NCBI GenBank assembly: GCA_904419785.1
Contig: CAJFSY010000018.1
Coordinates: 1-34,075, forward strand
From: an uncultured Neglectibacter sp.
GTDB taxonomy: Bacteria > Bacillota > Clostridia > Oscillospirales > Acutalibacteraceae
Direction of reading: 5' to 3'
DNA: 34,075 bases
The translations under genes and the position numbers were made by a program. Shown here piece by piece: positions 1-34,075 of this stretch (the first letter of the stretch is position 1; the number at the start of each line of letters is the position of its first letter). The notes beneath the pieces were generated by a model that had not been told where the DNA came from, did no database searches, and saw only the letters and a program-made list of their open reading frames with translations.

Positions 1-81
1 GCGCATACCGCCTTTTCTTGTTATCCAGCCCTCCGGCTGTATCGGTTGAGCAAAAGTCAGCATGGGATTGGTGTGGTATCT

Positions 82-219
82 TTAATTATGTGAAACTCCT
101 CGCTCCCATTTTGAAACAGCCTTGTCGGTAATATGTAATTGAGCTGCTAAATCTTTTTGTGTTAATTTTTTCTCTTTTCGCAATTCAGCAATGAATTGAC
201 CTATTTTGTTTTCGTCCAT
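82..219 (-). pseudogene. Truncated XRE-family HTH regulator (45 residues)
   Basis: Reading the minus strand from the ATG at 219 gives a 45-residue product starting MDENKIGQFIAELRKEKK and ending at a TAA at 82-84. It matches the N-terminal helix-turn-helix of XRE/Cro-type regulators: QKDLAAQLHITDKAVSKWERG is the usual second and recognition helix region (quoted in part: KAVSKWERG). Family members normally continue with a conserved CPDISLL-like stretch and a sensor or second helical part; here the reading stops three codons after the recognition helix. An AAAGGA SD lies 8 bases before the ATG and a good promoter is upstream, so the 5' end is intact. The remaining bases 1-81 stay open in the same frame after the stop but are not recognisable. 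I infer a gene broken by rearrangement; a genuine very short regulator cannot be excluded. Confidence 0.6.
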
Positions 220-255
220 ATTCGAGTTCCTTTCTTTTGCTGTGAGTATATGTCT

Positions 256-284
256 ATAATATATTCACCATATTCAAATATCAA
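256..284 (-). promoter_or_regulatory. Sigma-A promoter of the truncated HTH gene
   Basis: On the minus strand, TTGATA (279-284) and TATTAT (256-261) are separated by exactly 17 bases and lie about 37 bases upstream of the ATG at 219. Confidence 0.6.
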
Positions 285-300
285 CCGACCAATGGTTGAT
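280..300. promoter_or_regulatory. Operator-like dyad ATCAACC-N7-GGTTGAT
   Basis: A perfect 7-base inverted repeat (280-286 and 294-300) overlaps the -35 element of the HTH promoter. This position fits autoregulation by the adjacent HTH protein; that is inference. It also sits exactly where the truncated oxidoreductase reading frame begins on the other strand, so the junction of the rearrangement may lie here. Confidence 0.4.
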
Positions 301-1567
301 GTTGATAAATAAACCTATGGTAGAACATCCCACCTATATGGCAAATGGTGAACAGATGCTGGTGGGCGGCTGGATGCGGGAAGTAATGGAAACCCTGTAT
401 GAGCGGGGTTATGTGCCGGATTTGCTGAATCCAGAACGCTGGCGCAAGCTGCAAATGCGCTGGACGCCATTTGATGCCGAAGGGCTCAAGCTGCTGCTGG
501 ATGAAATGATGGAAAAGGAACATGTGGAGGTCCGGTTCTTCACGAAAGTGATCGACGCGGATGTAGAGCCGGATACCTTAAAGGTAAAAGGCGTTGTCCT
601 TTCCAATGTGGAAGGCTACCATTATGTTAAGGCAAAAACATATATTGATGCTACGGGCGATGCCGTTCTTTCCAGCTTGTGCGGGGTGAAATGCTGGGAC
701 GCCGGTATAGATACCCCCAATATTATGCCTCCCACGCTGTGCGCGCTTTTGGCGGGGGTGGACTGGCATAAGATTCAGCCGGGAGATATTGGCTTGCCGG
801 AGCATCAGGAAAAGATCGATCAGGCGATAGCTGATGGATTTTTCTCACAGCCGGACCATCACGTGCCCGGATTGTTTATGAGCATGGGGCAGCTGGCTTC
901 CATGAATGCGGGACATGTGTTTGGGATGAGTTCCACAAATTGCGCCAGTTTATCCAAAGGCATGGTGCGGGGGCGCAGGCTTGTACAGGAATATCTGGAG
1001 TTTTACCGGAAATATTTTGATCTTCCCCAGTTGCAGCTGGTAACCACCGCAGCTATGATGGGCATCCGGGAATCCCGGCGTACTGCGGGAGAATACATAT
1101 TGGGATATGAAGATTACGCCGCGCGGCGGAAATTCCCAGATCAAATCGCCATATTCGCCAAGGCCATTGACATCCATGTGTACGATTGCTCGGAGGAACA
1201 ATATGAGCGGTATTACACTTCTTTCATGAAAATAGACCGCTATAAGCCTGGGGAATATTACGGAATCCCTTATGGCGTTCTGGTGCCGGAAGGCTCGGTA
1301 AATTTGTGGACTGCGGGCCGGTGCGTATCGGTTGATGTGATGGTGCAGGGGTCTTTGCGTGTTCAGCCGGCAGCGGCCATGATGGGCCAGGCCAGCGGTG
1401 TGGCAGCTGTACAGCACTGCCGCACAGGGCAGCCCGCAAGTGATCTGGATACGGAAGAATTGGTGCGTTCACTGCGGGCACAAGGCGCCAATCTGCCGCA
1501 GGAAACTTTGTCAAAAACAATGACCCGGGGTGGGACACCCCAGAGTCAGGCGTGCAGTCATATTTGA
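299..1567 (+). pseudogene. FAD-dependent oxidoreductase, N-terminally truncated
   Basis: The 422-residue reading frame aligns along its length with the downstream paralogue (1584-2900) and keeps the shared landmarks: TYIDATGDA, SMNAGHVFGM, GIRESRR, and the C-terminal FAD-contact segment LWTAGRCVSVDVMVQGSLRVQPAAAMMGQASG. It lacks the first roughly 60 residues, which in the family carry the GxGxxG dinucleotide-binding motif and the first FAD contacts. No SD precedes any of the candidate starts (TTG 296, ATG 299, ATG 317), and the sequence upstream belongs to the HTH gene promoter on the other strand. I infer a 5'-truncated relic of an FAD_oxidored-family (PF12831-like) enzyme. It cannot bind FAD as a stand-alone protein by the known mode. 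The substrate is unknown. Confidence 0.7.
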
Positions 1568-1583
1568 AAAGGGGCAAAAAATT

Positions 1584-2900
1584 ATGAGTGAAATAATCCA
1601 ATACAACAAAGAACTTCCAGTAAAAGTAGAGACGGATGTTTTTATCGCTGGAGGCGGGCCAGCCGGTGTAAGCGCTGCCGTAGCCGCCAGCGAGGCGGGA
1701 GCCAAAGTGTTTGTGGCCGAGGCGTCTCAATCCTTTGGCGGCGCCGCGGTAACCATGTTGGTGCCGGCGTTTATGGAATTTGGCAATGGGACGGATTTTT
1801 TAGCCGCCGGCATCGGAAAGCGGATATTTGATTATCTGGCCGAAAACGCGCCGGAATCCGCAAAGCCTTATTGCCCTCCCAACATCCCGGTGGAAACGCT
1901 GAAGCTTTGCTACGATTCTATGATGGAAGAGTGTGGTGCACAATACTGCTTCAATACCCAGGTAATTGATGTGGCGGTTGCCAATGGGGAGATACAGCAT
2001 GTGATTTGCGCGGGAAAAGGCGCTATCTACGCAGTTAAGGCCAAAGTGTATATTGATTGCACAGGCGACGCCGATTTGTGCGCGTATGCGGGCGCAGAGT
2101 TTGAGCAAGGGGGAGAGAATGGCGAGGTGATGGGAAGCACCTTGTGCGGGTTGTGGACCGGCATACAATGGGAAAATGTTGTTTCGCCGGACAGCCGTAT
2201 GTTGGAGCAAGCTTTTAAAGATCAGGTGTTTTCACAAAACGACCTACATTTGCCAGGGATGTGGCCTATTGCCAAAGGTGTGGGAGGTTCCAACACAGGC
2301 CACGTATTCGGTGTGGATGGAACAAATGCCGACAGCTTGACTAAAGGTATGGTAGAGGCCAGAAAGCGGATGCAGGAGTACCGCCGGTATTATCGCGAGT
2401 ATCTGAGCGGATTTGAAAACGCAGAGTTGGTCTGTTCCGCACCACAGCTGGGGATTCGTGAGAGCCGCAGGGTAGTGTGCGATTACCGGCTGGTGCTTCA
2501 GGATTTCCTGGATCAAGCCGTGTTCCCCGATGAAATAGGACGTTACAGCTATAATATTGATATCCACGCCAATACGGTTGGGCTGGACGATTATGAGCTT
2601 TTCGAAAAAGAACATACGACATACCGCTATAAAGTGGGTGAAAGCTATGGGATTCCCTATCGTACTTTGCCGGTAAAAGGGTTTTCCAACCTGCTGACAG
2701 CAGGGCGTTGTATTTGTTCAGACCGCTATATGCAGTCTTCTGTGCGAGTGATGCCTGGCTGCTATATTACCGGCCAAGCGGCGGGTACGGCAGCGGCCAT
2801 ATGCGCTTTGGAAAATGTGAACGTGCATGATGCCCCTGTGAAGAAAATTCAGAAACAATTGAAAAAGTTGGGAGCTTACTTGCCCAATTATCAAGAATAA
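1584..2900 (+). CDS. FAD-dependent oxidoreductase (FAD_oxidored family)
   Basis: A 438-residue protein with a complete N-terminal FAD-binding fold: beta strand TDVFIAGGGPAGVSAAVAA around residues 17-36 with the GGGPAG loop at 23-28. It continues with CTGDADLCAYAG, the LGIRESRRV segment, and the C-terminal motif NLLTAGRCICSDRYMQSS that closes over the flavin. The ATG at 1584 follows AAAAGGGG with good spacing and comes 16 bases after the upstream paralogue's stop, so the two were one transcription unit. The enzymes of this family are cytosolic or exported flavoproteins of mostly unknown substrate, often near sugar or aromatic catabolism genes; no partner here identifies the substrate. It is a tandem paralogue of the truncated copy upstream. 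Confidence 0.85.
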   Translation: MSEIIQYNKELPVKVETDVFIAGGGPAGVSAAVAASEAGAKVFVAEASQSFGGAAVTMLVPAFMEFGNGTDFLAAGIGKRIFDYLAENAPESAKPYCPPNIPVETLKLCYDSMMEECGAQYCFNTQVIDVAVANGEIQHVICAGKGAIYAVKAKVYIDCTGDADLCAYAGAEFEQGGENGEVMGSTLCGLWTGIQWENVVSPDSRMLEQAFKDQVFSQNDLHLPGMWPIAKGVGGSNTGHVFGVDGTNADSLTKGMVEARKRMQEYRRYYREYLSGFENAELVCSAPQLGIRESRRVVCDYRLVLQDFLDQAVFPDEIGRYSYNIDIHANTVGLDDYELFEKEHTTYRYKVGESYGIPYRTLPVKGFSNLLTAGRCICSDRYMQSSVRVMPGCYITGQAAGTAAAICALENVNVHDAPVKKIQKQLKKLGAYLPNYQE

Positions 2901-2940
2901 TCCTTTTTCACAAGTAACGGTATATTGTTTGTAGAACGAC

Positions 2941-2978
2941 AAAAAGCGCGCGCCTCGAAAAAAGAGACGCGCGCTTTT
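2941..2978. terminator. Bidirectional intrinsic terminator
   Basis: An 11-base GC-rich stem (2946-2956 with 2964-2974, one mismatch) closes a 7-base A-rich loop, with A5 before and T4 after. It serves the convergent genes ending at 2900 (+) and 3022 (-). Confidence 0.85.
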
Positions 2979-3021
2979 CCTATGTTGGAACGGGGCAGGT
3001 TAAAAAGATGCCTGCCGACGA

Positions 3022-4866
3022 TCATTTTCTCCGGCGATAGTATTCGTAGAAAACGTAGGTATCGAGCCAAGGCTGGGTTTTAGGTTCGTTTTTCCACAGA
3101 AAATTTCCCATGGCGCGAAATTTCTTCTCCGCTGTTTCAGAATCGCCGGCGGTTTGGGCAAGCAGATAATTGTTCATGCGGTATAAAAGCCGCCAATAAA
3201 AACGCAGTGCCGGGTCTTTGCACAAAAACCGGTATTCCATCAGAAAGTTTCGGATGGGTTCATAGAGGGATGCATATTGGGGCCACATGTCGTGGTGGTC
3301 TTGGGATAAGTAGCCGGTAGGGAACAGGCGGCCGGACTCTTCTAAGAAAGCTTGGGCTTTTTCCCCATATTCTCCAAAGGCCTGGTCAAAGTAAGCTCGC
3401 AGTTCTTCCTCATAGGGCAAAGCGGGATTCCAAAGGACGCGGCCTGCCATCCATCCCAGGAAATTGTGAGGGATGCCGACACGCTGCACCTGGCAGTGGA
3501 CCATACCGTGAAGCCCAAGTTCCGTTAAAGCCCGGATGTCTTGATACAGTACTTCCCCCACACGGGAAATCCCCAAGCCGTAGATCAAGGCGGAGAGCAT
3601 ATGGTAGTCGTAATCGAAGCTGTCTCCGGAAAAGCGTTCCTGCCACGCGGTGAGGAACGCCAGGTTTTCTTCCACGTTTTGAGGGAAATGCAACTGGTTG
3701 CGCTGGTATGGCGGAAGCGGTTTAGGAGGGTCCACCGGGCCCAGCGGTTTTGAGAACGTCCGCGTGATAGGCGCGAACATCAGCAAAAACCGTTCCTGGT
3801 TCCGGATTCTCGCGGTTTGCGGAGGCCAGAGAAGATCGAAATAAAGCAAGAACACGATCTTGGTTTCAAGGCCTTTGGCGCTGAGTTTGCCGTCCAGCTG
3901 GTTGAGCATTTCTACATAAAAGTCGGAAGGCAGTCCTTTTTGGCACTGGGGGCATTCACACTGGTTGTTAGAGTCATCCGCCAGCCAAAAATGCAGCACA
4001 TCGATCTCCGGATGGCTCTCTGCGTAAGAAACGATGTAATCTGTGACCAAGTCCCGTGTTTCCCGGTTCCCATAGCAAAGATTGGTGTTTAAGGGAATAT
4101 TGTTCCAAAGCCCACGCTTGCCGTGTACCATGGCCATATGTTTAGCCTGATCAGCAGTGGGGGTAAAAGAGACAGGGGCCCAGCTCAGGCCGGGAATGCC
4201 CAGCGGTTCGCAGGTCCAGCCGTGGCCCACGCCGTGATAGAGCAATCCCCGTAGTTTTACCGCCTTCACGATTTCTTTCATAAAATCCTGGCAGGTTTCC
4301 CGGGAAAGCGCGTGGTGTTTCTGATAGGGATTGTGCAAATGGCAGTACCAGCGTTCAAAAAAGGTATAACCTTCCATGAATTGAGTGAAATAACTATTGT
4401 ACCCCACTTTTGGAGCCCATTCCACTATTGCCAGAATATTTTCAAGGGAATCCGCTCCTTCCAGACAGATGCCGCGATGCCGGTAGAAGGCTTCTTCCCG
4501 CAGGTGGACGCAGACCGTTGACCAGTCAGTTTTTTGGTAATACGATTCGCCTGGCCGCAAAAAGGCACAGCCAGCCTCCGTAAGCAGCCGGTAGACTGCC
4601 AGCAAAAGACTTCTGGGATTGCTGCCCAGAATGGTTCCTTGGCCGTCTTGCACATCGATCGAATATCCATCGTCCCAAAAGGGGTCTTTTCCTGGCGAAA
4701 GGGGAAACCCCAAGTTCAGTTCTATGACTTTCTCTTGGACACTGCCGCCCTGGTCTTGAAGCGCCTGTGGGCACATCTGAGCGATTCCGTGCTCCAGCTC
4801 CGATGCGGCAAATTTTCCTGTGTCGCCGGCGCCCAGGTCCCACCGGATTTTCAACGACATCATCAT
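3022..4866 (-). CDS. DUF4838 / alpha-glucuronidase-like domain protein
   Basis: A cytosolic protein of about 614 residues without signal peptide. The N-terminal part resembles the glycoside-hydrolase accessory domain seen in alpha-glucuronidases (TILGSNPRSLLLAVYRLLTEAGCAFLRPG, residues about 75-103). The central barrel-like part has the DUF4838 hallmark in which a short metal- or disulphide-type cluster follows a display of polar residues (HFWLADDSNNQCECPQC, about residues 291-307). The conserved C-terminal part includes NFLGWMAGRVLWNP. Family function is presumed carbohydrate hydrolysis but largely uncharacterised. Three consecutive ATG codons (4866, 4863, 4860) follow AGGAAGGG; spacing favours 4863 slightly. 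It is transcribed alone from a promoter at 4907-4935, in the same orientation as the glycan genes to its right. Confidence 0.65.
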   Translation of the reverse strand: MMMSLKIRWDLGAGDTGKFAASELEHGIAQMCPQALQDQGGSVQEKVIELNLGFPLSPGKDPFWDDGYSIDVQDGQGTILGSNPRSLLLAVYRLLTEAGCAFLRPGESYYQKTDWSTVCVHLREEAFYRHRGICLEGADSLENILAIVEWAPKVGYNSYFTQFMEGYTFFERWYCHLHNPYQKHHALSRETCQDFMKEIVKAVKLRGLLYHGVGHGWTCEPLGIPGLSWAPVSFTPTADQAKHMAMVHGKRGLWNNIPLNTNLCYGNRETRDLVTDYIVSYAESHPEIDVLHFWLADDSNNQCECPQCQKGLPSDFYVEMLNQLDGKLSAKGLETKIVFLLYFDLLWPPQTARIRNQERFLLMFAPITRTFSKPLGPVDPPKPLPPYQRNQLHFPQNVEENLAFLTAWQERFSGDSFDYDYHMLSALIYGLGISRVGEVLYQDIRALTELGLHGMVHCQVQRVGIPHNFLGWMAGRVLWNPALPYEEELRAYFDQAFGEYGEKAQAFLEESGRLFPTGYLSQDHHDMWPQYASLYEPIRNFLMEYRFLCKDPALRFYWRLLYRMNNYLLAQTAGDSETAEKKFRAMGNFLWKNEPKTQPWLDTYVFYEYYRRRK

Positions 4867-4906
4867 CCCTTCCTTTCAAATTGCGCAGTCTTTTACATCT
4901 TTCCAC

Positions 4907-4935
4907 ATGATACCACTGGAAAAATATTTCCGCAA
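4907..4935 (-). promoter_or_regulatory. Promoter of the DUF4838 gene
   Basis: Minus-strand TTGCGG (4930-4935) and TATCAT (4907-4912) with a 17-base spacer, about 40 bases before the start codons. The rest of 4936-5060 shows no gene or clear signal. Confidence 0.5.
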
Positions 4936-5061
4936 GGATATGTGCGCAAACCGGCCAAAGATGCTTCAAGTTTCAGTTTCTCACCTCATATGGATAAACA
5001 TAAAAAGCTGTCCGTAGGTAGGGTAGGACGATAAAGTAAATCTCGGAGAAAACGCGGGCAC

Positions 5062-5093
5062 AAAAAAAGCGAACCCCGCCATGTGGGATTCGC
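5062..5093 (-). terminator. Intrinsic terminator
   Basis: A 9-base stem (5069-5077 with 5085-5093) and 7-base loop, followed on the minus strand by T7 (complement of 5062-5068). It lies downstream of tRNA-Arg and of the other terminator at 5129-5161, so it is a second barrier before the DUF4838 gene. Confidence 0.7.
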
Positions 5094-5128
5094 GTCTTGG
5101 AAGCGGCTCACAGCTCCTGAAAAAAATA

Positions 5129-5161
5129 AAAACTCAGAAATCACAAGATTCCTGAGTTTTT
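5129..5161 (-). terminator. Terminator downstream of tRNA-Arg
   Basis: A 10-base stem (5133-5142 with 5147-5156), 4-base loop, and T-rich tract on the minus strand, placed 3 bases beyond the tRNA 3' end. A T5 on the plus side makes it symmetrical. Confidence 0.8.
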
Positions 5162-5164
5162 ACT

Positions 5165-5241
5165 TGGCGCGCCAGAAGGGACTCGAACCCCTGACCTTTT
5201 GGTTCGTAGCCAAACACTCTATCCAGCTGAGCTACTGGCGC
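5165..5241 (-). tRNA. tRNA-Arg (anticodon ACG)
   Basis: The minus strand folds as a complete cloverleaf: 7-base acceptor stem GCGCCAG/CTGGCGC (5235-5241 with 5169-5175), D-arm AGCTCAGCTGGATAGAGT, anticodon stem TTTGG/CCAAA closing the loop CTACGAA (anticodon ACG, normally read as ICG for CGN arginine codons), and T-arm with GGTTCGAACC. Discriminator is G and the 3' CCA is encoded (5167-5165). A terminator follows directly. Confidence 0.97.
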
Positions 5242-5293
5242 ATTGAGCTGTTCTCTAACAGCCCTATAATTATATAAATAAATTTTGGAAATG

Positions 5294-7171
5294 TCAAGCC
5301 TTTTTTAAATTTTTTTGAAATTTTGTTATGGAAAATCCAAAAGGCGCCAGAACATTGACGTTTCCCAAAGGTTCCCCCAAAAGAAGCAGACCGTTTTCCA
5401 TGTCTAAAGAAGCTTTCAATACGCTTTGGGGGCGGCTGCTTCGGTTGACCACTACGGTTATGCTTTCACGGGTGGTTTCAGAAAAAACAAAGCGTTCAAA
5501 AGCCAGCAAGTTGCCATCCGCAAATAAAGTCCGATAGCTCCCTTGCCCTAATATGGCTTTTTCCTGAGCCCTGAGAGCGCCCAGCTTCTTGTACCAGTCC
5601 AACAGATCCCGATTCTCCCGGCCCCAGGGATAGCATGCCCTGTTGAAGGGATCGCGGTAACCTTCCATCCCAGCTTCGTCGCCGTAGTAAATACAGGGAA
5701 CTCCCGGAAGCAAAAACTGCATGAGGGATGCCAGCCGCAAACGTTTCAAGCCGGTTTCCCGCTGTTCGGGGGACAAGTGCTGGGATGCCTGCCATTCCCG
5801 GCCGCGGTTTCCAGCGGGTTCACCGCCTAGGACCGTCAAAGCCCGTTCTGTGTCGTGGGTACCAATGTGGTTCATCAACAGCCGCAGGCATTGGGGCGGA
5901 TAGTTTTCCACGATGCTCTCCACGGTTTCTGCAAAATTCCGGGGGTCGCCTCCCAAAAGGAAGCCTAAAATGGCGTCCCGGAAAGGATAATTCATCACCG
6001 TGTCCAGCTGTTTTCCCAGCAAATAGCGGCGGCGTATGCCATAGGCCGTTTTGTTGGAGGCGTCCTCCCATACTTCGCCCAAAACCAGCGCGTCGGGATT
6101 TTCCTCTTTGGCGGCCTTGGTCAGACTGTCCAAAAACTGGTCGGGCAGCTCATCGGCCACATCCAGGCGCCAGCCCGAAGCTCCTGCCTTCAACCATTTC
6201 CGCACGATGCCTTCTTCGCCGTTGATATAGCGGTCATAGCTTTCTTCCGTTTCTTTCACGTTGGGCAAGGTGTCGAAATTCCACCAGCACTCGTAAGAAT
6301 CGGGCCATTGGCGGAAAGTGTACCAGGGATAATAGGGGGATTGCTGGGAGTTGTAGGCTCCCGCTGTGGAATAACGGCCTTCCCGGTTAAAGTAGACGCT
6401 GTCGCTGCCTGTGTGGCTGAACACCCCATCGATGAGCACCCGGATTCCCAGTTTTTCCGACGCGGCGCACAGGGAGCGGAAATCCTCTTCCGTTCCCAGC
6501 AAAGGGTCGATCTTGGAATAATCCGCGGTGTCATAGCGGTGGTTGGAATGGGATTCGAAAATAGGGTTGCAATACAGGCAGGTGACGCCCAGCTCTTTCA
6601 GATAGGGCAGCTTTTCCTCAATGCCTTTCAGGTCCCCGCCGAAAAAGTCGGTGTTGGTGATTTTTCCCTGGGCGTTGGGGGCCCAATCCGGCTGGTCCGC
6701 CCAGTTCTCGTGGAACGTGCGGCCGGACGGCACGCCTTCTTTCGTTGTGCCGGATTTATAGAACCGGTCCGGGAAAATTTGGTACATCACCCCGCCTTCC
6801 AGCCAGTGGGGAGTTTGGAATTCTTTTTCGTAGACCGTAAGCTGCCATTGGTTGTTGCCGCCGAATATCCCGTCGCCGGCAAAGCCTTTGGAAAGGCGCT
6901 GGCTGCCCCGGTGGGTGCGAATCTCAAAATGATAGAAATAAAGCCCGGCCACATCCGGCGTGAAATGGCATTCCCACCACTCCTGGTTGTTGCCGTTCAT
7001 GCCGCACCAAAACAGGTCCAACACCTGGGATTGGCCGCCTTCGCGCTGGATGACCAAGTGGGCCGCCGAACAAGAAAGCTCCCGGGGGAGGGTGATGCGG
7101 AAGTGGATGGCGGTGCCTTCCGCCACGGCTCCCAGCGGGTCCCGGTATTTTCTGCTGCGGGAATTAAACAT
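5294..7171 (-). CDS. GH13 alpha-glucan hydrolase (neopullulanase / alpha-glucosidase-like)
   Basis: About 625 residues. An N-terminal beta-sandwich of the CBM34/starch-binding type occupies residues 1-115 (HFTPDVAGLYFYHFEI), the catalytic barrel begins at WLEGGVMYQIFPDRF, and a C-terminal beta domain ends the protein. The four GH13 regions are present: DGVFSHTG, GWRLDVADE (nucleophile D337), LGEVWE (acid/base E366) and NHIGTHDTER (transition-state D440). No signal peptide, so it should act on maltodextrins or debranched glycogen in the cytosol, together with the phosphorylase encoded just upstream. A longer GTG start (7183) is possible, but the ATG at 7171 is better placed after AGAAGGTG. The exact substrate among neopullulanase, cyclomaltodextrinase and alpha-glucosidase cannot be decided from sequence. 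Confidence 0.88.
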   Translation of the reverse strand: MFNSRSRKYRDPLGAVAEGTAIHFRITLPRELSCSAAHLVIQREGGQSQVLDLFWCGMNGNNQEWWECHFTPDVAGLYFYHFEIRTHRGSQRLSKGFAGDGIFGGNNQWQLTVYEKEFQTPHWLEGGVMYQIFPDRFYKSGTTKEGVPSGRTFHENWADQPDWAPNAQGKITNTDFFGGDLKGIEEKLPYLKELGVTCLYCNPIFESHSNHRYDTADYSKIDPLLGTEEDFRSLCAASEKLGIRVLIDGVFSHTGSDSVYFNREGRYSTAGAYNSQQSPYYPWYTFRQWPDSYECWWNFDTLPNVKETEESYDRYINGEEGIVRKWLKAGASGWRLDVADELPDQFLDSLTKAAKEENPDALVLGEVWEDASNKTAYGIRRRYLLGKQLDTVMNYPFRDAILGFLLGGDPRNFAETVESIVENYPPQCLRLLMNHIGTHDTERALTVLGGEPAGNRGREWQASQHLSPEQRETGLKRLRLASLMQFLLPGVPCIYYGDEAGMEGYRDPFNRACYPWGRENRDLLDWYKKLGALRAQEKAILGQGSYRTLFADGNLLAFERFVFSETTRESITVVVNRSSRPQSVLKASLDMENGLLLLGEPLGNVNVLAPFGFSITKFQKNLKKA

Positions 7172-7230
7172 AATATGGTACACCTTCTTTATGGGATTTC
7201 AAAGGGACTCAAGCAGCCGCTTGAGAACGC

Positions 7231-7289
7231 AAAAGCACAGCGTAGTAAAGCCCCGGTTTCCGCGGGAGTAGCTTGCGCTGCGCTTTTTT
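7231..7289 (-). terminator. Possible terminator or processing hairpin between glgP and the GH13 gene
   Basis: Complementary arms 7231-7242 and 7276-7287 form a 12-base stem (one G-U pair on the minus-strand RNA) around a long loop. The trailing T run is short, so it may only lower read-through. A second small inverted repeat, CTCAAGC/GCTTGAG, lies at 7208-7225. Confidence 0.4.
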
Positions 7290-7308
7290 GGGGGAAAGTC
7301 CCTTTTTG

Positions 7309-9747
7309 TTATTTTTCGGTTTTTTTCGCGCTCAAATTTTTAGCGGGGGGCACAGGGGAAGCGTGCCAGATATTGCCGGCGTATTCGCGGATGGCGCGGT
7401 CAGCGGCGAAGCGGCCTGCCCCGGCAATGTTCAACAGGGACATGCGGTTCCATCCGGTTTGGTCGCCATACAGCTCCATGGCCCGGTGCTGGGCGTCGTG
7501 ATAAGAGCGCAGGTCCGCCAAAGCCATATAGCGGTCCTCCCGGAGCAGAGCGTTGAAGATATCGCGGAACTGGCCGCCGTCCATAGAGGCCATCTCGTCC
7601 ATGGCCCGGTGGATCAGCCCGTCGTTCTGATACTGGTTGGTAGGCTGGTAACCGGCCCGTTTCAACTCCTCCACCTGGGAAGCGGTCATGCCGAAGAGGA
7701 TGATGTTTTCATCGCCCACGGTCTCGTGGATTTCCACATTGGCTCCGTCCAAGGTGCCCAGGGTGATGGCGCCGTTGATCATGAATTTCATATTGCTGGT
7801 GCCGGAAGCTTCCGTGCCTGCCAGAGAGATCTGTTCACTGATCTCGGCGGCGGGAGTCAGCAGTTCCGCCCAGGTGACGCTGTAGTTTTCCACGAAAACA
7901 ACTTTCAGCTTTTTGTTTACCTTGGGATCGGAATTGATCATCTTTGCCAGCGCGGCGATGAACTGGATGATCTGTTTAGCGAAGTAATAGCCGGGAGCGG
8001 CTTTGGCGCCAAAGAAATAGGTGTGGGGAGTGAACTCCGCGTTGGGGTTCTCCCGCAGCCATTGGTAAGTGGCCAAGATATTCAGAGCGTTCATGTGCTG
8101 GCGCTTGTATTCGTGCAAGCGCTTTACCTGCACGTCGAACAGAGAAGCGGGGTCCACCACTTCGTTCTGGGTCTTTTTCAGATAAGCTGCCAAACGTTCC
8201 TTGTTAGAACGCTTGATCTCTTGAAGCTGCTTGAGCACCGCGGCGTCGTCTTTATATTTGGCCAAGCCTTGGAGCTTGTCGGCGTCGTAGATGTAATCAG
8301 AGCCGATCAAATCGGTGATCAGTCCGGCCAGCTTGGGGTTGGACTGGTTCAGCCAGCGCCGGTGGGCGATGCCGTTGGTCACATTGGTGAACTTGTGAGG
8401 CTCTTCCTCGTAGAAGTCGTGGAACACATCGTCTTTGAGGATCTCACTGTGCAAAGCGGACACGCCGTTGACGCAGTGAGAACCGATCACCGCCAGGTTT
8501 GCCATTTTCACATAGCCGTCGTTCAAAGGGGCCATGCGGTAGATATTGGATTCGTCCACGCCTTTGGCGCGCATTTCTTCCCAGAAGCGGCGGTCGATTT
8601 CTTCCACGATCTGATAGATACGGGGCAGGCGCATTTTGAACAAGTCCCGGTTCCAGGTTTCCAGAGCCTCGCTCATGACGGTGTGGTTGGTATAGGCCAC
8701 AGTGCGCTTCACAATATCCCAGGCGGCATCCCAGCCGTAACCGCACTCGTCTAGCATGACGCGCATCATTTCGGGGATGGCCAGCACAGGATGGGTATCG
8801 TTCAGGTGGATGGCGGCCAGTTCCGGCAGCTGGTCCAGGTTGCCGTGGGCGTACAGGTGGCGCCGGATGATATCCTGGATGGAAGCGGACACCAGGAAGT
8901 ACTGCTGGGAGAGCCGCAGCAGCTTGCCGTCGGTATGGTTATCCTCAGGATAGAGCACCTTGGTGATGACTTCGCTCATGGCTTGCTGTTCCATGGCGCG
9001 CATATAGTTGCCGCCGTTAAAGAGCTTCATGTCGAATTTATCGTTCTCCGCCTTCCACACCCGCAAAAGGCTTACGCCCTTGCCGTCCATGCCGGCGATG
9101 TACATATCATAGGGGATAGCGGTGACGGTGGTATAGTCCTTGTGGCGCACGGAATGATACTGGTCGTGCCATTGTTCCTCGATGTGCCCGCCAAAACGGA
9201 CTTCCACAGAGCTTTCGGGCACCCGCTGCAGCCAAATACCGCCGCCGGGCAGCCAGAAATCGGGAAGCTCGGTCTGCCAGCCGTCCACCAATTTCTGCCG
9301 GAACAGGCCGTATTCATACCGCAGGGAATAGCCCATGGCGGGGTAGCCCTGGGTTGCCAGGCCATCCATGAAGCAAGCGGCCAGACGGCCCAAGCCGCCG
9401 TTGCCCAGACCAGCGTCAGGCTCCTGTTCATACAGGATATCCAGCTTGATGCCATATTCCGAAAGGGCTTGGCGGAAATTTTCCTCTAAGCCCAGGTTAT
9501 ACAGGTTGTTGCGCAACGAACGGCCCAACAAGAATTCCATGCAAAGATAATAGATCTGTTTTGTATCGCTCTTTTCGGCGTTAGAGACAAATTCGGCCCG
9601 GCCCTTGGTCAACAGCTCCCGCACGATGAGGACGCTGGCTTTATAATATTCCTCATCGGTGGCGTTTTCCAAAGAGACGGCAAACGTGTGGGCCAGCTTA
9701 TCTCGGATGGCCTCTTTGATCTGCTCGACACTCAGCTTGTAATCCAT
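7309..9747 (-). CDS. glgP: Glycogen/maltodextrin phosphorylase
   Basis: An 812-residue GT35 enzyme, the usual length for bacterial phosphorylases. It releases glucose-1-phosphate from the non-reducing end of alpha-1,4-glucans with pyridoxal phosphate as cofactor. Family motifs are intact: NGGLGRLAACFMDGLA near residue 115, HLNDTHPVLAIPEMMR, HEYKRQHMNALN, and the cofactor site EASGTSNMKFMINGA with the Schiff-base lysine at K654. The ATG at 9747 follows GGAGG at ideal distance. It lies upstream of the GH13 hydrolase in the same direction, which fits joint glycogen or maltodextrin breakdown, with the hydrolase dealing with limit dextrins. Confidence 0.97.
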   Translation of the reverse strand: MDYKLSVEQIKEAIRDKLAHTFAVSLENATDEEYYKASVLIVRELLTKGRAEFVSNAEKSDTKQIYYLCMEFLLGRSLRNNLYNLGLEENFRQALSEYGIKLDILYEQEPDAGLGNGGLGRLAACFMDGLATQGYPAMGYSLRYEYGLFRQKLVDGWQTELPDFWLPGGGIWLQRVPESSVEVRFGGHIEEQWHDQYHSVRHKDYTTVTAIPYDMYIAGMDGKGVSLLRVWKAENDKFDMKLFNGGNYMRAMEQQAMSEVITKVLYPEDNHTDGKLLRLSQQYFLVSASIQDIIRRHLYAHGNLDQLPELAAIHLNDTHPVLAIPEMMRVMLDECGYGWDAAWDIVKRTVAYTNHTVMSEALETWNRDLFKMRLPRIYQIVEEIDRRFWEEMRAKGVDESNIYRMAPLNDGYVKMANLAVIGSHCVNGVSALHSEILKDDVFHDFYEEEPHKFTNVTNGIAHRRWLNQSNPKLAGLITDLIGSDYIYDADKLQGLAKYKDDAAVLKQLQEIKRSNKERLAAYLKKTQNEVVDPASLFDVQVKRLHEYKRQHMNALNILATYQWLRENPNAEFTPHTYFFGAKAAPGYYFAKQIIQFIAALAKMINSDPKVNKKLKVVFVENYSVTWAELLTPAAEISEQISLAGTEASGTSNMKFMINGAITLGTLDGANVEIHETVGDENIILFGMTASQVEELKRAGYQPTNQYQNDGLIHRAMDEMASMDGGQFRDIFNALLREDRYMALADLRSYHDAQHRAMELYGDQTGWNRMSLLNIAGAGRFAADRAIREYAGNIWHASPVPPAKNLSAKKTEK

Positions 9748-9822
9748 CGAAATTCCTCCAAAATATATTTAAAATGCATAAAATTAATCAAATTAATTAC
9801 CTAGAAGGACAGTTCCATGTGC

Positions 9823-9851
9823 ATTGTACACTAAAGTGAGCGGAAAAACAA
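9823..9851 (-). promoter_or_regulatory. glgP promoter
   Basis: Minus-strand TTGTTT (9846-9851) and TACAAT (9823-9828), spacer 17, about 75 bases upstream of the glgP start. Confidence 0.65.
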
Positions 9852-9862
9852 CCGCAATAAAG

Positions 9863-9921
9863 CCCCAAGCTGGAATGACATATTTGTACATTCTTTACAA
9901 AGTATGCCATTTTGCTTGGGG
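9863..9921. repeat. 59-base imperfect dyad upstream of the glgP promoter
   Basis: Nested inverted repeats share one centre: CCCCAAGC/GCTTGGGG (9863-9870, 9914-9921), AATG/CATT, ATA/TAT and TTTGTA/TACAAA (9883-9888, 9896-9901) around a 7-base loop. It begins 11 bases beyond the glgP -35. Either a multi-site operator or a structured RNA end; no U tract, so not an ordinary terminator. Confidence 0.55.
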
Positions 9922-10057
9922 GAACAGCCTTTTCTTTTAGAAATATCATAGCACAGATGGGGTTAGGATACAATAAAAATCAAGTAAAAAAACGTTTGCA
10001 CATTTTTCAAGGTATCTATGGGTTTTAGGAAAATTCCAGGAAAAAAGGAGAAAGCTC

Positions 10058-10086
10058 TTCCCGAAAAGAAGATTTTGCAATATAAT
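10058..10086 (+). promoter_or_regulatory. Probable zapA promoter
   Basis: A perfect TATAAT (10081-10086) lies about 57 bases before the zapA ATG. The matching -35 (TTCCCG at 10058-10063, spacer 17) is poor, so activation or weak expression is possible. Confidence 0.4.
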
Positions 10087-10142
10087 AGGTTTACGCGGGA
10101 GCTGGTGCTGTGTGCCGGCTCTGGGAAAGGATGGGTTTCAGA

Positions 10143-11066
10143 ATGGAAAAACGTCGGGTGCGTCTGGAAATTAACGGAGTGGTTTGCGGGCTTATCACCC
10201 AAGAAAGCGATGAATATATGGAGTCCCTGGCAGAGGAAGTAGGAGAAATGATCACGGAGATCCAGATCGCCTCTCCTTATATTACCCGGGAAGCCGCCGC
10301 CATAACCGCGGCTTTGAGTTATTGCGACGATGCCCGGAAAAACGGGACGAAGCGCCATGAACTGCAAGAGCGGGTGGACGAATTAGAGGTGGAAGCGGAG
10401 ATCTGGCAGGAAGAAAAAGAGGATATGGTGAACAATGGTCCCAATCCCCAGACCCGGGCCCATATCGAAGAATTGGAGCAGGAGAACACCCGCTTGCAGG
10501 AGGCTGCCCAGCAAGTGGAAAAACTGCGGGAACGGCTTACTGTGTTGGAAGACGAAAACGGCGCGCTGCGTCAGGAAACGGCCCAGCTTGCAGAGTTGGA
10601 GGCATGCCGCCGGGAAGTGGAGCGGCTCCAGGAGGAAAACGGAAGGCTGCGGCAAGCGGCGGAATCCTCCCCCGAAGAGGGAAAGCTGCTGGAAGAATTG
10701 GAAAAACTGGTGGCGGACAACGCTGCTTTAAAACTGTTGGCCGAAGAAAAAGATGCCCAAATCAAAAAAGCGGAACAGGAAAAGCAGGCTACTATAGCCG
10801 CGGCGAAACGGGCAGTGGAAGAGGCCAAGCGCCTGGTAGATGAGGCAAAAGCCCAAGCAGTTGCGGCGGGAGCCCCAAAGGAAGCCCATGAGGAAACGCT
10901 GGTGGTACAGGCGCCGGAAGAGAAGGAAAAAGCGGCAGAAAAAGAAAAGACGGAAGAGAAAGAAGAAGCCCCACAGAAAAAAACTTCCCGCAAACGCAGG
11001 AACCCCTTGCGTCACGAGGATGAGTATGAACAGGAAGGATTCGTAAGCTTTTTTGAGAAAAAATGA
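10143..11066 (+). CDS. zapA: ZapA-family cell division protein with long coiled-coil tail
   Basis: 307 residues. The first 90 or so form a ZapA domain (MEKRRVRLEINGVVCGLITQ, then ESDEYMESLAEEVGEMI), which in relatives binds and cross-links FtsZ at the division ring. Typical ZapA proteins are about 85-110 residues. Here a heptad-like Glu/Leu/Arg-rich coiled coil follows (about residues 75-245, with repeats such as LEELEKL and VERLQEENGRLRQ), then a Lys/Glu-rich charged tail and a short terminal motif (GFVSFFEKK). The start is chosen because it reproduces the family N-terminus; SD spacing is long (AAAGGA, 13 bases). Its last four bases overlap the U32 gene start (ATGA), so the two are translationally coupled, a pairing common in Firmicutes. 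Confidence 0.8.
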   Translation: MEKRRVRLEINGVVCGLITQESDEYMESLAEEVGEMITEIQIASPYITREAAAITAALSYCDDARKNGTKRHELQERVDELEVEAEIWQEEKEDMVNNGPNPQTRAHIEELEQENTRLQEAAQQVEKLRERLTVLEDENGALRQETAQLAELEACRREVERLQEENGRLRQAAESSPEEGKLLEELEKLVADNAALKLLAEEKDAQIKKAEQEKQATIAAAKRAVEEAKRLVDEAKAQAVAAGAPKEAHEETLVVQAPEEKEKAAEKEKTEEKEEAPQKKTSRKRRNPLRHEDEYEQEGFVSFFEKK

Positions 11067-13132
11067 AGAATTCACAATATTTTGAAGTGTTAGCCCCCGC
11101 CGGCGGGCCGGAAGCCCTGCGGGCGGCGGTGTTCGCCGGCGCGGATGCTGTATATTTAGGAGGTCCGGCTTTTGGAGCCCGGGCCAACGCCAAGAATTTC
11201 TCCCGGGAGGAACTGGCCCAAGCGGTGGCGTTTTGCCATGGCCGGGGTGTGCGGGTCCATGTGACGGTGAACACCTTGTTAAAAGAAACGGAACTTCCAG
11301 AGGCTTTGGAGTTTGTGGAGTATTTATGCTCTCTGCCGGTGGATGCCGTGCTGGTGCAGGATATGGGCTTGTTTGCTCTGCTGCGGCGCCGGGCTGCGGA
11401 ACTGCCGCTGCACGCTTCCACGCAGATGAGCCTTCACACTCCGGCGGGAGCGGAACTGCTGCGGGAGCTGGGAGCCGACCGGGTGGTATTGGCCCGGGAG
11501 CTTTCGCTGGAAGAAATCCGGGAGATTCATGAGAGCTGCCCCGTGGAACTGGAAAGCTTTGTCCACGGGGCGTTGTGTATGTCGGTTTCGGGACAGTGCG
11601 CTTTCAGCGCCCTTTTGGGAGGGCGCAGCGGAAACCGTGGCTTGTGCGCCCAGCCATGCCGCCTGCCCTTTGCCGCGCCTGGCGGCACCGGTCATGACCT
11701 TTCTTTAAAAGACCTTTCGTTTGTACGGGAGATCGGACAGTTAAAACAAGCGGGCGTGTGTTCCGCCAAGATCGAGGGCAGGATGAAGCGGCCGGAATAT
11801 GTAGCCGCCGCGGTGTCTGCCTGCCGGCGGGCGGCGGATGGGGAGGAGGTGTCCCAAGAGCTGCTCAGCGATCTGGAGGCGGTGTTCTCCCGGTCTGGTT
11901 TTACACAAGGGTATCTCACCGGGAAGCGGGGCGCTTCCATGTTTGGCGTACGCAGGAAAGAGGACGTTACCGGCGCTACGGAGAAAGTGTTTTCCTCATT
12001 GCGGGGGCTGTACCGGGGAGAAGCTTCCCGGGTGGCGGTTTCCATGGCTCTGGAGCAGCAGGGGAAGGAACTTTCCTTAACTGTGCGGGACGAGGAAGGC
12101 CGAGAAGCCCAGGCCAGGTCCCCTATAGGCCAGGGGCTCTCTCTCTTGCCCAAGGAGCGGTGTATCCAGCAGCTCGGCAAGACAGGGTCCACACCTTTCC
12201 GAGCGGAGAGCTTTTTCGTACCGGAAGAAGGCGTGCCCTGCGGGGTGTCTGTGCTTAACGCTCTGCGCAGGCAGGCTTTGGAAGAGCTTTTATCTTTGCG
12301 GGAACGGCGAGAGGCTATCCCATACAGGGAAGAGGCCTTATCTTTTGCTTCCCATCCCCGACGGGAAGGGGACCTCCCATTGCGGGCGCAGTTCCGAACG
12401 GTGGAGCAGCTTTGTCCCCAGGCCAGGAATTGCCGGGAAATCGTACTGCCATTAGAAACCCCTGTGGAAACTTTAAAGCGGCTGCGGGAAGAAGGGTATC
12501 CATCCATTTTTCTGGACATTCCGCGGGCGCTGTTTGGCGAGGAAAAACGGACAGTCCGGCAAATGGAACAGCACATGTCCGCGGGGTTCGATAAATTTGT
12601 GTGCGGAAATTTGGGCACGGTGGCGTTGGCCCGAAAGCTGGGCGCGGAGTTCCACGGCAGTTTTTCGCTGAATATTTTTAACACCGCATCCCTGGAATGT
12701 TTTCAGGAACTGGGCATTTCCACAGCGGAGATGTCCTTTGAGCTAACCGCCCGGGAACTGGCCGGTATCGGCGGGACTTTGCCCCGGGGCGTGATGGTTT
12801 ATGGCCGTCAGGCTTTGATGCTGGTGCGCAACTGCCCGCTGGCCAATTCACCCAAGGGCTGCCTGCACTGCAAAACCCCCGGCTGTTTGACCGACCGGAA
12901 ACGGAAACAGTTCCCGGTGGTGTGCCGTGGTGGGAAGAATATCGAGGTGCTCAACTCGGTGCCTTTGTGGCTTTGTGACCTGCAAAAGGAACTGTCGCCG
13001 TTGGATTTTGGAGTGGTCCGGTTCACGGTGGAAAACTCTGTGGAATGCGGCAGTGTGTTAGACGCCTGTTTTCGTGGCGAGACCCCTGGTTTTGACTATA
13101 CCCGTGGACTTTTTCACCGGGGCGTGGAATGA
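11063..13132 (+). CDS. U32 family peptidase-like protein (RlhA-related)
   Basis: 689 residues. It opens with the U32 barrel (EVLAPAGGPEALRAAVFAGADAVYLGG, quoted in part: EVLAPAGGPEALRAA) and carries the U32 signature ESFVHGALCMSVSGQCAFS near residues 165-185, with further conserved cysteines (GLCAQPC, and CPLA...CLHC...CL near the C-terminus). Length and C-terminal part fit the U32 proteins with a DUF3656-type middle domain. E. coli members of this group (RlhA/YdcP, TrhP) hydroxylate RNA rather than cut proteins, so an RNA-modifying role is likely by analogy. Coupled to zapA by a 4-base overlap; whether it works in division is not shown. Confidence 0.85.
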   Translation: MKNSQYFEVLAPAGGPEALRAAVFAGADAVYLGGPAFGARANAKNFSREELAQAVAFCHGRGVRVHVTVNTLLKETELPEALEFVEYLCSLPVDAVLVQDMGLFALLRRRAAELPLHASTQMSLHTPAGAELLRELGADRVVLARELSLEEIREIHESCPVELESFVHGALCMSVSGQCAFSALLGGRSGNRGLCAQPCRLPFAAPGGTGHDLSLKDLSFVREIGQLKQAGVCSAKIEGRMKRPEYVAAAVSACRRAADGEEVSQELLSDLEAVFSRSGFTQGYLTGKRGASMFGVRRKEDVTGATEKVFSSLRGLYRGEASRVAVSMALEQQGKELSLTVRDEEGREAQARSPIGQGLSLLPKERCIQQLGKTGSTPFRAESFFVPEEGVPCGVSVLNALRRQALEELLSLRERREAIPYREEALSFASHPRREGDLPLRAQFRTVEQLCPQARNCREIVLPLETPVETLKRLREEGYPSIFLDIPRALFGEEKRTVRQMEQHMSAGFDKFVCGNLGTVALARKLGAEFHGSFSLNIFNTASLECFQELGISTAEMSFELTARELAGIGGTLPRGVMVYGRQALMLVRNCPLANSPKGCLHCKTPGCLTDRKRKQFPVVCRGGKNIEVLNSVPLWLCDLQKELSPLDFGVVRFTVENSVECGSVLDACFRGETPGFDYTRGLFHRGVE

Positions 13133-13237
13133 CGGTGGAAAACTCGGTGGAAAATGTTAAAAAGTAAAGGGCCATACCCTGGGAAAGCCCGAAAAACCTA
13201 GGGTTTTGGGATTGTGGAAAAGTGTGAATGTGGAAAA
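13027..13237. repeat. Cluster of GTGGAAAA repeats (DnaA-box-like)
   Basis: Five copies of [GT]GTGGAAAA occur at 13027-13035, 13134-13142, 13146-13154, 13213-13221 and 13229-13237. The last two read TTTTCCACA on the minus strand, which fits the relaxed DnaA-box pattern TTWTNCACA; the first three differ at one base. Two of the copies are part of a longer near-identical 20-base direct repeat (13026 and 13133). No gene is seen in 13133-13263 apart from this. Confidence 0.4.
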
Positions 13238-13263
13238 TTCAGACTGTGAAAAGGGTGAATCGT

Positions 13264-13710
13264 ATGGAAAACTCTATGATTTTGCGAATGAAAAAGGTGC
13301 GCAAGCAGGCTCAGCTGCCCCAGCGGCAGACGGAAGGCAGCGCGGGATATGACCTGTGCGCCTGTGTGGAAGAACCTGTGACGCTCTTGCCTGGAGAAGC
13401 GTTTATATTTCCCACGGGGCTGGCGGCGGAAATTCCCCATGGCTGTGCCGGCATGATTTTCACCCGAAGCGGCTTGGGAGTAAAACATGGGGTGGCAGTG
13501 CGCAACGGCGTGGGGGTCATCGATAGCGATTACCGGGGAGAAATCCATGTAGGGCTGCAAAATTTCAGCCAGGAACCCTATACGATCCAGCCTGGGGAGC
13601 GAATCGCCCAGCTGATTCTGATGCCGGTGTATCTGCCTCCGGTGGTGGAAGTGGAAGAGCTTTCGCAGACCCAGCGGGGAAGCGGCGGTTTCGGCAGCAC
13701 AGGCAAGTGA
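13264..13710 (+). CDS. dut: dUTP diphosphatase (dUTPase)
   Basis: 148 residues, the normal trimeric dUTPase size. All five motifs are present in order: AGYDLCA (I), TRSGLGV (II), NGVGVIDSDYRGE with the catalytic Asp (III), GERIAQLIL (IV) and RGSGGFGSTG, the glycine-rich C-terminal arm (V). It hydrolyses dUTP to dUMP, which keeps uracil out of DNA and supplies dTMP synthesis. The ATG at 13264 follows AAAAGGG by 8 bases; an ATG 12 bases later is less well placed. A 7-base hairpin (13703-13709 with 13718-13724) overlaps the stop codon but has no T tract. Confidence 0.96.
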   Translation: MENSMILRMKKVRKQAQLPQRQTEGSAGYDLCACVEEPVTLLPGEAFIFPTGLAAEIPHGCAGMIFTRSGLGVKHGVAVRNGVGVIDSDYRGEIHVGLQNFSQEPYTIQPGERIAQLILMPVYLPPVVEVEELSQTQRGSGGFGSTGK

Positions 13711-13811
13711 TTTTTGGCACTTGCAACAGCTGCATATCTTGTGGGATTTCTTTCGCAAAAGTGCACATATAAGGGAATTTGGGATTTTGTAGGTTTATGT
13801 AAACTTTCACC

Positions 13812-13840
13812 TTGAGAAATGTTGGAAAATAGGCTATAAT
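13812..13840 (+). promoter_or_regulatory. mreB operon promoter
   Basis: TTGAGA (13812-13817), 17-base spacer, perfect TATAAT (13835-13840). Predicted transcript start near 13847, giving a leader of about 197 bases. Confidence 0.85.
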
Positions 13841-13899
13841 GATAAGCGTGTAATGTCTGATGGGGCCTTTTGGGAAAAACAGGCTGTAGACAGCACGAA

Positions 13900-13998
13900 A
13901 GCGGAAGTGTGTTTCCGCTGAAATGGGAAACCATAAAAGCGAGTCGCTTTTTATTTGTGATATTACGTGTAATTTGGAAATCAATGGCCCATGGGGCC
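13900..13998 (+). promoter_or_regulatory. Structured mreB leader
   Basis: Three hairpins follow one another in the untranslated leader: AGCGGAA/TTCCGCT (13900-13919), AAAAGCG/CGCTTTT with a short T run (13935-13952, terminator-like), and GGCCC/GGGCC (13986-13998). This suggests attenuation or RNA stability control. I do not recognise a known riboswitch class. Confidence 0.4.
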
Positions 13999-14043
13999 GG
14001 AAAGGCAGAGTTTGTAATGGTAGGGCTTTCTGGAGTTTTTTCT

Positions 14044-15066
14044 ATGTTTACAATGTTTTCCAAGGATATCGGCATCGACTTGGGAACTGCGAATACATTG
14101 GTGTTTATGCGCGGCAAAGGCATCGTCATGCGGGAACCTTCCGTGGTGGCGGTAGATGTGCGCACCGACGAAGTACTGGCGGTAGGCAAGCAGGCCAAGG
14201 AAATGCTGGGCCGTACCCCCGGTTCTATCGTGGCGGTGCGTCCTTTGAAGGATGGCGTTATCGCTGATTTCGATGTGACCGCGGCCATGTTAAAATATTT
14301 CATCAAAAAAGCGTTGAAATCCGGCACATTGAGCCGTCCCCGCATTGTGGTGTGCATCCCCTCCGGCGTGACCGAGGTGGAACGCCGCGCTGTGGAGGAC
14401 GCTGCCCGTCAGGCCGGTTCCAACAATGTGGACCTGATCGAGGAGCCTATGGCGGCAGCTATCGGCGCGGGCCTGCCTGTTGGCGAGCCCACGGGCTGCA
14501 TGGTGGTGGATATCGGCGGCGGTACCTCTGAGGTGGCCGTGATCTCCCTGGGCGATATTGTAACGTCTGTTTCCGTGCGTATGGCCGGCGATAAGTTCGA
14601 CGAAGCCATCGTCACGTATGTGAAGAAGAAATATAATCTGCTCATCGGCGAGCGCACCGCGGAAGAGATCAAGATCAAGATCGGTTCGGCGTTCCCCACG
14701 GAAGAGACCATCAACGCGTTCGTGGAGATCAAAGGCCGGAACCTGGTAGACGGCCTGCCCAAAAACGTGACCATCCATGCCGACGAAGTGCGGGAAGCTT
14801 TGGCCGACAGCGTGATGATCGTGGTGGACGCTATCAAGGACACTTTGGAAAAGACCCCTCCGGAACTGGCGGCGGATATCATCGACCGGGGTATTATGCT
14901 CACCGGCGGCGGTGCGCTGCTCAGGGGCTTGGACAAGCTGGTGAGCCAGGAGACCGGCATTCCCGTCCATGTGGCAGAACGCCCTTTGGACTGCGTGGTG
15001 GAAGGCACAGGCAAAAGCCTGGAAGTAGATTTGCCCAAAGCCCGTTACCGCGGCAGAAGAAAGTAA
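14044..15066 (+). CDS. mreB: Rod-shape actin homologue MreB
   Basis: 340 residues, typical for MreB. The actin-fold nucleotide motifs are clear: phosphate 1 [12 protein letters not shown] near the N-terminus, connect 1, phosphate 2 [15 protein letters not shown], and adenosine motif [14 protein letters not shown]. MreB filaments at the membrane organise the elongasome with MreC, MreD and PBP2, encoded next. The start at 14044 ([14 protein letters not shown]) is chosen because GGAG lies 9 bases upstream and the length fits; the frame is open further upstream through the leader. First gene of a four-gene shape operon. Confidence 0.97.
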
Positions 15067-15183
15067 GATGTCAAAGGGAAGAGGGAGCTTCCCGGCGGCA
15101 AGCCATGAAAGAGGGGTGCCCGGTGTGAGGAAGCCGGGCGCCTGCCGGGAACGTGTTTTCCGGAAAGAGGGAAGGAAGGATGA

Positions 15184-15211
15184 GGACTGCCAAGGGTGAC
15201 CTGGGCAGTCC
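15184..15211 (+). promoter_or_regulatory. Hairpin in the mreB-mreC spacer
   Basis: A perfect 8-base inverted repeat GGACTGCC/GGCAGTCC (15184-15191, 15204-15211). A second pair, TTCCCGGC upstream and GCCGGGAA near 15145, also lies in this 188-base spacer. The structure sits between two candidate mreC starts and favours the later one. Confidence 0.45.
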
Positions 15212-15254
15212 GCATTTGGCTTTGATGGGAAATCCAAAAAAGGAGAGCTTTGTC

Positions 15255-16145
15255 TTGAAAGACTTTTTCAAAACCAGCTCCTTTAAAGTATTGGCCATTG
15301 TAGTGGTGGTGCTTTTGGGGCTGATCATCTACACCGCCACCGCGGGAGGCTCGCTGCTGGCCAATATGCTGGGGTTCGTAACCTCCCCCATGCAGAGCGT
15401 GAGCACCACAGCTACCGGGGCTGTTACCGAGTTTGTGGATTTGGACGCTCTTTCCCGGGATGAGCTGAAAAATATGCTGGACAGTTTATCTCAGGAGAAC
15501 GCCAAGCTGCGGGAACAACTGGTGGAATATGAGAATACCCTCCATGAAAACGAGCAGTTGAAAGCCCAGCTGAAGATCACCGAGGAGCAGCCGGAGAATA
15601 CCCTTCGGGCGGCCACCGTCATCGGACGGGACCCCAACGATGTGTTCTTTGGGTTCTTCATCGACCAGGGCACTTTGGCAGGAGTGGAGGTAGGCGACCC
15701 GGTCATTACGGATCAGGGGCTGGTGGGCATTGTCACCCAGGCTTACGCCACTACCAGCAAGGTGACCAATATCTTGTCAGAGGACGTGAACGTGTCCGCG
15801 GTGGTGCCTGCCCGTGGGGAAAGCGGCGTGATCTCCAGCGATGTGACTTCCGCCAGCGCAGGGCTGCTGCGCATGAGCTACCTTTCCAGCGACACCAAGG
15901 TGCAGCCGGGGGATATCGTCACCACTTCCGGCGCGGGAGGTATCTATCCGCAAGATGTGATCATCGGGGAAGTGCAGAGCGTTCAAAAAGCAGAGAACGA
16001 TATTTCTTATTACGCTGTCGTGCGGCCTTATGAGGATTTGACCAACGTGCAGGAATCTTTTGTGGTCATCGATTTCCCCGGCGCCGGGGATGGGGAAGAA
16101 ATTCCTGTGCAGAAAGACCCTGAAGGCGAGGAGGACGCGGAATGA
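15255..16145 (+). CDS. mreC: Cell-shape protein MreC
   Basis: About 296 residues from the TTG at 15255. After DFFKTSSFK comes one transmembrane helix (VLAIVVVVLLGLIIYTAT, residues about 12-29), then a coiled coil (LSQENAKLREQLVEYENTL) and the MreC beta domains (PNDVFFGFFIDQGTLAGVEVG; GDIVTTSGAGGIYPQDVIIGEV). This is the bitopic scaffold linking MreB filaments to PBP2. The TTG start is preferred since AAAGGAG lies 9 bases upstream and relatives start a few residues before the helix; an ATG at 15180 after AGAGGGAAGG would add 25 residues read through an RNA hairpin. The stop overlaps mreD by ATGA. Confidence 0.93.
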   Translation: MKDFFKTSSFKVLAIVVVVLLGLIIYTATAGGSLLANMLGFVTSPMQSVSTTATGAVTEFVDLDALSRDELKNMLDSLSQENAKLREQLVEYENTLHENEQLKAQLKITEEQPENTLRAATVIGRDPNDVFFGFFIDQGTLAGVEVGDPVITDQGLVGIVTQAYATTSKVTNILSEDVNVSAVVPARGESGVISSDVTSASAGLLRMSYLSSDTKVQPGDIVTTSGAGGIYPQDVIIGEVQSVQKAENDISYYAVVRPYEDLTNVQESFVVIDFPGAGDGEEIPVQKDPEGEEDAE

Positions 16146-16666
16146 TACGGGACTTTAACAGAGTTGTCCGCTACCTTGCCTATACGCTGGAGATTTTGGT
16201 GCTGTTCATGCTTCAAGAGACGCCGGGGCTTTTGCCTTCCATTTTCGGGGTGCGGCCGGTGCTGCTGTTCCCTGTGGTGGTGGCCATCGCCATGTTTGAG
16301 ACAGAGATACCGGCTTTGGCTTTTGGCGTGCTGGGCGGGTTGATGTGTGATTTTGGTTTTTCCGGTATGCTGGGGTTCCATGCCCTGGTGCTGGGAGTGC
16401 TGTGCTTTTTTATCAGCCTGTTGATCCGGGTTTACTTTCAAAGCAACCTTGTCACAGCCATTCTCACCGGTATTTGGAGTATTGGGCTGACCATATGCGC
16501 CCAGTGGTTTTTCCTTTATTTCTTCCAATATTCACACCCGGCCTATGCGTTTGTGCACCACTACCTGCCAAAATATTTTTATACCATGCTGTTTTTGCCC
16601 CTTGTATATCTATTGAACCGGGGGCTTTCTCAGGCGCTGCGTCCCCAGGAGGAAAGCAGGCTGTAA
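16142..16666 (+). CDS. mreD: Rod shape-determining membrane protein MreD
   Basis: 174 residues, almost all hydrophobic, with about five or six predicted membrane helices (for example ILVLFMLQETPGLLPSIFG and AFGVLGGLMCDFGFSG) and the short soluble ends usual for MreD. It is the integral membrane part of the elongasome. Sequence conservation in the family is low, so position between mreC and mrdA supports the call. Starts within the mreC stop codon (ATGA) behind GAGGAGG. Confidence 0.9.
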   Translation: MIRDFNRVVRYLAYTLEILVLFMLQETPGLLPSIFGVRPVLLFPVVVAIAMFETEIPALAFGVLGGLMCDFGFSGMLGFHALVLGVLCFFISLLIRVYFQSNLVTAILTGIWSIGLTICAQWFFLYFFQYSHPAYAFVHHYLPKYFYTMLFLPLVYLLNRGLSQALRPQEESRL

Positions 16667-16728
16667 CTTTTTTCCAGTTCGCAAACGAGATTTAAAAACC
16701 ACTACCGCTCGGAAAGGAGGCATCCCCT

Positions 16729-19134
16729 TTGAATAAGCCGAAACCGGGAAAAATTGGACGTTCCGCCGCCTGCATCCTTATAGTGCTGGCGGTGTTTGTA
16801 GTATATGAGCTTCGCCTGGTACAGTGGCAGATTGTACAGGGAGAAGAGTTTGAGCAGATTTCTCTTTCCAACCGCACCGATACCATCGAGATGGAAGCGG
16901 CCCGGGGAGAGATTCTTTCCAGCGACGGCGTAGTGCTGGCCGGAAACCGGAGCAGTTATAATATTGTTTACAACGCCCTGGATATGGATTATTCCCAGCG
17001 CAACGCTACCATCCTGCAAGTGCTGGATTTGTTGGAAGAGCGGGAAGAGGAATGGCGTGACCGGCTTCCTATTGTGCTGGCTGAGGATGGTACCTATCAA
17101 TTTAAAGAGGACAGCGACACTGAGATTGCCGCGTTGAAAGGGAAAGATATGCTGAACCTGGCGGATTACGCCACGGCGGAGGACTGTATGGCGGAATTGA
17201 CCCGCATGTATGACTGCCAGGGCTATTCCAAAAAGGATGCCCGCAATGTGGCTTCGGTGCGCTACTCCATGACAAGAGATGGCTTTTCCCGCACGAACCC
17301 TTATGTGATCGCGGAGGATGTTTCCGCTGAGACAGTGGGCGTAGTCAGCGAGCATTCGGAAGAATGGCCCGGCATAGAGGCCCGGGTAGCCGTTGCCCGC
17401 TATTACGGTGAGGACGGTTCCCTGGCTCCCCATATGGTGGGCTATACCGGCTCCATCCTGGATTACCAGTATGAGGAAGCCCAGAAAAACGGCACGGTGT
17501 ACAATTCAGAGGACAATATCTCCGGTTACAAGTGGACCGATACCAGGGGGCAGTCCGGTATTGAGTCAGCCTTTGAAGAAGAGCTCCGAGGGCAGCGTGG
17601 CGAGGAAACCATTTATACCGACGAAACCGGCGCGGTGGTGAGCACGGCTGTTACTACCAGCCCGGAGGAAGGCAACACAGTCCACCTGACCCTGGATTCA
17701 GAATTGCAGCGGGTGGCCAATCTGTCTTTGGAAAAGAACATCAAAAACAATACCGACGCCAAGGATTGTACCGCCGGGGCGGCGGTAGTACTGGATGTGG
17801 AAGATTTCGGTGTGCTGGCCTGTTCCTCCTACCCCACCTTTGATATGAACCAGTACCGTTCGGATAACAAATATGTGAACCTGTTAGCGAAGGATGAGGA
17901 CCAGCCTTTGTTTAACCGGGCGTTAAACGGCGTGTTCACCCCCGGTTCTGTATTTAAACCGGTAGTGGCCTTGGCGGCTTTGCAGGAAAATGTAATCAGT
18001 GCTGCCTCTTCGGTTTATTGTCCTGGATATTACGAGCTGGCCGACCTGCATTTGAACTGTACTTGCGGAGGCGGTACTTCCCGCAGTGTGTATAGTGCGT
18101 TGGCAATATCCTGCAATACATTCTTCTGCGATACAGGATATAACCTGGGCATTGACCGTCTGGTGCCCTACGCCGAGTATTTTGGACTTGGAACCAGCAC
18201 CGGTGTAGAACTGAACGAATCCAAAGGTATTATGTCCAACAAGCAGGAATATCTGGAAAACCACGGTGTGGAGTGGACCGACGGCGTTTCCGCTCAAACG
18301 GCTATTGGCCAGGCGGATAACATGTTTACTCCCATGCAGCTTGCCACCATGTGTGCTACCATCGCCAATGGCGGCGTGCGGCTGCAAGCCCATTTTTTGG
18401 ATAAGATCACCGATTATACAGGCCAGGAGGTCATCAAAGAGTATCAGCCTGTTGAGCTTTACGACGCGGGCATTTCCAGCGACGTGCTGGGCGTGGTACA
18501 GAACGGTATGCAGATGGTTGCCACCCAGGGTCTAGCTTCCGGCGTGTTCGGCAATTATCCTGTGTCCATCGCCTGCAAAACCGGTACTGCGGAGACTTCC
18601 CCGAATCCCAAGGAGGGAGGCACGGAAGCAAACTTGAGTTTTATTTGCTATGCTCCCGCCAACGATCCGGAAATCGCCATCGCTGTCATGATTGAGTACG
18701 GCAATAAAGGCTCTTATGCCCAGAACGTGGCCAAGGACATTTTGGATCAGTATTTCGGTTTCTACACCTGGGACGAGGAAGGCAACAAATACGACCAGTC
18801 CGGCAATATGGTAGACGATGACGGCACCATTTTGAAAACCGCCGAAGAACTGGAAGAGCAGGGCCTTACCCCCGGCGCTAAGGACGAGGGTGAAGAGAAT
18901 CAGACAGACGGGGATCAGGAAAGCTCCACGTCGGAAGCCAGTTCCACCGCTTCCTCCACACCGGATCGGGGCAGCGATATCCCTGACGCACCCTATACGG
19001 GGACGGAAACTTCTTCTAGCTCTAGTTCCAGTTCCAGTGAGGAGAACGGGGAGGATGGACAGATGTCTGGCGATGAGGACGCAAGTTCTTCACAGCCCAA
19101 TGGGGTCTCTGGGCCTTATTATAAAAGCGGGTAA
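16729..19134 (+). CDS. mrdA: Penicillin-binding protein 2 (elongation transpeptidase)
   Basis: 801 residues, class B PBP. One N-terminal membrane anchor (CILIVLAVFVVYELRLV, residues about 15-31), a pedestal/dimerisation domain (EAARGEILSSDGVVLA; HMVGYTG), then the transpeptidase domain with all three active-site motifs: S407-V-F-K410, S461-C-N463 and K617-T-G619. The start is TTG at 16729, 8 bases after a near-perfect SD (GGAAAGGAGG). About 110 residues after the catalytic domain form an acidic, serine-rich, low-complexity tail outside the membrane (residues roughly 690-801), absent from standard PBP2. It cross-links peptidoglycan during elongation with MreBCD. RodA, its usual glycosyltransferase partner, is not encoded in this window. 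Confidence 0.95.
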   Translation: MNKPKPGKIGRSAACILIVLAVFVVYELRLVQWQIVQGEEFEQISLSNRTDTIEMEAARGEILSSDGVVLAGNRSSYNIVYNALDMDYSQRNATILQVLDLLEEREEEWRDRLPIVLAEDGTYQFKEDSDTEIAALKGKDMLNLADYATAEDCMAELTRMYDCQGYSKKDARNVASVRYSMTRDGFSRTNPYVIAEDVSAETVGVVSEHSEEWPGIEARVAVARYYGEDGSLAPHMVGYTGSILDYQYEEAQKNGTVYNSEDNISGYKWTDTRGQSGIESAFEEELRGQRGEETIYTDETGAVVSTAVTTSPEEGNTVHLTLDSELQRVANLSLEKNIKNNTDAKDCTAGAAVVLDVEDFGVLACSSYPTFDMNQYRSDNKYVNLLAKDEDQPLFNRALNGVFTPGSVFKPVVALAALQENVISAASSVYCPGYYELADLHLNCTCGGGTSRSVYSALAISCNTFFCDTGYNLGIDRLVPYAEYFGLGTSTGVELNESKGIMSNKQEYLENHGVEWTDGVSAQTAIGQADNMFTPMQLATMCATIANGGVRLQAHFLDKITDYTGQEVIKEYQPVELYDAGISSDVLGVVQNGMQMVATQGLASGVFGNYPVSIACKTGTAETSPNPKEGGTEANLSFICYAPANDPEIAIAVMIEYGNKGSYAQNVAKDILDQYFGFYTWDEEGNKYDQSGNMVDDDGTILKTAEELEEQGLTPGAKDEGEENQTDGDQESSTSEASSTASSTPDRGSDIPDAPYTGTETSSSSSSSSSEENGEDGQMSGDEDASSSQPNGVSGPYYKSG

Positions 19135-19235
19135 CCTGGATGATTACTGAGAGGAAAATTCCAGGACTCTTACACAAATAGGATGCCGAAAAAGTATTTA
19201 TTCAATACAAAATTTGTTTGTAAAGAACTTTGTTT

Positions 19236-19264
19236 TTGACAATTTGCCTTACGTATGCTAAAAT
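19236..19264 (+). promoter_or_regulatory. Promoter of the minD-like gene
   Basis: Perfect TTGACA (19236-19241), 17-base spacer, TAAAAT (19259-19264); the start codon follows only 22 bases later. It separates minD and mgsA from the mre operon. Confidence 0.85.
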
Positions 19265-19285
19265 GATAGCTGAGGTATAATTTCT

Positions 19286-20023
19286 ATGGGTATAGCAACA
19301 GTAATTACATCCGGAAAAGGCGGTGTAGGGAAATCCACTATGGCGGTGGGTTTGGGACGAGCTCTGGCCCAGAGGGGCCGGCGGGTGCTTCTGGTAGATT
19401 GCGACGCGGGCCTGCGCAGTTTGGATCGAATGACCGGCACTGAGGAAAACCTGGTGTTCGATATGGCTGATGTGGTTTTCGCCAGGTGTGCTCCGGCGGA
19501 GGCCATCTATCCCTGTGGCGGGGCGGAAGGCCTTTTTCTGCTTCCGGCACCTTCGTTGGGAGAAAATATGATCCGTCCCGGGGTGATGAAAAAGCTTGTG
19601 CCCCTTTTGAAACGCTATTTTGACCATGTGCTGCTGGATTCCCCGGCTGGGGTAGGCGGCGGCTTCCGTTCGGCGGCCAGTGGAGCTGACCGGGCTTTGG
19701 TGGTGTGCAATCCCGACCCTGTGTGCGTGCGCAGCGCGGGAGTTGCCCGGGAGCTGCTGCAAAAATTGGAAATCCCGGAGATACGCTTGATCATCAACCG
19801 GTTTAACGGGGAACTGTTCCGGGAAACCCAGGTCTACAGCGATTTAGATGGCGTGATCGATGAAGCCGGCATCCGTTTGATGGGTGTGATACCGGAGGAT
19901 CTCGCTTTGGTGGCGGCGTTTTTGCAGGGGAAAAGCGCCCGTGAGGATTCTTCGGGTATGAAGGCGTTGTGCCGTGTGGCAGGACGTCTGGAAGGTGAAA
20001 ATATTCCCATCTCGGGTCTTTGA
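19286..20023 (+). CDS. minD: MinD/ParA-family ATPase
   Basis: 245 residues. The deviant Walker A motif SGKGGVGKST is at residues 9-18, followed by LLVDCDAGLRSLD (Walker A' region) and HVLLDSPAGVGGG (Walker B). The overall match is to MinD rather than to ParA or Soj. MinD places the division inhibitor MinC on the membrane. Two features are odd: no minC or minE lies nearby, and the C-terminus (RLEGENIPISGL) does not show the basic amphipathic helix with which MinD binds membranes. SD GAGGT lies 9 bases before the ATG. It may be a divergent MinD working with another partner, or an FlhG/MinD-like regulator. Confidence 0.75.
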   Translation: MGIATVITSGKGGVGKSTMAVGLGRALAQRGRRVLLVDCDAGLRSLDRMTGTEENLVFDMADVVFARCAPAEAIYPCGGAEGLFLLPAPSLGENMIRPGVMKKLVPLLKRYFDHVLLDSPAGVGGGFRSAASGADRALVVCNPDPVCVRSAGVARELLQKLEIPEIRLIINRFNGELFRETQVYSDLDGVIDEAGIRLMGVIPEDLALVAAFLQGKSAREDSSGMKALCRVAGRLEGENIPISGL

Positions 20024-20083
20024 AAATGGGGATGAAATTATATTAAGGTAGAAAAGCATGATAAGGAGAGGAGATCGTCAAAA

Positions 20084-20485
20084 ATGAATATTGCAATCAC
20101 AGCACACGACGCGAAAAAGGAACTGATGGTTCAGTTCTGTATCGCATACTGCGGTATCTTGAGCCGGTATACCCTGTGTGGAACGGGCACGACGAGTAAG
20201 ATGGTCTCCGAAGCCACAGGGCTGGAAATCCAACGGTTTTTAAGCGGCCCTCAAGGTGGAGACCAGCAAATCGCGGCCCGCATCGCTTGCAATGAAATCG
20301 ATTTGCTGTTGTTTTTCCGTGACCCGCTGAATCCCAAGTCTCACGAGACCGCTAACGATATGAACCTGCTGCGGCTTTGCGACATGCACAATATCCCGGT
20401 GGCCACCAATATTGCCACTGCCGAGGTGTTGATCCACGGCTTGGAGCGCGGCGACCTGGATTGGCGGAATATTCTGCGGGATTGA
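20084..20485 (+). CDS. mgsA: Methylglyoxal synthase
   Basis: 133 residues, close to the usual length of short MgsA forms. It converts dihydroxyacetone phosphate into methylglyoxal and phosphate, a bypass of lower glycolysis when phosphate is short. Family motifs: AHDAKKELMVQFC at the N-terminus, LCGTGTTSKM (phosphate loop), SGPQGGDQQIAARI with the catalytic Asp, FFRDPLNPKSHE, and NIPVATNIATAE. AAGGAGAGGAG precedes the ATG. It follows the minD-like gene by 60 bases, presumably co-transcribed. Confidence 0.96.
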   Translation: MNIAITAHDAKKELMVQFCIAYCGILSRYTLCGTGTTSKMVSEATGLEIQRFLSGPQGGDQQIAARIACNEIDLLLFFRDPLNPKSHETANDMNLLRLCDMHNIPVATNIATAEVLIHGLERGDLDWRNILRD

Positions 20486-20493
20486 TTTTTTTG

Positions 20494-20522
20494 TTGCAAA
20501 ACAGGATATAACCCATTATAAT
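20494..20522 (+). promoter_or_regulatory. Promoter of the T-box operon
   Basis: TTGCAA (20494-20499), 17-base spacer, perfect TATAAT (20517-20522); transcript start near 20529, just before Stem I of the T-box. Confidence 0.8.
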
Positions 20523-20529
20523 GAAAGAT

Positions 20530-20758
20530 GTCCGGCAATGACGCGGGATGAGTATTTCGGGAGACCCGGCAGAGAATGGGGGCGCCTTAGGCGCTGCGAG
20601 CCCCCTGGGAGTTTGAACGGAAGAAAGACGCCCGCCAGCCGTCAAGAAGATATGCTAAGGAAAGCGTATGGCGCTTTCGAATCAGGGTGGCACCACGGAG
20701 AGACCTTCGTCCCTGGCACGGCTTTAGTTAGCCGTGTCCTCAGGACGGGGTCTTTTTT
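20530..20758 (+). promoter_or_regulatory. T-box leader, probably sensing uncharged tRNA-Asp
   Basis: The T-box sequence AGGGTGGCACCACGG is at 20684-20698. Stem I begins with GCGGG/CCCGC (20543-20547, 20631-20635). Next comes a loop-E pairing of AGTA (20551-20554) with GAA (20623-20625), then helix TTTCG/CGGAA. An apical CTGCGAG motif lies at 20594-20600. In this fold the specifier codon is GAC (20627-20629), aspartate. Independently, the tRNA-binding bulge TGGC (20688-20691) pairs with GCCA, the 3' end of tRNA-Asp (G73), whereas tRNA-His (C73) would need TGGG. Antiterminator pairs AGGG with CCCT (20711-20714). Low charged tRNA-Asp should permit read-through into mazG-like, hisS and aspS. Confidence 0.9.
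20701..20758 (+). terminator. Regulated terminator of the T-box
   Basis: Stacked stems AGACC/GGTCT (20701-20705, 20749-20753), CGTCC/GGACG and CACGGC/GCCGTG, followed by a T run to 20758. Its 5' arm contains the CCCT used by the antiterminator, so the two folds exclude each other. Confidence 0.9.
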
Positions 20759-20799
20759 AGACCGGAGAAGTTCTAAGAAAGAACACTGGGAGGTGACGG

Positions 20800-21135
20800 A
20801 TGATGAGAGAAGAGCAAGCCAAAGTCAGCGCGTTTATTCAGGCATATGGTTTGGGGCAGAACCCTCAAGCAAGGATGCTGGACTTGATTTCTGAAGTGGG
20901 AGAACTTTCAAAGGAATTGCTAAAAGCTTCGGGTTATGGGGAGCTTCCTGTGGAGCTGACAGCCTCCATAAAAGAGGAACTAGGCGATTGCCTTTTTTCT
21001 GTGTTGTGTCTCAGTGAAGCTTTAGGAACAGATGCCCAAGAAGCTTTGGATATGGTTTTGAGAAAATATGAACAACGATTTGCTGCCACGGGGCAGATCG
21101 GCAATGTAAAGCCGGCCACCCCAGGCGCGACATAA
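20800..21135 (+). CDS. MazG-like nucleotide pyrophosphohydrolase
   Basis: 111 residues, all helical. The two metal-binding motifs of the MazG / all-alpha NTP pyrophosphatase superfamily are visible: ISEVGELSKEL (E32 and E35) and IKEELGDCLFSVL (E60 and D63). Such enzymes hydrolyse (d)NTPs to monophosphates, often aberrant ones; the substrate here is unknown. The start is ATG 20800 or 20803, both behind GGGAGGTG. It is the first gene after the T-box terminator, so its expression should respond to uncharged tRNA-Asp along with hisS and aspS, an unusual setting for this family. Confidence 0.8.
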   Translation: MMREEQAKVSAFIQAYGLGQNPQARMLDLISEVGELSKELLKASGYGELPVELTASIKEELGDCLFSVLCLSEALGTDAQEALDMVLRKYEQRFAATGQIGNVKPATPGAT

Positions 21136-21186
21136 AAGTTCTTTGCTTACTATCTTTCAAGAAAGTAAGGGAAAGGAGAAAACAGA

Positions 21187-22473
21187 ATGGAATTGATCAC
21201 AAAAGCCCCCAAGGGAACGGTGGACCTGGTCCCTGGGAAATCGGAAAAATGGCAGGTCATGGAGGAAGTGTTCCGCAGTGAGGCAGAACTCAACGGGTTT
21301 GGGGAAATCCGTACCCCTGTGTTTGAGCATACCGAGTTGTTCCTCCGTGGCGTGGGAGATACCACCGACGTGGTGGAAAAACAAATGTACACCTTCGAGG
21401 ATAAAGGCGGACGCTCTATCACACTGCGGCCGGAAGGTACTGCCGGAGCGGTGCGGGCCATGCTGGAAAACGGCCTGTACAATGCCGGTTACCCTGTGAA
21501 GCTCTACTACAACACTTCCTGCTATCGGTATGAAAAGCCCCAGGCCGGGCGGCTCCGGGAACTGCACCAGTTCGGCGTGGAGATGTTCGGCGCCGCCGAG
21601 CCTGTAGCCGACGCCCAGATCATCGCTTTGGCCCTGTCCGCTTTCCGCCGGCTGGGTCTGGAGGACGTGGGCTTACAGATCAATTCCATTGGATGTCCTG
21701 AGTGCCGGAAGGAATACCACAAAGCGCTGAAGGAATATTTCACCGCCCGCAAAGACGAACTGTGCGACACCTGCCTTTCCCGGCTGGAACGCAATCCCAT
21801 GCGGATTTTGGACTGCAAGAGCCCCGAGTGCCAGGAAGTGGCCAAAGGCGCGCCTAAGATCACCGATTATCTGTGCGAGGATTGCCGGAAGCATTTCCAA
21901 AAAGTGCAGGAATATTTGACCGCTATGGGTGTGGAGTTTGAAGTGGACCCGGGCCTGGTGCGCGGCTTGGATTATTATACCCGCACCGTGTTCGAGTTCC
22001 CCTCCAAGAGCCTGGGATTCGCCCTGGGCGGCGGCGGCCGGTACGACGGCCTGGTGGAAGAAATGGGCGGCAAGCCTACTGCCGGCTTGGGCTTCGGTTT
22101 GGGCTTGGATCGTATCATGATGGCGTTGGAAGCCCAGGATACGGAATTCCCCCAGCCGGTGCGCTGTGAAGTGTATTTGGCGTCTATGGGAGAGGAAGCC
22201 CAGAAGAAGGCTTTCCTGCTGGCAGATGAACTGCACCGCTGCGGCGTGCCTGCCGACTGCGACGTATGCGGCCGCGGCTTGAAAGCCCAGATGAAATACG
22301 CGGATAAGATCGGCGCCCAGTATACCATTGTGTTGGGCGATAACGAACTGACGGAAGGCAAAGCGGAGCTGAAAGATATGAAAACCGGGGAGAAGAAGGA
22401 AATCTCTCTGGGCGAGGACTTTATCGACCAGTATATCACCCTGAGCACCCAGGCCGGGGACATGGCCTTTTAA
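21187..22473 (+). CDS. hisS: Histidyl-tRNA synthetase
   Basis: 428 residues, class II synthetase that attaches histidine to tRNA-His in the cytosol. Visible are motif 1 region KGTVDLVPGKSEKW and FGEIRTPVFEHTELF, motif 2 (CYRYEKPQAGRLRELHQFGVEMFG), the histidine-specific LVRGLDYYTRTVFE and GGGGRYDGLVEEM, and the C-terminal anticodon-binding domain (VYLASMGEEAQKKAFLLADEL). The insertion domain contains paired cysteines (CPEC, CDTC, CKSPEC, CEDC), common in bacterial HisRS. AAAGGAG precedes the ATG. Member of the T-box operon, 51 bases after the MazG-like gene. Confidence 0.97.
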   Translation: MELITKAPKGTVDLVPGKSEKWQVMEEVFRSEAELNGFGEIRTPVFEHTELFLRGVGDTTDVVEKQMYTFEDKGGRSITLRPEGTAGAVRAMLENGLYNAGYPVKLYYNTSCYRYEKPQAGRLRELHQFGVEMFGAAEPVADAQIIALALSAFRRLGLEDVGLQINSIGCPECRKEYHKALKEYFTARKDELCDTCLSRLERNPMRILDCKSPECQEVAKGAPKITDYLCEDCRKHFQKVQEYLTAMGVEFEVDPGLVRGLDYYTRTVFEFPSKSLGFALGGGGRYDGLVEEMGGKPTAGLGFGLGLDRIMMALEAQDTEFPQPVRCEVYLASMGEEAQKKAFLLADELHRCGVPADCDVCGRGLKAQMKYADKIGAQYTIVLGDNELTEGKAELKDMKTGEKKEISLGEDFIDQYITLSTQAGDMAF

Positions 22474-22507
22474 AATAGGGAAAACGAGAGAAAGAGGGAT
22501 TAAGATC

Positions 22508-24316
22508 ATGGGAGACACCCAGTTTGTGACAAAATACCGCACCCACACTTGTGGGGAGCTTCGTATAGAGCATGTGGGCCAGACCGTTACCTTGTCTGGC
22601 TGGATGGAGAACCTGCGGGAAGTGGGGAGCAATTTCGGCTTCCTTATCCTCCGGGACTTTTACGGCACCACCCAGGTAGTGGTGGAAACCGAAGAAATGA
22701 TGGAGCAGGTAAAAGCTTTAAATAAGGAAAGCACCATCGCGGTTACAGGCCTGGTGCGGGAGCGTACCAGCAAAAACCCCAAACTGCCTACCGGCGATAT
22801 CGAAGTGGCTCCTACCCAGATTCAAGTGCTGGGCCGCTGCCGCTATAACGAACTGCCCTTTGAGGTCAACTATTCCAAGGACGCCGGCGAGGACGCCCGG
22901 CTGAAATACCGCTATCTGGACCTGCGCAACCCCCAGGTGAAAAAGAATATCGTGCTGCGCAGCCAGGTGGTTTCCGCTTTGCGCCGCGCTATGGAGGACC
23001 AGGGCTTCATGGAGATCACCACCCCGATCCTCACCGCATCTTCCCCCGAAGGCGCCCGGGACTATCTGGTGCCTTCCCGGAAGCATCCCGGCAAGTTTTA
23101 CGCTTTGCCCCAGGCTCCCCAGCAGTTCAAGCAGCTGCTGATGACCTCCGGCTTTGACAAGTATTTCCAGATAGCCCCCTGCTTCCGGGATGAGGACGCC
23201 CGGGGCGACCGTTCCCCCGGCGAGTTCTATCAGCTGGACATGGAGATGGCTTTCGCTGGCCAGGAGGATGTGTTCGCCGTGCTGGAACAGGTGCTGCCTC
23301 CTATTTTTGCCAAATACGGCGCTTACAATATTGCGTCCCAAGCGCCTTTCCGCCGGATTCCCTATCTGCAGGCCATGGAGGAATACGGTTCTGACAAGCC
23401 CGATTTGCGCATCGACCTGCGGGTGAAGGACGTGACAGAGCTGGTGTCCGGCTGCGGCTTCGGGCCTTTTGAGGGAAATCTTGTGAAGGCTGTGCCTGTG
23501 TCTAACTGCAAGCTGACCCGGAAAGCCATCGACAAATTGTGCGCTGACGTGGAAGTGCAGGCAGGGCAGAAGCCCTATTGGTTCCGCCGGGACGAAAAAG
23601 GTGAGATCGTTGGGGGCATCGCCAAGTTCCTCAACGCCGACCCGGCTTTGGCCCAGAAGGTGATCGATTCTTTGGAGCTGGCTCCCGATACTTTGGTGCT
23701 GCTGGCTGCCGGTACCCGTTCCCAGGTGTGGAAGACCTCCGGCGTGATGGTGAAGCTGGCAGGCGCTCAGTGCGAAGGCCATTTGGACCAAGAACGCTAC
23801 GAGTTCTGCTGGATCGTGGATTTCCCCATGTTCGAGATCGGGGAGGAATCCGGTAAGCTGGAATTCTGCCACAACCCCTTCTCCATGCCCTCCGGCGGAT
23901 TGGATGCTTTGCTGAAAGCGGAACGAGGGGAGATCGACCCGCTGACTATTTTGGCGGAGCAGTACGATCTGGTGTGCAACGGCGTGGAGCTTTCCTCCGG
24001 CGCTGTGCGGAACCATGACCCGGAGATCATGGTGAAAGCTTTTGAACTGGTAGGCTTGGGCGAAGAGGACGTGAAGGCCAAGTTCCCGGCCATGTATAAC
24101 GCTTTCTGCTATGGAGCGCCGCCCCATGCCGGCATTGCTCCCGGTGTGGACCGTATGGTTATGCTGTTGTGTGGCGAAAGTTCTATCCGTGAAGTGATCG
24201 CGTTCCCCATGAATAAGAGCGCTCAGGACCTGATGATGGACGCCCCCGCCCCTGTGGACCCCAGCCAGTTGGAAGAATTGAATATCGCTGTTGTGGAACA
24301 TCCGGAAGAGCAGTAA
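22508..24316 (+). CDS. aspS: Aspartyl-tRNA synthetase
   Basis: 602 residues, the long bacterial form: N-terminal OB anticodon-binding domain (LSGWMENLREVGSNFGFLILRDFYG), class II catalytic core, GAD insertion domain (about residues 285-410) and C-terminal extension. Motif 2 is FRDEDARGDRSPGEFYQLDMEM and motif 3 GIAPGVDRMVMLLCG. Whether it also charges tRNA-Asn cannot be told from sequence; no gatCAB or asnS lies here. It is the last gene of the operon, 34 bases after hisS, and the T-box specifier matches its own tRNA. Confidence 0.98.
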   Translation: MGDTQFVTKYRTHTCGELRIEHVGQTVTLSGWMENLREVGSNFGFLILRDFYGTTQVVVETEEMMEQVKALNKESTIAVTGLVRERTSKNPKLPTGDIEVAPTQIQVLGRCRYNELPFEVNYSKDAGEDARLKYRYLDLRNPQVKKNIVLRSQVVSALRRAMEDQGFMEITTPILTASSPEGARDYLVPSRKHPGKFYALPQAPQQFKQLLMTSGFDKYFQIAPCFRDEDARGDRSPGEFYQLDMEMAFAGQEDVFAVLEQVLPPIFAKYGAYNIASQAPFRRIPYLQAMEEYGSDKPDLRIDLRVKDVTELVSGCGFGPFEGNLVKAVPVSNCKLTRKAIDKLCADVEVQAGQKPYWFRRDEKGEIVGGIAKFLNADPALAQKVIDSLELAPDTLVLLAAGTRSQVWKTSGVMVKLAGAQCEGHLDQERYEFCWIVDFPMFEIGEESGKLEFCHNPFSMPSGGLDALLKAERGEIDPLTILAEQYDLVCNGVELSSGAVRNHDPEIMVKAFELVGLGEEDVKAKFPAMYNAFCYGAPPHAGIAPGVDRMVMLLCGESSIREVIAFPMNKSAQDLMMDAPAPVDPSQLEELNIAVVEHPEEQ

Positions 24317-24347
24317 GCCCCAACCCCGGATAATCCCTGAAAAACTG

Positions 24348-24383
24348 TGCCCCCAGCCCTTGTGTGAAACATAGCTGGGGGCA
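24348..24383 (+). terminator. Terminator after aspS
   Basis: A 10-base perfect stem TGCCCCCAGC/GCTGGGGGCA (24348-24357, 24374-24383) with a 16-base loop, followed by a T-rich stretch (TACATTTTA). Confidence 0.7.
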
Positions 24384-24420
24384 TACATTTTAGGGTAAAT
24401 TGGGCTAATATTTATACAGA

Positions 24421-24436
24421 ACACAATATCTAGTAT
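24421..24436. promoter_or_regulatory. NrdR-box-like site upstream of nrdD
   Basis: ACACAATATCTAGTAT fits the known NrdR palindrome ACACWATATATWGTGT at 14 of 16 positions and lies 18 bases before the nrdD -35. NrdR represses ribonucleotide reductase genes when dATP is high. NrdR sites usually come in pairs about three helical turns apart; I see only this one clearly. Confidence 0.6.
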
Positions 24437-24454
24437 ATTTCTTTCTGTTTCCTG

Positions 24455-24483
24455 TTGACAGCACAGCATGTTTTGGATATAAT
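24455..24483 (+). promoter_or_regulatory. nrdD promoter
   Basis: Perfect TTGACA (24455-24460), 17-base spacer, perfect TATAAT (24478-24483). Predicted start near 24490, one base before the palindrome. Confidence 0.9.
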
Positions 24484-24490
24484 AAAAAGC

Positions 24491-24520
24491 GTCCTCCCCC
24501 AGAAGCTTCTGGGGGAGGAC
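24491..24520. repeat. 30-base perfect palindrome at the nrdD transcript start
   Basis: GTCCTCCCCCAGAAG (24491-24505) is followed directly by its exact reverse complement (24506-24520). The RNA would form a 13-base stem capped by AGCT at the very 5' end. No T tract follows, so it is not an ordinary terminator. Two mutually exclusive hairpins follow: GCGGCC/GGCCGC (24540-24555) and CCAGCGG/CCGCTGG (24544-24558). Confidence 0.8.
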
Positions 24521-24589
24521 ACGGCCCCTATAAGAGTCCGCGGCCAGCGGGCCGCTGGGAATAAGTAACAGAGAAAGAGGAAAAATGCC

Positions 24590-26887
24590 ATGCTGAAAAC
24601 CATCATCAAGCGTAGCGGGGAAAAAGTCTCCTTTGACGCTTCAAAAATACGCGGCGCTATTTTCAAGGCCAACGTGCGCAACGCTACCGAGAAAATGAGT
24701 GACCAACAGTTGGACCGGCTGACCCAGGCGGTGGTGGACCAGCTGGAAAAGATGAAAACCATCCCCACGGTGGAACAGATTCAAGACGTGGTGGAGGAAA
24801 AACTCATCGCCGCCGATTATGCCAAGACGGCCAAAGCCTATATCTTGTACCGGGCCGAGCACCAGAAGCTTCGTGAGATGGATGACGAACTGGTGAAGAT
24901 CTATTCCGCTTTGACTTTTGTCCCCGCCGAGGACGCGGACTTGAAGCGGGAGAACGCCAACATCAACGCGGATACCGCTATGGGCACCATGCTGAAATAC
25001 GGTTCCGAGGGCGCTAAGAGTTTCTATGACAAATATGTGATTCCCCCCGAGATTTCCAAGGCCCACGCCGACGGGGAGATCCATATCCACGATAAGGATT
25101 TTTACACCCTGACGGAAACTTGCTGTCAGATTGATTTGATCAAACTGTTCCACGATGGGTTTTCCACCGGCCATGGCTATCTGCGTGAGCCCAAGGACAT
25201 CCGCAGTTACGCAGCCCTGGCCTGCATCGCCATCCAGGCCAACCAGAACGAGATGCACGGCGGCCAGAGCGTGCCCAATTTTGATTATTCCATGGCTAAA
25301 GGCGTGGACAAGACCCACTCTAAGGAATACTTCAAAGCGCTGATCCAGTTCTTCCAGGTGGCCAAGGGCATGGCTTATGAAGACGCCAGCGCCATGATCG
25401 ATAACGTAAAAGAGAATATTGGCAGCTGGGTCCCCATGGATCAGGCGGAAGAATACGCCAACCGGTTCGCTGCATATCTGCCTGAGCACCAGCGGGAAAA
25501 CAGCTTTGAAGAGATCACCGAAGAAGAGGCTTTGGCCGCTGCCCGGTATGCTGCCAAGACAGCTTGGCGGGAGACGGACAAGGCTACCTATCAGGCTATG
25601 GAAGCTTTGGTGCACAACCTAAATACCATGAACTCCCGGGCAGGCGCTCAGGTGCCTTTCAGCTCTTTGAATTACGGCACCGATACCTCTGAACAGGGCC
25701 GCATAGCGATCCGCAATCTGCTGCTGGCCACGGAAGCCGGCCTGGGCGATGGGGAGACCCCCATTTTCCCGGTGCAGATCTTTAAAGTAAAAGAAGGCAT
25801 AAACTACAACGAGGGCGATCCCAACTACGATTTGTTCAAGCTGGCCATGCGGGTATCCGCCAAGCGGCTGTTCCCCAATTTCAGCTTTTTGGACGCTCCC
25901 TTCAATCTGCAATATTACAAGCCCGGCGATTACGACACCGAAGTGGCCTATATGGGCTGCCGTACCCGCGTGATGGGCAATGTTCACGATCCCAAACGGG
26001 AGGTGACCTGCGGCCGGGGCAACCTGAGCTTTACGTCCATCAACCTGCCCCGTATCGGCATCGAGGCCAACAAGGACGTGAAAAAGTTCTACGAGATTTT
26101 GGACCAGCGCATTGATTTGTGCATTGAGCAGCTTTTGCACCGGTTCAAGATCCAGTGCAGCAAAAAAGCGTATAACTACCCCTTCCTCATGGGACAGGGG
26201 GTTTGGATCGATTCGGAAAAACTGGACCGCAACAGTTCTGTAGCCGAAGTGTTGAAGCACGGCACCCTCTCCGTGGGATTCATCGGCTTGGCGGAAACAC
26301 TTGTGGCCCTGACCGGTAAGCACCACGGCGAGAGTGAGGAAAGCTACAAGCTGGGCTATGAGATCATTTCCCATATGCGCAAGCGCATGGACGGCGAAGC
26401 CAAAAAGACAGGGCTCAACTTCACTTTGCTGGCCACTCCCGCCGAAGGCCTTTCCGGCAGGTTTATCCGTATCGACCAGCAGAAATACGGCAAGATCCCC
26501 GGCATTACCGACCGGGAGTATTACACCAATTCCTTCCATGTGCCGGTGTATTATCCCATCAACGCTTTTGAGAAGATCAAGAAGGAAGCTCCTTTCCATG
26601 CCTTGACCAATGCGGGCCACATCAGCTATGTGGAACTGGATGGCGACGTGTGCAAGAATATCGATGCCTTTGAAAGCGTCATTCGCTGCATGAAGGAAGC
26701 GGGGATCGGTTATGGCTCTGTGAACCACCCGGTAGACCGGGACCCTGTTTGCGGCTATAACGGCATCATCGACGATGTGTGCCCACGCTGCGGCCGCCAT
26801 GCCGGCGAAGGCGTACCTGTGGAGAAACTGCAGGAGCTGCGGAAGAAATATCACGATGTGCCCGATTATTCCTGCCTTATCCATTGA
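24590..26887 (+). CDS. nrdD: Anaerobic ribonucleoside-triphosphate reductase, catalytic chain lacking the glycyl-radical domain
   Basis: 765 residues. An ATP-cone allosteric domain fills residues 1-95 (TIIKRSGEKVSFDASKI). The ten-stranded barrel follows, with LTETCCQIDLIKLFHDGF (first active-site Cys), NEMHGGQSVPNFDY, and the thiyl-radical Cys in YMGCRTRVMGN. It reduces NTPs to dNTPs without oxygen. NrdD proteins normally end with a four-Cys zinc site and then a glycyl-radical loop (RxxGYL). Here the zinc region is D718-P-V-C721 and C731-P-R-C734, the first Cys replaced by Asp, and the chain ends after a 31-residue tail without any GYL loop. The radical domain is encoded separately at 26988. 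The SD is AGAGG; an overlapping ATG at 24585 opens only a 3-codon frame. Confidence 0.95.
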   Translation: MLKTIIKRSGEKVSFDASKIRGAIFKANVRNATEKMSDQQLDRLTQAVVDQLEKMKTIPTVEQIQDVVEEKLIAADYAKTAKAYILYRAEHQKLREMDDELVKIYSALTFVPAEDADLKRENANINADTAMGTMLKYGSEGAKSFYDKYVIPPEISKAHADGEIHIHDKDFYTLTETCCQIDLIKLFHDGFSTGHGYLREPKDIRSYAALACIAIQANQNEMHGGQSVPNFDYSMAKGVDKTHSKEYFKALIQFFQVAKGMAYEDASAMIDNVKENIGSWVPMDQAEEYANRFAAYLPEHQRENSFEEITEEEALAAARYAAKTAWRETDKATYQAMEALVHNLNTMNSRAGAQVPFSSLNYGTDTSEQGRIAIRNLLLATEAGLGDGETPIFPVQIFKVKEGINYNEGDPNYDLFKLAMRVSAKRLFPNFSFLDAPFNLQYYKPGDYDTEVAYMGCRTRVMGNVHDPKREVTCGRGNLSFTSINLPRIGIEANKDVKKFYEILDQRIDLCIEQLLHRFKIQCSKKAYNYPFLMGQGVWIDSEKLDRNSSVAEVLKHGTLSVGFIGLAETLVALTGKHHGESEESYKLGYEIISHMRKRMDGEAKKTGLNFTLLATPAEGLSGRFIRIDQQKYGKIPGITDREYYTNSFHVPVYYPINAFEKIKKEAPFHALTNAGHISYVELDGDVCKNIDAFESVIRCMKEAGIGYGSVNHPVDRDPVCGYNGIIDDVCPRCGRHAGEGVPVEKLQELRKKYHDVPDYSCLIH

Positions 26888-26902
26888 GGTGGTTTTCACC
26901 CC

Positions 26903-26931
26903 TTGACGGATAGAGGAAGGTTTGATAAAAT
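26903..26931 (+). promoter_or_regulatory. Promoter of the separate glycyl-radical gene
   Basis: TTGACG (26903-26908), 17-base spacer, TAAAAT (26926-26931), 16 bases after the nrdD stop. The small gene could therefore be transcribed apart from nrdD. Confidence 0.65.
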
Positions 26932-26987
26932 AAAAACAGTTATCGATTTTAAAATTACAAACCACGGATTTAGGGAGGTATATTACC

Positions 26988-27161
26988 ATGGAAAACAAGC
27001 AGGTTGCTGAGAAGAAAGAACAAATTTTGGTAGGCGAAGGCCGTGATTTCGAGCGCATCCGCCGTATCACCGGTTATTTGGTAGGCACCATCGACCGCTG
27101 GAACAACGCCAAGCGGGCCGAGGAGCGGGACCGCGTAAAGCATACACTGTCCAGCCTGTAA
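26988..27161 (+). CDS. Stand-alone glycyl-radical domain of class III ribonucleotide reductase
   Basis: A 57-residue protein: MENKQVAEKKEQILVGEGRD, then FERIRRITGYLVGTIDRWNN, AKRAEERDRVKH, TLSSL. Residues 21-52 are the C-terminal radical domain normally fused to NrdD, with the glycyl-radical loop R-I-T-G-Y-L and the radical glycine at position 29. The first 20 residues are charged and new. The ATG at 26988 is set by an excellent SD (GGGAGGT, 9 bases away), and a promoter lies upstream. Its frame differs from that of nrdD and the 100-base gap contains stops, so this is not one frameshift. I infer that it docks into the NrdD barrel and is activated by NrdG (27986), as GrcA/YfiD complements damaged pyruvate formate-lyase. 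Unlike GrcA it would be essential here, since NrdD has no copy. Confidence 0.9.
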   Translation: MENKQVAEKKEQILVGEGRDFERIRRITGYLVGTIDRWNNAKRAEERDRVKHTLSSL

Positions 27162-27188
27162 GAAGATTTTTGAGAAGGGGGGATTCCC

Positions 27189-27929
27189 GTGCATATCCTG
27201 TTGGTCAACGACGATGGCATCCATTCCCCAGGGCTCAAGGCTTTGGCGGAGGCCCTGAAAGGGGCCGGGCATCAGGTCACCGTGGTGGCTCCCGACCGGG
27301 AGCGCTCGGCGGTAGGCCATGGGATCACCACGCGGGACCCTCTTTTTGTGCAGGATTTCGACTGGGAGGGCGTTCCGGCTTACAGCTGCTCCGGCACCCC
27401 CGCAGACTGCACTATCCTGGGACTGAAAGCCCTGGCTAAAGCGCCGGTGGACCTGGTGGTCTCCGGGCCCAATCTCGGGCTGAATCTGGCAGGGGACCTG
27501 CTGTATTCCGGTACGGTGGCCGCTGCCCTGGAGGGCGCGAAAAAAGGCGTGAAAGCCATTGCCCTGTCTGCCCCTAAAGAGGCGGATAAGGGGACAGTAG
27601 TGGAGGTGTTCCTTCGGCTGCTGGCCCAGCTAGACTTGGAGAAAGATGTCCGGCAGGCGCTGAACATCAACGTCCCTGCCCTGCCTTGGGAGGAAATCCG
27701 AGGCGTGCGGTGGGCGGTCCAGGGCAACGCCATGTGGACGGGCAGCTATGAGGAGCGGACTTCCCCTATGGGGAAACGGTACTTCTGGTCTACCCAGGAA
27801 GACAGCTATGACTTGGGGACGGGGGAGAACGACCGCACCCTGCTGCTGGCAGGCTATGTCACCCTGACGCCGCTGACCTATGAAATGACAGACCGGGCAG
27901 GCTTTTCAGAAAAAGAGTTTGCACTGTGA
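27189..27929 (+). CDS. surE: 5'/3'-nucleotidase SurE
   Basis: 246 residues, standard SurE length. The N-terminal metal site NDDG (D8, D9), GHGIT, SGTPADC, and VSGPNLGLNLAGDLLYSGTVAAALEG identify the family. SurE removes phosphate from nucleoside monophosphates and some deoxynucleotides, so a place between the two parts of the ribonucleotide reductase system is metabolically sensible, though not proof of a link. It starts with GTG at 27189 behind AAGGGGGGA, 27 bases after the glycyl-radical gene, probably on the same transcript. Confidence 0.95.
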   Translation: MHILLVNDDGIHSPGLKALAEALKGAGHQVTVVAPDRERSAVGHGITTRDPLFVQDFDWEGVPAYSCSGTPADCTILGLKALAKAPVDLVVSGPNLGLNLAGDLLYSGTVAAALEGAKKGVKAIALSAPKEADKGTVVEVFLRLLAQLDLEKDVRQALNINVPALPWEEIRGVRWAVQGNAMWTGSYEERTSPMGKRYFWSTQEDSYDLGTGENDRTLLLAGYVTLTPLTYEMTDRAGFSEKEFAL

Positions 27930-27936
27930 AGAAATT

Positions 27937-27966
27937 AAGACCGGATGGGGCGACCCACCCGGTCTT
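27937..27966. terminator. Hairpin between surE and nrdG (weak terminator or attenuator)
   Basis: Perfect 8-base arms AAGACCGG/CCGGTCTT with an inner TGGG/CCCA stem and GCGA loop. Only TTTGCG follows, so termination is likely partial. Confidence 0.5.
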
Positions 27967-27985
27967 TGCGTAAGGAGGAACCATT

Positions 27986-28486
27986 GTGGAATTGAAAATC
28001 GCCGGTGTGGTGAAAGAGTCCATCGTAGACGGGCGGGGCATTCGCTACACCGTGTTTACCCAAGGCTGTCCCCATCATTGCCCGGGCTGCCACAATCCTC
28101 AGACCTGGGACTTCGAGGGAGGGAAAGTCATCTCGCCTGGGGAGCTGTTTGAAGATTTTCAAAAAGACCCTATCTTAAAAGGGATGACCTTTAGCGGCGG
28201 CGAGCCCTTCTGCCAGCCGGAACCTTTGACGGAATTGGCCAAACTGGTGCATCAGGCAGGGAAGGACGTGACAGTGTTCACCGGCTGGACTTATGAGCAG
28301 CTTTTGGAAAAGAACGACCCGGCTGTGAACGCCCTGCTGGAACAAACGGACGTGCTGATCGACGGCCCGTTTTTGATGGAGCAGCGGAATTTGGAGCTGC
28401 GTTTCCGGGGCAGCGAGAACCAGCGGCTCATCGATATGAATAAGACCCGGGAAGAAGGGCATATTGTCCTTTTGCCCGAGGAATGA
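27986..28486 (+). CDS. nrdG: Anaerobic ribonucleotide reductase activating protein (radical SAM)
   Basis: 166 residues. The radical SAM 4Fe-4S cluster motif is C28-PHH-C32-PG-C35, in the CxxxCxxC form typical of activases, and MTFSGGEPFCQPEP is the SAM-binding GGE motif. It uses S-adenosylmethionine to make the glycyl radical on the reductase; in this genome the target must be the separate 57-residue protein. Starts with GTG at 27986 behind TAAGGAGGA. The nearby order nrdD, glycyl domain, surE, nrdG keeps the whole system within 4 kb. Confidence 0.96.
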   Translation: MELKIAGVVKESIVDGRGIRYTVFTQGCPHHCPGCHNPQTWDFEGGKVISPGELFEDFQKDPILKGMTFSGGEPFCQPEPLTELAKLVHQAGKDVTVFTGWTYEQLLEKNDPAVNALLEQTDVLIDGPFLMEQRNLELRFRGSENQRLIDMNKTREEGHIVLLPEE

Positions 28487-28528
28487 GCAAAGCCCGACGC
28501 TTTCTGGATGGGGAGCGCCGGGCTTTGC
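28487..28528. terminator. Terminator after nrdG
   Basis: Ten-base perfect arms GCAAAGCCCG/CGGGCTTTGC (28487-28496, 28519-28528) plus inner CGCT/AGCG; the arm starts at the first base after the nrdG stop. Only a mixed T-rich tail (CTGTCTATTTTG) follows. Confidence 0.6.
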
Positions 28529-28559
28529 CTGTCTATTTTGAGAAAAGAGGGTGATTTGG

Positions 28560-28802
28560 ATGTATCCACGGCTGCGGGATTTGCGGGAGGACAACGACAT
28601 GAACCAAACCCAGGTGGCCCATCTTCTGAACATGAGCCAGACAGGGTATTCCAAATATGAAACGGGAGAAAACGACATTCCCACCCTGGTGCTGATAAAG
28701 CTGGCAGAGCATTACCATACCAGCGTGGATTATCTGCTGGGACGCACGGATGAAAGAGCCCCTTATCCTTCCTCTGAGAAAAATCCCTATTCTGACCGGT
28801 AA
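28560..28802 (+). CDS. Small XRE-family transcriptional regulator
   Basis: 80 residues, a single Cro/C1-type helix-turn-helix: YPRLRDLREDNDMNQTQVAHLL, then the recognition helix MSQTGYSKYETGEN and the conserved IPTLVLIKLAEHYHTSVDYLLGRTDE. It probably binds DNA as a dimer; no sensor domain. The ATG at 28560 follows AGAGGGTG. It lies between the nrdG terminator and the pckG promoter, with no promoter of its own recognised, so it may be expressed by read-through. Target unknown; the nrd cluster or pckG are candidates by position only. Confidence 0.85.
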   Translation: MYPRLRDLREDNDMNQTQVAHLLNMSQTGYSKYETGENDIPTLVLIKLAEHYHTSVDYLLGRTDERAPYPSSEKNPYSDR

Positions 28803-28837
28803 AAGACAACTTTGCTGTAATTTTAACAAATTAGCCA

Positions 28838-28866
28838 TTGATTCTTTGGCGCTGCTGTGCTAGAAT
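28838..28866 (+). promoter_or_regulatory. Promoter of the PEP carboxykinase gene
   Basis: TTGATT (28838-28843), 17-base spacer, TAGAAT (28861-28866), about 56 bases before the ATG. Confidence 0.75.
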
Positions 28867-28921
28867 AGAAGCTGGAAAACGAGCAGAATTTTGCCATTGG
28901 GCGAAAGGAGAAAAATACAAA

Positions 28922-30688
28922 ATGACTAACAACAAGTCCGTTTTGAGCTGGCTCGAAGAAATGAAGGAACTGGTTACCCCCGACGAGGTCGTGTGGATTG
29001 ACGGTTCCGAGGAACAGCTGGAATCCCTGCGTAAGCAGGCTTGCCAGACTGGCGAAATGATCAAACTCAACGAGGAGAAATTGCCCGGCTGCTATCTGCA
29101 CCGCACCGCCATCAACGACGTTGCCCGTGTGGAAGGCCGTACTTTTATCTGCTCCCGCAAGGAAGAGGACGCAGGCCCCACCAACCACTGGATGGAGCCC
29201 CAGGCCGCTTACAAAATGCTGTTCGACATCGCTCGTGGCAGCTACAAGGGCCGTACCATGTACGTAATCCCCTATTCCATGGGCCCCATCGGTTCCCCTC
29301 TGGCCAAGATCGGCCTGGAAGTGACCGACTCTATCTACGTTGTGCTGAACATGGCTATCATGACCCGCGTTGGTCAGGCTGTGCTGGACGTGCTGGGCGA
29401 TAGCGAAGACTGGGTTAAGGGCCTGCACTGCAAGTGCAATATCGAGGAAGAGAACCGCTACATCTGCCACTTCCCCGAGGACAACTATATCATCAGTGTG
29501 AACTCCGGTTACGGCGGCAACGTGCTGCTGGGCAAGAAGTGCTTCGCTCTGCGTATCGCTTCTTACCTGGGCAAGAACGAGGGCTGGATGGCTGAGCATA
29601 TGCTGATCCTGGGCATCGAGAATCCCCAGGGCGAGGTCAAGTATGTTTCCGCTGCGTTCCCCTCTGCTTGCGGCAAGACCAACCTGGCCATGCTCATCCC
29701 GCCGGAAGGCTACAGCAGCAAGGGCTATAAGGTATGGACTGTGGGCGACGACATCGCTTGGATGCGCCAGGGCGCTGACGGCAAGCTGTATGCCATCAAC
29801 CCCGAGAACGGCTTCTTCGGCGTGGCTCCCGGCACCAACATGAAGTCCAACCCCAACGCTCTGATCTCCACCCAGAAGGGCACCATTTTCACCAACGTTG
29901 CCCACAACCTGGACGACAACACTGTTTGGTGGGAAGGCCTGGACAAGAATCCCCCCGAGAACGCTCTCAACTGGAAGGGCGAGCCCTGGAATGGCAAGAC
30001 TTCCGATCAGAAGGGCGCTCATCCCAACAGCCGTTTCACCGCGCCTGCTAAGAACTGCCCCTGCATCAGCCCCGAGTTTGATAAGGGCGAGGGTGTTCCG
30101 ATCTCCGCGATCATCTTCGGCGGCCGCCGCGCTCAGACCACTCCCCTGGTGTATCAGTCCCGCGACTGGAACAACGGCGTGTTCGTAGGCTCCATCATGG
30201 CTTCTGAGACCACCGCTGCCGCTACCGGCGCTGTGGGCGTTGTCCGTCGTGATCCCATGGCTATGCTGCCCTTCTGCGGCTATCACATGGGCGACTACTT
30301 CAAGCATTGGTTCGAGATGGGCGAGAAGCTGGGCGAGAACGCTCCCAAGATCTTCAACGTTAACTGGTTCCGTCTGGACGAGGAAGGCCATTTCCTGTGG
30401 CCCGGTTTCGGCGACAACTTCCGCGTGCTGGAGTGGATCATCAAGCGCTGCGAAGGCAAGGTAGACGCTCAGGAGACCGCTATCGGCTATGTGCCCTATG
30501 CTGAGGACATCAACCTGGAAGGCATCAGCGACTTCTCCATCGACACCTTGAAGTCCATTCTGGAAGTGGACAAGGCTGCTTGGGCAAAGGAAGCCGAGGG
30601 CATCGAAGAGTTCTACAAGCAGTTTGGCGACAAGCTGCCTGAGGAACTGAAGAACCAGCTGGCTACCCTGAAGAAGAACTGCCAGTAA
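28922..30688 (+). CDS. pckG: Phosphoenolpyruvate carboxykinase (GTP)
   Basis: 588 residues, the length of the GTP-dependent class (ATP enzymes are near 540). The GTP-class P-loop FPSACGKTN (residues 246-254, with reactive C250 and K252) is intact, as are RTMYVIPYSMGPIGSP, VGDDIAWM (metal site), and FGGRRAQTTPL. It interconverts oxaloacetate and PEP; in gut anaerobes it often runs towards oxaloacetate, fixing CO2 with GTP gain, but the direction is not shown here. Codon choice is strongly biased towards C-ending codons compared with neighbours, which suggests high expression. AAAGGAG precedes the ATG by 11 bases. Transcribed alone, with its own promoter and terminator. Confidence 0.97.
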   Translation: MTNNKSVLSWLEEMKELVTPDEVVWIDGSEEQLESLRKQACQTGEMIKLNEEKLPGCYLHRTAINDVARVEGRTFICSRKEEDAGPTNHWMEPQAAYKMLFDIARGSYKGRTMYVIPYSMGPIGSPLAKIGLEVTDSIYVVLNMAIMTRVGQAVLDVLGDSEDWVKGLHCKCNIEEENRYICHFPEDNYIISVNSGYGGNVLLGKKCFALRIASYLGKNEGWMAEHMLILGIENPQGEVKYVSAAFPSACGKTNLAMLIPPEGYSSKGYKVWTVGDDIAWMRQGADGKLYAINPENGFFGVAPGTNMKSNPNALISTQKGTIFTNVAHNLDDNTVWWEGLDKNPPENALNWKGEPWNGKTSDQKGAHPNSRFTAPAKNCPCISPEFDKGEGVPISAIIFGGRRAQTTPLVYQSRDWNNGVFVGSIMASETTAAATGAVGVVRRDPMAMLPFCGYHMGDYFKHWFEMGEKLGENAPKIFNVNWFRLDEEGHFLWPGFGDNFRVLEWIIKRCEGKVDAQETAIGYVPYAEDINLEGISDFSIDTLKSILEVDKAAWAKEAEGIEEFYKQFGDKLPEELKNQLATLKKNCQ

Positions 30689-30730
30689 GTTTTGCTGGTT
30701 TGCATTAATTTCAACCTCTCCTCATAAATA

Positions 30731-30767
30731 AAAAGGCGGCAGCCGGGAAACCCCGGTTGCCGTTTTT
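30731..30767 (+). terminator. Terminator after pckG
   Basis: An 11-base stem (30737-30747 with 30752-30762, one G-T pair), loop AAAC, then T5; A-rich on the 5' side. Confidence 0.9.
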
Positions 30768-30793
30768 GATACTCGCTAAACCTGAGAAGCAGC

Positions 30794-30826
30794 AAAAAAC
30801 AGGCTGGCAAAACGCCGGCCTGTTTT
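30794..30826. terminator. Bidirectional terminator between pckG and the ABC transporter
   Basis: A 9-base stem (30800-30808 with 30814-30822), 5-base loop, A6 before and T4 after. On the minus strand it ends the transporter operon. Confidence 0.85.
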
Positions 30827-30835
30827 CGTTATATC

Positions 30836-31564
30836 TTATAAAACCTTAGAGAGAAATTCTTTTAAGCGTGGATTTTGAGGGTTGGAGAAGAATGCTTCCG
30901 GTTCATTCTGCTCGGCGATCACCCCTTGATCCATGAAAAGGACGCGGGTAGCGACAGAGCGGGCAAACCCCATTTCGTGGGTGACCACCACCATGGTCAT
31001 GCCATCGTCTGCCAGTTCTTTCATAATTTCCAACACTTCGCCCACCATTTCCGGGTCCAGGGCGGAGGTGGGTTCGTCAAACAGCATAACGTCGGGATTC
31101 ATAGCCAAGGCTCTGGCGATGGCGATACGCTGTTGCTGACCGCCGGAAAGCTGCTTGGGATAAGCATTGGCTTTATCGGGCAACCCCACCCGTTCCAATA
31201 GTTCCAGGGCCTTTTTATCGGCTTCGTCTTTGGTCATCAGCTTTAGTTTAACAGGAGCCAGCTTGATATTTTCCTTTACAGAAAGATGGGGGAACAGATT
31301 GAATTGCTGGAACACCATGCCCATTCTGGCCCGCAGTTTGTTGATATCGTTTTTGGGGTCGGTGATATCCACGCCCTCAAAGGTGATGGTGCCGCCAGTG
31401 GGCTGTTCCAACAGGTTCAAGCACCGCAGGAAAGTAGACTTTCCAGAACCCGAAGGACCGATCACGGCTACTTTTTCCCCTTTGGAAATGTGCTCGTTGA
31501 TGCCCTTGAGCACCATATGGCCGCCAAAGGATTTTTCCAGGTTTTTAACGTCGATCACTGGCAC
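30836..31564 (-). CDS. Polar amino-acid ABC transporter ATP-binding protein (GlnQ-like)
   Basis: 242 residues. Walker [10 protein letters not shown] (36-44), Q-loop [15 protein letters not shown] signature [15 protein letters not shown], Walker [15 protein letters not shown] and switch His in [12 protein letters not shown] are all intact. These features and the length are those of the GlnQ/HisP/ArtP group that powers uptake of polar amino acids. The start is GTG at 31564 or GTG at 31558; AAAGGAGG lies 4 or 10 bases upstream respectively, and relatives begin near the second ([11 protein letters not shown]). Overlaps the permease gene by 20 bases, so translation is coupled. Third gene of the operon. 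Confidence 0.94.
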
Positions 31565-32279
31565 GCAGCCTCCTTTCCAGCAGGCTCATCAGCCCGGAGA
31601 GAATCAATACCATGGCAAGATAAATTACCGCCAGGGAGATGTAAGGCATAAAGGGCGCGTAAGTGCGGCTCTGAACGATCATAGCGCCCTTGGTCAAGTC
31701 TGTGAGGCCGATGAAGCTGCACACAGAAGTTTCTTTCAACAGGGTGATCAATTCGTTGCCAAGAGCGGGAAGGATGTTCTTCACCGCCTGGGGAATGATG
31801 ATGTATCCCATGGTCTGCATGTAGTTCAAGCCCAAAGAGCGTCCGGCTTCATTCTGGCCCGCGTCGATAGACATAATGCCCGACCGGACGATCTCCGCCA
31901 CATAAGCGCCGGAATTGATGCCGAAAGACAAGGCCGCGACCCACAGCATTTGATCTTCGCGGGCCCATTTGAAAATGATAAACCACATGATCAAAAGCTG
32001 GACCGTGGTAGGGGTTCCGCGGATAACTGTTAAATAGATTTTGCTGATAAAATTTAGCACGCCCAAAATAACGTGGCCAATGCCCCGGCTCTTGGCACGC
32101 TGGCTGTCATGGGCCGAACGGATCACCGCGATCAGCACGCCGATGATCACGCCCAAAATCAGGGCCAGAATGGTAACTTCCAAAGTTACCAGCGCGCCGT
32201 TGGCAAAATAGCGCCAACGGTCATCTGTAATAAAGGTTTGCGTAAATTGGTCCGCAAACCAACTGAAAAATTCTCCCAT
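31545..32279 (-). CDS. Polar amino-acid ABC transporter permease
   Basis: 244 residues with several membrane helices (for example [24 protein letters not shown] and [21 protein letters not shown], quoted in part) and the HisM/GlnP features [14 protein letters not shown] and the EAA loop [23 protein letters not shown], which docks to the ATPase. Members form homodimers in the membrane when, as here, only one permease gene is present. ATG at 32279 follows GGAGG by 7 bases. It lies between the binding protein and ATPase genes on the minus strand. Confidence 0.95.
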
Positions 32280-32319
32280 TCTCCAACCTCCTCGCGAAAC
32301 TGCCCGGAAAGGGGGAAGG

Positions 32320-32340
32320 CCTTGGGACAGGGCCCCAAGG
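32320..32340 (-). promoter_or_regulatory. Hairpin between binding-protein and permease genes
   Basis: Perfect CCTTGGG/CCCAAGG arms with a 7-base loop in the 83-base gap, no T tract. It probably stabilises the binding-protein message or reduces read-through, so that binding protein exceeds the membrane parts. Confidence 0.55.
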
Positions 32341-32362
32341 TCTTTCTCTCCGCAGATCGCGT

Positions 32363-33217
32363 TTATTCAGCGGTGATATACTTGTCGATGATGGACTGGA
32401 CGGTGCCGTCTTCTTTCAGTTCGCCCAGAGCGGCGTCAACCTTTTCCAACAGCTCGGTGTTATCTTTAGCCACGGCAATGGCGTACTCCTCTTCCACATA
32501 AGCGGTGTCCAAAATCTTCAAGCCTTCATTGGCTTCTACAAAAGCCTTGGCAGGCTCGTTATCGATGACTACACAGTCCACTTTGCCGGAAAGCAACGCC
32601 ATCACAGCGTCGGAACCCTTGCTGTAACGGGTCACAGCGTCCTCGCCGAAGCCGCCGTTCTCGGGGGTGTCGGAGCAATACAGGTCACCGGTGGTACCCT
32701 GCTGAACGCCGATCTTCTTGCCTTCCAAGTCGTCGGCGGAAGTGATGTCGCTGCCTTCGGGTACGATGATCACCTGTACGCCGGTAGCGTAGGTCTGGGA
32801 GAAGCTCACGTTTTTCTCACGGTCGGGGGTAACGGTCATGCCAGCCATGCCGATGGATGCTTTGCCGTTCTGGATGGCAGGGATGATGGCGTCAAACTCC
32901 ATGTCGGAAATTTCAAAGTCCATGCCCAGCTTGTCAGCAATGGCCTTGCCGATCTCCGCGTCGATGCCCACGATCTCGTCGCCTTCATAATACTCATAGG
33001 GCTCGAAGAAAGCGTTAGTGGCCATCACCAGGGTTTCGCCACTGCCGGAAGTCTCTTCAGTGGAAGCTTCCTGAGAGGTCTCGCTGCTTTGAGTGGTGGA
33101 GGATTCGCTGGCGGTGGAAGAAGTGCCCGCGGCGGAAGAACCAGTGTCATTGCCGCAGCCGGCAAAAGCGGCGGTCATCAGCATAAGGGCCGCCAGAAGG
33201 GTCGCAATTTTTTTCAT
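32363..33217 (-). CDS. Amino-acid ABC transporter substrate-binding lipoprotein
   Basis: 284 residues. A lipoprotein signal peptide (MKKIATLLAALMLMTAAFAGC) gives a lipidated Cys21, followed by a Ser/Thr/Glu-rich linker of about 40 residues that tethers it to the outer membrane face. The binding domain is SBP family 3: TLVMATNAFFEPYEYYEG, IVGIDAEIGKAIADKLGM, DREKNVSFSQTYATGVQVIIV, and GKKIGVQQGTTGDLY. This fits uptake of a polar amino acid such as glutamine, cystine or arginine; the ligand cannot be fixed from sequence. First gene of the operon, with a promoter at 33267-33294 and AAGGAGAG before the ATG. Confidence 0.95.
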   Translation of the reverse strand: MKKIATLLAALMLMTAAFAGCGNDTGSSAAGTSSTASESSTTQSSETSQEASTEETSGSGETLVMATNAFFEPYEYYEGDEIVGIDAEIGKAIADKLGMDFEISDMEFDAIIPAIQNGKASIGMAGMTVTPDREKNVSFSQTYATGVQVIIVPEGSDITSADDLEGKKIGVQQGTTGDLYCSDTPENGGFGEDAVTRYSKGSDAVMALLSGKVDCVVIDNEPAKAFVEANEGLKILDTAYVEEEYAIAVAKDNTELLEKVDAALGELKEDGTVQSIIDKYITAE

Positions 33218-33266
33218 GATAATTCTCTCCTTCGGTTATTTGGTTTTCTTTGTAGTGAATATACAC

Positions 33267-33294
33267 ATTATACAACTTATTTCTCAGTTTTCAA
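33267..33294 (-). promoter_or_regulatory. Promoter of the amino-acid transporter operon
   Basis: Minus-strand TTGAAA (33289-33294), 16-base spacer, perfect TATAAT (33267-33272), about 50 bases before the lipoprotein start. Confidence 0.8.
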
Positions 33295-33379
33295 GGGGAA
33301 TCAATAGGGAATAATCGAAGTTTTTTAAGAAATTATTTGTATAAAAATACAATGAAAGTACAGGCAAGGGAAAATTTGA

Positions 33380-33408
33380 TTGACAAAGCGGGGGCAAGGG
33401 TTTAAACT
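33380..33408 (+). promoter_or_regulatory. Promoter of the MerR-family gene
   Basis: Perfect TTGACA (33380-33385), 17-base spacer, TAAACT (33403-33408). Divergent from the transporter promoter, about 85 bases away. Confidence 0.65.
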
Positions 33409-33424
33409 TAAATCACAGTTTAAA
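33401..33424. promoter_or_regulatory. Operator-like dyad TTTAAACT-N8-AGTTTAAA
   Basis: A perfect 8-base inverted repeat covers the -10 element and the predicted start of the merR gene, a position suited to autorepression. Confidence 0.55.
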
Positions 33425-33456
33425 GTTGGGGCAGCCTAACGGGAAGGTGTGGCGCA

Positions 33457-33819
33457 ATGGAACGGTACAGCATTTCCCAAACAGCAGAGCGTTTTGGGAT
33501 TGAACCCCATACACTGCGGTTTTATGAAAAAGAGGGAATTCTCCATCCCGAGCGGACGAAAAATGGGATTCGGGTATACACGGAAGATGACATAGGCCAG
33601 TTGGAAATGGTCCTTTGCTTGAAAAGCACAGGGATGCCTTTAAAAGATATCAAGCGTTATTTTGACCTGGTATCCCAAGGGGATGAGACCTTGGAAGAGC
33701 GATTGCGGATTTTTGAGGACCATAGAGCCCATGTGCTGGAAGGAATCGAAGAACTCAAAAAGCACTTGGAAAAGATCAATCATAAAATCGGCTACTTAAA
33801 GAGCCTGGAAGGCAAATAA
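33457..33819 (+). CDS. MerR-family transcriptional regulator
   Basis: 120 residues. The winged helix N-terminus is canonical: YSISQTAERFGIEPHTLRFYEKEGIL, with R/Y contacts, then NGIRVYTEDDIGQLEMVLCLKSTGMPLKDIKRYFDL. A dimerising coiled coil follows (HVLEGIEELKKHLEKINHKIGYL). There is no effector domain and no cysteine pattern for metals, so it belongs to the short stress or multidrug-type MerR proteins. ATG at 33457 follows GGAAGGTG. The regulated gene is not obvious; candidates are itself (operator dyad at 33401) and the divergent transporter operon. Confidence 0.92.
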   Translation: MERYSISQTAERFGIEPHTLRFYEKEGILHPERTKNGIRVYTEDDIGQLEMVLCLKSTGMPLKDIKRYFDLVSQGDETLEERLRIFEDHRAHVLEGIEELKKHLEKINHKIGYLKSLEGK

Positions 33820-33823
33820 AAAG

Positions 33824-33849
33824 AGGATGGCAATCAGCCATCCTTTTTT
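33824..33849. terminator. Terminator after the MerR gene
   Basis: Eight-base stem AGGATGGC/GCCATCCT, loop AATCA, T6 after; an A-rich 5' flank lets it also serve the opposite strand. Confidence 0.88.
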
Positions 33850-33868
33850 CGTTAGGTTTGGTTTGGGG

Positions 33869-33967
33869 TTATTCCACGGTCTGCTCTTTCTGGCGTTTGA
33901 TCCGGTCATAATCCAGCATGTCGCCTTCAAGCGCGACTCGCCAGGGGTGCAACCCCACGGCAAGAGG
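33869..33967 (-). pseudogene. C-terminal fragment of an unknown protein next to a repeat
   Basis: The minus strand ends with LEGDMLDYDRIKRQKEQTVE and a TAA at 33871-33869, followed by the bidirectional terminator. The charged, normal-looking C-terminus and its place before a terminator suggest a true gene end. Upstream the frame enters the 33-base repeat and meets a stop at 33970, so the body of the gene is absent. Parent gene not recognised. Confidence 0.3.
33928..33960. repeat. 33-base repeat, copy 1
   Basis: Begins CAAGCGCGACTCGCCAGGGG and contains the hairpin GGGGT-GCA-ACCCC. Copy 2 at 34041-34073 is identical at 31 of 33 positions. Confidence 0.85.
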
Positions 33968-34040
33968 TTAGACGTAATGAATCTTTCGGCGCGGACATGA
34001 GGTGGCGCTTTTCTTCGGCGCGGCGCTAAACCGCCGCCCC

Positions 34041-34073
34041 CAAGCGCGACTTGCCAGGGGTGCAACCCCACAG
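34041..34073. repeat. 33-base repeat, copy 2
   Basis: Begins CAAGCGCGACTTGCCAGGGG, 113 bases after copy 1 and ending 2 bases before the window end. The 80 bases between copies hold no gene but repeat TTCGGCGCGG twice (near 33984 and 34014), so the whole region seems to be made of repetitive parts. Confidence 0.85.
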
Positions 34074-34075
34074 TA

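Follow-up and report, generated by a model that had tools for sequence, protein, structure and literature searches.

The DNA analysed here (34,075 nt, positions 1-34,075 of the forward strand of contig CAJFSY010000018.1 in assembly GCA_904419785.1 of an uncultured gut Neglectibacter sp.; the window) carries nrdD, a small gene, surE and nrdG in this order, all on the + strand (Table 1). The small open reading frame encodes a 57-residue protein, MENKQVAEKKEQILVGEGRDFERIRRITGYLVGTIDRWNNAKRAEERDRVKHTLSSL, in which FERIRRITGYLVG corresponds to the glycyl-radical loop of class III ribonucleotide reductases with the presumed radical Gly29. Only 20 residues precede FERIRRI, and the 57-residue protein has neither a folded N-terminal domain nor an N-terminal extension that could guard activation. 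The neighboring NrdD has an ATP cone (PF03477, residues 4-92) and the NRDD barrel (PF13597, residues 121-737), and it ends in ...CPRCGRHAGEGVPVEKLQELRKKYHDVPDYSCLIH, with no RxxGYL. NrdG scored 147 bits against TIGR02491, for which the cut-off is 126.1.

Table 1. Features of the class III reductase locus, in coordinates of the window.
Feature	Position	Strand	Basis or remark
NrdR-box-like site ACACAATATCTAGTAT upstream of nrdD	24421..24436	+	2 mismatches to consensus
Sigma-70-like nrdD promoter, TTGACA-17-TATAAT	24455..24483	+	12/12
nrdD, class III reductase barrel with ATP cone, 765 aa, without glycyl-radical loop	24590..26887	+	
YMGCRTR loop with presumed radical Cys457	25949..25969	+	MGC invariant in 54 aligned rows
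Zinc-type motif CGY...CPRCGR (Cys721, 731, 734), retained in NrdD	26750..26797	+	
C-terminal tail HAGEGVPVEKLQELRKKYHDVPDYSCLIH where the radical loop would be; many truncated NrdDs have similar ones	26798..26884	+	
Promoter-like TTGACG-17-TAAAAT of the small gene	26903..26931	+	
Shine-Dalgarno GGAGG of the small gene	26974..26978	+	9 nt before ATG
Gene for a separate glycyl-radical subunit of NrdD, 57 aa	26988..27161	+	ORF, Pfam and NCBIfam profiles, dN/dS, conservation
Presumed radical Gly29 codon of the small gene	27072..27074	+	
surE (5'/3'-nucleotidase), between the small gene and nrdG	27189..27929	+	
nrdG, radical-SAM activase of class III reductase, 166 aa	27986..28486	+	

Profile searches divided a single family between the two proteins. 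NrdD covered positions 1-530 of the 562 in Pfam NRDD (E 1.6e-189) and the 57-residue protein positions 531-562 (E 2.2e-8); on NCBIfam PRK07111 they covered 1-711 and 709-744 of 746, respectively. By both profiles the two proteins are complements, and in the NRDD alignment the radical glycine is absent from the NrdD chain itself and lies in the 57-residue protein. The first-pass annotation had proposed a separate, Shine-Dalgarno-led gene for the radical loop beside an NrdD that lacks it. The former part is borne out by the GGAGG, the complementary profile coverage and purifying selection, and the latter by a chain that stops at NRDD position 530. Between the window and its four nearest relatives (L032-L035), dN/dS was 0.03-0.07 for the small gene and 0.05-0.08 for nrdD; over all pairs the values were 0.03-0.22 (seven loci) and 0.05-0.16, respectively, so that, as judged from sequence comparison, both genes are under purifying selection. 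The RRITGYLVG core, including the glycine, was invariant in 86/86 small proteins that share a locus with a truncated NrdD, a set in which this core is favored because it was collected by similarity. In NrdD, Cys457 is taken to be the radical cysteine by analogy with known NrdD structures and biochemistry. The three zinc-type cysteines were invariant in the 54 aligned, mostly fused NrdD rows and were also retained in truncated NrdDs, with the exception of two paralogs (L145 and L146), and zinc binding is predicted; NrdD of P. copri has a fourth Cys in this region.

The 100-nt gap between nrdD and the small gene showed only the promoter-like site and the Shine-Dalgarno sequence. No Rfam family matched the nrdD-small gene gap at gathering score in six sources, and no intein or homing endonuclease was matched by Pfam among the four window proteins scanned. 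A site with the same spacing (TTGACR-17-TAAAAT) lies 56-69 nt ahead of the start of the small gene in the window and in L032-L035; its position is kept despite gaps ranging from 100 to 655 nt, and its hexamers are prominent in the upstream alignment. The NrdR-box-like site has two mismatches to the consensus; 0.16 such sites are expected in the window by chance, and at least one occurred in 15/100 shuffles. As the same scan of the window gave none ahead of the small gene, regulation of the two genes may differ.

The source genome (2.2 Mb, 38 contigs, 98.34% complete) contained one match each to NrdD and to the small protein. A full-length nrdD elsewhere, which would have spoken against the first-pass interpretation, was not found within this 98.3% complete assembly, nor was the catalytic family of class I/II reductases (PF02867, Ribonuc_red_lgC), for which the same search was positive in 11/14 control genomes. 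Since it provides the sole radical domain in the window, the small protein is presumably obligatory. Taken together, the sequence data make a strong case that a gene of its own encodes the conserved radical part of NrdD, and that the window has no other copy of it.

The small protein matched 441 loci in named records, and we analyzed the best 80. In 67 of these a truncated NrdD was present in the same locus, 4 had a fused NrdD and 9 had no NrdD in the covered stretch, which in some cases lay near a contig end; these counts are not a measure of prevalence because the loci were collected via the small protein. The named isolates with the split included Neglectibacter timonensis SN17, Anaeromassilibacillus senegalensis and Scatolibacter rhodanostii. 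A sequencing error as its cause was ruled out by the 67/80 loci that look alike, named isolates included. Within the order, 119 of 295 sampled genomes gave a match to the small protein; with classes assigned by open-frame size, 51 of these had the small protein only, 41 a fused protein only and 23 both, while 4 were unclear. NrdD matches were present in all 51 small-only genomes, and in two of them (G114 and G261) the supposed small proteins were contig-end pieces of a fused NrdD. Samples of the class (343 genomes, 109 matched) and the phylum (348 genomes, 136 matched) extended the small-only matches to additional families, f126 and f185 above all.

To place the split on a tree we used 144 NrdD rows longer than 600 aa from L032-L211: 82 were truncated and had a small protein in the locus, 9 were truncated and had none there, 48 were fused, and 5 were fused with an adjacent small protein. 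Seven of the 9 have the small protein elsewhere, and the other two are the paralogs L145 and L146. These NrdD-like proteins (750-753 aa; genomes G062 and G104) are paralogs at 60% identity, lie beside their own nrdG and have neither the zinc motif nor a radical domain. The FastTree tree (143 rows, with L145 and L146 out and the window in) required 15 changes of state. The IQ-TREE tree (88 rows, thinned at 80% identity and with the long branch L143 out) required 13, at least six of them forced by well-supported branches. Placing the 44 truncated rows in a single clade made the log-likelihood 978 worse (AU test, p-AU 1e-38), and a single origin of the truncated state was rejected on this basis, with some long branches meeting in the trees. 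By these trees there was more than one change between the split and fused states. Of the 92 truncated tails, 91 from the rows and one from the window, most are GEGVPxEKLxxL-like, and this likeness across branches would also fit fewer splits followed by re-fusion or gene exchange.

In 12/92 truncated tails, scored by eye, the strand before the glycine is kept and the chain stops at or shortly after the radical position, e.g. ...CERIPRIKV (L134) and ...SERVERIKL (L132); G681 likewise ends in ...VEFERIHRITE. In sequence, such NrdDs resemble the oxygen-cut enzyme. In the genus g67, two genomes (G108 and G219) have a full-length NrdD plus an unlinked small protein of ~100 aa, and five others (G136, G067, G181, G211 and G159; L132, L142, L134, L140 and L138) have a truncated NrdD, and a similar small protein is encoded on a different contig. 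In five further genomes (L112-L116) the gene order is full-length NrdD, a small frame of 95-112 aa and nrdG. With these and the g67 siblings, the series full-length, full-length plus spare, and truncated plus spare is seen in living genomes, and it was probably travelled in this direction.

In the order sample, 23/119 matched genomes had the small protein in addition to a full-length or fused NrdD, and in 5/119 the extra copies occurred two or three times per genome. Two or three copies were also seen in split genomes (G092, with L018, L127 and L128; L061, L129, L148 and L149). For the relatives of ~95 aa, a beta-alpha-beta-beta domain is predicted at the N terminus (pLDDT 86-89 for this block, 41-61 for the radical part), and no PDB match to it was found at E <=0.001; the best, at 0.034, was a chain of a hibernating-ribosome entry. 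Distant relatives of 85-87 aa with RRITGY[LF]S (L125, L126 and L130) occur in genomes whose fused NrdD bears the same motif, and they are candidate repair proteins in other Bacillota families.

Viral contigs provided 63 further loci (L212-L274): 42 with the small protein alone, 12 with a fused NrdD, 7 with a truncated NrdD and the small protein, and 2 without a clear ORF. No NrdD match was found on the 42 small-protein-only contigs, all of which are possibly fragments. RxxGYL was retained in 41/42 of them, which represent 37 distinct protein sets. In three of the 42 (L214-L216) the motif lies within a frame of 181-212 aa. In L235, L239 and L251, a truncated NrdD that stops near the glycine position is followed by a small protein of 87-96 aa and nrdG. 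We scanned neighbor proteins at 9 viral loci, 7 of them with the small protein alone. Phage-type neighbors were present in 3/7 (a tail fibre in L213, a ParB-like protein in L229 and an integrase in L238); L221 had only radical-SAM families, and L212, L223 and L255 gave no matches. Among loci with the split set, L228 had a DNA polymerase neighbor and L239 a member of a family labelled RNA polymerase. It is likely that some of the small-only contigs are phages; many are putative ones. The matching annotated phage records numbered 14, comprising 11 unannotated faecal scaffolds, two C. difficile phages, one of which was examined and has a fused NrdD, and Eggerthella phage EL753P1. The NrdD of the latter (L275) has an insertion of ~335 residues and no radical domain, and radical-domain letters occur downstream in short separate frames.

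We consider it very probable (roughly 0.87) that the window encodes a two-component class III reductase, composed of the truncated NrdD, a trans-acting 57-residue radical subunit and NrdG, which developed from a GrcA-like spare part. At the level of sequence, this reading draws on the split itself, its conservation, the absence of another detectable reductase, the free spacing and linkage of the two genes, the repeated change of state and the co-existing intermediates. From known NrdD biochemistry we infer binding, radical formation and catalysis by the pair. NrdD retains its ATP cone, active-site cysteines and zinc-type motif but has no glycyl-radical loop, and the small protein would bring the radical loop and the C-terminal helix in trans, docking such that Gly29 meets Cys457. 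NrdG would then install the glycyl radical on the docked protein, and the complex would reduce ribonucleotides. Most likely, a duplicated radical domain first existed alongside full-length NrdD, as in relatives today; NrdD would then have lost its own radical site, making the GrcA-like spare obligatory. The idea of the first-pass annotation that the small protein is like GrcA but obligatory fits the extra small proteins that accompany full-length NrdD in relatives and the truncations at the radical glycine. A predicted structure of a relative (L065), in which NrdD and the small protein were modelled as one AlphaFold chain by reading through a stop codon, had an overall pLDDT of 86.9 and a pTM of 0.81, with P. 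copri NrdD (8p2s) as the best PDB match. The strand before the glycine and the C-terminal helix were predicted, and residues 793-795, including the radical Gly 795, were at pLDDT <50. This model does not bear on binding, and it is not independent evidence because its alignment included fused homologues.

Oxygen destroys glycyl radical enzymes at one residue. It is possible that the small protein is produced in excess and exchanged once oxygen has cut it, and the promoter-like site that the small gene has of its own in the window would allow such excess production and replacement. Given the extra copies, the viral copies, the promoter-like site in the clade of the window and the truncation at the cleavage residue in some lineages, this exchange is a good hypothesis, although a replacement of this kind would not be recognizable from sequence by any mark peculiar to it. 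A serious rival accepts the two-piece enzyme and regards the split as a neutral ratchet, in which loss of the built-in loop was harmless and oxygen exchange has no role today. This account, which we regard as possible but somewhat doubtful, gains from g67, where siblings with full-length NrdD and an extra copy stand beside siblings with NrdD cut at the glycine, and from the many tight operons. It gains also from the promoter search. Among 27 loci, 7 had gaps too short for scoring, and the 20 scored gaps comprised 11 with a promoter-like site (counted if <=1% of shuffles matched it; one of them sits 425 nt from the start), 3 with a weak site and 6 with none. A promoter of its own is therefore not general for the small gene, excess production is not a rule, and 9/20 gaps give no sign of surplus. 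However, a neutral ratchet leaves unexplained the extra copies beside full-length NrdD (23/119 genomes), the presence of two or three copies in 5/119 and the copies on viral contigs without NrdD.

That the truncated NrdD is instead dying or a regulator, with dNTPs supplied by salvage or another reductase and the small protein a leftover, is very unlikely. Some of the 51 small-only genomes do offer another source: PF02867 was found in 9 and a second, diverged NrdD (27-33% identity) in 16, with G084 having both, and the two second NrdDs examined (L147 and L150) have a GY motif of their own. PF02867 was also present in 5/11 tested genomes of f126 and f152, and in 0/6 of f185. However, no other reductase was found in 25/51, a hand count from the PF02867 and NrdD searches in which G114 and G261 were left out and the 60% paralogs of G062 and G104 were not treated as another reductase. 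The genome of the window likewise shows no second reductase, and its truncated NrdD keeps the core motifs under a dN/dS of 0.05-0.08. The truncated state is, moreover, widespread and was arrived at more than once.

We also considered that frameshifting, stop read-through or ribosome hopping joins the two genes into one full-length NrdD, the small ORF giving no protein of its own. The genes are close and ordered in most loci, and 21 of the 85 same-strand pairs share a frame. However, the distance from the NrdD stop to the small start (longest reading frame) ranged from -197 to 799 nt, leaving out two extra copies that lie far upstream (L148) or on the other strand (L149). The 85 pairs were distributed over the three relative frames as 38/26/21, and some in-frame pairs have several intervening stops, up to seven. 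An SD-like motif precedes a possible start codon in 74/86 small genes, and in the clade of the window the gap contains the promoter-like site. The halves are on different contigs in seven genomes of the order (G136, G067, G211, G159, G181, G249 and G149, among L132-L144). In the single-contig genome G796 (L290 and L282), the truncated NrdD (1.47 Mb) is ~430 kb away from the small gene, which sits beside nrdG at 1.04 Mb. In G935 (L283 and L284), two truncated NrdDs and one small protein were found, as if one radical subunit served both. The variable spacing and frame and the unlinked halves therefore indicate a trans-acting subunit, and recoding, which these data together with the SD-like motifs and the promoter-like site led us to reject, is highly improbable. 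Repair of another glycyl radical enzyme, e.g. pyruvate formate-lyase (PFL), in the manner of GrcA has hardly any credit either: the size and place of the small protein are those of a GrcA-like radical domain, but it matches NRDD and had no match to Gly_radical (PF01228) in the Pfam scan, its genomic company is nrdD and nrdG, and it complements what this NrdD is without.

The two-component class III reductase has several partial counterparts. GrcA/YfiD of E. coli and Y06I of phage T4 are likewise small separate copies of the radical C-terminus of a glycyl radical enzyme, carried by bacteria and phage, and, as in GrcA, the ~95-aa relatives have an added N-terminal domain and many of them occur alongside a full-length enzyme. 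The known proteins serve PFL, whereas the 57-residue protein is of the NRDD type and has no folded N-terminal domain; in addition, the NrdD of the window has no radical domain of its own, and a host enzyme with a full radical domain, as for GrcA, is found in 23/119 genomes of the order. According to PMC8683613, spare-part repair is validated for YfiD and Y06I only, and its extension to other glycyl radical enzymes is put forward as speculation. The class III NrdD/NrdG systems of Prevotella copri (8p23), S. thermophilus (9d3x) and phage T4 (1h78) have the ATP cone, barrel, Cys loop, zinc-type motif and activase in common with the window, but their glycine is in the same chain, whereas here it is in another gene. 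The split class II reductase NrdJa/NrdJb consists of two interacting chains, according to PMC9669993 and PMC4520616; it belongs to another, B12-dependent class, is split elsewhere and has no glycyl radical, and PF02867 was not found in the genome of the window. Pieces of nrdD are also described for some phages in PMC3653736, where fragmented nrd genes are mostly tied to introns, inteins, homing endonucleases or broken frames. In contrast, the pieces here are bounded by the radical domain and recurrent, and no such element was matched in the four window proteins scanned. Among the literature matches listed, a set mostly without subscription papers and preprints, none describes a separately encoded NrdD radical domain.

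That many related bacteria and viral sequences have this split or a spare copy of the radical tip suggests a radical cartridge that can be swapped. A broader version would hold that, throughout Clostridia and in a number of further Bacillota families, NrdD is repaired or completed by small trans-acting radical proteins, that these became obligatory more than once, sometimes via an NrdD cut at the residue that oxygen cuts, and that phage cartridges without NrdD keep or seize host dNTP synthesis. We regard this as about an even bet. The spare-part logic of PFL would appear here for the enzyme of DNA precursors, and in the window the part would be a fixed, apparently obligatory subunit with its own gene. 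If this is true, a small system of two proteins would allow radical installation, docking and exchange to be studied separately from the barrel, with natural intermediates inside one genus and copies on viral contigs. Since family models match both pieces as NrdD, reductase gene counts may misjudge many gut Clostridia. A split set also occurs outside a chromosome: a Subdoligranulum variabile record named plasmid 8 (L277), a circular extrachromosomal element of 90 kb, carries a truncated NrdD, a small protein of 53 aa and nrdG.
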